A stretch of DNA of 64,000 bases from Lysobacterales bacterium (GTDB taxonomy: Bacteria > Pseudomonadota > Gammaproteobacteria > Xanthomonadales > BPKI01): assembly GCA_026005055.1 (NCBI GenBank), contig BPKI01000001.1, forward strand, positions 744,001 to 808,000. Direction: 5' to 3'. Below the pieces are notes generated by a model. That model saw nothing but the letters and a program-made list of their open reading frames with translations. It was not told where the DNA came from and searched no databases. Positions 1 through 64,000 of the stretch are shown one piece after another. Position 1 is the stretch's first letter. Every line of letters begins with the position of its first letter. The position numbers and the translations under genes are program-made.

Positions 1-737
1 CCGCGCTGTTCATGGCCGTCCTCGGGCAACTCTGGCTGGAATGGATGATCCGGCGCGCTCGGGCTCGCGGCGAGCGTTTCGAGCCTCGCCCTGATGATCC
101 AGCGCCGCGTCTGCACCACCTTCCCCATCCCGCGCTCGCCGCCCTGCCGCTCATCGCGGTGCTGGCGGTGGCCTTCGCTCTCCACGATTCGCACGGCACT
201 TCAGCCCTGGTCCTGGCTTTGCTGGCTGGGTCGCTTGCCGCCGCCCTGATCAATCCCCGAGGTCTCCAGCACCCCGCGCAGGCCCTGTCGGAGGCCGGTA
301 CGGGCGCCTTGATCGCGATCGGCAACACCGCCGCGGTGGTCGGCTTCGGAGCCGTGGCGCGCGCTTCTCCCGCCTTCGAGAATGCGGTGGCATGGCTCAC
401 CGCGATGCCCGATGCCGGCCTGGTCTCGGCGGCGGTGGCGGTGAGTCTGATCGCGGGCATGACCGGCTCGGCCTCGGGCGGGCAGGCCATCGCCCTACCG
501 ATCCTCGCCCCGCATTACCTCGCCCAAGGGGTTTCCCCCGAGCAGCTGCATCGCATCGTCGCGCTTTCCTCGGGCGCGCTCGACTCACTGCCGCACAACG
601 GCTACGTGGTCACCACCATCCGCGCCATCTGCCGCGAGACCCATCGCGCCGCCTACCCGGCGGTGGGGGCGCTCACCGTGATCGTCCCCACCCTCGGGCT
701 GCATTTGTGTCTCCTGCTCTTCGCGCTCGGGCTGTGA
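1..737 (+). CDS. GntP-family permease, 3' part (5' end outside window)
   Basis: The reading frame is open from the first base, so the start lies upstream of the window. About 245 residues of an inner-membrane protein are visible, with several hydrophobic segments. The motif GMTGSASGG, and the C-terminal stretch with SLPHNGYVVTTI followed by a CRETH-like segment, are typical of the last third of gluconate/H+ symporters of the GntP family, usually about 450 residues. Members import gluconate or other organic acids. The substrate cannot be read from the sequence. No sugar-acid kinase or dehydrogenase gene follows, so the context does not help. The family call is fairly safe and the substrate is unknown. 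Confidence 0.75.
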   Translation, partial: ALFMAVLGQLWLEWMIRRARARGERFEPRPDDPAPRLHHLPHPALAALPLIAVLAVAFALHDSHGTSALVLALLAGSLAAALINPRGLQHPAQALSEAGTGALIAIGNTAAVVGFGAVARASPAFENAVAWLTAMPDAGLVSAAVAVSLIAGMTGSASGGQAIALPILAPHYLAQGVSPEQLHRIVALSSGALDSLPHNGYVVTTIRAICRETHRAAYPAVGALTVIVPTLGLHLCLLLFALGL

Positions 738-831
738 GCACCTCGCGGCTTGACCGGGCCGGAGCGCAGCATGCACTCGCCTCGACCCCTGGGGATGACC
801 GGTCGTGCGCGCAGCGAGTTGTTTTTTTTCC

Positions 832-857
832 GGGGGCTGTAAGGTTTTTCGGCCCCC
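832..857 (+). promoter_or_regulatory. GC hairpin preceded by a T8 run, in the leader of the next gene
   Basis: GGGGGC at 832-837 pairs with GCCCCC at 852-857, and extra pairs are possible inside. A run of eight T lies just before it (822-829), so read on the minus strand this would be a hairpin led in by the complement of a T run, not a terminator for the plus strand. TAAGGT at 840-845 could be a -10 element for the gene at 920. The role is unknown: leader hairpin or promoter region. Confidence 0.3.
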
Positions 858-919
858 AGGGGATGCTCGCGGAAATGCGGCTGGGGCGTTGTTTGGCAGG
901 AAAACCTCAGGAGTAGATC

Positions 920-1768
920 ATGAGAAGCGCAGCACCCGTTGCCGTCGTACTCGCCGCCCTCGCGGTCGCTCGGATCGAGGCCGCGGTTCTTCCCTGTCAC
1001 GGCTGCAACGCCGACCAGTATCAGCTGATGGCGATGGGTCATGGCGTGGGTCAGCATCTCGTGTTCGATTTTCCGAACCAAAGGCTCTCCGCCTTCACGG
1101 TACGGTGCGAAGACCAGCAGCCGGCGGGCGAGGGGAGCCTGAAGCCCGCCGAGGGGTGGCGGATGCCCTGTGCGCTGGGACTCGTGGTCGAGTCGCTGCC
1201 GCTCGATCCGGAAGCCGAGGAAGCCTTCCGCATGGCGCGGCAACTGTGGCTGGAAACGGGCGGGACGTTCCGCAAGCACGTGGTGGTCGCTGCCGGCGAG
1301 GTCGATGCAGGACCGAGCGCCCTCCTGCTGACCCGGGATGCCACCCGGCGCAGCCAGGTCGCGGATCGGCTGTACGACCACTGGCCTCTGGGTCGTGAGC
1401 TGAGCTCCGTGATCAGGACGTTTCTGGCGCTTTTCGCCTCGGATCCGGTGGTCGAAGTGTTCGAGGTCGTCTTCGAGGATGGCAGCCGAATGCGCGTCGA
1501 ATGTCAGCTCTCGCGGCAACGTTGCGCCTATGAGCGTGGTTCGGCGCGGGATCCTTTCGACCAGCCCATCTTCGACGGGGGTGCACCTGAACCCTCGGAA
1601 TACCGTTTGGGGGAGCGTTGGGCCGGACTGTGGGCGCTCAATGCCAAGGCGCATGGTATCGCGGTGCAGGGTGTGGACGGCGGCGGGAGGGGGGAAGTGT
1701 GCGCGCGCTGCGAGGTCGATCCGGCGACCGGACGTCTCGTTTGCGCGGGCCGCCGCTGCGGCGACTGA
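920..1768 (+). CDS. secreted hypothetical protein with CxxC motifs
   Basis: This is a 282-residue protein of no recognised family. Residues 1-22 look like a Sec signal peptide, and the mature protein starts near AVLPCHGC, so it is probably periplasmic or secreted. Cysteine pairs stand at the mature N-terminus (CHGC) and near the C-terminus (CARC, then CAGRRC), which may form disulfides or bind a metal. The rest is mixed polar sequence without repeats or further membrane segments. AGGAG lies at a proper distance before the ATG. The gene stands alone between the permease and the WYL regulator. I assign no function. Confidence 0.7.
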   Translation: MRSAAPVAVVLAALAVARIEAAVLPCHGCNADQYQLMAMGHGVGQHLVFDFPNQRLSAFTVRCEDQQPAGEGSLKPAEGWRMPCALGLVVESLPLDPEAEEAFRMARQLWLETGGTFRKHVVVAAGEVDAGPSALLLTRDATRRSQVADRLYDHWPLGRELSSVIRTFLALFASDPVVEVFEVVFEDGSRMRVECQLSRQRCAYERGSARDPFDQPIFDGGAPEPSEYRLGERWAGLWALNAKAHGIAVQGVDGGGRGEVCARCEVDPATGRLVCAGRRCGD

Positions 1769-1814
1769 GCAGGCGGCGCAAACTCGGGCGCTGCGGCTGA
1801 AGCGCGCGAGCCGC

Positions 1815-1820
1815 TAAACT
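1815..1820 (+). promoter_or_regulatory. -10-like hexamer TAAACT only 6 nt before a start codon
   Basis: TAAACT ends six bases before the ATG at 1827. If it is the -10 box, transcription starts on or beside the start codon and the mRNA is leaderless. No Shine-Dalgarno sequence can fit between the two. This is inference from spacing alone. Confidence 0.35.
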
Positions 1821-1826
1821 CCGGGC

Positions 1827-2816
1827 ATGGAGCGCCTCGAGCGGATCGTTCGCCTGCACAGTCTTCTCAAGAGCGCGCGCTATCCGCTTTCGCTGCGCTC
1901 GCTCATGGAAGAGCTTCGCTGCTCGCGGGCGACGCTCTATCGCGACATCGCCTTCCTGCGTGACGTGCTGCGGGCTCCGATCGAGAACCTCACGATCGAT
2001 GAGGCGGCGCACATCCGCTACGGCGACGAGGGCGCGGCCTACGAGTTGCCCGGACTGTGGCTGAGTCCCGAGGAACTGAGGGCGCTCATCGTCCTCGAGC
2101 GGCTGCTGCCGCGGCAGGAGTCGGAACTGATCGGCAGCGCGCTCGAGCCTCTGCGCGAGGCGATCGGCGAGCTCCTGCGCAAGCAAGCGGGCGGACGCGA
2201 GCTTCCCTATCACCGCATCCGCATCGTCGAGATCGGTCAGCGCCGGGTGGATGCGCAGGTCTTCGGGGTGGTGGCGAATGCGCTGCTCGAGCGCAAACGG
2301 CTGCGCTTCCGCTACAAAGCCCGCTCCACCAATCAGGAGAGCGAGCGCGACGTCTCGCCGCAGCGCCTGGTGCATTACCGGGACAACTGGTATCTCGACG
2401 CCTACGACCACGATCGCGAGGCGCTGCGCAGCTTTTCCGTCGATCGCATCCGCGAGCCTGTGCCGGTGGCCGGGGAGAGCTGCCGCGACATCCCCGATGC
2501 CGAACTGGACGAGCACTACCGCTCGAGCTACGGCATCTTCGCGGGACCGGCGCGGGAACGCGCGGTGATCCGCTTCTCGGCCCGCGCCGCGCGTTGGGTC
2601 GCCGAGGAGCGCTGGCACGGGCAGCAAGAAGGGCGGTTCCTCGCCGATGGGCGCTATGAGCTCAGCGTGCCCTACGGCCATCCGCGCGAGCTGCTCATGG
2701 ACGTGCTCCGCTACGGGCCGGAGGCGGAGGTCGTGTCGCCCGTGTCGTTGCGCGAGCAGGCCAAGGCCTTGCTCGAGGCGACGCTCGCGGGCTACGAGCG
2801 TCCGCCCGAGGCCTAG
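1827..2816 (+). CDS. WYL-domain transcriptional regulator (YafY type)
   Basis: This is a 329-residue regulator. Residues 1-60 form a winged helix-turn-helix (LEELRCSRATLYRDIAFLR is the recognition region). Residues from about 140 form a WYL domain, with the WYLDAYDHD segment, and a WCX-like C-terminal part follows. WYL domains bind nucleic acid or small ligands and often control DNA repair, defence or metabolic genes. No obvious target lies beside it. Its stop codon shares a CTAG tetranucleotide with the stop of the convergent aminotransferase gene. The ATG is probably leaderless (see the hexamer at 1815). The family call is safe; the regulon is unknown. Confidence 0.85.
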   Translation: MERLERIVRLHSLLKSARYPLSLRSLMEELRCSRATLYRDIAFLRDVLRAPIENLTIDEAAHIRYGDEGAAYELPGLWLSPEELRALIVLERLLPRQESELIGSALEPLREAIGELLRKQAGGRELPYHRIRIVEIGQRRVDAQVFGVVANALLERKRLRFRYKARSTNQESERDVSPQRLVHYRDNWYLDAYDHDREALRSFSVDRIREPVPVAGESCRDIPDAELDEHYRSSYGIFAGPARERAVIRFSARAARWVAEERWHGQQEGRFLADGRYELSVPYGHPRELLMDVLRYGPEAEVVSPVSLREQAKALLEATLAGYERPPEA

Positions 2817-4057
2817 ACCAGCGCCGCGCGTCGGCTGGTGCTGCGCTCGCCGGCCATGCGCACGAGCAAGGCTTCGATGCGAGCGAAGACCTCGCGGAGC
2901 GTTTCCGCCTCGGGCAGCAGCGTGATGCGGAAGTGATCCTTGCGCGGGAAGTTGAAGCTCGTCCCCGGCACGAGGAGCACGCCTTCCTCTTCGAGCAGGC
3001 GCAAGGCGAAGGCGTGATCGTCGAAATCGGCGAAGCGCTCGCTTCGCACCCGCGGGAAGGCATAAAGCGCGCCCATCGGCCTCACCAACTCGAGGAAGGC
3101 GCTTTTCTCCACCGCCTCGAGCACCGCCTGCCTCGAGGCGTAAAGGCGGCCGCCGGGGGCGGTGAGGGCGCTTGCGGTATCAGGACCGCGAAGCGCGGGC
3201 GCGACCGCCCACTGCGCCGGCACGTTGCTGCACAGACGAAGCGCTGCGAGCAGGTCGAGGGCGCGGTCGTAATCCCGCGCCAAGGCCTCGGGCCCGCCCA
3301 GAACGAGCCAGCCGACGCGGTAGCCGCAGGCGCGGTGGACCTTGGAGAGACCGCCGAGGCTGACCGTGACCAGATCGGGGGCGAGGGAGGCGGCGGGAAC
3401 GAAGCTCGCGCCGTCGAAGAGCAGGCCGTCGTAGATCTCATCGCTCATCAGCACCAGGCGGTGGCGGCGAGCGATGGCGACGAGCGCGGCGAGCAGCTCG
3501 CGCGGATAGACCGCTCCGGTCGGATTGTTGGGCTGAATCAGCACGAGCGCCCGGGTGCGCGGGCTAACGAGGCGCTCGACTTCTTCCGGGTCGGGCAGGA
3601 AGGCGTTTTCCGGGCGGCAGGGGTAATGCACGGCGCGCCCGCCATTGAGCCCCACCGCCGCCGTCCACAACGGATAGTCGGGGCTTGGGACCAGCACCTC
3701 ATCGCCGAAATCGAGCAGGGCGCGCAGGGCGAGGTCGATCAATTCGCTCACCCCGTTGCCGATGAACACCCGCTCCGGCGAGACCTCCGCGATGCCGCGA
3801 GCGCGCGCCTGCTCGGCCACTGCCTCGCGCGCCTCCATCAGCCCTTGCTCGTGGCAGTACGCCTCGCTTTCGCCGAGATGGCGCTCCACCGCTTCGCGCA
3901 GATGCGCCGGCGTGCGAAAGCCATAAAGCCCCGGATTGCCGATGTTGAGGCGGATGATGCGGCGTCCCTCCGCTTCCAGAGCCCGCGCTCGGTGCGCCAG
4001 TTCACCGCGGATCTCGTAGCGGATGCCGGAGAGGCGTGGACTCGGCGTGAGGTTCAT
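2813..4057 (-). CDS. alaA: alanine aminotransferase, AlaA family
   Basis: This is a 414-residue class I/II PLP-dependent aminotransferase that follows E. coli AlaA along its length. It shows LNIGNPG near the N-terminus, IGNGVSELI, PSPDYPLWTAAV, QPNNPTGAVY and SDEIYDGLL. The PLP-binding lysine is in GGLSKVHRACGYRVGW. AlaA interconverts glutamate plus pyruvate and 2-oxoglutarate plus alanine in the cytoplasm, and is a main route of alanine synthesis. The gene is convergent with the WYL regulator and appears monocistronic. A TAGCAT box lies 28 nt before the ATG. The closeness to AlaA makes another substrate unlikely but not excluded. Confidence 0.85.
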   Translation of the reverse strand: MNLTPSPRLSGIRYEIRGELAHRARALEAEGRRIIRLNIGNPGLYGFRTPAHLREAVERHLGESEAYCHEQGLMEAREAVAEQARARGIAEVSPERVFIGNGVSELIDLALRALLDFGDEVLVPSPDYPLWTAAVGLNGGRAVHYPCRPENAFLPDPEEVERLVSPRTRALVLIQPNNPTGAVYPRELLAALVAIARRHRLVLMSDEIYDGLLFDGASFVPAASLAPDLVTVSLGGLSKVHRACGYRVGWLVLGGPEALARDYDRALDLLAALRLCSNVPAQWAVAPALRGPDTASALTAPGGRLYASRQAVLEAVEKSAFLELVRPMGALYAFPRVRSERFADFDDHAFALRLLEEEGVLLVPGTSFNFPRKDHFRITLLPEAETLREVFARIEALLVRMAGERSTSRRAALV

Positions 4058-4085
4058 CCTGATGTTGCGCTGCGGAAAGGCGCCG

Positions 4086-4091
4086 ATGCTA
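4086..4091 (-). promoter_or_regulatory. -10-like TAGCAT of alaA, inside GTTAGCATCG
   Basis: On the minus strand TAGCAT ends 28 nt before the alaA start. The surrounding decamer GTTAGCATCG recurs before the genes at 26649 and 43711 at nearly the same distance. There is no clear -35 box. Confidence 0.4.
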
Positions 4092-4093
4092 AC

Positions 4094-4124
4094 AAAAAGG
4101 TCCGCTGCCGGGCAGGGCGGCAGC
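4094..4124 (-). terminator. probable intrinsic terminator of the beta-helix gene
   Basis: GCTGCC (4104-4109) and GGCAGC (4119-4124) form a short stem, and on the minus strand it is followed within five bases by TTTTT (4098-4094). It sits just past the stop of the gene ending at 4143 and just before the alaA promoter, which is where a terminator is expected. The stem is only 6 bp. Confidence 0.45.
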
Positions 4125-4142
4125 AGACCGATATCTCGGCGC

Positions 4143-6074
4143 TCAGCGGCGCAACAGGAAGAAGGCGATGGCTGAAAGCCCGAGCGAGAGCGCGAGGAGG
4201 CTCAGCAAGCCCAAGAAGGGCACGGCCCGCGGCGGAATACCCGCGACCGCGCTCACCACCACCACGGTCGAACCCGGCACGGCCGGCCGAGGATCAATCG
4301 TTGCCTCGTTGCGTACGAAGGCGGAGCCTGAGCCAAGGACAGCGGTGATGGTGTAGGTGAGCGAACCGCCCGGCGGAAAGACGCTCACGGTGTGCGCGAT
4401 CGCGCCGATCCCGGAGGCCGCCGGGCACACCGCGCCGCCGCTCGCTGCGCAGGTCCAAGAAAAGCTGGTGATTCCGGCGGGCACGGGATCGCTGATGGTC
4501 GTGCCAGAGCCGTCCGCTGGGCCTGCGTTGGTCACGGTAAGGGTCCAGGTGAAGGGCACGCCCGGCGTGACCGTCGCTGGGCCGGTCTTGCTGGCGTTGA
4601 TGGTGATCGTCGGGCCCGTGGCGGGGCAGGCGAAGTCGGTGTCATTGATGGCATGGGGGCTCACCACATCGCCAGGCGAGGTGAGCGCGGGATTGGCCCC
4701 GCCGAGTCCGGGTCCTTGCGCCGAGCCCCACCAGTTGCATGGCAGCTGCGCCAGCCCTTCATCCGGTTGATTGTCCAGGCCAACCCCGTTGCCGACGAAG
4801 CGGTTGGCGCTGCCGCTGACCTGCGCCTCGCCGGCGATCGGCCCGGGCGGCGCACAGGTGCCGCCGAGCGACCCAGTGAAAGTGCGCAGCCAAATCCCGA
4901 CCACCGAAGCAGATTGAATGGTGTTGGCGTCTGCGGGTGCGGTCGCCGGATTGAGCACAGCCTGGGCATGCGCGCAGTTCTGGGCGCCGTAGACCAGCAG
5001 ACCCTCGTTGGCGCCGCTCAAGGTATTACCGCGGAATACCGTGGTTCCCGGAAAGACGAGCGCGTTGCGCCAACGATTGGTCCGCATCGTGTTGTTGCGC
5101 ACGTCGACCGGAGAACCGCCCACGTCCGGGTAGGAACAGAGACCGCCGTCGGAGGTTTCGATCAGGTTTCCGAGCACTTGCGTCGGTGCGGCGCTGAGGT
5201 AGAGGAGGATGCCGCAGCCGAAGAAACTGTCGCTGTCGATGCTCGGCCCGCAAGTAGGCGAGGCGAGCTCACACTGGAAGCGCCGAATGGTGTTGTTGCG
5301 GATCGTCCCCCTCGCGCCGAAACCGAACTGGATGCCGTTCGGCGCAATCACCGTCTGGGTGCGTGGCGGATTGGGCGGGTTTTGCTCCCCCAGACCGCCG
5401 TCGCGAATGAGTGAGTTTTCGATGGTGCAAATGGTTCCCGCTTCGTTACAAACGATTCCGGTCTTCTGACAAAAGCGCACCTCGCTGTCGCGGACGGTAA
5501 GGTTTCCGCCGGCATAGGAAACCGAGGAGAAAAAACGGCCCGCGCGGATACAGTTCCCGGCTTGGGTTCCGGAGACGGTCGCGTCATGGATTTCCTGGAC
5601 CAGGACGCGCTCAATGAGAACCGTCGGATTCCGGATGGTCAGGATACCCTCGACCGGCGCTGTCGACGTAGGCGGATACTGTGCCGAAGGGAAACGGACC
5701 TGCAGGTCGCGAATGCTCACTGTGACCGGACCATCCACGGCCAGGATCACCGCCCCCGTGCCGATGATCGGGTCCGGGAGCTGGGCGGAGAGCTGCGGGG
5801 CAATGATCGTCGAGGTCTGCCCTGCGCCCTGCAGCGACACACTCTTGGTGATGCGCGGAGATTCGCTGTAGGTCCCGGCGGCGATCTGGATGGTGTCGCC
5901 GGCGGCGGCCTGGTTATGCGCGTGCTGAATCGTCGCGCAGGGGGTGATGATGTTGGTGCACGGATTCGGGCCCGCATCGGAGCCACTGGGCGCGACGTAA
6001 CGCGTTTGTGCTAGAACCGGGAAAAGCGGACACAGCCCGAATAGAAGAATGACGAGCCTTCCAAACCAAGACAT
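4143..6074 (-). CDS. secreted parallel beta-helix protein with DUF11 domain and IPTL-like C-terminus
   Basis: The protein has 643 residues from the ATG at 6074. Residues 1-23 are a signal peptide, then RYVAPSGSD opens a DUF1565-like start of a right-handed beta-helix. The helix runs to about residue 480, with many short repeats such as IRNNTIRRF, VRDSEVRFC and VRNNTMRTN. A DUF11 domain follows (about 480-605), and the end is AVPFLGLLSLLALSL plus more hydrophobic residues and a final RR, resembling an IPTL-CTERM sorting signal. It is likely exported and surface-attached. Beta-helix proteins bind or cut polysaccharides, but no catalytic residues can be named here. The frame stays open upstream to 6536, but the signal peptide fixes the start at 6074, and TACTCT (6108-6103) lies 28 nt before it. 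Confidence 0.8.
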   Translation of the reverse strand: MSWFGRLVILLFGLCPLFPVLAQTRYVAPSGSDAGPNPCTNIITPCATIQHAHNQAAAGDTIQIAAGTYSESPRITKSVSLQGAGQTSTIIAPQLSAQLPDPIIGTGAVILAVDGPVTVSIRDLQVRFPSAQYPPTSTAPVEGILTIRNPTVLIERVLVQEIHDATVSGTQAGNCIRAGRFFSSVSYAGGNLTVRDSEVRFCQKTGIVCNEAGTICTIENSLIRDGGLGEQNPPNPPRTQTVIAPNGIQFGFGARGTIRNNTIRRFQCELASPTCGPSIDSDSFFGCGILLYLSAAPTQVLGNLIETSDGGLCSYPDVGGSPVDVRNNTMRTNRWRNALVFPGTTVFRGNTLSGANEGLLVYGAQNCAHAQAVLNPATAPADANTIQSASVVGIWLRTFTGSLGGTCAPPGPIAGEAQVSGSANRFVGNGVGLDNQPDEGLAQLPCNWWGSAQGPGLGGANPALTSPGDVVSPHAINDTDFACPATGPTITINASKTGPATVTPGVPFTWTLTVTNAGPADGSGTTISDPVPAGITSFSWTCAASGGAVCPAASGIGAIAHTVSVFPPGGSLTYTITAVLGSGSAFVRNEATIDPRPAVPGSTVVVVSAVAGIPPRAVPFLGLLSLLALSLGLSAIAFFLLRR

Positions 6075-6140
6075 CCTAGGATCCCCTGCCCGAGTCGAAG
6101 AAAGAGTAGGTCCTTGCGTGGAGTAGGTGCATAAAAACCG

Positions 6141-7145
6141 ATGCGCGGCCGCATTCCGGGCACCAACGGTGAAATCACGTGCACGAGCGGAGGGCTCGTC
6201 CGCATCGGCTGGTGTGTGGAGCGCTTCGGTGAGCACCCGCCGGGTGCCCTTGCGCGGGTGGCGGTGGTCGAAAGGACGAGACTTCGCCTCCACGACGGAG
6301 AGCGCGTCTTCCCTGCCGTTTTGCCGACGCTGCTTCGCCGCGCGCGACCCGAGGCGCGGCCGGTGGTGGGTGATTGGGTCCGCTACGTGGAGGAAGGCGG
6401 TCAGCGTTTGGTCAAAGATTGCCTGGCGCGCCGTAACTTGCTCGTCCGCGCCGACTCCGAGACCGGGCGGCCGAAGCCCATGGTCGCGAATGTGGACGAG
6501 GCCTTCATCCTGTCGGCGCTCGATGGCGATTTCCATCCGCGTCGTATCGAGCGATACCTCAACCTCGTGCTGGCCGCCGGCATCGCGCCGTTAGTGCTGC
6601 TCACTCGCGCCGATCGCGCTGGCGCCGGGGCTGCGGATGCGGCGCTTGCGCGTTTGGCGGAGATCGCGCCGGGATGTCCTGCCCAAGTGCTCGATCCGCG
6701 TGCGCCCGAGAGCGCCGCGCTGCTCGCTCCGTATCTCCGTCCAGGCACGACGGTGGTGTTGCTCGGCTCTTCGGGCGTCGGTAAATCCACCCTGCTCAAT
6801 ACGCTGCTCGGCGAGGAGCGCCGTCGCACCGGCGCCTTTCGCGAGCGGGACGGCAAGGGTCGACACACCACGACCGAGCGCGCCCTGTTCCCGCTGCCGA
6901 GCGGCGCCTGCGTGATCGATACGCCTGGTCTTCGCGCCCTGGCGTTCACGCCGGAGACCGAGCTCGCCGCCTTCGCCGATATCGAGGCGCTCGCTGAAAG
7001 CTGCCGTTTCCGCGACTGCCGCCACGAGCGCGAGCCCGGATGCGCGGTCCGCGAGGCGGTCGCAGAGGGTCGGCTCGCCGCCGAGCGCCTGGCGCATTAC
7101 CGCAAGCTCCTGGCCGAGCTCGAGGCGCGTCGGCGGCCGCGGTGA
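6141..7145 (+). CDS. rsgA: ribosome small subunit-dependent GTPase RsgA
   Basis: This is a 334-residue circularly permuted GTPase that checks late maturation of the 30S ribosomal subunit. An OB-fold lies at the N-terminus (about 20-100). NVDEAF opens the G domain, LLTRAD stands for the G4 motif, GSSGVGKST is the P-loop, GRHTTTER covers switch I, and DTPG is G3. The C-terminal zinc knuckle is CRFRDCRHEREPGC. The start is uncertain because no strong Shine-Dalgarno precedes the ATG; an internal start would remove at most about 20 residues before the OB-fold. It is transcribed divergently from the beta-helix gene, with a 66-nt gap. Confidence 0.92.
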   Translation: MRGRIPGTNGEITCTSGGLVRIGWCVERFGEHPPGALARVAVVERTRLRLHDGERVFPAVLPTLLRRARPEARPVVGDWVRYVEEGGQRLVKDCLARRNLLVRADSETGRPKPMVANVDEAFILSALDGDFHPRRIERYLNLVLAAGIAPLVLLTRADRAGAGAADAALARLAEIAPGCPAQVLDPRAPESAALLAPYLRPGTTVVLLGSSGVGKSTLLNTLLGEERRRTGAFRERDGKGRHTTTERALFPLPSGACVIDTPGLRALAFTPETELAAFADIEALAESCRFRDCRHEREPGCAVREAVAEGRLAAERLAHYRKLLAELEARRRPR

Positions 7146-7160
7146 GCCTCGCGTCGCGGC

Positions 7161-7166
7161 TACACT
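7161..7166 (+). promoter_or_regulatory. -10-like TACACT of maeB
   Basis: TACACT followed by GG ends 29 nt before the maeB ATG. The same TACACTG word precedes gstA (40087) and hemJ (59202, minus) at the same distance. There is no recognisable -35 box. Confidence 0.4.
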
Positions 7167-7195
7167 GGAAGGATTCCACGAGGCTTTGCGACGCC

Positions 7196-9484
<2,289 letters not shown>

Positions 9485-9649
9485 GGAGGCTCTGAATCGT
9501 CTCCGCGCTTCCGCCGGTCATGGGCGGCCGCTCCTCGCATCGATCGCGGAAGCGACTGCTTGATCGACGCCGTGCCCGGACGTGGGCCCGAGGCGGTGTG
9601 GGCCAGCGAGGCGAGGAAGCCCTCCTCCGGACCTCCCCGACGACGGGCT

Positions 9650-10264
9650 TCAGTCGCGTTCGCCGATCAGGCGGCGCAGCCAGCGGATGAAGGGATGCCT
9701 TTTCTTCGCCGGAGGTCGTCGCATGAGGATCGAAGGCCGCTCGGTCACCCAAGTGGCGCGAGGCGGCTCATCGCGCGATCCGGCCTCGGCGGGTGCCGTG
9801 GGCCCTCGGCCCGCCGCCACTCCGAGCAATCGCGCGGCTTGGTCGATCCGCTCATCCGAGACGGCGGCGGCAGGGACCGGCGGCGGACGCAGGATCGCGG
9901 TGACCGCATCGACGAGCGCGAGCTCCTGCTTGAGCCGCTGGGTGGAGAGCGCTTCCTCCCGAGACGGCAATATGGGAAGGCGCAGCTGGGCGGCCTCGAG
10001 CACGGTCTTGATCTCGGCGCGCAAGCCGCACAGACGCACGGAGGCGCTCTGAGGCAGACGGGACAGCCCCTCGCGCAGTTTTTCGACACCGGCAGCGCTT
10101 GCATAAAGGAGTTCGGCGCCGTCGATCAGGAGCGTCGAAGGAGGCGCCAGCGCCACCTCGTGGAGAGCGAGCTCGAGATCCTCGGCGCCCTCGGCATCGA
10201 GCCGGCCCTCGAGGGCCAGAATCAAAGTCTCGCCGCGAAGCTCGCGGTGAACGCGCAGTCCCAC
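9650..10264 (-). CDS. STAS-domain protein, last gene of an FHA/STAS operon
   Basis: This is a 204-residue protein. Residues 1-100 form a STAS domain (LRGETLILALEGRLDAEGAE, then LLIDGAELLYASAAGVEKL). In anti-sigma factor antagonists the matching site reads IDSSG and its serine is phosphorylated; here it reads YASAAG, so a serine remains but the Asp before it is gone. Residues 115-170 are a helical, Pro/Ala-rich linker, and the C-terminus is basic (PPAKKRHPFIRWLRRLIG), perhaps membrane-touching. It starts 6 nt after the FHA gene upstream, so the two are co-transcribed. Its role is likely a protein-interaction switch; the partner is unknown and no anti-sigma kinase is nearby. Confidence 0.7.
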   Translation of the reverse strand: MGLRVHRELRGETLILALEGRLDAEGAEDLELALHEVALAPPSTLLIDGAELLYASAAGVEKLREGLSRLPQSASVRLCGLRAEIKTVLEAAQLRLPILPSREEALSTQRLKQELALVDAVTAILRPPPVPAAAVSDERIDQAARLLGVAAGRGPTAPAEAGSRDEPPRATWVTERPSILMRRPPAKKRHPFIRWLRRLIGERD

Positions 10265-10270
10265 GCTCGC

Positions 10271-11301
10271 TCAGACCTCGCGAAACAGGAAACGTGCCTT
10301 GCCGAACTCGATGGCATCGCCGTCGCGGAGGAGTTTACGCTCGACGTGCTCGCCATTGACTCGGGTTCGACCATTGCCTGCGTGGTCGGTCAGAGTAAAC
10401 CCGTCGGTGCCGACGAGGATATCGGCCTGGTGTGCCGACACGTCGGCGTCGCCGATGCGGATGTCGCAGTCCTCGCCGCTGCCCACGCGATAGTTGCGAA
10501 ACACCAATGGCACCGGGACGCGCCCGGCCTCACGGGTCTGCGGAACCAGGCGAGCCGGCTTGAGGGCGACCGTTGCCCCACCCGTCGCTGGACGATTCTC
10601 GCGCTCCGACACCGGTATCGGACGGGTCGGCGCGAGCGCGGGATCCGGGGGCGAGGGCGGGCGGATGGGCTGGGTCGAGGACACGCCCGGCCAGCTCGCC
10701 TGAGCGGGCGCGGCGATGGAAGCCGCGCTGGGTGCCTCGGTCGGCGCGGCGGCCGGCGCATTGGGGGGTGCGGCGACGGAAGCAGGAATGGGCCTGGAGA
10801 CTGGCGCTGTGATGGGTCCGGCGACCCCGGCGGCCGTGGGCCCGGCGGCCGGGATCGCTCCGAGGAGCTCGGCTTCGGCGTCCACCGCCGCCAGGAAACG
10901 CTCCCGGATGGCTTCGCCCTCGCTTCGTTGAGCCTGCACCTCGGCGAGGCTTTCCTCGATCGCAGCGAGACGCTGGCCCCGTTGTTGATCGTCGTACTCA
11001 CCGAGACGGTGGCGGAGCTCGATCTCCTCACGATCGAGGCGGATCGCTTCGTGGCGCTCGTTCAGCTCGTCGAGGCGTTTCCTCAGTGCCGCGTAGGCTT
11101 GCCGCGCGCGCTGGAGCAAGGGGGCGGCCTTTTCGTCGACAGCCGTCAGCCGCTTTCGGTAGTCCTCCGCCACCCGTCGGGCGACGCGCGGGTCCACTCC
11201 TTCCTGCAGCGATTCCAAGCGCGCCAGTCGATCGCGCAGCTGGTCGCGTTCGACCTTGAGCCGCGTCAACTCCTCGACCGCCCCTGCTTCGATCAGCTCT
11301 T

Positions 11302-11305
<4 letters not shown>
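10271..11305 (-). CDS. coiled-coil protein with C-terminal FHA domain
   Basis: The protein has 344 residues from a GTG start. Residues 5-150 are a long charged coiled coil, 165-255 an Ala/Pro-rich linker, and 265-344 an FHA domain (NYRVGSGEDCDIRIGDADVSAHQADI, then RTRVNGEHV; motif split here for length). The usual phosphothreonine-binding S-R/K-H is S-A-H, so phosphopeptide binding may be weakened. The GTG start and the TGA stop of the gene upstream share the four bases GTGA, and GGGAGG lies at Shine-Dalgarno distance, so the start is well supported and translation is coupled. It is probably a cytoplasmic scaffold working with the CNBD-FHA and STAS proteins. The precise function is unknown. 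Confidence 0.7.
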
Positions 11306-13774
<2,469 letters not shown>

Positions 13775-13825
13775 GGCGATCGGGCGAATGCCCGCCCTTG
13801 GGAGCCTTCCTCGCGAGTCTCGAAC

Positions 13826-14302
13826 ATGAGCATCAACGCCACCTTCCTCGGTCAGCTGATCTTCTTCGCGATCCTGATCTGGTTCTCCTGGAAGTTCATC
13901 TGGCCGCCTCTGATGAACGCCATCGAGGAGCGGCAGAAGCGGATCGCGGAGGGTTTGGCTGCCTCCGAGCGAAGCAAGAAGGCGCTTCAGGAGAGCGAGG
14001 CCGAGGCGCAGGCGATGCTCCGTGAGGCTCGGGCGAAGGCCAGCGAAATCCTGGAGCAGGCGCATCAACGGGCTCGCCAGATCGTCGAGCAGGCGCGCGA
14101 GGAGGCGCTCGCCGAGGCCGCGCGTCAGCGCGCTGCCGCCGAGGCGGAGCTCGAACAGGCCGTCCATCGGGCACGCGAGCGGTTGCGGCAGGAATTGGCC
14201 GAGTTGGTCGTGCTCGGCGCGGGCCGCGTGCTGGGCCGTGAGATCGACCCGATGAGGCATCGCGAGCTGTTGGCGCAGCTGGCGGGTGAGTTCCGCGCAT
14301 GA
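13826..14302 (+). CDS. atpF: F-type ATP synthase subunit b
   Basis: The protein has 158 residues. One N-terminal membrane helix (about 5-25, FFAILIWFSWKFIWPPL) is followed by a long charged helix rich in Ala, Glu, Arg and Gln that forms the peripheral stalk dimer. The length matches the proteobacterial subunit. It is in the atp operon, and its stop overlaps the atpH start by four bases. Confidence 0.94.
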   Translation: MSINATFLGQLIFFAILIWFSWKFIWPPLMNAIEERQKRIAEGLAASERSKKALQESEAEAQAMLREARAKASEILEQAHQRARQIVEQAREEALAEAARQRAAAEAELEQAVHRARERLRQELAELVVLGAGRVLGREIDPMRHRELLAQLAGEFRA

Positions 14303-14832
14303 TGGCGCAGTCCACACTCGCCCGGCCTTACGCGCGTGCCGCATTCAGCGCGGCGCGCGAGAGTGGCACGCTCGGCGAATGGTCGGCGCAGCTTCGTTTT
14401 TCGGCCGAAGTCGCCCGCCGTCCGGAAGTGCTCGCGCTGCTCGACCATCCGCGGCTTTCCGGAGCCGCCAAGGTCCGGCTGTTCATGCCCGAGGGCCTGC
14501 CGCAGCTCGGTTCTCCGTACGGCAACTTCCTGGCGCTGCTCGCCGAGCGCGGGCGCTTGCGCCTGCTGCCGGAGATCCATCGCCAGTTCGAGCTCTTGCG
14601 GGCCGAGGCCGAGGGCAGGGTTCGAGGGCGGATCAAAAGCGCTCATCCCATGGCCGAGGAGGAGGTGAAAGCCGTCGCCGCCGCGCTCGGCAACCGGGTG
14701 GGCCGCCGGGTGGAGCTCGAGCCATCGGTCGATCCGACGCTGATCGGCGGCTTCATCGTCGAGCTCGGCGATCGGGTGATCGACGCCTCGATCCGTGGCG
14801 GCCTCGAGCGCCTGCGCCGCAGTCTGGGCTGA
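14299..14832 (+). CDS. atpH: F-type ATP synthase subunit delta
   Basis: The protein has 177 residues. The N-terminal helical domain begins STLARPYARAAFSAAR, the usual family start, and the C-terminal part has PTLIGGFIVELGDRVIDASI. It joins the top of F1 to the b stalk. The ATG overlaps the atpF stop (ATGA), so translation is coupled. An 80-nt gap separates it from atpA. Confidence 0.94.
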   Translation: MMAQSTLARPYARAAFSAARESGTLGEWSAQLRFSAEVARRPEVLALLDHPRLSGAAKVRLFMPEGLPQLGSPYGNFLALLAERGRLRLLPEIHRQFELLRAEAEGRVRGRIKSAHPMAEEEVKAVAAALGNRVGRRVELEPSVDPTLIGGFIVELGDRVIDASIRGGLERLRRSLG

Positions 14833-14912
14833 GCCGTTCGCCATGAGGCCGATTTCTGTCCCATCACTTCCGTCATCACGCCACGGGCGTGGTTAGCGAA
14901 GGGATCCATCCC

Positions 14913-16460
<1,548 letters not shown>

Positions 16461-16467
16461 AGTCCCC

Positions 16468-17331
16468 ATGCCTGGCGCACGCGAAATCCGCTCCAAGATC
16501 CGAAGCGTCCAGAACACCCGCAAGGTGACGCGGGCGCTCGAAATGGTCTCGGCGAGCAAGATCCGCCGCGCCCAGGATCTGATGAAGGCCTCGCGCCCCT
16601 ACGCGCGGATGATGCGCCAGGTGATCGGTCACATCGCGCGCGCCAACAGCGAATACCGTCACCCGTTTCTCAGCGAGCGCGAGGCGGTCCGGCGGGTGGG
16701 CTACGTGGTGATCTCCACCGACCGCGGGCTGTGCGGGGGGCTCAACAGCAATCTGTTCCGCAAGCTGCTCGCCGAGATTCGCGAGTGGCAGCGGCGAGAC
16801 GTGGGGGTGGAGCTGGTGGCCATCGGCCAGAAGGCGGCGAGTTTCTTCCGTCGCCTCAAGATCGAGATGGTCGGTTCGGTCAGCCATCTCGGGGAGAAGC
16901 CCCAGATCGCGAAGCTGATCGGCGTGCTCAAGGTGATGCTCGATGCCTTCGCCGAGGGGCGCATCGACCGCGTGTTCCTCGCCTACAACGACTTCGTGAA
17001 CACCATGACCCAGCGGCCGACGGTGACCCAGCTCCTGCCGCTGCCGCCGAGCGAGGACATCCAGACCACGCACGACTGGGATTACATCTACGAGCCCGAT
17101 CCGCAGACCGTGCTCGACCAGGTGCTCACCCGTTACATCGAGTCGTTGGTCTATCAGGGTGTGCTCGAGAACCTGGCGAGCGAGCACGCGGCGCGCATGG
17201 TGGCGATGAAAGCGGCGTCGGACAATGCCACCAAGCTGATCGGCGAGCTACAACTGGTTTACAACAAGGCCCGCCAGGCGGCGATCACCCGCGAGATCGC
17301 GGAGATCGTCGGCGGCGCGTCGGCCGTATGA
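16468..17331 (+). CDS. atpG: F-type ATP synthase subunit gamma
   Basis: The protein has 287 residues. The N-terminal rotor helix begins [31 protein letters not shown] is the conserved core signature, and the C-terminal helix ends with [17 protein letters not shown]. It is the central shaft linking c-ring rotation to catalysis. It starts 7 nt after the atpA stop. A 118-nt gap follows before atpD and contains a small ORF (17393-17440). Confidence 0.95.
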
Positions 17332-17392
17332 GGACGGCGCGATGAGGCGCGGTTCCGATTTCCGATCCATCCACCCTTCGAGGAGGCAGAGC

Positions 17393-17440
17393 GTGGGCGG
17401 CGCTGCGCGCATCGGTGCGCGGCGAGCCGCCACCGCCTGA
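17393..17440 (+). CDS. possible 15-codon leader ORF before atpD
   Basis: AGGAGG at 17381-17386, one of the best Shine-Dalgarno sequences here, lies six bases before GTG, which opens 15 codons (MGGAARIGARRAATA) and ends with TGA nine bases before the atpD ATG. The ORF overlaps a nested GC hairpin (GGCGGC with GCCGCC, and GCGCGC with GTGCGC inside it). The atpD start itself has a poor ribosome site. The ORF could couple translation into atpD, but it may also be chance. Confidence 0.3.
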   Translation: MGGAARIGARRAATA

Positions 17441-18838
<1,398 letters not shown>

Positions 18839-18848
18839 GGTCTTGGCG

Positions 18849-19271
18849 ATGGCGCGGCTTCGTTGCGACATCGTGAGCGCCGAGGAGGAGATCTTCCACG
18901 GCGAGGTCGAGTTCGTGGTCGCCACCGGCGAGATGGGCGAGCTCGGCATCGCGCCCCGCCATGCGCCGCTCATCACCCGGCTCAAACCCGGCCAGGTACG
19001 GGTGATCCTGCCTGGCGGCGAGGAGCAGAGCTTTTACGTCTCGGGCGGCATCCTCGAGGTGCAGCCGCAGGTCGTCACGGTGCTCGCCGATACCGCGATC
19101 CGCGCCAAAGACCTCGACGAGGCAGCGGCGCTCGAGGCCAAACGGGAAGCCGAGCGCATCCTTGCGAACCGCACGGATGCCATGGAGATCGCCGAGGCCC
19201 AGGCCAAGCTCGCCGAGGCGGTCGCGCAGCTTCAGGCGCTCGAGCGCCTCAGGCGCAACCTCAAGCGCTGA
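18849..19271 (+). CDS. atpC: F-type ATP synthase subunit epsilon
   Basis: The protein has 140 residues. The N-terminal beta-sandwich has [15 protein letters not shown] and [14 protein letters not shown], and the C-terminal helical hairpin is Ala/Glu-rich. It is the rotor-linked inhibitor subunit and the last atp gene. An in-frame ATG at 18825 lies inside atpD and would add non-family residues, so 18849 is chosen. Its stop directly abuts the stop of the convergent glycosyltransferase gene. Unlike in many gammaproteobacteria, glmU does not follow. Confidence 0.94.
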
Positions 19272-20261
19272 TCATTCCGGAGGATCTGGGCTGCGCCGCT
19301 CGGCGCTGCTCTCGAGCAGAGGATGCACCGGCTGCCTGGGCTCGGCGGCCACGTCGAAGTGCAGCCAAGAGAGCAAAAACTGCACCCCGAGCAGGATTGG
19401 CAGGGCGGCGAGCATCACCTGGCCGGCCGTGGCCGGCACTCCGCTCGCCATCGAATCGCGCCAGGCGGCGATGCCGTAGAACAGGCCGAAGAGGAGGAGA
19501 AAAGGGGCGAGCACGAGCTCCACCGAGGCCGGGGAGAAACCCCTCAGGAAGTAGTGATAGAGGAGCCGGCGGAGGGTGTTGCGGAGGTGCCCGGCGAAGA
19601 AGGGGACGATGGTCCTCAGCGGTCGGAGACTCGATGGCGCCTCGCCATAGACCGCCCGCATCGGCATCTCGCAGACGGCGGCGCGAAGCTGTCCCAAGTG
19701 ATGCAGCATGTCGGATTCGAAGAAGTAGCGTTTCGCGATCCGCTCGAGGGGAATCTCGGCCAGCACGGCGCGGTGGATCGCGGTGAAGCCGTTGTTCGGA
19801 TCGAAGAGCTGCCAGTAGCCGGTGGAGAGCTTGGCGAGGAAGGACAGGGCGGCATTGCCGATCAGGCGCAGCCGGGGCATCGCCGCCACGTCGCTCAGCC
19901 GGTGGAAGCGGTTGCCCTTGACGTAATCGGCGCGGCCCTCGCGGATCGGACGCACGAGCCGCGGGATGAGCGCAGGGTCCATCTGCCCATCGCCGTCGAG
20001 CTTGACGATGATATCGGCGCCAGCGGCGAGCGCGGCCTTGTAGCCGGTGATGGTCGCGCCGCCCACCCCGAGATTCTTTTCATGGCGTAACACGCGCACG
20101 CGAGGATCGCGGCATTCGCGCTCGATCGCATCGCCCGCGCCTTCGGGACAGGCATCGTCGACCGCAAAGATCCAATCGACCTCAGGACCGATCCGGGCGA
20201 TCACCCCGAGGACCTGCCGCGCGACGCGATAGCAGGGAATGACCACGGCGATTCCGCTCAT
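19272..20261 (-). CDS. family 2 glycosyltransferase, polyprenyl-phosphate type
   Basis: This is a 329-residue membrane-anchored GT2. Residues 1-230 are the GT-A catalytic domain: AVVIPCYRVARQV, AVDDACPEG, and the metal-binding DGDG in IVKLDGDGQMDP. Two hydrophobic segments near the C-terminus (about 245-300) anchor it. It likely transfers a sugar from a nucleotide donor to undecaprenyl phosphate on the cytoplasmic side. Its ATG overlaps the GtrA stop (ATGA), and the GT-C protein is upstream, so the three form one pathway. The sugar is unknown. Confidence 0.8.
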   Translation of the reverse strand: MSGIAVVIPCYRVARQVLGVIARIGPEVDWIFAVDDACPEGAGDAIERECRDPRVRVLRHEKNLGVGGATITGYKAALAAGADIIVKLDGDGQMDPALIPRLVRPIREGRADYVKGNRFHRLSDVAAMPRLRLIGNAALSFLAKLSTGYWQLFDPNNGFTAIHRAVLAEIPLERIAKRYFFESDMLHHLGQLRAAVCEMPMRAVYGEAPSSLRPLRTIVPFFAGHLRNTLRRLLYHYFLRGFSPASVELVLAPFLLLFGLFYGIAAWRDSMASGVPATAGQVMLAALPILLGVQFLLSWLHFDVAAEPRQPVHPLLESSAERRSPDPPE

Positions 20262-20644
20262 CGGCGAAAGACCCAGCGACGCATGAGGAGAAAGCTTGCC
20301 ACCGCGAGCAGCGCTTCGAGCGGAGCCTTCGCCGCCCAGGCGGCGCGCAGCCCCATGGCATGGGCGATGGCTCCGAGGGTGAGCGCACCGAAGGCGGTGA
20401 GCCCGAGCCAGAGGATGGCATAGCGTAGAAAGGCCCGGCTCCATAGCGGCGGATCCTGCTCATCGGCGAAGGTGAATCCCCCGTGCAGCAGGAAACCGAG
20501 CGCCGCCCCACAGAGCCGCGAGACGAGATTGGCCAGGCGCGCATCGATCGTGAGCGCCGTGAGCCCGATGAAGAGGAGCGTATCCACCGCGATCAGCAAC
20601 GCGCCGACCAGCAAAAAACGCAGCCCTTGCGCGATCAGCGCCAT
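20258..20644 (-). CDS. GtrA-family membrane protein (putative lipid-linked sugar flippase)
   Basis: The protein has 128 residues and four predicted membrane helices. FLLVGALLIAVDTLLF and FTFAD in the first half, and FLLMRRWVFRR at the end, are GtrA hallmarks. GtrA proteins are thought to move undecaprenyl-phosphate sugars across the inner membrane. It overlaps the GT-C gene upstream by 10 nt and the GT2 gene downstream by 4 nt, as expected for a coupled operon. The frame runs further upstream, but the ATG at 20644 starts the conserved part. Confidence 0.8.
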   Translation of the reverse strand: MALIAQGLRFLLVGALLIAVDTLLFIGLTALTIDARLANLVSRLCGAALGFLLHGGFTFADEQDPPLWSRAFLRYAILWLGLTAFGALTLGAIAHAMGLRAAWAAKAPLEALLAVASFLLMRRWVFRR

Positions 20645-22665
20645 GCGCGGCGCAGATTCTTGGCCCGGTCGCGCTCCTTGCGCAGGTCGCGGCGGGGATG
20701 ATCGGGGGCGAGCGGTAGTGCCCAAAGCTGGCTGTCGTAAACCCAGCTGACGGGTTTGCCGCCCTGCGCGCGGATCCTCTCGCCGAGCGCCGCAGGATCG
20801 GGGTGTCCCGCGAGCAGCAGATGGGTGATGCCATGATCCCAGGCCGCCTCGATCAGCGGGTCGCGGCCCGAGGCGGGAGGCTCATTCCAGCGCGGATCCG
20901 CCCTCAGCTTCGGATCGTAGTGGCCGAGCGTGAAGCCGCGACCGGCAAGCTCCGCGTGGCTTGGCCGGCCGAGGTAAAGCACCCGGTGCCGCGGATCCAA
21001 ATGCGGCACCAGAAGCCTTTCCGAGGCGAAGCGCGCGAGCACCTCCCCTCCACCGGGATCATCGCGCAGCTTGCCGAGCGCATCGTGCTGGAACACCCAC
21101 CAGCTCGAACCTTGGAAGAGCAACTGAAGCGCGACCAACACGCCGAGGGCCGAGGCGGCAGCCTTGCCCGTCAGGCGGCGAAGGGCGGCGAGATTCGTCG
21201 CAAGCAGCAGCGCGAGCGCGGGCAGCAGGTAGCGGAGATAGTTCATCGGCCAGAAGGTGAGAAGGATGATGGCAAACGCGACGAACGCCGCCGCGCGCGT
21301 TCGGCGCCGGATGAGGGCGAGCGGCAAGAGTCCGATCAGCCCCAAGAGCGCGAAGCCGGCCGCACCCGCCTCGCCCTCGAAGAATCGTCCCGTATCGAAA
21401 GTGAGCGCCCAAGGCTGGCTCAGGGCAAGGCCGCGGTCGTAGCGAAGATCGCGGAAGTTCTCCGGCGGAAAGTCCGGAGAGCGGAAAAACGCGTTGAACA
21501 GCGGGAACACCGGATTGCCCGTCAGCCAGGTGGCATAGGCGTAGCTCGAGCCGCCGCAAAGCACCAGGAGCAGCAAGGGCTTGAGCGTCTCGCCCCAGGG
21601 GATATGGCCGCGCAGCCTCGCCATCAGCCAAAGCCCGAGCACCGCCACCGTGATCATGTGGCTTGCCTTGAGACCCAGCAGAAATCCGCCGAGGATGGCG
21701 AGCACCGCGAGGGTGTCGCGCGAGCGCAGGCGATCGGGCGGGCCAATGAGGATGCCGGAAGCGGCCAGGAGCGCCGCCATCGCGGGAAGCTCGGTCTGCA
21801 TCCCACCGGTGAGGAAGGCAAGAAGCGGCTGACTCGCCCAAAGCGCGACCGCCCACCACGCCAAAGCCGAACTTCCGCCCAAGCGGCGAACCAGTACGGC
21901 GAGAAACCAGGCCCCGAGGAAAAGCCAGAGGAGATTCAGGCTGCCGCGCGCCTCGGTCTCTGCGAGGAGCTGCGCGATGCCCTGGAGCACATCCGCCGAC
22001 CAGGGCGCGAGCGCCCAGATTTGACTGGTCGCATCCATGCGGTAGTAGCCGAGCTCGGAAAGCTCATGCGGCAAGCCGAGGTGATAGGCGAGATCATCGT
22101 GCTGCATCGTGGGCAGCCAGCTGCCCACGCTCGCCGCGAACAAGGCCAACATCGCCGATGCCGAAGCGCCGGGCGCCTTCGCCACCTGCCGGCGAAAGCC
22201 GGCGAGCAGCCGCCCGAGCGCATCGGGAAGCATCCCGCGCGCGCGCCAGACCAAAAAAGCGAGCAAGGCCAAGTAGAGGGTGCTCAGGTGCAGGCGTATC
22301 GGCAGAAGCCAGCCGCTCAGTCCGGCGAGCAGCACGAGGCCGATCAAGAGGGCGAGCGCGGGATCGCGAGCACCGGCCTGCCAACGCAAGCCCAAGGCGA
22401 GCGCGCCTGAGGCGAGCGCGAGGGTCGCGAGGAAAGCGGCGCTGCCCACGAAAAGCAGATGGAAAAGAAGCAGCGCGAGCAACAGGCCCTCGGCGAGCCG
22501 AAGCCGGGCGAGTTTGGCGAGGCCGATCCCCAGCAGCCCCGCGCCGGCCGCGAACCCTACGAGCTCCTCGAAGTGGCGAAGCGGCATCGCCGCCGCGATC
22601 GGCGTGAGCCAGAAGCCGAAAGCGAGCAGGACGAGACCGGGCAGGAAAAGGGCATGGGCCAGCAT
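20635..22665 (-). CDS. GT-C fold membrane glycosyltransferase-like protein
   Basis: This is a 676-residue polytopic inner-membrane protein with about 12-14 hydrophobic segments and a soluble C-terminal part from about 555. MQHDDLAYHLGLP, in the loop after an early helix, carries the acidic pair typical of GT-C transferases that use polyprenyl-phosphate sugars in the periplasm. It is first in a three-gene operon with GtrA and GT2, which would make and flip the donor. The acceptor (LPS, glycan or protein) is not indicated. No close named family is recognised. TAGGAT lies 29 nt before the ATG. Confidence 0.7.
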   Translation of the reverse strand: MLAHALFLPGLVLLAFGFWLTPIAAAMPLRHFEELVGFAAGAGLLGIGLAKLARLRLAEGLLLALLLFHLLFVGSAAFLATLALASGALALGLRWQAGARDPALALLIGLVLLAGLSGWLLPIRLHLSTLYLALLAFLVWRARGMLPDALGRLLAGFRRQVAKAPGASASAMLALFAASVGSWLPTMQHDDLAYHLGLPHELSELGYYRMDATSQIWALAPWSADVLQGIAQLLAETEARGSLNLLWLFLGAWFLAVLVRRLGGSSALAWWAVALWASQPLLAFLTGGMQTELPAMAALLAASGILIGPPDRLRSRDTLAVLAILGGFLLGLKASHMITVAVLGLWLMARLRGHIPWGETLKPLLLLVLCGGSSYAYATWLTGNPVFPLFNAFFRSPDFPPENFRDLRYDRGLALSQPWALTFDTGRFFEGEAGAAGFALLGLIGLLPLALIRRRTRAAAFVAFAIILLTFWPMNYLRYLLPALALLLATNLAALRRLTGKAAASALGVLVALQLLFQGSSWWVFQHDALGKLRDDPGGGEVLARFASERLLVPHLDPRHRVLYLGRPSHAELAGRGFTLGHYDPKLRADPRWNEPPASGRDPLIEAAWDHGITHLLLAGHPDPAALGERIRAQGGKPVSWVYDSQLWALPLAPDHPRRDLRKERDRAKNLRRAWR

Positions 22666-22694
22666 GATCGCCGCTCCGCGTGGCTGAAGCGCGC

Positions 22695-22700
22695 ATCCTA
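22695..22700 (-). promoter_or_regulatory. -10-like TAGGAT of the glycosylation operon
   Basis: On the minus strand TAGGAT ends 29 nt before the ATG at 22665, the spacing seen repeatedly in this window. No -35 box is evident. The rest of the 236-nt gap up to ubiA shows no gene. Confidence 0.35.
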
Positions 22701-22901
22701 AAAGGAACGAGCATCGACTGCGGATCGAGTGCTCGCGCTTCGAGAGCCAAGCCCGAAGACGCCCCTCGGCGCTTGCGCGAAAGCATCGCTCCTGCCTGAT
22801 CGGCCTGGGGGAGCCATCCAGGCTTCACTCCGCAAAGCTCGATTCGAGAACAGCGCTGGCCTTCCGTTTCGGCTCCGGCAAACTAGGTGGGTCGGTACGG
22901 C

Positions 22902-23840
22902 ATGGCGGGCATGAAAGCGGCGAGCAGTCCTCTGCCTCAAGACGCGCGCGGGCTTTGGGCGCGGCTCGTCGATCGTGCCCCTGCTTGGCTGAGGCCCTAT
23001 CTCTTGCTCGCGCGCGTGGACCGGCCGGTGGGGACGATGCTTCTGCTCTGGCCGACCTGGTGGGGGCTTTGGCTCGCGGCTGAGGGACTGCCGCCGGCGC
23101 GGATCCTCATCATCTTCACCCTCGGGGTAATCCTGATGCGGGCGGCCGGATGTGCGATCAACGATTACGCCGATCGCTGGCTCGATCCGAAGGTGGCCCG
23201 CACCCGCAACCGCCCGCTCGCAGCAGGGATGCTCTCGCCGAGGGCAGCGCTCGTGTTCTTCGCGGGGTGCGCGCTCCTGGCCTTCGCTCTGGTCCTTTTC
23301 ACCAATCGCTTGACGGTGCTGCTCAGCGTGCCGGCGGTGCTCTTGGCCGCCGGCTATCCCTACCTCAAGCGCATCACCCATCTCGCGCAAGTGGGCTTGG
23401 GCGCGGCCTTCGCCTGGGCGGTGCCGATGGGCTTTGCCGCGGTGCTCGGCCAGGTGCCGCAGCTTGCGTGGCTTTGCTTCATCGCGGTGCTGTTCTGGGT
23501 GGTGGCCTACGACACCCTCTACGCGATGGCCGATCGCAAGGACGATCTGAAGGCAGGAGCCAAATCCACCGCCATCCTCTTCGGCGAGCTCGATCTCGTG
23601 GCCGTGGGTATTTGCCATGCCGCTTTTCTCCTCGGCATGGTCCTCGTGGGTCGGCAGGCTGAACTCGGCTGGCCGTACGTCAGCGCCCTGCTGATTGCGG
23701 CGGCGCTCGCCGGCTGGCAGCTCTGGTATGCCCGTCCACGCACCCCCGAGCGCTGCCTGAGCGCCTTCCGCAGCAACCAATGGCTCGGCGCCGTACTGTG
23801 GACAGGAATCGCCGCGGCCTATCTCCTCCGGCACGCCTAG
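22902..23840 (+). CDS. ubiA: 4-hydroxybenzoate polyprenyltransferase
   Basis: The protein has 312 residues and eight to nine membrane helices. It attaches the polyprenyl tail to 4-hydroxybenzoate in ubiquinone synthesis. Both aspartate-rich motifs are present: NDYADRWLDPKVART and YDTLYAMADRKDDLKAGAKS. RPVGTMLLLWPTWWGLWLA is the typical first segment. Starts at GTG 22887 or ATG 22911 are also possible; the N-terminal 15-20 residues are not conserved. It is convergent with comF. ubiC is not in the window. Confidence 0.93.
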   Translation: MAGMKAASSPLPQDARGLWARLVDRAPAWLRPYLLLARVDRPVGTMLLLWPTWWGLWLAAEGLPPARILIIFTLGVILMRAAGCAINDYADRWLDPKVARTRNRPLAAGMLSPRAALVFFAGCALLAFALVLFTNRLTVLLSVPAVLLAAGYPYLKRITHLAQVGLGAAFAWAVPMGFAAVLGQVPQLAWLCFIAVLFWVVAYDTLYAMADRKDDLKAGAKSTAILFGELDLVAVGICHAAFLLGMVLVGRQAELGWPYVSALLIAAALAGWQLWYARPRTPERCLSAFRSNQWLGAVLWTGIAAAYLLRHA

Positions 23841-23915
23841 GAGGCGGGCGCGAGTTTTTGCCTTGGGCTGATGCGCGCTTGGAGCGATGTCGGCGCGCGT
23901 TCCCCGCTCAAGCTC

Positions 23916-23959
23916 AGCTTCGAGCCTGAGCCGCGCCTCTTGTTCGCGGGCTCGAAGCT
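23916..23959. repeat. 11-bp perfect inverted repeat between convergent genes
   Basis: AGCTTCGAGCC (23916-23926) and GGCTCGAAGCT (23949-23959) are separated by 22 nt, between the ends of ubiA and comF. There is no T run on either side, so it is not a typical intrinsic terminator. It could still stop or stabilise both transcripts. Confidence 0.45.
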
Positions 23960-23966
23960 TTGCTGC

Positions 23967-24707
23967 TCAGGAAGGCTCGCTGCCAGCGCGGGCGATGGCC
24001 CAGACTTCGATCGTGGTGGCTCCTGCGCGGCGCAGCACTTTGGCGCATTCGCGCAAGGTGGCGCCGGTGGTGAGCACATCATCGAACAGGGCGAGGTGAG
24101 GCGGAGGCTTCCGCCCCGGTGCGAGGGCAAAGGCGCCCTGCACGTTGCGAAGCCGCTCTTTGCGTCGCAAGCTGCTTTGCGCGAGCGTGTGGCGCGTGCG
24201 GATGAGCAGGCGCGGAAGCAGGGGCCGCTTGAGGGCGCGGGCGATCGGGCGGGCGAGCTCGAGGGCTTGGTTGAAGCCGCGTTCGCGCAAGCGCTCGCGC
24301 GAAAGAGGGACGGGTACGATCGCCTCGGGCAGCGGATCGCGTGTAACGGCCCGAAGCCACAAGGCGGAGAGCAGGGCGCCGACGGCGAGATCGCCTCGGA
24401 ACTTGAAACGGCTCTCCAATCGGTCGAGGGGGAAGGCGTAGCGAAAGGGCACGCGGGCGAGCGTCCACGGCGGAGGGCGCCGTTGGCAGCGGCCGCACAG
24501 CGGGGCGGGGGCTGGAAGCGGAAGGGCGCAGCGCGGGCAGCAGGGCCGATTGAGCGGAAGCTCGGCCCGGCAATCGGCACAGAGGTCGAGCCCCTCTTCG
24601 CCTGGCGCCCCGCAGAGAGCGCATCGCCGAGGCAGCAGGGCGTCGAGAAGCAGCCCGCCGAGCCGGCGAAGCCCTGCGATTGACAGCAGCGCTGAGCGTT
24701 TCCACAC
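23967..24707 (-). CDS. comF: ComF family phosphoribosyltransferase-like protein
   Basis: The protein has 246 residues from GTG 24707, or 256 from ATG 24737. An N-terminal four-cysteine zinc ribbon ([30 protein letters not shown]) precedes a PRTase-like domain with [20 protein letters not shown], the PRPP-loop signature. Relatives such as ComFC take part in DNA uptake; E. coli GntX is a relative of uncertain role. The longer start would overlap the bioB start codon (CATG read on both strands). GTG 24707 lies seven bases past TAAGTT (24720-24715, minus), which suggests a leaderless message, so it is preferred, with moderate certainty. Confidence 0.82.
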
Positions 24708-24708
24708 T
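24703..24708 (+). promoter_or_regulatory. -10-like CACACT of bioB
   Basis: CACACT ends 27 nt before the bioB ATG, the common spacing here. It lies at the 5' end of the divergent comF gene, so the two transcripts overlap or abut. It is not a BirA operator: no TTGTAAACC-type dyad is seen. Confidence 0.3.
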
Positions 24709-24735
24709 CCCCGCAACTTACCGGAAACCCAGGCC

Positions 24736-25707
24736 ATGAGCGAAGCGGGAATCCGTCACGATTGGACCCGCGAGGAAGTCCTCGCCCTCTTCGATTTGCC
24801 CTTTTCCGAGCTGCTATGGAGGGCGCATGGGGTGCATCGCCAATATCACGACCCGCGCCGGGTTCAGCTTTCCACTTTGCTCTCGATCAAGACCGGCGGT
24901 TGCCCCGAGGACTGCGCTTATTGTCCGCAGAGCGCGCACTACGATACCGGCCTTCGCCCGCATAAGCTGCTCGATCGCGAGACCGTCTTGGCGCGCGCCG
25001 AGGCGGCGAAGGCGGCAGGCGCCACCCGCTTTTGCATGGGCGCCGCCTGGCGCAGCCCGAAGGATCGCGACCTCGAGAAAGTCTGCGAGCTGGTGCGGGC
25101 GGTGAAGGCCCTCGGCTTGGAGACCTGCGTCACCTTGGGGATGCTCACCGGCGCGCAGGCGCAGGCGCTCAAGGCGGCGGGGCTCGACTACTACAACCAC
25201 AACCTCGACACCAGCCGCGAGCACTACGCTCAGATCATCACCACCCGCCGCTACGAGGACCGGCTCGAAACGCTCGCCCACGTGCGCGCGGCAGGGATCA
25301 AGATCTGCTGTGGCGGCATCGTCGGCATGGGAGAGTCGCGAGCCGACCGCGCGGGTTTGCTGATGGAGCTCGCCAATCTCCCCGAGCATCCGGAGAGCGT
25401 GCCGATCAACCTGCTGGTCAAAGTGCCGGGAACCCCGCTCGCCGATGCACCTGCCCTCGATCCCATCGAGTTCGTGCGCACCATCGCCGTCGCCCGCATC
25501 CTGATGCCGCGCTCGGTGGTGAGGCTTTCCGCTGGACGCGAGAACATGGACGAGGCTTTGCAGGCCCTCTGTTTCTTCGCCGGCGCGAACAGCATCTTTT
25601 ACGGCGAGAAACTCCTGACCACCGGAAATCCTGAAAGCGGACGGGATCGCCGTCTCTTCGAGCGCCTGGGTTTGCTGCCGGAATCGGCCGTCGAGGCGCG
25701 CTCATGA
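24736..25707 (+). CDS. bioB: biotin synthase
   Basis: This is a 323-residue radical SAM enzyme that inserts sulfur into dethiobiotin. The 4Fe-4S cluster cysteines are Cys56, Cys60 and Cys63 in [33 protein letters not shown] and [11 protein letters not shown] are further signatures, and the 2Fe-2S ligands lie in the TIM barrel. The frame is open far upstream into comF, but [15 protein letters not shown] fits the family start. bioF, bioH, bioC and bioD are not adjacent; the next gene overlaps it by four bases and is a dehydrogenase. Confidence 0.95.
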
Positions 25708-26579
25708 GCGTGAAAGTCGGCTTCATCGGCCTCGGGGCCATGGGCTGGCCGATGGCCGCCCATCTCGCTCGCCGAGGGGTGCTCGCGACGGTGTACAACC
25801 GCACGCGGACCCGGGCGGTTCGTTTTGCCAGCGAATTCGGCATTCGCGCGGCGGAAACATTGATCGAACTCGGTCACCGGACGGAGGTGGCGATCCTTTG
25901 CGTGAGCGCGGATGAGGACGTGCTTGAGCTCTGCCGCGAACTGAGGCTTTATCTTCGCCCCGGCAGCTTGGTGATCGATTGCTCCACCGTGGCGCCGGCG
26001 ACGGCGCGCGAGGCGGCGCGGATCCTCGCCACCGAGACGATCGGCTTCTGCGATGCGCCGGTGACGGGCGGGGTGGAGGGCGCCCGCGAGGGCCGGCTGT
26101 CCGTATTGCTCGGAGGTAGCGAAGACGATGCGGCGCGCGCTCGGCCGATCCTGGAATGCTTCGCCAAGCGCATCACTCATCTCGGCCCGGTGGGCAGCGG
26201 CCAGGCGGCGAAGGCGGTGAACCAAGTGATGGTGGCCGGCATCGCCGAGGCGGTTTGCGAGGCTTTGGCGCTGGCCGAACGCCTGGGCTTGCCCGCCGAA
26301 CAGCTGCTGCCCGCGCTCTCAGCCGGCGCCGCGCAGAGCTGGTTTCTCGAGAAGCGCGGCGAGAGCATGCTGCGCCGTGAGTTTGCGCAGGGTTTCAAGG
26401 CGGCGCTCCTCGCCAAGGACCTCGCCATCGTCGAGCGCCTCGGGCAAGAGCTCGGGATCCGTCTTTCGCTCGTCGAACAGGCGATCGCCGACTATCGGCG
26501 GCTGATCGCGCTCGGCCATGGCGAGGAGGACATCTCGGCGCTCATCCGCCTGAAAGCGGGTGAGGCGGCTTCGCCCTGA
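25704..26579 (+). CDS. NAD(P)-dependent beta-hydroxyacid dehydrogenase (HIBADH family)
   Basis: The protein has 291 residues. A Rossmann domain opens with [20 protein letters not shown], and [17 protein letters not shown] and [16 protein letters not shown] are substrate-site motifs. The catalytic lysine lies in [13 protein letters not shown], and the C-terminal half is the all-helical domain. Members reduce or oxidise 3-hydroxyisobutyrate, tartronate semialdehyde or glyoxylate. The exact substrate is not clear. The ATG overlaps the bioB stop, so it is cotranscribed with it, although a biotin role is not implied. Confidence 0.85.
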
Positions 26580-26613
26580 GCCCGGCCTTCACGTCCGCGC
26601 TCCCGCCTTCGGT

Positions 26614-26619
26614 TAGCAT
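26614..26619 (+). promoter_or_regulatory. -10-like TAGCAT inside GTTAGCATCG
   Basis: TAGCAT ends 29 nt before the ATG at 26649. The decamer 26612-26621 is identical to those before alaA and the patatin gene. Confidence 0.4.
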
Positions 26620-26648
26620 CGAGGCAGTTTCCGCCGAGTGCCTGCGAC

Positions 26649-27950
26649 ATGCGCGCCGTCTTTCTGGGCATGGTGCTTCCCCTCACGGCGGCGGCACAAC
26701 TTCCACCCGACCTGACGCTCGAAAGCTTTGCCAGCGGTTTTTCCGGCATCACCGCGATCCGCGGGCCGCACGATGGCAGCGGGCGCGTGTTCGTGCTCGA
26801 GCAAGGCGGGACGATCCGGATCGTGCTTGCCGATGGGACCGTGCTTCCGACGCCCTTCTTCCGACTCTGCGCGAGCGCAGGCCCCGGCTGCTTCGTACCG
26901 CCGGGCGGATTCTCCGGTGCCTCGGGCGAACGCGGGCTCTTGGGCCTTGCTTTTCATCCGCTCTACGCCGCGAACCGACGCCTGTTCATCAACTACACCG
27001 ATGGCGCCGGCCATACCGTGATCGCGAGGCTTCAGGCGCAGGCAGGCAATCCCGACCTCGCCGATCCGGCGAGCTTCGCGATCCTCCTGCGCATCGAACA
27101 GGATTTCTCCAACCACAACGGCGGCGATCTGGCCTTCGGACCGGATGGTTATCTCTACATCGCCATGGGCGATGGCGGCTCGGCGGGCGATCCCTGCTCG
27201 CGCGCGCAGACGCTAAGACCCGCGGATCTGGTGACCGGCGGGTCTTGCGGCAGCCATCTCAGCAGGACGCTGCTCGGCAAGATGCTGCGCATCGATGTCG
27301 ATGCCTCGACCCCGGCCGGCCTCAACACCCTCTGCGGCGCGGCACCGGATGGTTCGGCGCCTTACGGCATTCCGCCGGGCAATCCCTTCCCCTCACCGGA
27401 TCCGCAAGGCCGCTGCGCCGAGATCTGGTCCTGGGGCCTGCGCAATCCCTGGCGATTTTCCTTCGACCGGGCCACCGGCGAGCTCTGGATCGCCGATGTG
27501 GGGCAGAACACGCGCGAGGAGGTGAACCTGGAGCCGGCGAACACGCCGGGCAGGAACTATGGCTGGCGCTGCCGCGAGGGCACCCATGTGTTCAACACGA
27601 GTGCCCCCTTCTGCAACGATCCCGGCAACATCGCGAGCTTCGTTCCGCCCCTCATCGAGTACAACCGCACATCGCCCCGTTGCTCGGTGACCGGCGGCTA
27701 TCGCTATCGCGGTCCCGCCTTCAATCTGCGCGGGCTCTATTTCTTCGGCGATTACTGCGAGGGCCGGGTGCTGGTCGCTTCTCCGGGGCCGAGCGGCTGG
27801 TCCTTCGTCACCTGGAGCCCATCGAGTATCGGCAACATCCGCACTTTCGGCGAGGATGAGGCAGGGCGCCTCTACGTGGGCACGAACAACACCGTCTTTC
27901 GCATCAGCGGCGACCTCACGGTGATCTTCCGCGACGGCTTCGAGGGCTGA
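26649..27950 (+). CDS. secreted PQQ-dependent sugar dehydrogenase-like protein with DGFEG tail
   Basis: This is a 433-residue protein. Residues 1-16 are a signal peptide, then comes a six-bladed beta-propeller of the soluble glucose/sorbosone dehydrogenase (GSDH) family. Family residues are seen in GERGLLGLAFHP, the His-containing NHNGGDLAFGPDGYLYIA, GDGGSAGDP and WGLRNPWRFSFD. Several cysteines suggest disulfides outside the cytoplasm. The last residues, VIFRDGFEG, form a short conserved tail that I know from secreted proteins of Xanthomonadales-like bacteria; its role is unclear. PQQ binding is likely but unproven, and no PQQ synthesis genes are here. Confidence 0.82.
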   Translation: MRAVFLGMVLPLTAAAQLPPDLTLESFASGFSGITAIRGPHDGSGRVFVLEQGGTIRIVLADGTVLPTPFFRLCASAGPGCFVPPGGFSGASGERGLLGLAFHPLYAANRRLFINYTDGAGHTVIARLQAQAGNPDLADPASFAILLRIEQDFSNHNGGDLAFGPDGYLYIAMGDGGSAGDPCSRAQTLRPADLVTGGSCGSHLSRTLLGKMLRIDVDASTPAGLNTLCGAAPDGSAPYGIPPGNPFPSPDPQGRCAEIWSWGLRNPWRFSFDRATGELWIADVGQNTREEVNLEPANTPGRNYGWRCREGTHVFNTSAPFCNDPGNIASFVPPLIEYNRTSPRCSVTGGYRYRGPAFNLRGLYFFGDYCEGRVLVASPGPSGWSFVTWSPSSIGNIRTFGEDEAGRLYVGTNNTVFRISGDLTVIFRDGFEG

Positions 27951-27953
27951 GGC

Positions 27954-28802
27954 TCAGAGGCTCGCCTTGAAGAAATCGGCGACCGCCTGCGGGTTCTCCA
28001 TGTGCAGGTGATGGCTTCCCGGAAGCTTGAGCAGGCGAAGGCGACGGATGGCGGCGAGACGCCGCTCCATGTCGGTCTGGCGGGTGATCGCGCTCGGAGG
28101 ATCGGCGAGCACGAGCGCCACGGGGCATTGGATCGCGGCGAGTAACGCGATCACCGTCTCCTCGCAGAGCCTGAACGGGCTTGGGACGGTGAGCCTCGAG
28201 TCGGAGCGCCAGCGCCAGCCTTCCGAATCGCGTTCGAGCGAGCGCTCGATGAGGAGCCGCGCCGCCTCCGGGGCGAAAGCGCCGGCGCGCGCGCGGGCGA
28301 TGATCAAGGGCTCGGGATCGGGGTAGGTGGGCGTCTCCGCTCGCTCGCGCAGCCGATGGCGGGCGGCGAGCGCCTCGGCGAGGGCGGTGGCGGCATGCTC
28401 GGACGGATGGCTCAAAGGGCCGAGACCCTCGATCAGCCAAAGGCGCTCGACCCGCTCCGGTCGCACGGCGGCATAGAGGCTGGCGACGGCGCCGCCGAGG
28501 GAATGCCCGAGCAGAAGGGCCTGTTCCATGTCCAAGGCGTCGAGGAGAAGCTCGAGATCCTCCAGGTAATCGGCGAAGTGGTACCAGACGCCCGACGGAC
28601 GATGATCGGAATGACCATGCCCCGGCCATTCGATGGAAAGAAGCCGCCATTCGCACATCGCCCCCGCCAAAGGGGCGAAGCTCATGGCGTTGTCGAGCCA
28701 GCCGTGCAAGGCCACGATCGGCGGGGCATCGGCCGGGCCGAAGGCGAGGCCGCGCAGGGTCAGGCCCGAGGCGAGGGGAAGTTCGATCGGCTCGGCATGC
28801 AT
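27954..28802 (-). CDS. alpha/beta hydrolase
   Basis: The protein has 282 residues and is cytoplasmic. The fold is clear: VALHGWLDNAMSF gives the oxyanion hole, the nucleophile Ser is in LLGHSLGGAVAS, and the catalytic His is in LPGSHHLHMENP. The best guess for the acid is an Asp in the LVLADPPS region. It resembles epoxide hydrolase/serine hydrolase members without a defined substrate. It follows hemH, with one base shared between stop and start (TGATG), so it is made together with ferrochelatase. Confidence 0.82.
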   Translation of the reverse strand: MHAEPIELPLASGLTLRGLAFGPADAPPIVALHGWLDNAMSFAPLAGAMCEWRLLSIEWPGHGHSDHRPSGVWYHFADYLEDLELLLDALDMEQALLLGHSLGGAVASLYAAVRPERVERLWLIEGLGPLSHPSEHAATALAEALAARHRLRERAETPTYPDPEPLIIARARAGAFAPEAARLLIERSLERDSEGWRWRSDSRLTVPSPFRLCEETVIALLAAIQCPVALVLADPPSAITRQTDMERRLAAIRRLRLLKLPGSHHLHMENPQAVADFFKASL

Positions 28803-29905
28803 CAGCGGGGGGCAAAGGCGCGCTGCCTCTGGGCGCGCGCCTCATCGGCAAAGGCTAAAGCCGCGGGATCATCCGCTTCGGGCCACCCTTGCAGATGCTT
28901 CCGGATCAGCGAAGCGAGCATCGCAGCGTGGCTTGCGCCATCGTTGAGGCAAGGGATGTAGCGAAAGCGCTCGCCGCCGGCGGCGAGGAAGCGCTCTCTG
29001 CCCTGGATCGCAATTTCCTCCAGCGTCTCCAGGCAATCGACCGCGAAACCAGGACAGAGCACGGCCAGATCGCGGATGCCGCGTCGCGGCAGGTCCGCGA
29101 GCAGCTCGTCGGTGTAGGGTCGAAGCCACGGCTCGCGCCCGAAGCGCGACTGAAAGGCCACGTAAAGGCGTTCGACGGGCCATGGTAGGCGCTCGCCGAG
29201 CTCGCGCGCGGTGCGCTGGCAGTGGCAGAAGTAGGGGTCGCCGGCGCGGAAGTAGCGCTCGGGAATCCCGTGGAAGGAACAGAGGAGGGCTTGCGGGGGG
29301 TCGTCGGCCAGGATCGGCCGCACGCTCTCGGCGAGCGCTTCGATGTAGCCGGGCTCCTGGTGGTAGCCGGTGAGGAAACGAAGCTCTGGCAGCCAGCGCC
29401 AGCGCATGAGTTCCTCCGCCACCGCATCGAAGACCGAAGCGGTGGTGGTGGCCGAGTACTGCGGATAAAGCGGTAGCACCAGCAGCCGGCGTACGCCGGC
29501 TTCGGCGAGCTCGCGCAGCCGGCGCGGGATCGAGGGCTCGCCGTAGCGCATCGCCAGCGCGAGGAGGAGTCGCGAATTCGGGCGGAGGGCGAGCGCATCG
29601 GCGATGCGGGCACGGAGCGCTTCGCTCAGCACCGCGAGCGGCGATCCCTCGGGGCGCCAGATCGAGGCGTAGGCCGCGGCGGAACGGCGCGGGCGGATGC
29701 GCAGCACGATCCCGTGCAGGATCAGCCGCCACAGCCAGCGCGGCAGCTCGACGACGCGGGGATCGGCCAAGAACTCGCCGAGGTAACGGCGCAGCGCCTT
29801 GGCGGTGGGCGCCAGCGGGGTTCCGAGGTTGACGAGCAGGACTCCGGCCCGCTCCGCTTCATCATGCCGAAATCCGGGCCGATCGAAGTTGCGGGAGGAG
29901 GGCAT
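28802..29905 (-). CDS. hemH: ferrochelatase
   Basis: The protein has 367 residues and inserts ferrous iron into protoporphyrin IX, the last step of haem synthesis. GVLLVNLGTPLAPTA opens the fold, and the metal-inserting His is in LLCSFHGIPERYF. LYPQYSATTTASVFD and CPGFAVDCLETLEEI are family signatures, the latter with the conserved Glu residues. The match is full length. Together with HemJ at 58736 it shows that the cell makes its own haem. Confidence 0.94.
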   Translation of the reverse strand: MPSSRNFDRPGFRHDEAERAGVLLVNLGTPLAPTAKALRRYLGEFLADPRVVELPRWLWRLILHGIVLRIRPRRSAAAYASIWRPEGSPLAVLSEALRARIADALALRPNSRLLLALAMRYGEPSIPRRLRELAEAGVRRLLVLPLYPQYSATTTASVFDAVAEELMRWRWLPELRFLTGYHQEPGYIEALAESVRPILADDPPQALLCSFHGIPERYFRAGDPYFCHCQRTARELGERLPWPVERLYVAFQSRFGREPWLRPYTDELLADLPRRGIRDLAVLCPGFAVDCLETLEEIAIQGRERFLAAGGERFRYIPCLNDGASHAAMLASLIRKHLQGWPEADDPAALAFADEARAQRQRAFAPR

Positions 29906-29968
29906 GGGCTAGGCCGTTGAACCAGAGGGAGCGGGCTTCACGGGCTTCCGGGGCTCGGGCGGGGCTGC

Positions 29969-29974
29969 TATATT
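29969..29974 (+). promoter_or_regulatory. -10-like TATATT
   Basis: This AT-rich hexamer is 50 nt before the GTG chosen at 30025 and lies within the longer reading frame. That argues against the upstream start at 29917. A weak TTCCGG stands 17 nt before it. Confidence 0.4.
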
Positions 29975-30024
29975 GCCTCAAACCGGCATCCAGACCGGAA
30001 ACCTCTACGCCGCTGCGTCCGACC

Positions 30025-30984
30025 GTGCACATCCTGCCGATCATTCTCCTCGGCCTCGCTTTATTCGCCGACCCGGCCGCGGCGACGGAGGCGATCGCGC
30101 CGCCGGCGCACGAGAGCGATGTGTATTTCGCCAAGCAGCTCGGCGCCCCGGCGGGAAGCGCTTATACGGTGGGCTTCGACCGGCTTTATCGGATCAACCT
30201 CTCGACGGGCGAGCGCACCCTGATCGGGCAGGTGCGCGACGATAGCTTGGTCTACAACGACATCGAGGGGCTGGCGTTCTCTCCCGACGGGGTCCTCTAC
30301 GGAGTGACGGATTACGCGCTCAAGGTGCTGTTGCGCATCGATCCGGCCACCGGACGCGCGCAGCCCATCGGAAACCTCGGGCTCAACGGCCAGGGCGTGG
30401 GGCCCAACGATCAGCTCGATTTTGGACTCGCTTTCACCTGCGATGGCAAGCTCTGGCTCAGTTCCGATGCGACCCGCCGGCTGTGGGAGGTCGATCCGAA
30501 CAGTGGCCAGGCGCGGCTGGTGGGCGAGCTCGGCGTGCCGATCACCGGACTGGCGGGCCGCGACAAGGAGCTCTATGGCCTCGGCGGAAAGGGGGACCGG
30601 AATCTTTACCGGATCGACCGCGAGACTGCGCGCGTGGAGCCGATCGGTCCGGTCAAACCCGCCGAGGGAGTGGCCTGGTCCCAAGGGGGCCTCGACTTCG
30701 ATGCCCAAGGCGTTCTCTGGGCTTCGCTCGACTACGTCCCGAACGCGCTTCGTCCTGCCGATCTGCTCCGCGTGGATCCCGAAAGCGGGCGAGGCACCTT
30801 GGTCGCGACCCTCGCGCTCGTCGACAACACCGGCGCGCGGTCTCTCGCCATGGCGCCCCCGCCCTGTGCCTCACCGGCCGGGGTTCTGCCTCCGCCCCGG
30901 CCGGTGCCAGCGATTTCGCAACCTTTCCTTCTGCTGACCTTGGGCCTCGTGCTCGCGCTTTTGGCGGGGCGTCGGCTGAGTTGA
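30025..30984 (+). CDS. secreted beta-propeller-like protein with IPTL-like C-terminus
   Basis: The protein has 319 residues from GTG 30025. Residues 1-20 (HILPIILLGLALFADPAAA) are a signal peptide. The middle has repeats of the kind RLYRINLSTGERTLIGQV, LLRIDPATGRAQPIGNL and LYRIDRETARVEPIG, one per propeller blade. The end, PVPAISQPFLLLTLGLVLAL followed by LAGRRLS, is a hydrophobic segment with a basic tail, like the IPTL-CTERM sorting signal. It is probably exported and anchored or processed at the envelope. No enzyme activity is suggested. The signal peptide and the TATATT box both disfavour the ATG-like start at 29917. Confidence 0.7.
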   Translation: MHILPIILLGLALFADPAAATEAIAPPAHESDVYFAKQLGAPAGSAYTVGFDRLYRINLSTGERTLIGQVRDDSLVYNDIEGLAFSPDGVLYGVTDYALKVLLRIDPATGRAQPIGNLGLNGQGVGPNDQLDFGLAFTCDGKLWLSSDATRRLWEVDPNSGQARLVGELGVPITGLAGRDKELYGLGGKGDRNLYRIDRETARVEPIGPVKPAEGVAWSQGGLDFDAQGVLWASLDYVPNALRPADLLRVDPESGRGTLVATLALVDNTGARSLAMAPPPCASPAGVLPPPRPVPAISQPFLLLTLGLVLALLAGRRLS

Positions 30985-31021
30985 ATCCCGGCTGCACCCC
31001 CCCTCGCGGTTGCACCCATCG

Positions 31022-31027
31022 TACAAT
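31022..31027 (+). promoter_or_regulatory. -10-like TACAAT of the SYLF/tat transcription unit
   Basis: TACAAT ends 31 nt before the ATG at 31059. No good -35 box is present. Confidence 0.4.
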
Positions 31028-31058
31028 GGCGCTTCCGCTCGTCCAAGGTTGCAGCCCA

Positions 31059-31733
31059 ATGCGTCTTCTCTCGCTGCTGATTGCTCTCTTGGCGGTCTGG
31101 GCGCCTTCCAGCGAAGGGCGCGAGCGCGAGCTCGAACGCGCCCGCGAGGCGGTGACGGTGCTCAACGAGATCATGTCGGTGCCGGAGAGCGCCATTCCGG
31201 AGTCGCTGCTTCAGGACGCGCGCGCCATTGCCGTGATCCCCAATACGGTCAAGGCGGGATTGACGATCGGTGCGCGTCACGGTCGCGGCTTGCTCGCGGT
31301 GCGCGGGCGTGACAACACGTGGAGCAATCCGGTTTTCATCCGCTTGACCGGAGCCTCGGTGGGTTTCCAGGTGGGGGTGCAGTCGGCCGACATCGTGCTC
31401 GTGTTCCGAACGGATCGCGGCGTTGATTCGGTGGTCAACGGCAAGTTCACTCTCGGTGCCGATGCCTCGGTCGCCGCCGGGCCAGTCGGACGCAATGCCT
31501 CCGCAGCCACCGACGCCCAGTTGCGGGCGGAGATCTACTCCTACTCCCGCGCCCGCGGCTTGTTCGCTGGGGTGGCGTTGGATGGCGCCGCCCTCACCAT
31601 CGATCACCGCGCCAACCAGCGCGCCTACGGGCGCGCCGTCACGCCGCGCCAGATCTTCGCCGGGGGTGTGAACAACGTTCCAGCGCCGATCGTGGATTTC
31701 CGTGATGCGCTGGAGGAGTACACTTCCCGCTGA
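31059..31733 (+). CDS. lipid-binding SYLF domain protein (YSC84/DUF500)
   Basis: The protein has 224 residues. Residues 1-20 look like a signal peptide, and the rest is a SYLF domain: DARAIAVIPNTVKAGLTIGA, GRGLLAVR, PVFIRLTGASVGFQVGVQ, and SYSRARGLFAGVALDGA. Bacterial members are periplasmic or outer-membrane-facing and bind lipids; their role is poorly known. An upstream frame is open, but the signal peptide sets this start. tatA begins 21 nt after the stop, so it may share a transcript with tatABC. Confidence 0.82.
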   Translation: MRLLSLLIALLAVWAPSSEGRERELERAREAVTVLNEIMSVPESAIPESLLQDARAIAVIPNTVKAGLTIGARHGRGLLAVRGRDNTWSNPVFIRLTGASVGFQVGVQSADIVLVFRTDRGVDSVVNGKFTLGADASVAAGPVGRNASAATDAQLRAEIYSYSRARGLFAGVALDGAALTIDHRANQRAYGRAVTPRQIFAGGVNNVPAPIVDFRDALEEYTSR

Positions 31734-31754
31734 GTCACGAAGACGGGAAGCCTG

Positions 31755-31988
31755 ATGGGCATCTCCGGCATCAGCGTCTGGCAGCTCCTGATCATTCTCC
31801 TGATCGTCGTGCTTCTATTCGGCACCAAGCGCCTGCGCGACGTCGGCGGCGATTTGGGCGCCTTCATCCGCAGTTTCCGCAAAGGTCTGCGCGAGGAGGA
31901 AGGGCCCCAGACTGCCGCCGACAAGTCGGCGGGCGGAGAGGGCGGTGCGGAGCCGAGCAAACAATCGCCGCCCGCCCAGCCCTCCTGA
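31755..31988 (+). CDS. tatA: twin-arginine translocase subunit TatA
   Basis: The protein has 77 residues. A short N-terminal membrane helix (SVWQLLIILLIVVLLFG) is followed by the FGTKRLRDVGGDLG hinge and amphipathic helix, and then by a charged, Gln/Ser-rich tail. TatA oligomerises to form the export pore for folded proteins. It is followed three bases later by tatB. Confidence 0.93.
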   Translation: MGISGISVWQLLIILLIVVLLFGTKRLRDVGGDLGAFIRSFRKGLREEEGPQTAADKSAGGEGGAEPSKQSPPAQPS

Positions 31989-31991
31989 GGC

Positions 31992-32243
31992 GTGTTCGAC
32001 GTCGGCTTCTTCGAACTACTGCTGGTCGGGGCAGTGGCGCTGATCGTGCTCGGTCCTGAGCGGCTGCCGCACGCGGCGAGGCTGCTCGCCGGGCTGATTC
32101 GGCGGGCGCGTGCGAGCTGGTACGCGCTCAAGGCGGAGATCGAGCGCGAACTCGAGGAGGAGGCGAGGCAGCGCATCGCGGAGGAAGCGAAGCGCAGCTC
32201 ACCTGAAACGGCGAAGAAGGGCGAGGATGAGCGAAGCGACTGA
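31992..32243 (+). CDS. tatB: twin-arginine translocase subunit TatB (short)
   Basis: The protein has 83 residues from a GTG start. The N-terminus MFDVGFFELLLVGAVALIV keeps the conserved Glu8 and is followed by LGPERLP, both TatB hallmarks. The C-terminal part ends soon after the amphipathic helix, so it is about half the length of E. coli TatB. It works with TatC as the receptor for twin-arginine signal peptides. It overlaps tatC by 17 nt. Confidence 0.9.
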   Translation: MFDVGFFELLLVGAVALIVLGPERLPHAARLLAGLIRRARASWYALKAEIERELEEEARQRIAEEAKRSSPETAKKGEDERSD

Positions 32244-32967
32244 GCCGGAACAGGGTTTCCTCTCTCATCTGGTGGAGCTCCGCAGTCGGCTGCTGCGCGC
32301 CATGCTCGCGGTGCTCCTCGTGTTCCTCGCTCTGCTGCCCTTCGCGCGCTCCCTGTACGGCTGGTTCGCTCAACCGCTCCTCTCGGTTCTGCCCGAAGGA
32401 GCCCAGATGGTTGCCATCGAGGTCGCCTCTCCGCTGCTCGCGCCGCTCAAGCTCAGCCTCTTCGTGGCTTTCGCGCTGGCGCTGCCTTATGTGCTCTACC
32501 AGCTCTGGGCCTTCGTTGCGCCGGGGCTCTACCGGCACGAGCGCCGCCTCGCGCTGCCGATTCTGGTTTCGAGCGTGCTGCTGTTCTATCTCGGCTGCGC
32601 CTTCGCCTACTTCGTCGTCTTCCCGCTGATCTTCGCGTTTTTCGCAGCGATGGCGCCCGAGGGCGTGGCGGTGGCCACCGACATCGGCCGTTACCTCGAT
32701 TTCGTGCTCGCGCTTTTTCTGGCCTTCGGGCTGTCTTTCGAGGTGCCAGTGGCGATCGTGATCCTGGTCATGCTGGGCTGGGTGAGCGTGGATCAGCTGA
32801 GGCGGGCACGTCCCTACGTGATCGTCGCCGCCTTCGTCGTCGGGATGCTGCTTACGCCGCCGGACGTGTTCTCCCAGACCTTGCTCGCGGTCCCCATCTG
32901 TCTGCTCTACGAAGCGGGCATCCTGGCTGCGCGCTGGCTGAGCCACGGAGCGAAGAACTCCGCTTGA
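32227..32967 (+). CDS. tatC: twin-arginine translocase subunit TatC
   Basis: The protein has 246 residues and six membrane helices. The cytoplasmic N-terminus has GFLSHLVELRSRLLRAM, with the conserved signal-peptide-binding Glu. PYVLYQLWAFVAPGLY and LTPPDVFSQTLLAVP are further signatures. The frame is open further upstream, but MSEATEPEQG is the natural start. It is the last gene of the tat cluster. A weak terminator-like hairpin follows (32980-33008). Confidence 0.94.
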   Translation: MSEATEPEQGFLSHLVELRSRLLRAMLAVLLVFLALLPFARSLYGWFAQPLLSVLPEGAQMVAIEVASPLLAPLKLSLFVAFALALPYVLYQLWAFVAPGLYRHERRLALPILVSSVLLFYLGCAFAYFVVFPLIFAFFAAMAPEGVAVATDIGRYLDFVLALFLAFGLSFEVPVAIVILVMLGWVSVDQLRRARPYVIVAAFVVGMLLTPPDVFSQTLLAVPICLLYEAGILAARWLSHGAKNSA

Positions 32968-32979
32968 GGCGGCATTCGC

Positions 32980-33008
32980 TCGCAACGGAACGAAGTTGCG
33001 AATCTTTT
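32980..33008 (+). terminator. weak terminator-like hairpin after tatC
   Basis: TCGCAAC (32980-32986) pairs with GTTGCGA (32995-33001), and TCTTTTC follows. The stem is only 7 bp and the T run is interrupted. Confidence 0.35.
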
Positions 33009-33126
33009 CGGGTGACCGCCTGCTCGGGCGCTGCGGATCGTCGGGCACTGGGTCGCGGAAAGACGTTTTTTTGCGAGACCTCACGCATTTTCACCATTGC
33101 AAATTGCCCTCGATCCGGCGGAGGAT

Positions 33127-33138
33127 CGGATCGATCCG
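33127..33138. promoter_or_regulatory. 12-bp perfect palindrome upstream of the secreted hydrolase
   Basis: CGGATCGATCCG is a perfect palindrome 57 nt before the ATG at 33196. It is of a size and place that could be an operator for a dimeric repressor. No regulator gene is adjacent, so this is only a candidate. The rest of the 228-nt gap shows no gene. Confidence 0.25.
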
Positions 33139-33195
33139 CGTGAGGGGGCGCGGGTCTTACTCGGTCGCTCGATCCATTCGAACGGGGGTTGAATC

Positions 33196-34038
33196 ATGTC
33201 CTTGCATCCGCGCTTTCTCCTTCTCCTGCTCGTCGGCATCGCCTCGCTCCCTCTTGATGCGGCGCGAGCGCAGAACTGCGCCGGGCCCTTCGCCATCGGC
33301 GAGATCCAACGCACCTATCGCGATCCGGCGCGCGGGAACCGCGCCGTCGGGGCGCTCATCCGCTACCCGGCCACACGTGCCGGCAGCAATGCGCCGCCGG
33401 TCACCGGCTGTGCCTTTCCGGCCGTGGTCTTCGGCCACGGTTTCACGATCGGCCATACGGCCTATCGTTTCATCAGCGACGGTTTGGTGCCGGCAGGCTA
33501 CGTGCTCGCCTTTCCGAGCACCGAGGGCGGATTGAGCCCCAGCCATGCGCGCTTCGCCGCCGATCTGGCCTTCGTCGCTCGTGCCCTCGCCACGGATTCG
33601 CTGCTCGGACCGGCGCTCGGTAGCGGCCGCGCCATCGGCGGCCATTCGATGGGCGGCGGCTCGGCGGTACTCGCCGCGTCGGGGAATGCAGGCATCCACG
33701 CCCTTTTCGCGCTGGCACCGGCCGAGACCAATCCTTCGGCGGCCGCGGCGGCAACCGGTGTCAACGTGCCGACGCAGTTCGTACTCGGCAGCCGTGACTG
33801 CGTGACACCTCGCGCCCGCCACGCCCAGCCCATCTTCGATCGTCTAGGAACGCCCTCGGGGCTGAAGTTCATTGAGGAGATCGCCGGAGGAAGCCACTGC
33901 CAGTTCAGCAACGGCGCGTGGACCTGCTCCTTCGGTGAGAGCTCTTGCGGCGGCAGCGCCACGATCAGCGCCAGCGCGCAACATGCGCAGACCATCGCCA
34001 TCCTGCGCGGCTTTCTCGATGGCGTGTTCGGGCGCTGA
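33196..34038 (+). CDS. secreted alpha/beta hydrolase with disulfides
   Basis: The protein has 280 residues. Residues 1-25 are a signal peptide. The catalytic triad can be read as Ser151 (AIGGHSMGGGSAV), Asp201 (LGSRDCVTP) and His234 (GGSHCQFSNG). Several cysteines lie next to the Asp and His and near the C-terminus (CSFGESSC), which suggests disulfide-stabilised loops outside the cytoplasm. The layout resembles dienelactone-hydrolase and chlorophyllase/polyester-hydrolase-like secreted esterases. The substrate is not known. A strong intrinsic terminator follows at 34062. Confidence 0.78.
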   Translation: MSLHPRFLLLLLVGIASLPLDAARAQNCAGPFAIGEIQRTYRDPARGNRAVGALIRYPATRAGSNAPPVTGCAFPAVVFGHGFTIGHTAYRFISDGLVPAGYVLAFPSTEGGLSPSHARFAADLAFVARALATDSLLGPALGSGRAIGGHSMGGGSAVLAASGNAGIHALFALAPAETNPSAAAAATGVNVPTQFVLGSRDCVTPRARHAQPIFDRLGTPSGLKFIEEIAGGSHCQFSNGAWTCSFGESSCGGSATISASAQHAQTIAILRGFLDGVFGR

Positions 34039-34061
34039 GGAAGCCTCTCCGCTCTCTCTTG

Positions 34062-34093
34062 CCCCGCGCGCCGACCGGGCGCGCGGGGTTTTT
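34062..34093 (+). terminator. intrinsic terminator of the secreted hydrolase gene
   Basis: CCCCGCGCG (34062-34070) and CGCGCGGGG (34080-34088) form a perfect 9-bp stem, with two more possible pairs inside, followed at once by TTTTT. It lies 24 nt after the stop. Confidence 0.88.
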
Positions 34094-34298
34094 ATTCTTG
34101 TTCGCCGGCGTCCTCGCGATCGAGTTTTCGGTCAAAGGCGTCTTTGCGTTCGAGGCCGATCTTTTCCACGGCCTTCGCCCGTCCGATGGCCTTGATCTGG
34201 GCCTCGAAGACGGTTTTTTCCGGTGGCGGTTCTGGCTCGCGCGAACAGGCGCCGATGAAGGCGCTCAGGAGGAGGACAGCGCAGACTCGATGGATCAT
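34092..34298 (-). CDS. small lipoprotein, unknown function
   Basis: The protein has 68 residues. MIHRVCAVLLLSAFIGAC is a lipoprotein signal with the modified Cys18. The mature part (EPEPPPEK, then a charged helix ending DREDAGEQE) is short and hydrophilic. GGGGAG lies seven bases before the ATG. It would be anchored in the inner or outer membrane; the residue after the Cys is Ser, so it is not retained by an Asp+2 signal. The 3' end overlaps the T run of the terminator read from the other side. It is divergent from the AMP nucleosidase gene. Confidence 0.6.
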   Translation of the reverse strand: MIHRVCAVLLLSAFIGACSREPEPPPEKTVFEAQIKAIGRAKAVEKIGLERKDAFDRKLDREDAGEQE

Positions 34299-34387
34299 GG
34301 AAGGACTCCCCGTCGAGAGCCTTGCCAGTGTCCTCGCTCGGGCCAGGCATCGCAAGCGCGCGATCATCCGCGATCGGTGGTCGGGGG

Positions 34388-34393
34388 TATCAT
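34388..34393 (+). promoter_or_regulatory. -10-like TATCAT of the AMP nucleosidase gene
   Basis: TATCAT ends 33 nt before the ATG at 34427. There is no clear -35 box. Confidence 0.35.
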
Positions 34394-34426
34394 CGCCTGC
34401 CGCTTCCGCTGGCATGGGCTTGCAGC

Positions 34427-35203
34427 ATGCACGACAAGGTTGAGATCGTCCGCAACTGGTTACCGCGCTACACGGGCACCGAGCTCTCCGAGTTCGGGAG
34501 ATACGTGTTGTTGACCAACTTCAACAACTACCTCGAGATCTTCCGCGAGCAGGTGGGTGGCGAGATCAAGGGCCGGGATCGGCCCATGCCCAACATCACC
34601 GCCGATGGGATCACCATGATCAACTTCGGCATGGGCAGCGCCAATGCCGCGACGGTCATGGATCTGCTCAGCGCCATCCAGCCCGAGGCGGTGCTCTTCC
34701 TCGGCAAGTGCGGCGGACTCAAGAAGAAAAATCAGCTCGGCGACTTGATCCTGCCGATCGCCGCCATTCGCGGCGAGGGCACCTCGAATGATTACCTGCT
34801 GCCTGAAGTGCCGGCGCTCCCCGCATTCCAGCTCCAGCGCGCGGTCTCGACCACCATCCGCGACCTCGATTTCGACTACTGGACGGGCACGGTTTACACG
34901 ACCAATCGGCGGGTGTGGGAGCACGACGAAGAGTTCAAGAACTATCTCCGCAAGACCCGGGCGATGGCGATCGACATGGAGACCGCGACGATCTTCGCCG
35001 CCGGCTTCGCCAACCGCATCCCGAGCGGCGCCTTGCTGCTGGTCACCGATCAGCCGATGGTTCCCGAGGGTGTGAAGACCGAAACGAGCGATCGCCTGGT
35101 CACCGAGCGCTTCGTCGATCGTCACATCCGTATCGGCGTCGAGGCGCTGCGGCTCATCCGACGCCGCGGTAAGAGCGTGCGCCACTTGCGCTTCGAGGAT
35201 TGA
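34427..35203 (+). CDS. amn: AMP nucleosidase, short form
   Basis: The protein has 258 residues. It resembles the C-terminal catalytic domain of AMP nucleosidase: MINFGMGSANAATVMDLL, FLGKCGGLKKKNQLGDLILP, the TGTVYTTNRRVWEHDEEF substrate region, and AIDMETATIFAAGFAN, with the catalytic acid in LLVTDQP. The enzyme splits AMP to adenine and ribose 5-phosphate. It lacks the N-terminal regulatory domain of the 480-residue E. coli enzyme, as in many other bacteria. The frame is open upstream, but MHDKVEIVRNWLPRY is the family start. Confidence 0.87.
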   Translation: MHDKVEIVRNWLPRYTGTELSEFGRYVLLTNFNNYLEIFREQVGGEIKGRDRPMPNITADGITMINFGMGSANAATVMDLLSAIQPEAVLFLGKCGGLKKKNQLGDLILPIAAIRGEGTSNDYLLPEVPALPAFQLQRAVSTTIRDLDFDYWTGTVYTTNRRVWEHDEEFKNYLRKTRAMAIDMETATIFAAGFANRIPSGALLLVTDQPMVPEGVKTETSDRLVTERFVDRHIRIGVEALRLIRRRGKSVRHLRFED

Positions 35204-35209
35204 ATCGCA

Positions 35210-35509
35210 TCACCACTGGAACTGAAGGAAGGTCACCACGCCCTGGCCGTTCTCGAGCCGCGCCCGACACTCGAATTTCTGCCGGTACTCGTTCGGCAGC
35301 CCGGGAGAGAACACCACGGTCGATCGGACGCGGTATTGGCCATCCTGCTCCTCGACGTTGGCGCGCATGTCGCGTCGATCGAGGGTATGGCTGCGGTCGC
35401 CAATCCGCTCCTCGATCGCCTTCACGCAGGCGTCGATGATCCGTTCCGTTGGCTTTCCGCAGGCGGAGAGCAACGCGGCGATCAGGATCAGCAAGCGATG
35501 AACGCGCAT
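35210..35509 (-). CDS. small lipoprotein, unknown function
   Basis: The protein has 99 residues. MRVHRLLILIAALLSAC is a lipoprotein signal peptide with Cys17. The mature part is a compact domain: ERIIDACVKAIEERIGDR, then YRVRSTVVFSP and KFECRARLENGQGVVTF. A strong GGGAGGGTGAG sits right before the ATG, which fixes the start against an open frame upstream. Two further cysteines may pair. It is convergent with the AMP nucleosidase gene, six bases apart. No family is recognised. Confidence 0.65.
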   Translation of the reverse strand: MRVHRLLILIAALLSACGKPTERIIDACVKAIEERIGDRSHTLDRRDMRANVEEQDGQYRVRSTVVFSPGLPNEYRQKFECRARLENGQGVVTFLQFQW

Positions 35510-35564
35510 CTCACCCTCCCATGCACCGCCGGGGAAGGACCCCGTCGTGCCCACGGCTGAAAAC

Positions 35565-36956
35565 TTACTCCTCGCGCCCGCCGTTGTCATCCGCCGCCTG
35601 CAGCGGCGGATGCGGCGGGAACTCGGCGTAGAGCCGATAGCCCATGCGCGCAAGCAGACGCCTGGCACCCGGCGAGGCTCTGCCGGCGAGGAGTGCCCGG
35701 ACCGCCCCGGTGGCCGCTTCGGGCAGTACGAGCAGGGCTTCGAGCTCGGCTTTGTGCGAGAGGTAATCGAAAGGCAGCAGGAGGCTCAGGCTCCCATCGA
35801 CGTGTCGCACCCAGCTGCCTTCTTCGCTGATGCGCAGCCCGTCGAGGGGGCCGAAGCGTTCGCGGGCGATCAGAGCCATTCCGGCGAGACGGATCAGCGT
35901 GCGCGCCTCGAGCTCGTCTTGAGCCCGGCCGGCCAGCTCGAGCAAGTTCTCGCTCCCGGCGACGGGGGCGAGCGCTTCGAGGCGATCGGTGAAAGCGATC
36001 TGCAATCCGGGGCTAAAGGCGCCGTTGCGGAGGAAGCGGCGGACCGCCGGACCGGGAAAGCCTGCTCCGAGCAGCAAGCTCTCGTTGCGGTGACGGATGT
36101 CTGCGGGTGGAAGCTCCCAGACCAGCCGGTCGAGCCGCTGGCTCACCGAGACGGCTTCCGCCAGCGCGCCGGTCGCGCCGAGTGCGGCGCGAAAGCCGAC
36201 TTGTCCGCCGAGTTCCGCCCACGCGAGCTCGTCGAGCTGGGCATTGAGCAAGGGATTGGTGGTGTAAGGATCCACGCCCAGGCGGGCAGCGAGTTCGCGC
36301 CGCGCCCGGTTGTAGCCGATGTAGCGGAGCAGCAGCCGCTGGCCTTGCTGGCTCGCGGCCGAAAGCGTCTGTTCCGCATCGCTTTCTTCCTCGTTCTCCG
36401 AAGCGGTTCGTTCCCGCCGCTCGCGGATGGCATCGCCCAGATCGAGCGCCACCTGCCGGACCACGCGCAACGTGCGGCGAACCAGCCGGGCGATGCCCGA
36501 AGGCAGACCGCTGACCGTGCCGACCGGATCGCCGAGTACCTTGGCGAGCGCCTCTGCGGCACGTCGGCCCGATTCCGCGGTCGCATCGACGAAGGTTTCG
36601 AAGGAGCTGACCGTAGCGAGCGCGGCGATCGCCGGCAGCTCGCCGATGCGAATCTCGAGCAGCTCGACGCTCTCCACCACCAGTTCCCCGAAATCGCTTT
36701 CGAGGACGAAGACCCCGAAGCCGCCATTCACGGGCACGCGGTCGCGGATGCGGTGGTAAGGCCCCTTCAGCCACGCCTCGGGAACCAGCTCGGTGGCGCT
36801 CAAGATCGGGGTTTCCTCGCTCGGCTGCCAATCGGGGAAGGGTTCGAGGGCGGTGCTGGAGGCCGTGGAAGCGGATGCAGGGGCCGGCGCGCGGCTGGCG
36901 CAGCCGGCGAGCAGAAGCAGGAAAGCACTACTGAGAAGGCGCCGCGCGGAAAGCAT
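35565..36956 (-). CDS. large conserved-looking lipoprotein, unknown function
   Basis: The protein has 463 residues. MLSARRLLSSAFLLLLAGC gives Cys19 as lipidation site, followed by an Ala/Ser/Pro linker to about 40. The body is mostly helical, with VPVNGGFGVFVLESDFGELV, an acidic stretch (about 200-215), LRYIGYNRARRELAARLGVD, YTTNPLLNAQLDELAWAE and a C-terminal MGYRLYAEFPPHP. There are no membrane helices and no known catalytic motif. It lies 50 nt after the phosphoesterase gene on the same strand, so they are likely one operon with an envelope role. Function unknown. Confidence 0.68.
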   Translation of the reverse strand: MLSARRLLSSAFLLLLAGCASRAPAPASASTASSTALEPFPDWQPSEETPILSATELVPEAWLKGPYHRIRDRVPVNGGFGVFVLESDFGELVVESVELLEIRIGELPAIAALATVSSFETFVDATAESGRRAAEALAKVLGDPVGTVSGLPSGIARLVRRTLRVVRQVALDLGDAIRERRERTASENEEESDAEQTLSAASQQGQRLLLRYIGYNRARRELAARLGVDPYTTNPLLNAQLDELAWAELGGQVGFRAALGATGALAEAVSVSQRLDRLVWELPPADIRHRNESLLLGAGFPGPAVRRFLRNGAFSPGLQIAFTDRLEALAPVAGSENLLELAGRAQDELEARTLIRLAGMALIARERFGPLDGLRISEEGSWVRHVDGSLSLLLPFDYLSHKAELEALLVLPEAATGAVRALLAGRASPGARRLLARMGYRLYAEFPPHPPLQAADDNGGREE

Positions 36957-37006
36957 CACGCCTTGCAGTATGCCTTCCTCCGAGCGTCCCTGTCTTTCTC
37001 GATTCC

Positions 37007-37858
37007 CTAAGCGGCGAGGTCGAGTTCCGAGAGCCGCTCCATGGCGGCGAAGGCGGTCAGGGCCGTGGCCTGAAGACTCGGCTGCGCGCGCAAGCTCTCT
37101 TCGGCGAGCACCGCCTTGCGTTCGGTCCAATGGAGCAGCTCGAAGCCTCCGTCGGCGTTCTCGGCGAGGGCAGTGCAATGCTCTACGAAGTCGCCGCAGT
37201 TGAGATAGAGGCGAGAACCGATCGTGCGGATGGCGGCGAAGTGGATGTGGCCGCAGATCTGGCCATCCAGCCCCTCGGCTTCGGCGCGCGCGGCCGCCCG
37301 CTGCTCGAAGTCTTGGATGAAGGCGAGCGCCCGCCCGATTCTCGATTTGGCGTGGACGGACAGCGGGAAGTAGGGCAATCCGGCGCGGCGTCGCAGGCGA
37401 TTGAAATGACGATTCAGAAAGCAAAGCAGGCGATGTCCGGAGTCGCCGATGCGGGTGAGCCAGCTCCGGCCGATCCCCTCTTGGTCGAACTCATCGCCGT
37501 GGCTCACCCGGAAGCGCCGACCGTCGGCCCCCACGTGGATCGTTTCGCGGCAGACCTCGATCGCTCCGATACGCGATCCCGCGAGTGCACGGAAGGCGTG
37601 ATCGTGGTTGCCGGGGACGTAGCAAACTCGGATGCCGCGTCCGGGGAGCTCGAGCAAACGCGCGAGCACTTCGCCATGCGTCCTCGGCCAGAAAGGACGA
37701 CGGGCGAGCGCCTGGAGATCGAGGATGTCACCGACCAGGTAGAGTTGGCGGCAGCGCAGGTGCCTCAAAAAGTCGAGCAGATAGTCGGCTTGGCAGTCGG
37801 GACTGCCGAGATGGAGATCGCTGAGGAAGATGCTGCGATAGCCGGAAAGCGCCGCCAT
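37007..37858 (-). CDS. LpxH-like metallophosphoesterase
   Basis: The protein has 283 residues. All five metallophosphoesterase motifs are present: FLSDLHLGSPD, LVGDILDL, VPGNHDHAF, SHGDEFD and CGHIHFAA. It belongs to the broad UDP-2,3-diacylglucosamine diphosphatase-like group (COG2908), whose LpxH members cleave the lipid A precursor to lipid X. It is longer than E. coli LpxH and differs in the cap region, so the lipid A role is plausible rather than sure. It probably shares a transcript with the large lipoprotein. CACACT lies 32 nt before the ATG. Confidence 0.8.
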   Translation of the reverse strand: MAALSGYRSIFLSDLHLGSPDCQADYLLDFLRHLRCRQLYLVGDILDLQALARRPFWPRTHGEVLARLLELPGRGIRVCYVPGNHDHAFRALAGSRIGAIEVCRETIHVGADGRRFRVSHGDEFDQEGIGRSWLTRIGDSGHRLLCFLNRHFNRLRRRAGLPYFPLSVHAKSRIGRALAFIQDFEQRAAARAEAEGLDGQICGHIHFAAIRTIGSRLYLNCGDFVEHCTALAENADGGFELLHWTERKAVLAEESLRAQPSLQATALTAFAAMERLSELDLAA

Positions 37859-37975
37859 GCAGGGGGTTCGAGACCTTGGCGAACCGCTTCAGTGTGCCGA
37901 CCCGCCAAGACAGCCGGCTGACGCCGGCATGGCGTTTTCATGAAAGCGCGCCGCCGCTCATGGCGCCCCAGGCGC

Positions 37976-38344
37976 TCAAAGGAAGAACATGGCGACCGGG
38001 CATAAGGTGGCGGCGAGCCACACCAGGCTGCGCAAGGTCGCTTGGTCGGCAATGTAAAGCGCGCCATAGACCAAGCGCAGGACGATGAAACAGGCGGCGA
38101 GCGCATCGACATGCGCCTGCGGCTTGCCGGTGAGATGCGCGATGATCACCGCCGAGGCGAACAAAGGCAGCGCCTCGAAACCGTTGAGATGAGCCGCGTG
38201 GGCCCGCGCCCTCCAGCCGCTCAAGCTCGCCTGGAAATCGCGCGTGCGGCGATTGTCGAAGCCCTCGGCGCCCGCCTTGGCGATGCCGGTGAAGAGATAG
38301 GGCAGAAGTGCGGCGATGAGCACGCACCAGAACGCGATCGTCAT
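37976..38344 (-). CDS. MAPEG family membrane protein
   Basis: The protein has 122 residues and four membrane helices. The loop after helix 1 with NRRTRDFQASLSGWRARAHA and the HLNGFEALPLFASAVI segment are MAPEG-typical, as is RLVYGALYIADQATLRSLVW. Relatives are membrane glutathione transferases or of unknown role. It stands alone on the minus strand. TAGGAT (38386-38381) lies 36 nt before the ATG. Confidence 0.85.
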   Translation of the reverse strand: MTIAFWCVLIAALLPYLFTGIAKAGAEGFDNRRTRDFQASLSGWRARAHAAHLNGFEALPLFASAVIIAHLTGKPQAHVDALAACFIVLRLVYGALYIADQATLRSLVWLAATLCPVAMFFL

Positions 38345-38514
38345 GGCGTTGTCTCGAGGCGAGTGGATTCGGCTTCGCTGATCCTAGCCGAGGCGCTTCC
38401 GTTGCGCAGCCACGCATGCATCGTTACGCTGAGGTCGGCATCGACGCAGGCGGCGATTTGCGAGCCGGACCTCGCCGTCGGGATTCGGACTGTGCATCGT
38501 CGGCGAAGCGAGCC

Positions 38515-40083
38515 ATGCGAGCCCTGCTCACCCTCCATCAGGAAGGTGCCGAGCGCACCATCGAGATCCGAGGGGTCGCCACCCTCGGACGCGGATTGCA
38601 TGCGGACATCCGGGTCGAGGAACCGACCGTATCGCGGCGTCATGCCGAACTCCGTTTCGATGAGCGGAGCTGGTGGCTGCGCGATCTCGGCAGCCGCAAC
38701 GGCACCCTGCGCAACGGCGAGCCGGTGACCGCCATCGCGGTCCCCTTGGAAAGCGGTGATCGACTGCAGTTCGGGCGCCTGCAGGCCTCGTTCCATCTCG
38801 TGGAGGAGCCGGTTGCGAAGGCCCCGACGTTGCCGCCCCGCGCCTCGCGGCTCTATCAGCGCATGCTCGGCACCACCCGCTTGCTCTGCGACCTCAGCAT
38901 GCTCGCCGCCCAATGCGGCGGGGACGCCGAAGAGTTCGCGGAGCGCTGCGGCGAACGGCTGCATCGCAGCCTCCCCGGACTGAGCCGCATCGCGATCCTG
39001 CAGCCGGTGAGGATCGGCGGCGCGTGGGTGGAACGCTTCCGGCATCCGGCCGAGGCCGAGCCGCTCTCGCCTTCCCTCCGTCGGGCGATCGCCGCCGAGG
39101 CCGCCGAGCAACCTCACGGATTCCTCGCCCTCGACGCCGAGACGCGGCAGGCCTTTCGCGATCGCCATCGTCTGACGGAGGCGACGGATGGGCCTGCGTG
39201 GTCGGCGTTCCCGATGCGGCTTGCGGGCGAAATGCTGGGCGCGCTGTATGTGGAAGGTGCATCGGGCGAACAGGGGCTCGATCCAGCGGATCGCGACGTC
39301 TGGCTGGCGATCGCCGCCTTGTTCGCTGCGGCCTTCGCGCTGCGGGAGCCGCCGGCGCAGGCGCATGAATGGCGTCGTGCCCGGCGCATTCAGGAGAGCT
39401 TCCTCCCCTCGGCGTTGCCGTCGATTCCCGGCTACCGGATCGCCGAACTCATCCAACCGGCGGGCGGCCTCTCCCACGAACTCTACGACCAGCTCAGCCT
39501 CGGCGATGGCCGTCCGCTCACCGTTCTCGCCCGAGTCCAGGCGGAGGGCATCGGCGGTGCCCTGCTCGCCGCCCGCCTTGGCGCGTATCTCCGGCGCGAG
39601 GCCGTGGCCTCGCGGTCCCCGGGCGATCTGCTCGCCACCCTCAACCGCCTGAGCCTGCGCGAGCTCGAGCCGGAGGCCTCCGTGGCGATGCTCGCCTTCG
39701 CTCTCGATCCGGCGCGCGGTGCCTTCGAGATCGCCGCTGCGGGCCACGTGCCGCCCTTCGTTCGGCGTGCGCTCGACGGTGAGGTCGAGACGCTCGATTA
39801 TCCGCCGAAACCGCCGCTCGGTCTGGACGCGACGGCGCGCTTTCCAAGCCTCGGCGGCACATTACGGGAAGGCGACCTGCTGCTGCTTTACTCAGCGGGG
39901 CTGATCGAGGGGGCGAGCGCGGAGGGCGAACGCTTCGGTCCTGCGCGAGTACTCGGCTTGCTCGCCCAGCATCCGCATGCCCCGGCACTGGTCGAGGCTT
40001 TACGCGCGGCGCTCGCGGCGCATCTCGGGGACTCGCCTCGGGCGACCGATGTATCGCTCGTCGCCATCGAGCGCGAGTACTAG
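38515..40083 (+). CDS. FHA-GAF-SpoIIE/RsbU-like protein with degenerate phosphatase
   Basis: The protein has 522 residues. Residues 1-97 are a canonical FHA domain (TLGRGLHADIRV, TVSRRHAELRF, GSRNGTLRNG). Residues 110-285 look like a GAF domain, and 300-520 align with PP2C phosphatases of the RsbU/SpoIIE type. The phosphatase has lost metal ligands: the usual GGDFYD reads GGLSHELYD, GDVSGHG reads ARVQAEGIG, and YTDG reads YSAG. The LNRLSLRELEPEASVAM and AAGHVPPFVRR motifs remain. It is likely a non-catalytic signalling protein that reads phosphothreonine. FHA begins at this ATG, which rules out the longer open frame. It is monocistronic. Confidence 0.78.
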   Translation: MRALLTLHQEGAERTIEIRGVATLGRGLHADIRVEEPTVSRRHAELRFDERSWWLRDLGSRNGTLRNGEPVTAIAVPLESGDRLQFGRLQASFHLVEEPVAKAPTLPPRASRLYQRMLGTTRLLCDLSMLAAQCGGDAEEFAERCGERLHRSLPGLSRIAILQPVRIGGAWVERFRHPAEAEPLSPSLRRAIAAEAAEQPHGFLALDAETRQAFRDRHRLTEATDGPAWSAFPMRLAGEMLGALYVEGASGEQGLDPADRDVWLAIAALFAAAFALREPPAQAHEWRRARRIQESFLPSALPSIPGYRIAELIQPAGGLSHELYDQLSLGDGRPLTVLARVQAEGIGGALLAARLGAYLRREAVASRSPGDLLATLNRLSLRELEPEASVAMLAFALDPARGAFEIAAAGHVPPFVRRALDGEVETLDYPPKPPLGLDATARFPSLGGTLREGDLLLLYSAGLIEGASAEGERFGPARVLGLLAQHPHAPALVEALRAALAAHLGDSPRATDVSLVAIEREY

Positions 40084-40086
40084 GGT

Positions 40087-40092
40087 TACACT
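40087..40092 (+). promoter_or_regulatory. -10-like TACACT of gstA
   Basis: TACACTGG ends 30 nt before the ATG, the same word and spacing as at maeB and hemJ. Confidence 0.4.
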
Positions 40093-40122
40093 GGCGTCTT
40101 CCCAACCCACCCCTTGGCGACC

Positions 40123-40740
40123 ATGAAGCTCTACTACTCCCCGGGTGCCTGCTCGCTTTCACCGCACATCGCCCTGCGCGAGGCGGGGCTTTCCTTCACC
40201 CCGGTGCGGGTGGACTTGAGGCGGCGGCAGACCGCCGATGGCCAGCCGCTCGAGGCGATCAACCCCAAAGGCTACGTGCCCGTCCTCGAGTTCGACGACG
40301 GGCAGCGCTTGACCGAGGGCATCGCGATCGTGCTCTGGATCGCCGATCAGGTGCCGGAGCGTCGGCTCGCGCCGCCGCCAGGCGAGTTCGCACGGTATCG
40401 CTTGCTCGAGTGGCTGAGCTTCATTTCGACCGAGCTGCACAAAGCCTTCTCGCCGCTCTTCGACCCGCAGGCGCCGGAGGCGACCAAGGAACGCCAGCGC
40501 CAGCGCATCGCGCAGCGCTTGGACTTCGTGGCGCAGGCGCTCGCGGATCGCCCCTACCTGCTCGAACAGGGCTTCACCGTGGCCGACGGCTATCTCTTCA
40601 CCGTCCTCGGCTGGGGGCAATACGTGGGCTTCGATCTTTCGCCCTGGCCGGTGCTCACCGCCTACCGCGTCCGGATCGCCGAGCGGCCGGCGGTGCGCGA
40701 GGCGCTCAAGGCCGAAGGCCTGCTCAAGGAGGCCGCCTAA
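40123..40740 (+). CDS. gstA: glutathione S-transferase, GstA type
   Basis: The protein has 205 residues and matches the bacterial beta-class GST. The thioredoxin-like N-terminal domain has KLYYSPGACSLSPHIALREA, where Cys10 is the beta-class cysteine, NPKGYVPVLEFDDGQRLTEG is the glutathione site, and the helical C-terminal domain has FTVADGYLFTVLGW. It conjugates glutathione to electrophiles in the cytoplasm. A TTG three codons upstream is possible, but ATG 40123 matches E. coli GstA. Confidence 0.92.
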   Translation: MKLYYSPGACSLSPHIALREAGLSFTPVRVDLRRRQTADGQPLEAINPKGYVPVLEFDDGQRLTEGIAIVLWIADQVPERRLAPPPGEFARYRLLEWLSFISTELHKAFSPLFDPQAPEATKERQRQRIAQRLDFVAQALADRPYLLEQGFTVADGYLFTVLGWGQYVGFDLSPWPVLTAYRVRIAERPAVREALKAEGLLKEAA

Positions 40741-40744
40741 AGGC

Positions 40745-40773
40745 TTGCCAGGGCCTGGTGCAGGTCCTAAGCT
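40745..40773 (+). promoter_or_regulatory. promoter of the riboswitch-btuB unit
   Basis: TTGCCA (40745-40750), a 17-nt spacer and TAAGCT (40768-40773) place the transcription start near 40780, right at the 5' edge of the cobalamin riboswitch. Confidence 0.5.
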
Positions 40774-40780
40774 TCGCGCC

Positions 40781-40965
40781 GCCAGGTGTCCGCCGTCCGC
40801 TCGGGCGGCGGGTGAAACGGGAAGCCCGTGCAAATCGGGCACTGCCCCCGCAACGGTGAGCCCGGCAGCGCCGCATCGAAGGCCACTGCGCGAAAGCGCG
40901 GGAAGGTGATGCGGCCGGGGTGCGCAAGCGCCCCTCCGGGGAGTCCGGAGACCGGCCTGGCCTCG
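40781..40965 (+). promoter_or_regulatory. cobalamin (AdoCbl) riboswitch
   Basis: The region has the conserved aptamer words in order: GGTGAAACGGGAAGCC near 40811, GCAAATCGGGCACTGCCCCC near 40830, CGCAACGGTGAGCCC near 40849, and the B12 box GAGTCCGGAGACCGGCC at 40941-40957. It lies 150 nt upstream of btuB in sense orientation, which fits control of B12 uptake by adenosylcobalamin. The 145 nt up to the btuB ATG act as expression platform. Confidence 0.93.
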
Positions 40966-41041
40966 ATCCGGGACGTTCCGCACCGGATCGCCGGGGTGCC
41001 GCGGTGGGCGGTGCCGGCCGGTAAGGGGCGGGTGTCTTTGC

Positions 41042-41105
41042 GCCTCCGCCGCGACCGCCAGCGTGCCTCCGGAAGTCTGCGCGGGATGGCGTTCACGTCG
41101 GAGGC
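41042..41105 (+). promoter_or_regulatory. candidate expression platform: Shine-Dalgarno with two matching anti-sequences
   Basis: The btuB Shine-Dalgarno region CGGAGGC (41099-41105) is the exact complement of GCCTCCG, present twice upstream (41042-41048 and 41065-41071). Pairing would hide the ribosome site. The riboswitch may therefore act on translation. No T-run terminator is visible. Confidence 0.45.
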
Positions 41106-41111
41106 TTTCCC

Positions 41112-42890
41112 ATGTCCCTCATGTTTCTTGCCGCCCTCGCGGCGGCCCTGCCCGCGGCCAGCGAAGAAAGCGCTCGCCGTCTCGATCGCTTGCAGGTGGT
41201 GGCCAATCGCATCGAGCAACCGGTCGCTGAGGCGTTGGCCGCGGTGGTGGTGCTCGACCGCGAGGCGATCGAGCGCAGCCAGGCGAGCGATATTCTCGAG
41301 CTGCTTCGTCGCTTGCCCGGGCTCGATGTGGCCCGTACCGGCGGCAGCGGCCAAAGCACCAGCCTGTTCGTGCGCGGCGGCAACTCCAACCATGTCCTCG
41401 TCCTGATCGATGGGGTGCGGGTGGCGAGCGTCAACACCGGCGGCTTCGCCTGGGAGCAGCTCGCGCTGGAAGAGATCGAGCGGATCGAATACTTGCGCGG
41501 CCCGCGCGCCAGCCACTATGGCTCGGATGCGATCGGCGGCGTGCTTTTGATCACCACCCGCAAGGGCCTGAAGCCCACCGCGGCGCTGCGCGCCGGCCGC
41601 TATGGCCGCGGCATCGTCGCTGCCGGCTTGGGTCTTGGCGATGAGGAGGCGGGGTTGCGTTTGAGCGCCGGCGCCGAAACCTACGACGGCTTCTCGGCGC
41701 AGAATCGGCAGGGCTTCAGCTTCGATCCCGACCGCGATGGCTTCGAGCAGAAGCATCTCGGGGCGCGGCTCGGTTTCGCCCTGGGCGCGCAGAACCTCGA
41801 GTTTTCCCTGCGCGCCGCCCGCGGCGACACCGAGTTCGACCGGGGCGAAAGCGAGGCACGTCAGAATCACTTCGCGGGAAAGCTCGAGGGCAGCCTGAGC
41901 GAGGGCTGGACGCATGGCGTCTCGCTCGCGCAGGCGCGGGATTCATTGTTCAGCGAGCCCTCAGGCTCCCGTTTCGAGACCCGGCGCGCCGCTTTCGATT
42001 GGCTCCATCAGGTCGAGCTCGGCGAAAGCGCGCAGCTTGGCCTCGGCCTGCATTGGCTGCGCGAACGGGGCGGGCAGCTTCGCCGCGATGGCAGCGCAGT
42101 CTTCGCCGGCCGCCGCGAGCGCTTGGGCGGCTCGCTCGCGCTGACCGGTGCCATCGCGCCTTGGCGCTATGAGTTTTCGCTGCGCCATGAGGACAGCGAC
42201 GGCTATGGCACCCACACCACCGGCCAGGCGGCCCTCGGCTATGACTTCGGTAGCGGGCGGGTGTATCTGAGCGCCGGCGAAGGCTTCCGCGCCCCGAACT
42301 TCAATGAGCTGTTCTCCCCCGGCTTCTCGGGGCTGTTCGCGGGGAATCCGGCGCTCGAACCGGAGCGCTCGCGCAGCGTGGAACTCGGGGTGGATGCCGA
42401 AGTGGGTGCCTTCGATGTGGGTCTGAGGTTCCATCGAAGCCGTTTGCGCGATCTCATCGCCTTTCAGGGCCCAAACTTCCAGGCGGTCAACATCGCCCGG
42501 GCCAAGACCGAGGGGGTGGAGCTCGAGGCTTCGACCACGCTTGCAGATTGGCGCTTGAGCGGCCGCGCGCAGTATCTCGAAGCCGTGGATGAGGCCACGG
42601 GGCTACAGTTGCTCAGGCGGGCGCGCCGGCAGGCGGGCCTCGGCGTCGAGCGCGCTTTCGGTGCCTGGAGCGTGGGCCTCGATGGTCAGTACATCGGCCG
42701 CCGGCGCGACTTCGGAGGCGATCTCAAGAGCTTCGCCCTCTGGGAGGCGCGCGCGGAATGGGCGATCGCCGAGGGCTACCGGCTTCAGGCCAAGCTCGGG
42801 AATCTCTTCGATCGCGAGTACACGCTGGCCCGCGGTTTCAACACCCCGGGCCGCGAGTGGCTGATCGGGCTTCGCTACGGCGGCGAGTGA
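41112..42890 (+). CDS. btuB: TonB-dependent vitamin B12 receptor
   Basis: This is a 592-residue outer-membrane receptor. A short signal peptide (1-16) is followed by a TonB-box-like DRLQVVAN (about 25-32). The plug domain runs to about 150 (LRRLPGLDVARTGGSGQSTS, FVRGGNSNHVLVLIDGVRV, LRGPRASHYGSDAIGGVL), and a 22-strand barrel ends in an aromatic-rich segment (LIGLRYGGE). The cobalamin riboswitch upstream makes B12 or a related corrinoid the likely substrate. No btuCDF or cobalamin synthesis genes are in the window. Its last 16 nt overlap the convergent esterase gene. Confidence 0.92.
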   Translation: MSLMFLAALAAALPAASEESARRLDRLQVVANRIEQPVAEALAAVVVLDREAIERSQASDILELLRRLPGLDVARTGGSGQSTSLFVRGGNSNHVLVLIDGVRVASVNTGGFAWEQLALEEIERIEYLRGPRASHYGSDAIGGVLLITTRKGLKPTAALRAGRYGRGIVAAGLGLGDEEAGLRLSAGAETYDGFSAQNRQGFSFDPDRDGFEQKHLGARLGFALGAQNLEFSLRAARGDTEFDRGESEARQNHFAGKLEGSLSEGWTHGVSLAQARDSLFSEPSGSRFETRRAAFDWLHQVELGESAQLGLGLHWLRERGGQLRRDGSAVFAGRRERLGGSLALTGAIAPWRYEFSLRHEDSDGYGTHTTGQAALGYDFGSGRVYLSAGEGFRAPNFNELFSPGFSGLFAGNPALEPERSRSVELGVDAEVGAFDVGLRFHRSRLRDLIAFQGPNFQAVNIARAKTEGVELEASTTLADWRLSGRAQYLEAVDEATGLQLLRRARRQAGLGVERAFGAWSVGLDGQYIGRRRDFGGDLKSFALWEARAEWAIAEGYRLQAKLGNLFDREYTLARGFNTPGREWLIGLRYGGE

Positions 42891-43546
42891 GGCGGAGGCG
42901 GCAGCGCGAGCGCTTGCCGCGCAGCCGGCAGGATCGCCTGCTCGAGCCAGACGCGATGTTGCTCGGCCGAGGGGTGCAGGCGATCGGGCGCAAGCGCTGA
43001 GGCGCCGAGCCTGCGGCTTATGGCCGTGAGCTCGACGAAGCGTGCTCCCTGCGCTGCTGCCGCTTTCCGCGCGACCTCGTTGAAGGCATCGATCTCGGCC
43101 GCGATCCGCGCCGGATCGCGGCCGCTTTCTCGGGCGAAAGGGGTCACGCCCCAGTCCGGGATGGAAAGCACCAGGACCCGTTCGGGGCGATTGCCGGCCA
43201 ATGCGATCGCCCGGCGCAGCAAGGCGGTGAAGTGAGCCTCGTATTCGGCGAGGGGCAGGCCGCGATACTGGTCGTTCACCCCTATGCCTAAGGTCACGAG
43301 CGCGTAAGGCGGGGTGAAAGCATGGCCTGACACCGCTTCGGCGAGCTCGCCGCTGCTCCAGCCGGTCTTCGCCAGGACCTCGAGCTCGAACTCGAGACCC
43401 TCCTCCCTCAGGGCGGAAACGAGGCGTGCGGGCCAGGCTTCGGCGGGCGCGATCCCCTCGCCCACGGTGTAGGAATCGCCGAGCGCGAGGATGCGATGAA
43501 CGCCGTTTGCCGCGAGAACGAGGCTCATGATTGCCGCCGAAATCAT
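42875..43546 (-). CDS. SGNH/GDSL esterase (arylesterase TesA-like)
   Basis: The protein has 223 residues. Block I has ILALGDSYTVGEG with nucleophile Ser25, block III has LGIGVNDQY, and the catalytic Asp/His pair is in APDRLHPSAEQH. The hydrophobic N-terminus (SLVLAANG) is too short for a sure signal peptide; the ATG seven codons later is an alternative. It hydrolyses acyl esters or thioesters, but the natural substrate is unknown. TACCAT (43584-43579) lies 32 nt before the ATG. The 3' end overlaps btuB by 16 nt. Confidence 0.8.
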   Translation of the reverse strand: MISAAIMSLVLAANGVHRILALGDSYTVGEGIAPAEAWPARLVSALREEGLEFELEVLAKTGWSSGELAEAVSGHAFTPPYALVTLGIGVNDQYRGLPLAEYEAHFTALLRRAIALAGNRPERVLVLSIPDWGVTPFARESGRDPARIAAEIDAFNEVARKAAAAQGARFVELTAISRRLGASALAPDRLHPSAEQHRVWLEQAILPAARQALALPPPPHSPP

Positions 43547-43678
43547 GGGGAGGGCGCTTGAGGCCGGAGGCTTTCGCGATGGTAGCGGGAGCGGTCGGCG
43601 CGCGCGAGCCTCTCCTGCAGGCGGGGCACTGCTTGGGGTCCGTCAGAAACCCTTCGGCACGAGCCCATGGCTTCGCGT

Positions 43679-43684
43679 TAGCAT
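43679..43684 (+). promoter_or_regulatory. -10-like TAGCAT inside GTTAGCATCG
   Basis: TAGCAT ends 26 nt before the patatin ATG. It is the third copy of the decamer found before alaA and the gene at 26649. Confidence 0.4.
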
Positions 43685-43710
43685 CGAAGGCCCTCACTCG
43701 CGAGCGGTCG

Positions 43711-44595
43711 ATGCCCTCTTCCAACTTGAGTCTTTCCCTCGTTCTCGGTGCGGGCGGCGCGCGCGGGCTCGCCCACATCGGGGTGATCGAGGAGCTAATC
43801 GCTCGCGGTTACCGCATCGTCTCGATCGCTGGCAGCTCGATGGGCGCCTTGGTCGGCGGCATCTACGCCGCCGGCAAGCTCGAGGAGTACCGAGATTGGG
43901 TGATCAAGCTGCAGAGGCTCGATGTGCTGCGCCTTTTGGACTTCACCTGGCGCGGCGGCGGAATGATCCGCGGCGAGCGGGTCATCGGCGTCCTGCGCGA
44001 GCTCGTCGGCGAGCATCAGATCGAGTCGCTGCCTGTGTCTTACACCGCAGTCGCGGTGGACATCGACGCCGAGCGCGAGGTCTGGCTGAGCCGCGGCTCG
44101 CTTTTCTCGGCGATCCGGGCTTCCATCGCGATCCCGGGAATCTTCACCCCCCTCGAGCTTCACGGCCGCCGGCTGGTGGATGGGGGACTGCTCAATCCCG
44201 TCCCGGTGGCGCCGACGCTGCGCGACCTGAGCGATCTGACGGTCGTGGTGAACGTCAATGCGGTCAACGGCCAAATCCTCCCGTCGAGCGCGTCTCGTGC
44301 ACCGGAGGCCGGCGAGGAAGACGCGAACGACGATGCCTCGATCGGCTGGTGGGGGCGCATCCGGAGAGGGCGGCGACTCAGACGACAGAGCACGATGGAG
44401 CTCCTCGCCCGATCTTTGGATCTCATGATGCAAAGCATCACCCGCCATCGGCTCGCCGGCCATCACCCTCATTTGCTGATCGAGGTCTCGCGCGATGCCG
44501 CGAGCTTTTACGAGTTCTGGCGCGCCCAGGAGCTCATCGAGCTGGGTCGGCGTTGCGCCGTGCAAGCGCTCGACCGTCTCGCCGCGCAGCGATAA
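43711..44595 (+). CDS. patatin-like phospholipase
   Basis: The protein has 294 residues. LVLGAGGARGLAHIGVIEEL gives the oxyanion-hole glycines, the nucleophile is in IAGSSMGALVGG (GxSxG), and the Asp of the dyad is in LVDGGLLNPVPV. There are no membrane helices and no barrel, so it is a cytoplasmic RssA/YlbK-type patatin with likely acyl hydrolase activity. An upstream open frame is not family-like. It is monocistronic. Confidence 0.87.
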   Translation: MPSSNLSLSLVLGAGGARGLAHIGVIEELIARGYRIVSIAGSSMGALVGGIYAAGKLEEYRDWVIKLQRLDVLRLLDFTWRGGGMIRGERVIGVLRELVGEHQIESLPVSYTAVAVDIDAEREVWLSRGSLFSAIRASIAIPGIFTPLELHGRRLVDGGLLNPVPVAPTLRDLSDLTVVVNVNAVNGQILPSSASRAPEAGEEDANDDASIGWWGRIRRGRRLRRQSTMELLARSLDLMMQSITRHRLAGHHPHLLIEVSRDAASFYEFWRAQELIELGRRCAVQALDRLAAQR

Positions 44596-44627
44596 AAAAC
44601 CCCGGAGGCCAGGGGGAACCTCCGGGG
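44594..44627 (-). terminator. intrinsic terminator facing the polA side
   Basis: CCCCGGAGG (44600-44608) and CCTCCGGGG (44619-44627) form a perfect 9-bp stem. On the minus strand it is followed at once by TTTTTT (44599-44594), so it stops transcripts coming from polA or from the RNA candidate above it. It begins at the patatin stop and may also slow plus-strand transcripts. Confidence 0.75.
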
Positions 44628-44698
44628 CCGGGGTTTGCGGCCTGCCGGTGGGGAGGGCCGGGAGGCCGCGCGGGGTTCACTCGTCTCGAGTGATCCGG
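44594..44698 (-). ncRNA. candidate small RNA downstream of polA
   Basis: On the minus strand three hairpins follow each other. TCACTCG/CGAGTGA with a 3-nt loop lies at 44677-44693. GCGGCCT/AGGCCGC at 44637-44669 has a loop that exposes CCCTCCCC. The last is the terminator above. TGCAAT (44710-44705) could be the -10 box, giving an RNA of about 105 nt. Small RNAs Spot 42 and ErsA lie just downstream of polA in Enterobacteria and Pseudomonas, so the locus is telling. The C-rich loop could pair with Shine-Dalgarno sequences. Existence and start are inferred. Confidence 0.45.
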
Positions 44699-44819
44699 GA
44701 AGGCATTGCACCTTCCGAGCGATTGGAAAACGGCCTGCGGCGGAAGTTCCCGGAGCAGATCGGTGACAGCGGAGCGCACCGGATCCGTTCAGCTCCCGTT
44801 CGGTTTGCCCCCAGGGTGC

Positions 44820-47510
44820 TCAGTGGGCGGCGTCCCAGTCGCGTCCGAAGCCAACATCGACGATCAGGGGAACGGCGAGTTCCGCAGCTTCGGTCATCGC
44901 TCCTCGCACCTTGTCGGCGAGGGGCTCGGCGAAGGCCTCGCGCACCTCAAAGACGAGCTCATCGTGAACCTGGAGGATCATGGCCGCGCGCTCGCCATCG
45001 AGCAGCGGATCGCGGGCGATGGCGACCATTGCACGCTTGATGATGTCGGCAGCGCTCCCCTGCATCGGCGCGTTGATCGCCGCTCGCTCCGCCGCTTGCC
45101 GGCGTTGCGGCTGGCGGGCCTTGAGGTCGGGAAGATACAGGCGCCGACCGAAAAGGGTCTCGACATAGCCCCGCTCGTGCGCGCTCCGGCGGGTTTCTTC
45201 CATGTATCGGCGCACGCCGGGATAACGCTCGAAGTAGCGTTCGATGTAGCGCTCGGCCTCCTCGCGGGGGATCGAAAGCTGGCGAGAAAGGCCGAAGGCG
45301 CTCATCCCGTAAATGAGGCCAAAGTTGATCGCTTTGGCGGCGCGGCGTTGCTCTGGGCTGACCTCGCCGAGCGGCACGCCGAAGATTTCAGCGGCGGTGG
45401 CGCGGTGCACGTCCTGGCCCTCGCGGAAGGCGGCGAGCAAGCCCTCATCGCGCGAGAGGTGGGCCATGATCCTCAGTTCGATCTGCGAATAATCCGCCGA
45501 GAGCAACAGATAGCCTGGGGGCGCGATGAAGGCGCGGCGGATGCGGCGGCCCTCCTCGGTGCGCACCGGGATGTTCTGAAGGTTCGGATCCGAGCTCGAG
45601 AGCCGGCCCGTGCCCGCGACCGCCTGGTGGAACTGGGTGTGGACGCGACCGGTGTGCGGATCGATGAGCTCGACCAGGCGGTCGGTGTAGGTGCTCTTGA
45701 GCTTGGCGAGCTGCCGGTATTCGAGCACGATGCGCGGAAGCTCATGGTGCTCGGCGAGCTGTAGCAGCGCTTCCTCGTCCGTGGAGGGCTGGCGGGTGGG
45801 CGTGCGGCGCGTGACCGGCAGGCCCAGCTCGCGAAAGAGCACCTCGGCGAGCTGCTTGGGGGAATCGAGATTGAGCGGCCGCCGAATGAGCGCTTCGGCC
45901 TGGGCGCGCAAAGCATCGAGGCGTTTTCCAAGCTCCCGGCCGTGGCTCTTGAGCTGCTCGACGTCGAGCAGGACCCCGCGCCGCTCCATCGCCGCAAGCA
46001 CCGGCAGCAGGGGCATTTCAATCTCCTCGTAGATGCGGCGGAGGGAGGCTTCGGCCTCGAGCCGAGGCCAGAGCCGCTGATGCACGCGCAAGGCGATGTC
46101 GGCATCCTCCGCGGCGTACTCGCAGGCCGCCTCCACCGGCACTTCCGCGAAGGGAATCTGGCGCGCGCCCTTGCCGGCGACCTCTTCGTAGCGGATGGTG
46201 CGGTAGGAAAGCTCGCGCTCGGCCAAGCCATCGAGATCGTGGCGGCCGCTTCCGGGGTCGAGGACGTAGCTTTCGAGCATCGTGTCATGAGCGATGCCGC
46301 GCAGCGCAATCCCGTGATGGGCGAGCACGTGCAAGTCGTATTTGAGGTTTTGCCCTACTTTCGGCCGGTCCGGGTCCTCGAGCAGGGGCTTGAGGCGCGC
46401 GAGCGTCTCGGCGAGGGGGAGCTGAGGCGGTGCACCGGGATAGCGATGAGCAAGGGGCAGATACCAGCCTTCGCCGGCTTCGACGGCGAAAGCGAGGCCG
46501 ACCAGCCTTGCACGCATCGGATCGAGGCTCGTGGTTTCGGTGTCGATGGCGATCAAGGGCGCCTGCGCCAGCGCGGAAAGCAGGCTTTCGAGGCTCTTTT
46601 CCTCGAGGATCAGACGGTACTGTCCGCGTTGAGCCGAGGGTTGAGGCTCAGGCTTGCCCGAGAGCGGATCGAGCTCGCGCAGCCAGCTCGCGAACTCGAA
46701 GCGCTCGAAAAGCTTGCGCAGGGCCTCGCGTTCGGGAGGCTTGCGCACGAGATCGCGGGGGGCGATGCCGAGGGCAAGATCGTCCTTGAGGGTGACGAGC
46801 TCCTTCGAGCGCGGCAGCCATTCGGTGGCTTGGCGAAGGTTCTCGCCGAGTTTTCCTGGGATGTCCTCTGCGTGCGCGATGAGGTTTTCGAGGGTGCCGT
46901 AGGCTTGGAGCCATTTCGCGGCGGTCTTCTCGCCGCATTTTTCGACGCCCTGGATGTTGTCGATCTTGTCGCCGACGAGGGCGAGGAAATCGGTTATCTG
47001 GCTCGGCTTGACTCCGAATTTGGCCTCCACCCCGGCCTCGTCGAGCTCGGTGCCGCTCATCGTGTTCACCAGCCGGATACGGGGGCCGACGAGCTGCGCG
47101 AGATCCTTGTCGCCGGTCGAGATCACGACCTCGATGCCCTCGGCGGCCGCCCGGCGGGCGAGGGTGGCGATCACATCATCGGCTTCGACATTCGGGATCC
47201 GCAGCACCGGCACGCCGAGCTTCTCGACGATCTCGATCAAAGGTTCGATCTGGCGGGCGAGATCATCGGGCATCGGCGGCCGGTTGGCCTTGTACTCGGG
47301 GTAGCGCTCATGCCGGAAATTGCGACCGCCGGCATCGAGGACGAAGGCGATGTAATCAGGGTTTTCCCGCAGCGCCGCCCGCACCATGTTGAGGGTGCCG
47401 AACATCGCGTGGGTGGGTTCGCCGGCGCGATTGCTGAGCGGCGGCAGGGCGTGGTAAGCGCGGAAGAGATATCCCGAGCCGTCGATCAGGTAGAGTTTCG
47501 GGGTCGGCAT
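44820..47510 (-). CDS. polA: DNA polymerase I
   Basis: This is an 896-residue protein. Residues 1-290 are the 5' nuclease (LYLIDGSGYLFRAYHALPPL, VEADDVIATLA). About 310-480 are the 3'-5' exonuclease with its acidic residues intact (AIDTETTSLD, GQNLKYDLHVL, YAAEDADIAL), so proofreading should work. About 500-896 are the polymerase: motif A LLSADYSQIELRIM, motif B RRAAKAINFGLIYGMSAFG, motif C QVHDELVFEV. It fills gaps in repair and removes RNA primers. TACAAT lies 21 nt before the ATG. It is divergent from the DUF2782 gene. Confidence 0.97.
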   Translation of the reverse strand: MPTPKLYLIDGSGYLFRAYHALPPLSNRAGEPTHAMFGTLNMVRAALRENPDYIAFVLDAGGRNFRHERYPEYKANRPPMPDDLARQIEPLIEIVEKLGVPVLRIPNVEADDVIATLARRAAAEGIEVVISTGDKDLAQLVGPRIRLVNTMSGTELDEAGVEAKFGVKPSQITDFLALVGDKIDNIQGVEKCGEKTAAKWLQAYGTLENLIAHAEDIPGKLGENLRQATEWLPRSKELVTLKDDLALGIAPRDLVRKPPEREALRKLFERFEFASWLRELDPLSGKPEPQPSAQRGQYRLILEEKSLESLLSALAQAPLIAIDTETTSLDPMRARLVGLAFAVEAGEGWYLPLAHRYPGAPPQLPLAETLARLKPLLEDPDRPKVGQNLKYDLHVLAHHGIALRGIAHDTMLESYVLDPGSGRHDLDGLAERELSYRTIRYEEVAGKGARQIPFAEVPVEAACEYAAEDADIALRVHQRLWPRLEAEASLRRIYEEIEMPLLPVLAAMERRGVLLDVEQLKSHGRELGKRLDALRAQAEALIRRPLNLDSPKQLAEVLFRELGLPVTRRTPTRQPSTDEEALLQLAEHHELPRIVLEYRQLAKLKSTYTDRLVELIDPHTGRVHTQFHQAVAGTGRLSSSDPNLQNIPVRTEEGRRIRRAFIAPPGYLLLSADYSQIELRIMAHLSRDEGLLAAFREGQDVHRATAAEIFGVPLGEVSPEQRRAAKAINFGLIYGMSAFGLSRQLSIPREEAERYIERYFERYPGVRRYMEETRRSAHERGYVETLFGRRLYLPDLKARQPQRRQAAERAAINAPMQGSAADIIKRAMVAIARDPLLDGERAAMILQVHDELVFEVREAFAEPLADKVRGAMTEAAELAVPLIVDVGFGRDWDAAH

Positions 47511-47531
47511 GCGCGGCGCCTCTGCGCAGCG

Positions 47532-47537
47532 ATTGTA
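47532..47537 (-). promoter_or_regulatory. -10-like TACAAT of polA
   Basis: On the minus strand TACAAT ends 21 nt before the polA ATG. No clear -35 box is seen. Confidence 0.4.
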
Positions 47538-47576
47538 GCGAGGGAGGGCGCCGCCAGCTGCGAGGAGGTGATCATC

Positions 47577-47885
47577 GTGTTGCGCTGGTTCCTGGTGGGG
47601 TTGCTGGGTTTCGCCTCGACCGAGGCGCCTTCATCCGACCCTCCGGACTGGCCGGAGAAAGTGCCGCCGCCGGATGAGCCGCCCCCCACGGTGCGCATCC
47701 GGCGGGTCAAGGACGATGTGGTCATCGAGTACCGCCGCGGTGGCAGGCTGTGGATGGTGCGGATCGAGCCGAAAAACGGGGTGCCTTATCACCTGATCGA
47801 CACCAATGGCGATGGCCGCCTCGATCGCGCGGACAGCGACCTGCCGATTCGGCCGATCTACTACACGATTTATGCCTGGGATTGA
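47577..47885 (+). CDS. DUF2782 domain protein
   Basis: The protein has 102 residues from a GTG start, with GAGGAGG eight bases before it. Residues 1-15 are hydrophobic (a signal peptide or anchor), and a Pro-rich stretch follows (PPDEPPPTVR). The domain has VVIEYRRGGRLWMVRIEPKN and YHLIDTNGDGRLDRAD, ending in IYYTIYAW. DUF2782 genes commonly sit next to polA in gammaproteobacteria, as here. Function unknown, probably envelope. An earlier in-frame GTG at 47568 is less well placed. Confidence 0.75.
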   Translation: MLRWFLVGLLGFASTEAPSSDPPDWPEKVPPPDEPPPTVRIRRVKDDVVIEYRRGGRLWMVRIEPKNGVPYHLIDTNGDGRLDRADSDLPIRPIYYTIYAWD

Positions 47886-47889
47886 GCTC

Positions 47890-48384
47890 ATGCGGCGGCT
47901 CGCGCTTGCCCTCGATGGCCTCGAAGATGTGCTTTCCGGGCTTCTCGCCTTTCTTGCCTCGGCCATGGTGTTGCTCGTCTTCGCCGTCGTGGTCTTACGT
48001 TACGGCTTCGGGCTCGGCTCGGTCGCGCTTCAGGAGCTCGCGCAGCACCTCCATGCCGCGATCTTCTTGCTCGCGGCGAGCATCGCCTTGCGCTGTGGCC
48101 GCCACGTGCGGGTGGATTTGTTCTACGGGAGGCTCGCTGAGCGCGCGCAGAGGAAGCTCGATGCCTTCGCCAACCTGGCGGTGGTCCTGCCCTTTGCGGT
48201 CTTTGCTTTCCTCGTGAGCCTGGATTACGTCTCCGCTTCTTTCGCCATCCGCGAGGCTTCGCGCGAACCGGGCGGTCTTCCCGCGCTGTGGCTGGTCAAG
48301 GGGCTGATTCCGGCCTTCGCCTTGCTGCTTGGGCTGCGCGCTTTGACCGAGGGTCTGAGGGCGCTGGCTTCGCTTCGCCGCTGA
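47890..48384 (+). CDS. TRAP transporter small permease (DctQ type)
   Basis: The protein has 164 residues and four membrane helices, the normal topology of the Q subunit. LQELAQHLHAAIFLLAASIA and CGRHVRVDLFYGRLAERAQR are family-typical. It forms the membrane complex with the M subunit encoded next, sharing a base at TGATG. No periplasmic binding protein gene (dctP) is adjacent. Start choice: ATG 47890; an earlier ATG at 47872 overlaps the preceding gene. Confidence 0.85.
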   Translation: MRRLALALDGLEDVLSGLLAFLASAMVLLVFAVVVLRYGFGLGSVALQELAQHLHAAIFLLAASIALRCGRHVRVDLFYGRLAERAQRKLDAFANLAVVLPFAVFAFLVSLDYVSASFAIREASREPGGLPALWLVKGLIPAFALLLGLRALTEGLRALASLRR

Positions 48385-49739
48385 TGCTCCTGACCCTGCT
48401 CGTGCTGCTCGCGCTCTTGCTCGCCTTGGGCGTGCCCGTGGCCTTCGCCCTCGCGGGAGCGGCGCTCGCCGCTGCCCTCCTCGGCGCGGGGCTCGGGGCT
48501 TTCGACCTCGTTTATCTCCAAGCCTTCCCCAACCGGCTCTTCGGGATCATGGGCAACGAGACCCTGCTCGCGGTGCCGCTTTTCGTCTTTATGGGGGTGA
48601 TGCTCGAGCGGGCGCGGATCGCCGAGGAGCTGCTGAGCAGCATGGCGCGACTTTTCGGGGGCTTGCGCGGCGGGATGGCGCTGTCGGTGCTCGCGGTCGG
48701 GGCGCTGATGGCGGCCTCGACCGGCATCGTGGGGGCCACGGTGGTGACCATGGGCTTGATCTCTCTGCCTGCGATGCTCGCTCGCGGCTACGACCCGAAG
48801 CTTGCCGCAGGCACGGTCGCTGCGGCCGGCACCCTTGGGCAGATCATCCCCCCCTCGATCGTGCTGGTCTTGCTCGGCGATCAGCTGAGCGCGGCCTACC
48901 AGCAGGCGCAGCTGCGGCAGGGCGTGTTCGCGCCGGAGACGGTCTCGATCGGTGATCTCTTCGCTGGCGCGCTCCTACCCGGTCTGATGCTCGTCGTGCT
49001 TTATGCCCTCTACGTCGGGATGGTCGCTTGGTTCAGGCCGCAGCGCGCCCCCGCCGAAAGCGGACGGGCGGGCTGGCGCGCGTGGCTGGAGGCGCTGCGC
49101 CTCGCGCTCACGCCCATCGCCCTGATCGTGGCGGTGCTCGGCTCGATCATCCTGGGTCTGGCCACGCCCACGGAGGCTGCGGCCGTCGGCGCGGTGGGCG
49201 CGACGCTCGCCGGGTGGCTGCGCGGGCGGTTTTCCTTGGCGGTGCTCAAGGCGGTGGCCGAGGAAACGGTGATGGTGTCGGCGATGGTCTTCGCCATCCT
49301 CATCGGCGCGACTTTGTTCAGCCTCGTGTTCCGGGGCTTCGGCGGCGATGAGACGGTGCATACGCTCTTGAGCGCCTTGCCGGGAGGCGCGATCGGGGCG
49401 CTGATCGCAGTCATGTTGCTCATGTTCCTGCTCGGCTTCGTGCTCGATTTCATCGAGATCGTCTTCGTGGTCGTGCCGGTCGCGGCGCCGGTGCTGCTCG
49501 CGATGGGGGTGGATCCGATCTGGCTCGGGGTGCTGATGGCGGTCAATCTCCAGACCTCTTTCCTCACCCCGCCTTTCGGCTTCGCACTCTTCTACCTGCG
49601 CGGGGTGGCGCCGGCTGAGCTGGCCACCGCCGCGATCTGGCGCGGGGCGATGCCCTACGTGGGGCTCCAGCTCTTGCTCCTCTGTCTCCTGATCCTTTTC
49701 CCGCCGCTCGTCACCTTCCTGCCTTCGTTGCTGCGCTGA
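48384..49739 (+). CDS. TRAP transporter large permease (DctM type)
   Basis: The protein has 451 residues and about 12 membrane helices. MGNETLLAVPLFVFMGVMLE, AASTGIVGATVVTMGLISLP, GTLGQIIPPSIVLVLLGDQ and LQTSFLTPPFGFALFYLRGV are DctM signatures. A loop near 170-185 is longer than in the classic C4-dicarboxylate subunit, as in members annotated for chloroaromatic or mannitol-like substrates. It uses an ion gradient to import an organic acid delivered by a P subunit that is not encoded here. The substrate is unknown. Confidence 0.87.
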   Translation: MLLTLLVLLALLLALGVPVAFALAGAALAAALLGAGLGAFDLVYLQAFPNRLFGIMGNETLLAVPLFVFMGVMLERARIAEELLSSMARLFGGLRGGMALSVLAVGALMAASTGIVGATVVTMGLISLPAMLARGYDPKLAAGTVAAAGTLGQIIPPSIVLVLLGDQLSAAYQQAQLRQGVFAPETVSIGDLFAGALLPGLMLVVLYALYVGMVAWFRPQRAPAESGRAGWRAWLEALRLALTPIALIVAVLGSIILGLATPTEAAAVGAVGATLAGWLRGRFSLAVLKAVAEETVMVSAMVFAILIGATLFSLVFRGFGGDETVHTLLSALPGGAIGALIAVMLLMFLLGFVLDFIEIVFVVVPVAAPVLLAMGVDPIWLGVLMAVNLQTSFLTPPFGFALFYLRGVAPAELATAAIWRGAMPYVGLQLLLLCLLILFPPLVTFLPSLLR

Positions 49740-49765
49740 TCCGTGCTCCGCTCGCGCGCCTGGAG

Positions 49766-49771
49766 TAAGAT
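49766..49771 (+). promoter_or_regulatory. -10-like TAAGAT
   Basis: TAAGAT ends 33 nt before the ATG at 49805. Confidence 0.35.
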
Positions 49772-49804
49772 CGCCGGGTGTTTCTTCACCGAGGAGCGTG
49801 TTCC

Positions 49805-50290
49805 ATGCTTCGCATCGGCCTTATCGCCCTCTCGCTGATCGCGCTCTCTGCTACCGAAGCCCGCGAGGTGCCGCGCGAGCGCGGTATCAAGCCGTCGCCG
49901 GCGGAGACGCAAGTCGTTCTCGACTTCGACCGCCTCTTCGCGGTCGGTCCCGCGGGGCTCCTGATCCTCGATCTCGCGGCCGAGACCTATGAGCTCGAGA
50001 CGATCTCGGGTCTTCGCTTCGCCGGTTCCTTGCCCGAGCGCCCGATCGAGAAGAACCTGCGCGCGGCTCTTCCGGGAACGCTGTGGGTGAACCGGGTCGG
50101 TGCCCAGGCCAATCCGGGCGGAGCGATCGCCAACTGCCGCAGCGAGGCGCAGAGCTTGGTCCAGGCGGTCACCCAGGCCGCGGCCACTTGCGCCGCCGCC
50201 CAAGGCAACGCCGAGACCTGCCGCCGCGCCTTCGAGCCGGTGCGGCAAGCGATCGTCGCCCTCGTCCAGTGCCTGCGGCCGCGCGGCTGA
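49805..50290 (+). CDS. small secreted hypothetical protein
   Basis: The protein has 161 residues. Residues 1-19 (LRIGLIALSLIALSATEA) are a signal peptide. The mature part begins with VPRERGIKPSPAETQVVLDF and has a helical C-terminal half with four cysteines (NCRSEAQSL, ATCAAAQ, ETCRRAFEP, QCLRPRG) at helix-like spacing, so probably two disulfides. It has no membrane helix and no known family. It is monocistronic, between the TRAP genes and glmU. Confidence 0.65.
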   Translation: MLRIGLIALSLIALSATEAREVPRERGIKPSPAETQVVLDFDRLFAVGPAGLLILDLAAETYELETISGLRFAGSLPERPIEKNLRAALPGTLWVNRVGAQANPGGAIANCRSEAQSLVQAVTQAAATCAAAQGNAETCRRAFEPVRQAIVALVQCLRPRG

Positions 50291-50323
50291 GGCACCCGCG
50301 GCGGAAGCACGAAGCGATTCTTT

Positions 50324-50340
50324 CCTCGGCCTTGCCGAGG
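50324..50340. repeat. 7-bp hairpin in the gap before glmU
   Basis: CCTCGGC and GCCGAGG are separated by CTT. There is no T run on either strand, so it is not a standard terminator. The remaining 255-nt gap shows no gene. Confidence 0.35.
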
Positions 50341-50507
50341 CCATGGTGACTCTTCGCGAGCAGGGCCGCGACAGGGTTGGGATCTCGTCCGCGTCGCGGT
50401 CGCTTCTTTCTGATCGCGCGCCGCTTGCGGCGAGGGATCGGTTGGGGGCCTCTCTGCGGCCGTCGCGGTCGAGGCGGTTTGTGCTCGGGGCTTCGCTCGA
50501 GAGCGGC

Positions 50508-50513
50508 TAGAAT
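50508..50513 (+). promoter_or_regulatory. -10-like TAGAAT of glmU
   Basis: TAGAAT ends 32 nt before the glmU ATG. No convincing -35 box. Confidence 0.4.
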
Positions 50514-50545
50514 CTCGCGATTCTCCGAAGCGAAACGAGGCGCTC

Positions 50546-51994
50546 ATGCGCGAGAGGCCGCTGCACGTCGTAGTGCTCGCCGCCGGCCAGGGCCGGCGGA
50601 TGCGCTCCGCGCTGCCCAAGCCGCTCCTGCCGCTCGCTGGTCGGCCGCTGTTGCTTCACGTCCTCGAGGCGGCCGAGGCCCTCTCTCCCTCGGCGATCCA
50701 CTTGGTCCACGGCCGGGCCGGGGGGGCGCCTCTTCAGGTGGTCGTGGGCGATCGGCCAGGACTGTTCTGGGTGCTCCAGGACCCCCCGCTCGGCACGGGC
50801 CATGCCGTGCAGGCGGCTTTGCCCTCGATCCCCGGGAACGCGCGGGTACTGGTCTTGCTCGGCGACGTGCCGACGGTCTGGCCCGAGCTCCTCAGGCCTC
50901 TGGTCGAGGCAGAGGACCCGCTCGCCGTCCTGATCGCCCGTCCGGCGGATCCCGGGGGCTATGGGCGTGTGTTGCTCGATGGCGAAGGGCGGGTGCGGGC
51001 GGTGGTCGAGGCGCGCGATGCAGGTCCGGAGGCGCTTGCCAGCCCTTGGGTGAACACCGGCATCATCGCCGCCTCGGCGGGAGAGCTCTCGCGCTGGCTC
51101 ACCCGATTGGAGCCCAGGAATGCGCAAGGCGAGTACTACCTGACGGATGTCTTCGCGATGGCCTGGGCCGAGGGCAGGCCAGCGCGCGCCTTCACCACTG
51201 AGGATCCGATCGCCGGGCTCGGCGTCAACGATGCCGCAGAGCTCGCCAGCCTGGAACGGGCCTGGCAGAGGCGGCAGGCCGAGCATCTGCTTCAACAGGG
51301 CGTGCGCCTGGCGGATCCCTCGCGCTTCGATCTTCGCGGAAGGCTGAAGGCGGGGCGGGACGTTGAGATCGACGTGGACGTCATCCTGGAAGGGGAGGTC
51401 GAGCTTGGCGATGGCGTACGGATCGGCCCGTTTTCCCGGCTGCGCGATTGCCGATTGGCCGCCGGCAGTGAGGTGCTCGCCCACTGCGACCTCGAGGGGG
51501 TGGTAAGCGAGGGGGCGTGTCGGATCGGTCCCTTCGCGCGCTTGCGGCCGGGCACGCGTCTCGCCGCGGCCGTTCAGGTCGGCAACTTCGTCGAGATCAA
51601 GAACAGCGCGCTCGCTGCCGGCGTCAAGGCGAATCATCTGTCCTATCTCGGCGATGCCTCCATCGGGGAGGGCAGCAACATCGGCGCCGGGACCATCACT
51701 TGCAACTACGATGGGCTCAGCAAGCACCGCACCGTGATCGGAGCGCGCGCCTTCGTCGGTTCCAACTGCTCGCTGGTGGCGCCGATCACGATCGGCGAGG
51801 AGGCCACCATCGGGGCGGGGTCGGTGCTCACCAAGGACGCGCCCGCGCACGCGCTGACCTTGGCCCGAGCCCCGCAAAGGAGTATCCCCGGCTGGCGTCG
51901 CGCCGCGCGTCCGCGCCGGAAGCCGCTTGAGCAGCGCGAGCCCCGCAGCGAGAATGCGGAGGCGGGAAAGCTTGGCGATGAGCAATCGGCATGA
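50546..51994 (+). CDS. glmU: bifunctional UDP-GlcNAc pyrophosphorylase / GlcN-1-P acetyltransferase
   Basis: The protein has 482 residues, some 25 more than usual because of an Arg/Glu-rich C-terminal tail. The N-terminal uridyltransferase has [33 protein letters not shown] and [10 protein letters not shown], and the C-terminal left-handed beta-helix acetyltransferase has [35 protein letters not shown] and [12 protein letters not shown]. It makes UDP-GlcNAc for peptidoglycan and LPS. It stands away from the atp operon, where many gammaproteobacteria keep it. The stop overlaps the rppH start by four bases. Confidence 0.95.
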
Positions 51995-52554
51995 TCGATC
52001 CCGACGGCTATCGGCCCAACGTTGGAATCGTCCTGGTGCGCGACGACGCCTCGGTGCTTTGGGCGCGGCGCATCCGCCGCGATGGGTGGCAGTTCCCGCA
52101 AGGTGGAATGCGAAGCGACGAGACTCCGCTCGAGGCGATGTTTCGGGAGCTCGAAGAGGAGCTTGGCCTTCGTCCCGAGCATGTCGAGGTCCTGGGCGCC
52201 ACGCCGGGCTGGCTGCGCTATCGCCTGCCGCCTGCGCTCAGGCGGCGTCGGCAAGGACTTCTGTGCATCGGCCAGAAGCAGGTGTGGTTCCTGATACGGC
52301 TTCTCGCCGGGGAAAGCGCGCTCAGGCTGGATGCGAGCGAGGAGCCTGAGTTCGACGCCTACCGCTGGGTGGACTTCTGGTATCCCCTCGACCACGTCGT
52401 GCCCTTCAAGCGCGGTGTTTACCGGCAGGCACTCGCGATGCTCGCCCCGTTGCTCGGCCGCCTCGGACACGTCGGCGAAGAAGTGGGCCGGCGCATCCCG
52501 CCCGGGTTGATGCGCGGACGGCCCCTCGCGGCGCGCGCAGCGCGGTCCTATTGA
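51991..52554 (+). CDS. rppH: RNA pyrophosphohydrolase (Nudix)
   Basis: The protein has 187 residues. It starts [18 protein letters not shown], as RppH proteins do, and has the full Nudix box [20 protein letters not shown] followed by LGL. It removes pyrophosphate from mRNA 5' ends and starts decay. [20 protein letters not shown] is a further family signature. The tail after 165 is Arg-rich and not conserved. It overlaps glmU by ATGA. Its stop codon lies inside the -35 box of the bfd promoter. Confidence 0.93.
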
Positions 52555-52579
52555 CAATCATTCGCATTTTGGATGCACT
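52551..52579 (+). promoter_or_regulatory. bfd promoter with Fur-box-like site
   Basis: TTGACA (52551-52556), a 17-nt spacer and TGCACT (52574-52579) form the promoter. GACAATCATTCGCATT (from 52553) resembles the Fur hexamer array and overlaps the -35 box and spacer, so iron-loaded Fur would block it. This fits the job of Bfd in iron release. Confidence 0.55.
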
Positions 52580-52616
52580 TGAGCGGCCCTGAATCCGCTC
52601 TCGCATTTCCGAGTTC

Positions 52617-52817
52617 GTGTACGTCTGCCTTTGTCATGGTCTGAGCGAGCGCGACATCCGCGCGGCGGTGGCCTGCGGAGCGAGAACGCTCGAAGAAGTC
52701 TCGGCGCTGACCGGTTGCGGGACCTGCTGCGGTTGCTGCCGGGAAATGGCGGCGGCGCTCGTCGCCGACGCCGCCGCAACAGCGATGGCGGAGCCCCGTC
52801 TCGCGCGGGCCGCTTAA
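52617..52817 (+). CDS. bfd: bacterioferritin-associated ferredoxin
   Basis: The protein has 66 residues from GTG. The 2Fe-2S cysteines are Cys4 and Cys6 (MYVCLCHG) with two of the cluster in TGCGTCCGCC (34-41). Bfd gives electrons to bacterioferritin so that stored iron can leave. The C-terminal dozen residues are Ala-rich and variable. It is 93 nt upstream of bfr, which has its own -10 box, so the two can be regulated oppositely by iron. Confidence 0.9.
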   Translation: MYVCLCHGLSERDIRAAVACGARTLEEVSALTGCGTCCGCCREMAAALVADAAATAMAEPRLARAA

Positions 52818-52871
52818 GCGGCAGCGGCGACGCGAGTCCTTTTCATTTCGACCTTCGCCTCGGCTCTCGCG

Positions 52872-52877
52872 TAAAGT
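52872..52877 (+). promoter_or_regulatory. -10-like TAAAGT of bfr
   Basis: TAAAGT ends 33 nt before the bfr ATG, so bfr need not depend on the bfd promoter. Confidence 0.35.
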
Positions 52878-52910
52878 GGCCCTCGTCTAGTCCGTGCGAG
52901 GCGAACCCCG

Positions 52911-53375
<465 letters not shown>

Positions 53376-53395
53376 AGGCGCGGCAGGGATTCGCC

Positions 53396-55837
53396 TCAGC
53401 CGTGTCCGGCCTGGCGAATGCCGAGCAGCGCCTCGAGCTCGGTCGCGGCGCGCCGGAGCTCCCGCGCGAGCTCGGCGATCAGCAGCTGCGGCGCCTTGAG
53501 ATCCCGGCGGCGCGCCCCGTGCTCGATCAGGCGAGCGATTTCGGACACCCGTAGCGCCCCAAGGTTGGCGCTGCTCGACTTGAGCGAGTGGGCCGGGCCG
53601 ACCAGCGCCTCGAGGTCGCCGCGCCCCATTGCCTGCTGCAGCGCGAGGAGGTGCTTGGGCGCATCTTCGAGATAGCTGCGGACCAGCGCCGCGAAGTCGC
53701 CGCGCATCACCTCGCGCAGATCGCGGATGACCTCCGGATCGATCGCCGGCTCGGATGCGGGCGCCGCGGCCGTCGGAACGGGCTCGCGTGTCGCCGTCTC
53801 ACGAGGGGCGGAGGGACCCGGCGCGAGCCTACGGGGCGGCGGCACGGAAGGCGACGCTCGCGACGCTTCGGCCGGGCTTGGCGCCGCGAGCCAATGAGCG
53901 AGGACGCGCGCGAGCTGATCGCGGTCGATCGGCTTGGAGAGGTAGTCATCCATGCCGGCGGCGAGGCATTTCTCGCGATCCCCGAGCATGGCGTTGGCGG
54001 TCATCGCGATGATCGGGAGGCGTTTTCTTCCACCCTGCGCTTCGAGCTGACGCCAACGGCGGGTCGCCTGGTAGCCGTCGAGCACCGGCATCTGGCAATC
54101 CATGAGCACGAGATCGATTCCACCGCGAGCGAGCCGCTCGATCGCTTGCTGACCGTTTTCGGCATGCTCGAAGCCGAGACCGAGACGCTCGAGCAATTTT
54201 TCGGCGACTCGCCGGTTGACCGGGTTGTCCTCCACCAAGAGGACCCGACCCGAAAGTTGTGGAGGCGTGCTCGCCTCGGCCGCCGGAGCGGGCGGCGGGG
54301 GCTGCGGCGCGGATGGCTCGCTGCTCGTCCCGCTCTGCAAGCGGCGGATGGCGGCGAGCAGCTCTGTCTCGTTGGCCTGACGGCTCAGCGAAAGTCCGCG
54401 TTCGATGCGCTTGATTTCCTCATGGATCGGCTCGCTGCCTGAGAGAAACAGCATGCGCAGCCCGTCGAGGTCGGGTATCCGCAGCACGTTGCGCACGAGG
54501 CCCACGGCGGTGGTGCGCAGGGTGGCGAGGTCCACGATCAGCAGATCGAAGCTGCCGCGTTCGCGCAGTGCGGCGTGACGTTTGAGCATCTCGAGGCCGT
54601 CCACGACCGTCCTCGCCTGGCGAAGCTCGATGCCGTGCGGGGTGAGCTGAGACTGTAGGCGCGCCAACAGCCCCTCGTCCTGACTCACCGCGAGGGCGCG
54701 ACGGATGGCAGGCTCGACCGCGTTCTCCCGAGCGAGGTCGCCTGCTGCCTTGAGCAGGGGCAAGCGGAACCAGAAAAGCGAGCCTTTGCCGGGCGTGGAA
54801 TCGAATCCGATCTCCCCGCCCATGAGATCAACCAGGCGTTTGCAGATCGCAAGCCCAAGACCGGTGCCGCCGCGCAGCCGCGTGGTCGAGGCATCCGCCT
54901 GCGAGAAAGGCTTGAACAGTTTCGGCGCGATCTCCGGCGCGATGCCGATTCCGGTGTCGCGGACCTCGAACAGCACCTCGTAGTGGGTCGCGGTCTCCCC
55001 TTTCTTCGATACCGTGACGCTCACCCCTCCGCGATCGGTGAACTTGACCGCGTTGCTCACGAGATTGGTCAAGACTTGCCGCAGCCGGACCGGATCGCCG
55101 CGCATCACGGGGCGCAGCTTCTCATCGAAGCGGTATTCGAGGCGGATGCCCTTGCGCTGGGCATTGCTCTCCATCAGACGCACCACCGAACGGGCGAGCT
55201 CGCGCAGATCGAGGGTGGTGGACTCCAGACTGAGCTGTTTCGCCTCGATCTTCGAATAATCGAGGATGTCGTCCACGATCCGCAGCAGCTCACGCGCCGA
55301 TTCGTGGGCGGTCCGGGCATATTCCTGCTGATCCGGTTTGAGCTCGGTCGAGAGCAGGATCTCGAGCAGGGGGATGATGCCGTTGAGCGGCGTGCGGATT
55401 TCGTGGCTCATCGTGGCCAGGAACTCGTCCTTGGCGAGCATGGCCGCTTCGGCTGCCTGTTTGGCCGCGCGCAGCTCCTGCTCGAGACGGCGAAGCTCCC
55501 GCAGTTCGGCGAGCAAGTTCGCATGTTCCGCTGCGCGTGGCTCGTCTCGGCGGATGCCCGCGGAGCGTGCCGGCGCGGTCTCCGGCGCCGCCCGCCCCTG
55601 CGCTTCCGTCGGCGAGAGCAGCCGCCAGGCTGCGGGCGATGCCGCCAGCAGGAGCAAGGGCATCGCGATCCAACCGAGGCTCCACAGCCCGGGCGCGAGC
55701 GGAAGCAGCAGGGCGAGCGCGGCGCTGGCGAGAAGCGGTGGGCGACGGGCCAGCCGATCGGCGAGCAAGGCGCCGAGGGCGCTCGAGCCGAGCAGCGCCG
55801 TGAACACGGCGAGGCCCTCGCGAGCGAGGAGCAGCAC
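53396..55837 (-). CDS. hybrid sensor histidine kinase (HK-REC-REC-HPt)
   Basis: The protein has 813 residues from the first standard start (GTG 55837). Several membrane helices (about 1-75) are followed by a coil, the HisKA domain with [19 protein letters not shown], and an HATPase ([28 protein letters not shown]). A first receiver-like domain is poorly conserved, and the second is complete ([30 protein letters not shown]). The last part is an HPt domain with the phospho-His in [13 protein letters not shown]. The layout is BarA-like. In the same frame some 70 more hydrophobic residues lie upstream up to about 56056, but without ATG, GTG or TTG. It is probably in an operon with the regulator upstream. 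Confidence 0.88.
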
Positions 55838-56076
55838 GGCGCCGCCCCAGGCCAGCGCGATCAGCAGCGGCAGGAGCTCGGCCTCCAGGTGCTCGCGCCA
55901 TGCGGGCCGCAGGCGCCCCAGGCTCAGGCCGACGAGGGCGAGGGCCGTGGGCGCGAGGGCGAGGGCGAGGCCGCGCGTCGCGGCGGCCTCCGCGTTCGCC
56001 GCGAGGATGGCGATCGCCGCCGTGACCAGGAGCGAGAAGCTGATGATGGGCAGGATACGACCCCCGTGACGAGATC

Positions 56077-58674
56077 TCAGCCGAGATGGTGGAAGTCGAA
56101 GTCCGGCTCGCCGCTGCCGGCGTGGACGAAATGGCCTTGGATGTAATCCACGCCACCCGACCAGGCACGGGCCGCGGCCTCGGCCCCCTCGACCTGCGGC
56201 GCGACGATCTCGAGGCCGAGCTCATGCCCGCGCTCCACGATCTGCTCCAAGGCCTTCCTGGCGGCGGGCGAGTCTTCCGAGACCAAGCGCGGATCGAGGC
56301 GGATCCATGCGGGACGGAAGGCGGCGACGTTTGCGAAGGCACCCTCCGAGCCGTCGAAGCCCGAAACGCAGAAGCGCACCCCCCGGCGGGCCAGATGCTC
56401 CCGGAGGCGTTGCGCGTGCGCCAAGGCCTCGAGGAGGATTTCCTGACGGAGGTCGATGATCAGCCGTTCTCCGGGCACGCCGCGAGTCTCGAGCAGGCTC
56501 TGGATCCACGGTCCATGCTCGGGCCGGGTCAGCGAGGCGCGCGATTGGCTGACGACCAGGGTGATCGGCTGCCCTTGCTGCACCCTTTCCGAGAGCGTGC
56601 GCAGGGCGCGAGCCAGGACCGTCCGGTCGAGATCGGGAAGACGGCCGAGGCGCTCGGCGACCGGCAACAGTTCCGCGGCGGTGCGCAGCCTTCCCTGCTC
56701 GTCCCGGAGCCGCAGCAAGACTTGGTAGATCTGTTCGCCGCGATCGACCACGGGCAGGATCGGCTGATACAGGAAATCGAAGGTGTCGCCCTGGATGGCG
56801 GCTTCGACGGCTTCGGCGAGCGGGTCCCGATCGGCCTCGAGCGGCATGGGCGCAGCCGATGGGCGCACCAGGAAGAGGCGCTCGGGCTGCTCCCGAGCGG
56901 CGCGGGCGGCTCGCTCGGCGGCGGCGAGCAGGGCGCCGGCATCGGCGAAACCGAGGCCGAGCGGGCAGGCGCCGATGTTCACCTCGATCCTCACCGATTG
57001 CCGCTCGAGCTCGAATGGCTGGTTTTGGATCGCGGCGAGCAGCTGGCGGGAGCGCTCGATCAGCGCCTCGGCATTGGCCTCCGGAAAGAAGACCAAGAAA
57101 GCGCGATCGTTGAACCGTGCGCAGAGGGCCTGATCCCCGACCGTGGAGGCGAGCAGGGCGCCGAGCTGACCGGAGAGCGTTTCGAAACCGGAGAGCGTGA
57201 TCCGCTCGCGCAGCCCCGGCGCGTCCTCGATCTCCACGAAGAGCAGACCGCCCGCGGTGGGTTCGGCAGCGAGCACGGCGCTGATGCGATCGATGACGTA
57301 GGGGCGCTGGTAGAGTCCCGTTGCCGGATCGCGTCGAGCGGGATCGCGTTGGGCGCGGCGGCTGACCCTCGCCCTGCGGATGCGGTTGGTCACCGCGGCG
57401 ATGAGGTGCTTCGGCCGGATCGGCTTGGCGAGGAAGTCGTCGCCGCCGGCGTCGAGCGCCGCGAAATGCTTTTCTTCGTCCTGTTCGCCCGAGAGGAAGA
57501 CGATCGGTACGCCGATGAAGCGTTCCCGCTCGCGGATGATCGCCGTGAGCTCCATACCGTCCACGTTGGGCATGTAAAGGTCCATCAGGATCAAATCGGG
57601 CTCGAACTCGTCGAGTACCGCGAGCACCCGCAGGGGATCGGTCTCGGAGCGCGTCTCGAACCCGGCGTTGCGCAGGATCGACTCCGCGAAGAGAGCCTGG
57701 GAGCGATCGTCTTCGACCACCAGCACACGGTAGGCGTCGGCGGGCTCCGTTCGCAGATGCTCGCGCACGTCACCCACCAGCGCTGCGGCGCTGAGGGGCG
57801 GGGCGTGGAAGGCGTCGGCGCCCGCGCGCAAGGCGGCGAGGCGCTGGGTGAGATCGTCTCGCGCTCCGAGGACGACGAACAGGATGCGTGCGCCGCCCCG
57901 CTGCCGGGATTGACGGATGCGCTCCCCCACCGACTGCAGTTCGGCCTCGGCGAGGTTGCCGACGATGGCCACGTCCGGGGTGAGCGCGCTCAAGACCTCG
58001 TTGAACTCCTCCACGCTGTCGAAGCGCTCGACGTCGTGGCCCTCGCGACGCAGGAGCTCGGCGGCGTCGGCGAGCAGCGGATCGCCGGGATCGAGGAGGT
58101 AGATGCGCCGTGCCGAGGGCGCGGGACGCGGCGCCGGGGAGGGTTTTGCCGAGGTGGGTTCCGGCGCGGCCGCTTTTTCCGATGGCGGTGCCGCCGCGGG
58201 TGCGGGAGGCGAGGCGAGGTCGGCGACGCCGAGGCGCCGCCAGTAATAGGGCGGTGCCGGCCGATGCAAGGGACTCAGGACGGTGAAAGGATCCTCGGCT
58301 TTCGCGGCCGATCGCAGCGCTGGACCTTCCTGCGCGCGCATCGCGATCTCGTTCGCGACTTTGGCCAGCCGCTGCACCAGGGCCCCGATGCGCTCTCCCT
58401 GAGCGGCGTCGGGAAGCGCGGTTCCCTCGACGAAGGGTTGCAGCGCAAGCTCAAGGGCATAGAGCGTTTCGCTGGCCTCGAGCGCGCCGTAGCGACCGGC
58501 GGCGCCGGCGAGCGCCTGCGCGTCGCGATGGAGGAGAGAAAGCGCATTGATGTCCCAGCCGACGCTCAGGAGCTGCCGACCGCGCCGCGACATCCGTTCG
58601 ACGCGCGTCGGAAGGTGACGCAGAAAGGCCTGACGCAGCTCGGCCGATTGTTGCTGGGATTCCCCGGCCTGCAT
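56077..58674 (-). CDS. multidomain response regulator with degenerate GGDEF and EAL domains (FimX-like)
   Basis: The protein has 865 residues. Residues 15-100 look like an HPt domain (His49 in [18 protein letters not shown]). A Pro-rich linker follows, then a receiver-like domain without the usual acidic pocket (about 190-300), and a complete REC ([27 protein letters not shown]). GGDEF follows, with its signature replaced by FNDRAF, and then EAL with QVL in place of EAL ([13 protein letters not shown]). YQPILPVV and YIQGHFV still fit a c-di-GMP-binding EAL fold. It is likely a receptor rather than an enzyme, as FimX is in twitching motility. The hybrid kinase downstream is the likely partner. 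Confidence 0.82.
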
Positions 58675-58702
58675 GAGCGGAGACGATTGTTACAAAGCGA
58701 TC

Positions 58703-58708
58703 ATCTTA
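58703..58708 (-). promoter_or_regulatory. -10-like TAAGAT of the FimX-like/kinase operon
   Basis: On the minus strand TAAGAT ends 28 nt before the ATG at 58674, in a locally AT-rich patch (58690-58730). Confidence 0.45.
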
Positions 58709-58735
58709 ACCTTTTTACGGCGAAACTTCGTGATC

Positions 58736-59167
58736 TCAGAAGGGTTTGAGCACCACGAGGAGAACGGTCGCGATCAGAACGAGGGCAGGAAGCTCGTTGA
58801 ACCAGCGCAAGAATCGTGCCCCATGCGGTCGTTCTCCGCGGCCGAAGCGGACGCTCAGGCGCGCGCAGTAGAGATGGAAGCCGATCAAAAGTGCGATCAA
58901 GGTGAGTTTGGCGTGCAGCCATCCCTGGGCGAGATAACCCGGGGTCTGCGCCAGCAGGAGGAGCAAGAGGAGGCCGAAGAGCACGGCGAGACTGCCGCCG
59001 ATGTGGGTGATCGCCAACAGCCGACGCTCCATCGTCGCGAAGCGCTGGTGGCTGGTCTCATCGTGCGCCTCGAGGTGATAGATGAACAGGCGCGGCAGGT
59101 AGAAAAGCCCGGCGAACCAGGTCACCACGAAGATGATGTGGAAAGCCTTGAGCCAGAGGATGGCCAT
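58736..59167 (-). CDS. hemJ: protoporphyrinogen oxidase HemJ
   Basis: The protein has 143 residues and four membrane helices. LKAFHIIFVVTWFAGLFYLP with its conserved His, RLFIYHLEAHDE, and the final RWFNELPALVLIATVLLVVL are HemJ signatures. It oxidises protoporphyrinogen IX ahead of HemH in haem synthesis. TACACT (59202-59197) lies 29 nt before the ATG. It ends 61 nt before the start of the FimX-like gene on the same strand, but that gene has its own promoter box. Confidence 0.9.
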   Translation of the reverse strand: MAILWLKAFHIIFVVTWFAGLFYLPRLFIYHLEAHDETSHQRFATMERRLLAITHIGGSLAVLFGLLLLLLLAQTPGYLAQGWLHAKLTLIALLIGFHLYCARLSVRFGRGERPHGARFLRWFNELPALVLIATVLLVVLKPF

Positions 59168-59196
59168 CGGAAGGCGTGGGAAGCGGCGTTGGCCTC

Positions 59197-59202
59197 AGTG
59201 TA
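59197..59202 (-). promoter_or_regulatory. -10-like TACACT of hemJ
   Basis: On the minus strand TACACTG ends 29 nt before the hemJ ATG, as at maeB and gstA. Confidence 0.4.
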
Positions 59203-59274
59203 GCCTTGCCGCACTTCCTTGACGCCGTCTCGACGATGCGCCATAAGTCCCGTCCGCTCTCGTAAAGCTCGCCG

Positions 59275-60006
59275 ATGAGGAGATTCGGAATCGGTCACGG
59301 ATGGATCCTTCAGCGCCATGACCCGCGGCGGCGTCTGCTCATCCGCGGAGGCCTGCTGCTGCTTTGGCTGTTCACCCTCTATCTCGGGGTCGAGGCTGGC
59401 CGACGCTGGTGGCCGGCGGAGGGCGGGGACGTCCAGGAGGAGCTGCGACGGCTTCGGGCTCAGGTGGCCGAACGCGACGAGCGCATCGACCGACTCGAGA
59501 GCCGCTTGCGTCTGGCCGAGCGCGGCGAAGAGATCGCCCGCGGCGCGGTGGCGCGGCTCCAGGGCTTGCTCGCCGAACGCGAGGGGGAGGTCGCGGGACT
59601 GCGCGCCGACCTCGCCTTCTTCGAACGCCTGACCGCCCCCGAAGGCGAACGACGCGGCATGGCCATCCACGGCTTGGTGCTGCGTCCCCGCGGCGGCGAT
59701 CGCTTCCAGGTCCGTTTCGCCTTGGCCCAGAATCTGGAGACGGCACGAGCGGTGCGGGGGCGGGTCTGGCTGGAGGTCGAGGGCATGACCGAACAGCAGC
59801 GTCGGCGCCTGGGCTGGGCCGTGCTCCGGAGGGATCCAAACGCCTCACCGTTGCCCTACGCCTTCCGTTATTTCCAGCAGTTCGAGGAAGATATCGTGCT
59901 CCCGCCGCGTTTCCTCCCCTTGCGTCTGATCGTCCGCTGGTCGCCGGAGGGCGGTCGGGAGGCGGAGGAGAGCTTCGCCTGGGAGAAACTCCTACAGTCG
60001 TCGTGA
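59275..60006 (+). CDS. inner-membrane protein with periplasmic coiled coil (DUF6776-like)
   Basis: The protein has 243 residues. One membrane helix (about 22-40, LIRGGLLLLWLFTLYLGVEA) is followed by a coiled coil (about 50-115, heptads of Leu, Glu and Arg). A beta-rich C-terminal domain has GLVLRPRGGDRFQVRFALAQ and FRYFQQFEEDIVLPPRFLPL. This type of gene is found beside bactofilin genes in related bacteria, as here (10 nt before it), so it may tie the bactofilin scaffold to the envelope. The function is not established. Confidence 0.75.
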   Translation: MRRFGIGHGWILQRHDPRRRLLIRGGLLLLWLFTLYLGVEAGRRWWPAEGGDVQEELRRLRAQVAERDERIDRLESRLRLAERGEEIARGAVARLQGLLAEREGEVAGLRADLAFFERLTAPEGERRGMAIHGLVLRPRGGDRFQVRFALAQNLETARAVRGRVWLEVEGMTEQQRRRLGWAVLRRDPNASPLPYAFRYFQQFEEDIVLPPRFLPLRLIVRWSPEGGREAEESFAWEKLLQSS

Positions 60007-60016
60007 GAGGCTTGTC

Positions 60017-60433
60017 GTGTTCGGAAGTGGCCGAAAGACTCAGAAAGTCGCGCACCACGTGGATACCTGGATCGGTCCGGAGGTGACGATCCGCGGGGAC
60101 GTGCTGTTCTCGGGGGGGCTTCATGTGGAGGGTCGGGTCATCGGCTCGGTGATCGCCGAGCCCGGCAGCGAAAGCGTGCTCACCGTGAGCGAAAGGGGCT
60201 CGATCGAAGGCGAGGTGCGGGTACCGCAGGTCATCATCGATGGCACGCTCAAGGGCGATGTGGTGGCCAGCGAGCGGGTCGAGCTCGCTGCGCGGGCGCG
60301 CATCGAGGGCAACATCTATTACAAAGTCGTGCAGATGGCGGCGGGGGCCACGGTCACCGGACAGCTGGTCCACGGCGCCGAGCCACCCAAGAGCCTGCCG
60401 GCGCCAGAGGGGCTCGCCGCCTCCAAGGCCTGA
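60017..60433 (+). CDS. bactofilin (polymer-forming cytoskeletal protein)
   Basis: The protein has 138 residues from GTG. A short N-terminal tail is followed by a right-handed beta-helix of about six turns: TWIGPEVTIRGDVLFSGGLH, VEGRVIGSVIA, GSIEGEVRVPQVIIDGTLKG, RARIEGNIYY. The C-terminus is Pro/Ala-rich. Bactofilins polymerise without nucleotide and position envelope enzymes. It is the second gene of a unit with the coiled-coil membrane protein. Confidence 0.9.
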   Translation: MFGSGRKTQKVAHHVDTWIGPEVTIRGDVLFSGGLHVEGRVIGSVIAEPGSESVLTVSERGSIEGEVRVPQVIIDGTLKGDVVASERVELAARARIEGNIYYKVVQMAAGATVTGQLVHGAEPPKSLPAPEGLAASKA

Positions 60434-60496
60434 GAGGGCGGGGCGCGAGCCTCGCGCTGGCTTGAAAAGCGTGGGCCCCTGCTTCATGCTGGTCCC

Positions 60497-60865
60497 ATGC
60501 GTGCCACCGAAGTTCCGAGTTACCAAGACATCGCCGAAGCGCCTCTGAGAATCACCCCCGCGGCGGCGCGCAAGGTCCTGAGTCTGCTCGAGGCAGAAGG
60601 CGAACAGGGCCTTTCGCTCCGCGTTTACATCAGCGGCGGCGGTTGTTCAGGCTTCCAATACGGCTTCGCCTTCGAGCGAGAGGGTGAGGCGGATGATCTG
60701 GTCTTCGAGCAGAACGGTGTGCGCCTTCTCGTGGATCCCCTGAGTCTTCAGTACCTGGCGGGCGCGGAGATCGACTACCGCGAGGACCTGATGGGCGCGC
60801 AGTTCGTGGTGCGCAATCCGAACGCCAGGACCACGTGCGGCTGTGGGTCCTCGTTCACGGTCTGA
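60497..60865 (+). CDS. erpA: iron-sulfur cluster insertion protein ErpA
   Basis: The protein has 122 residues of A-type carrier. The three cluster cysteines are in [12 protein letters not shown] and [11 protein letters not shown]. It delivers Fe-S clusters to targets such as IspG/IspH or BioB. The first 14 residues precede the core ([19 protein letters not shown]). nudC overlaps its end. Confidence 0.92.
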
Positions 60866-61787
60866 GGCTGACTCGGAGCGTTCCAGTCGCAACGGCTACG
60901 CTCGGCTCGAGCTTCTCCGCCCTGGAGAGGCGGCGGATGATCTGGCCTTGTGGAACGCCGCCCGCAGCGATCGGCGCGCGCGGGCGATTCTCTTGGACGA
61001 GGAGGGCAGGGCCCTGTGCGAGGATGAAGCGCTGAGCACCGTGCCCCTGTCGGAAGCCGACGCCGAGGAGCTGATTCTGCTCGGCTTCCGACCCGCCGAT
61101 CGGGCTCCCTTGTTCTTAGCGGCGGATCGTGGTTCGCGAGGCGGGACTTGGCGGGACCTTCGCGCAGCGAGCGCATTCCTCGCGGCGGAGGAAGCGAGCC
61201 TGCTCGCCTTCGCGCGCGCCCTTCATCTCTGGCATCGTTCCTACCGCCACTGTCCTGCCTGCGGCGCCCCGACCCGTCTCGCTCGGGCGGGCCACGCCCG
61301 GGAATGCACTTCGGCGTCCTGCGGAAAGCGCCATTTCCCGCGGGTGGATCCCTGCATCATCGTGCTCGCCTCTCGCGGCGGGCGGTGTCTCCTGGTGCGT
61401 CAGCCGCAGTGGGCGCCCCGGCGTTTCTCGGCGATCGCCGGCTTCGTGGAGCCGGGCGAGACCCTGGAACAGGCCGTGCGGCGCGAGATTCGCGAGGAAG
61501 TGGGGCTCGAGGCGGGTGCCGTGGTGTATCACTCCTCCCAACCGTGGCCCTTTCCGAGTTCCCTGATGATCGCATTCCGGGCGGAGCTCCTCGATGGCGA
61601 GCCCACCGTCTCGGCCGAGATCGCGGAGTTCGGCTGGTGGTCGCCGCGCGAACTGCTCGCGGGGCTGGATGCGGGGACTCTCGAGATGGCTCCGCCCTGG
61701 TCGGTCGCCCATCGTCTGATCCGCGATTTCGTCGAGGAATCGGGGCTGAGCTGGCCGGAGCCGGGGAATCGCTCCGCGCTCCGATAG
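60843..61787 (+). CDS. nudC: NAD(+)/NADH diphosphatase (NADH pyrophosphatase)
   Basis: The protein has 314 residues. A variable N-terminal domain is followed by a zinc ribbon (CPACGAPT and [13 protein letters not shown]), the Nudix box [20 protein letters not shown] plus VGL, and the NudC signature SQPWPFPSS just after it. It hydrolyses NADH and removes NAD caps from RNA. The GTG start overlaps erpA by 23 nt and is the only usable start codon before the conserved part, so the N-terminus is uncertain. Confidence 0.9.
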
Positions 61788-61824
61788 AATCGGCCCATCG
61801 TCCCTCGATGGAGAGCTGCCGTCC

Positions 61825-62697
61825 TTGGCGATCGCCCTACTCGCCGCCGTGGTTGCCCTCGCGCTCGGACATCTCGCGCCCGAGCTCGCCCGCTTGCGGC
61901 GCTACGACTGGTTTTCGGCCTGGCTCGGCTTGCTCGCTCGCGCCAAGGGGTTCGGCGAGCCGCGGCTCGCCGAGCTCGCGCTCCTCGGTCTGCTGCTGCC
62001 CCCGCTGCTGATCCTCGGCCTCCTGCTCTGGCTCTTGGCCCAGCCTTTCCACGGGGCGCTCGCTTTCCTCGCGGCCATCGCCCTGCTCTTCTACGCCTGG
62101 GGACCGCGAGACCTCGATCGCGAGCTCGAGGCCATCCTCGCCGCCGACGGCGAGCAGGCTCGCGAAGCGGCGCTACGGGCGCTGTTGCCCCATCCGGCCC
62201 AGGGCGAGGTGACGGCGAAGCGCGAGGCGGTGCTCGCGGCGCTGGCCGCGGCGGGGCTTCGGCGCTGGTTCGCGGTGCTGTTCTGGTTTTTCGTCCTCGG
62301 GCCGCTGGGAGCGCTCGGCTACCGGCTGACCCAGATCCTCGCCGAAGTGGAGCACCCCGACCGTGTACCCACCGGGGTGCGCGCCGCCGCTTCCCGCCTG
62401 CTCGCCCTCCTCGATTGGCTGCCGGCGCGGCTGGTGGCTTTTTCCCTCGCCCTGGTCGGGGATTTCGATGCGGTGGTCGGGACCTTGCGCCGTCGCTTCG
62501 CCGAGGCGGGTTTCCTTACCCTCGAGCGGGGCTTCCTCTGGGCGGCGATGGATGCCGCCGTGCCCCGCGAGTCCGAGGAGGAGGCGGGCGATCCCATCTC
62601 GCGCGTGCTCGTCGATGGACAACGCCGCCACTGGCGGGTGCTGCTGCTCTGGTTCGCGGTGGTCGCGCTGCTCGCACTGGGCGGGGCGACCGGCTGA
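61825..62697 (+). CDS. ampE: AmpE-like membrane protein
   Basis: The protein has 290 residues from TTG. It has about four hydrophobic segments and the AmpE/CbiB-like features ALLAAVVALALGHLAPELA, YDWFSAWLGLL, LLFYAWGPRDLDRELEAIL, RWFAVLFWFFVLGPLGALGY and RLLALLDWLPARLVAFSLAL. AmpE was found with AmpD in beta-lactamase regulation; its own function is unclear. ampD is not next to it here. It is convergent with the acyltransferase gene. Confidence 0.8.
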   Translation: MAIALLAAVVALALGHLAPELARLRRYDWFSAWLGLLARAKGFGEPRLAELALLGLLLPPLLILGLLLWLLAQPFHGALAFLAAIALLFYAWGPRDLDRELEAILAADGEQAREAALRALLPHPAQGEVTAKREAVLAALAAAGLRRWFAVLFWFFVLGPLGALGYRLTQILAEVEHPDRVPTGVRAAASRLLALLDWLPARLVAFSLALVGDFDAVVGTLRRRFAEAGFLTLERGFLWAAMDAAVPRESEEEAGDPISRVLVDGQRRHWRVLLLWFAVVALLALGGATG

Positions 62698-62702
62698 GTG
62701 GC

Positions 62703-64000
62703 TCAGGGACGCTCGCCTCGCAGTGCGCGCACCGCCGCTTCGAGGATGGGCGCACGGGCCTCGGTGCCCGGCACGGGCTCGCCCACGGCGAGGCCGATGC
62801 GAGCGCGGAAGCGCCTCGGCAACCGCATTCGCCCGAGCATCCGGTCGCGTCGGCTCCACATGCTCTCCCACAGGCCGCTCAGGGCGATTGGCACCACCGG
62901 CACGGGTCGACGTTCGAGGATCCGCTCGAGTCCTCGGCGGAAGGGCTGAATCTCACCGTCGGGGGTGAGCCGTCCCTCGGGGAAGATGCCGACCAGTTCC
63001 CCCGCCGCCAGCGCACGGTCCACGGCTTCGAAGGCCCGCTCGAGGCACTCGGGGTCTTCCTTGGCGGAGGCGATGGGGATGGCGCCCGCGGTGCGGAAGG
63101 CGAAGGAGAGCAGAGGGATGCGGAAGATGCGGTGGTCCATGACGAAGCGGATGGGCCGCCGGATCGTTCCCATGAGGATCAAGGCATCGACATAGCTCAC
63201 GTGGTTGCAGACGAGCAGCGCAGGCCCCTCCTTGGGGATGCGCTCGAGGCCCTCGGCTCGGATGCGGTAAAGCAGGCTCACGATCAGCCAGACCAGGAAT
63301 CGCAGCAAGAACTCGGGAACGAGCGCGAAGATGATCCCGGTCACCACCAGGTTGAGCAGAGCCATGACCAGGAACAGTTCCGGGACCGACAGGCCGACGG
63401 CGGTGAGCCCGGCGGCCAGGCCGGCGGCGGCGACGATGAAGGCGGCGTTGAGGATGTTGTTGGCGGCGATGACCCGTGCGCGTTCAGCGGCTTCGCTGCG
63501 TTGTTGGATCAGCGCATAGAGCGGAACGATGTAGAAACCGGCGAAGACCCCGATCAGCAGGAGGTCGAGGCTCAGCCACAGGCTGCCTTCGGCAGCGAGG
63601 AACGCGGAAAGCGACTGACCGAGCGCGCCGACTTCCTCGGGCCGCGCGCGGTACACGTCGAGGGCGAAGAGGGTCATGCCGGCGGCGCCGAAGGGCACCA
63701 GGCCGATCTCGATGCGCTGGCCGGAGAGCCGCTCGCAGGCGAGCGAGCCGATGGCGATGCCCACCGCGAAGAGGGCGAGCACGAACAGGGTGAGCGATTC
63801 CTCTCCGCCGAGCGCGTATTTCACCCAAGCCGGAGCTTGCGCGGTGAACACGGCGCCATACATCCAGAACCAGGAGATGCCAAGCACCGACAGCAGCACC
63901 GCCCGTTTGCCCCGGAGGATGCGCAGGCAGTCGCGAGTCGCGCGCCAGGGATCGAAGGTCAAGGAGAGACCCGGGTCGGTCGCTGGAAGGGGCGGAATCC
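62703..64000 (-). CDS. MFS transporter / 1-acylglycerol-phosphate acyltransferase fusion, 3' part
   Basis: The reading frame stays open to the end of the window, so the 5' part is missing; a TTG at 63962 is only an internal codon. The visible 430 residues carry about six MFS helices and then a PlsC-type acyltransferase domain with CNHVSYVDALIL (HX4D) and IFPEGRLTPDGE. The layout matches LplT-PlsC/Aas-like fusions that flip lysophospholipids inward and re-acylate them. No acyl-ACP synthetase domain is seen after PlsC. Confidence 0.87.
   Translation of the reverse strand, partial: IPPLPATDPGLSLTFDPWRATRDCLRILRGKRAVLLSVLGISWFWMYGAVFTAQAPAWVKYALGGEESLTLFVLALFAVGIAIGSLACERLSGQRIEIGLVPFGAAGMTLFALDVYRARPEEVGALGQSLSAFLAAEGSLWLSLDLLLIGVFAGFYIVPLYALIQQRSEAAERARVIAANNILNAAFIVAAAGLAAGLTAVGLSVPELFLVMALLNLVVTGIIFALVPEFLLRFLVWLIVSLLYRIRAEGLERIPKEGPALLVCNHVSYVDALILMGTIRRPIRFVMDHRIFRIPLLSFAFRTAGAIPIASAKEDPECLERAFEAVDRALAAGELVGIFPEGRLTPDGEIQPFRRGLERILERRPVPVVPIALSGLWESMWSRRDRMLGRMRLPRRFRARIGLAVGEPVPGTEARAPILEAAVRALRGERP

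Follow-up and report, generated by a model that had tools for sequence, protein, structure and literature searches.

A predicted small RNA gene with C-rich loops downstream of polA in a Lysobacterales bacterium: a divergent relative of sX13 behind a sigma-E-type promoter

Does the row of hairpins behind polA in a Lysobacterales bacterium merely end the polA transcript, or does it belong to an RNA gene of its own? The locus lies in a 64,000-nucleotide stretch of contig BPKI01000001.1 (assembly GCA_026005055.1), referred to here as the window. A preliminary description, made from the letters alone, proposed a small RNA (sRNA) of unrelated sequence at the site that Spot 42 and ErsA occupy in other gammaproteobacteria, with a C-rich loop that may bind Shine-Dalgarno regions and with TGCAAT as the -10 element. 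It also held that an absence of compensatory changes in the stems across relatives would leave only a polA terminator. The central proposal, an sRNA gene downstream of polA with C-rich loops, is supported by the computations given below, as are the compensatory changes; the supposedly unrelated sequence and the proposed promoter are not.

The predicted RNA starts ~103 nt past the polA stop codon on the same strand, a position downstream of polA that it shares with sX13, and is followed by a convergent gene for a patatin-like phospholipase (Table 1). The sRNA terminator and the stop codon of the latter (44594-44596) overlap, which means that both transcripts would overlap or share a boundary. 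At gathering threshold, Rfam names nothing at the polA sRNA locus and, in the whole window, only a cobalamin riboswitch (RF00174, 89.4 bits; 40767-40974, plus strand) located 5' of a TonB-dependent receptor-like open reading frame (41112-42890), presumably a vitamin B12 transporter.

Table 1. Features of the locus downstream of polA, in window coordinates.
Feature	Positions	Strand	Basis and remarks
polA, DNA polymerase I	44820-47510	-	ORF; NCBIfam TIGR00593, 934.9 bits
-35 element GGAACTT, sigma-E (RpoE/AlgU) type	44744-44750	-	Pattern scan
-10 element TCCAA	44723-44727	-	Pattern scan; 16-nt spacer from GGAACTT
Predicted sRNA, ~123 nt	44594-44716	-	From inferred start near 44716 (promoter distance) to end of T-run
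H0, 5' hairpin, GGAAGGTGCAATGCCTTCC / GGAAGGUGCAAUGCCUUCC	44698-44716	-	Fold; loop holds TGCAAT
H1 hairpin, UCACUCG-AGA-CGAGUGA	44677-44693	-	R2 alignment; 7 bp, 3-nt loop
H2 hairpin	44637-44669	-	7+4 bp; apical loop CCCUCCCCA / CCCTCCCCA (44657-44649); canonical C-rich loop 2
H3, intrinsic terminator	44598-44629	-	13 bp; loop CCCCCU (44616-44611); T-run 44599-44594
Patatin-like phospholipase gene, convergent	43531-44595	+	ORF; Pfam PF01734, 95.4 bits

Three tandem hairpins are present on the minus strand where the preliminary description had placed them. The first is indeed a perfect 7-bp stem with a 3-nt loop (TCACTCG-AGA-CGAGTGA). For the second, the 7-bp stem had been recognized and its extent underestimated, four inner pairs having been missed. 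The 9-bp terminator stem followed by T6 corresponds to the G+C core inside a 13-bp stem. The 5' hairpin has the six Watson-Crick pairs ascribed to it, together with U-G and G-U pairs, and most relatives inspected carry a hairpin at the same position with a different stem sequence. The core of the locus (44700-44592, 109 nt) folds at -57.6 kcal/mol, compared with -40.9 +/- 3.7 kcal/mol for dinucleotide shuffles (z -4.5, 0/200). In the predicted 123-nt fold, the bases of loops 2 and 3 are 94-100% unpaired. With a 5' end corresponding to that of published sX13, as in the Rfam sX13 match to the genome, the alternative extent would be 115 nt (44707-44593).

That match also answers the question of relatedness: by the Rfam model, the element is homologous to sX13 (RF02232), though divergent. 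On 44400-44900, the best match covers the full length of the model (1-115) at 29.5 bits (E 0.00036-0.00117), below the sX13 gathering score of 50 bits, and the polA locus is the sole match in a search of the whole genome. Plain DNA similarity extends over the terminator only, in a few relatives. A covariance model built from 34 relatives with the window excluded (R1) finds the window locus as its sole match in the 2.44-Mb genome (E 1.2e-6), as does a refined model (R2) likewise trained without the window (E 2.0e-6). Apparently chance R2 matches in other classes reach E ~1e-5, so values of this order are not proof by themselves, and the case for the window combines score, position, promoter, and covariation. 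Elsewhere in the window, a weak R2 match (34004-34094, plus strand; 20.7 bits, E 0.033) is probably a mere G+C-rich terminator.

The report on Xanthomonas sX13 (PMC3771888) describes a 115-nt RNA, encoded 175 bp downstream of polA, with three stems that carry C-rich loops. It represses mRNAs containing G-rich motifs, such as GGGG close to the start codon, in an Hfq-independent manner, and binding to Shine-Dalgarno regions is its demonstrated mechanism. Repression requires C-rich loops on the side of the sRNA and G-rich motifs on that of the target. The gene is stated there to be exclusive to Xanthomonadaceae. The window RNA and sX13 both follow polA and are of similar length. They share C-rich second and third loops, carried by stems that covary, a comparable terminator loop (CCCCCU, versus UCCCCCU in sX13), and a 5' hairpin with TGCAAY in the loop region. 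The published 5' end of sX13 appears to fall inside this 5' hairpin and may therefore be a processed end.

Besides its low score, the window RNA differs from sX13 in the first loop. Three C-rich apical loops are found in the folds of 79 of the 81 members of the order-level alignment, in which the UCCCC of H2 is invariant. The counterpart of H1 at one related locus (L209) is GGATCACTC-ACCTCCCT-GAGTGATCC, with the C-rich loop ACCUCCCU. In the window, the H1 stem TCACTC..GAGTGA is kept and the loop is reduced from 8 to 3 nt in the R2 alignment, leaving AGA. All three stems of the sX13 pattern are thus present, with C-rich loops 2 and 3 and a first loop that is not C-rich. Given the missing C-rich loop and a score below the Rfam cutoff, the window RNA is classed as an sX13 variant rather than a strict sX13. 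The RNA could plausibly have given up this loop and remained functional, because in Xanthomonas virulence did not require loop 1 of sX13, in contrast to loops 2 and 3 (PMC3771888).

The start of the gene had been misjudged. TGCAAT, formerly taken as the -10 element, makes up the loop of the 5' hairpin, and the promoter is found further upstream as GGAACTT-N16-TCCAA (44750-44723). A sigma-70 promoter scan at the locus returned nothing. The window holds a single copy of the strict pattern GGAACTT-N15..17-TCYNA, where 0.11 would be expected, and the whole genome holds three, namely before rpoE, before rpoH, and before the sRNA. RpoE and RpoH of this genome were identified by TIGR02939 (296.1 bits) and TIGR02392 (407.3 bits), and the next gene downstream of rpoE encodes a protein with an RseA anti-sigma domain. 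In the Escherichia coli sigma-E regulon, rpoE is autoregulated and rpoH is under sigma-E control. Since both relationships are textbook knowledge, the third strict site is, as far as sequence can tell, very likely a genuine sigma-E promoter.

Relatives carry the same signal. When GGAACTT plus TCT.A is scored (maximum 11) and shuffles supply the expectation, 51 of 81 loci in the order reach at least 9, compared with 2.6 expected, and outside the order 25 of 26 loci do so, compared with 0.8. The spacer is almost always 16 or 17 nt, and the element lies ~54 nt before H1; the window promoter, of the sigma-E type seen in the family, lies 60 nt ahead of the position taken as the start of H1. An element of this type precedes the RNA in most relatives outside Xanthomonadaceae. 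In contrast to the clear sigma-E promoter of the window, the upstream region of Xanthomonadaceae has drifted to a different yet conserved sequence (CACGAACYATC..TATA), seen just after polA in, for example, L073, L074, and L083 as a conserved CTTCACGAACYATCMATG...TATA block instead of the sigma-E promoter. No tie between sX13 and sigma-E was found in the passages of PMC3771888 consulted.

The promoter bears directly on whether the RNA could instead derive from the 3' untranslated region of polA, being processed from the polA mRNA with no promoter of its own. Its location on the same strand, ~100 nt past the polA stop, would suit such an origin, and the published sX13 5' end, which would sit inside H0, is compatible with processing. 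The interval from polA to the RNA contains a sigma-E promoter that is conserved across families and also present where polA is not adjacent, which makes this origin quite improbable.

We consider it highly probable that the locus is a stand-alone, sigma-E-driven sRNA gene between polA and the convergent patatin gene, a divergent sX13 homologue whose C-rich loops 2 and 3 block G-rich ribosome-binding regions. Envelope stress would free RpoE from its anti-sigma factor, allowing it to transcribe the sRNA from GGAACTT-N16-TCCAA. The ~115-123-nt transcript would fold into the 5' hairpin, two internal hairpins, and the terminator, and the exposed C-rich loops 2 and 3 would pair with G-rich stretches at or near the ribosome-binding sites of mRNAs. 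This pairing would block translation, as demonstrated for Xanthomonas sX13 (PMC3771888).

Candidate targets are few and weak. A search for TGGGGAGG-N2-10-ATG yields 6 sites, compared with 1 in the reversed control, and two of the six resemble gene starts, those of a putative exported protein (L269) and a 105-aa putative membrane protein (L271), both with no match in Pfam. For hfq, an sX13 target in Xanthomonas, no GGGG is present in the 120 nt upstream or at the start. In the rpoH start region (L290, 1501-1560; AAUGGGGAUGAUCAUGG / AAATGGGGATGATCATGG), TGGGGA over the start could pair with the UCCCCA of loop 2. Such pairing might create a sigma-E feed-forward loop, an incoherent one like that reported for ErsA and algC; it is only a lead, since GGGG near starts is common.

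An RNA of this shape might also act mainly as a protein-binding sponge rather than by pairing with mRNA. Its highly structured, repeated hairpins would lend themselves to that role, as would the tandem copies of some genomes. Loops with GGA of the RsmA/CsrA-binding type are absent, and sX13 repression depends on the C-rich loops and the G-rich target motifs (PMC3771888), which leaves the sponge very improbable.

Compensatory changes in the stems are plentiful. Two-sided changes occur at 32 of 35 pairs among the 81 members, with a covariation of 0.60 versus 0.216 +/- 0.008 when shuffled and <=0.14 for slid partners, and 34 of 35 pairs are altered on both sides in a wider set of 61 matches, figures that are flattered by covariance model-based alignments fitted to the structure. 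In an unfitted MAFFT alignment, two-sided changes are found at 10 of the 16 pairs predicted by RNAalifold; only 16 pairs are predicted because this first alignment misplaces stem arms, and the model-based alignments were used instead. Covariation is as strong in the internal hairpins as in the terminator, within which the central 5-bp G+C core is nearly invariant and the outer pairs covary.

How far does the unit extend beyond this genome? When the regions downstream of polA are folded, four more families of the order show three hairpins with C-rich loops, and R1 matches 170 of the 250 genomes in the order at E <=0.1, with strong matches in families f5, f7, and f11, all absent from the training set. 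Among sampled Gammaproteobacteria (in the GTDB sense), R1 matches 63 of 274 at E <=0.01 and R2 matches 168 of 369 genomes at E <=0.001. The promoter-plus-hairpins unit is also present at one Nevskia and two Acidithiobacillus loci. Most inspected loci adjoin polA and/or engB (yihA), commonly lying between both; L248 and L260, two class loci with flanks cut off by contig ends, do not enter the locus counts. At gathering threshold, Rfam 15 names 3 of 35 loci tested (one ErsA, one anti-hemB, and one sX13); below threshold, the anti-hemB and sX13 models cross-match the same class-wide loci. Across Gammaproteobacteria, this combination of promoter, C-rich triple hairpin, and polA-engB site is widespread, and Rfam names almost none of these loci. 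When R2 was run on the whole phylum, the few inspected matches from other classes had no promoter and were not near polA or engB, and for these reasons they are probably chance terminators.

Some lineages show rearranged or reduced versions. Two to four sRNA copies stand in a row at L241 (G418:C33:13151-13886), G525:C8, L246, L264, L265, and G236:C2, which suggests local amplification. At L240 (G006, family f7), an R1 match lies just past the polA 3' end on the strand opposite polA, so the unit may be inverted in that lineage. After polA in L082 (~5909-5972, a KatS3mg124 MAG), a shorter two-hairpin element with C-rich loops gives a weak R2 match of 14.2 bits.

Two readings tied to the neighbouring genes can now be weighed. 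The locus might be only the transcription terminator of polA, its upstream hairpins incidental; polA does precede it in the same orientation, and H3 makes a good intrinsic terminator. The strong compensatory changes across relatives argue that it is not just that: the internal hairpins covary like the terminator, the loops keep their sequence, a sigma-E promoter is found at constant spacing, and families f5 and f11 retain the unit at least 2 kb from polA or on another contig. This reading is already largely refuted and highly improbable. That the locus serves the convergent patatin gene, in cis or as an antisense element, as the overlap of the transcription units at 44594-44595 might suggest, is extremely improbable, since relatives with other neighbours (often engB) retain the RNA and its loops point to G-rich targets.

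The stand-alone sRNA gene invites comparison with other named RNAs. ErsA (Pseudomon-1, RF01719) also adjoins polA, has a C-rich terminator loop, and follows a sigma-E-type promoter, which at L092, a Pseudomonas locus assigned to ErsA by Rfam, reads GGAACTA-N17-TCAGA. In P. aeruginosa, expression of ErsA is reported to be strictly dependent on sigma-22, the sigma-E homologue, and ErsA reportedly regulates algC and represses oprD (PMC7565897). R2 scores L092 at only 22.0 bits (E 0.018), this locus lacks the two internal C-rich hairpins, and the RF01719 model has no match on 44400-44900 up to E 10. From these sequence comparisons, homology of ErsA to the window-type RNA is suggestive, not established. 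No paper in the literature collection searched names both sX13 and ErsA. Anti-hemB of Burkholderia (RF02837) shares C-rich hairpins, and its model matches several class-wide loci, L247 over threshold and the others below; the window differs, at 22.8 bits against a threshold of 49.5. Spot 42 (spf) of Enterobacterales and Vibrio is likewise downstream of polA, requires Hfq, and is without sequence similarity to sX13 (PMC3771888); its Rfam model has no match in the window. The polA-encoded alpha-r7 of Alphaproteobacteria (RF02342) has three stem-loops with apical C-rich motifs, according to that report, and differs in that its model has no window match and one weak cross-match to a single gammaproteobacterial locus.

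We lean, with some reserve, towards the view that sX13, Burkholderia anti-hemB, and probably ErsA are separately named remnants of one ancient sigma-E-driven, polA-engB C-loop sRNA of Gammaproteobacteria, found in about half of the genomes sampled, in which Xanthomonadaceae would have changed the promoter and the window species would have dropped C-rich loop 1. Published descriptions restrict sX13 to Xanthomonadaceae and treat ErsA as an RNA of Pseudomonas. Should they be of one family, they would be one envelope-stress RNA with a simple C-loop/G-motif code. Such a single RNA, if true, would be a core component of the response to sigma-E in a large fraction of Gammaproteobacteria, almost everywhere unannotated, and would carry testable predictions on sigma-E control, on the effect of the natural loss of loop 1, and on tandem amplification in some lineages. 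It is this wider pattern of a sigma-E-driven, polA/engB-linked C-loop RNA across Gammaproteobacteria that merits attention.
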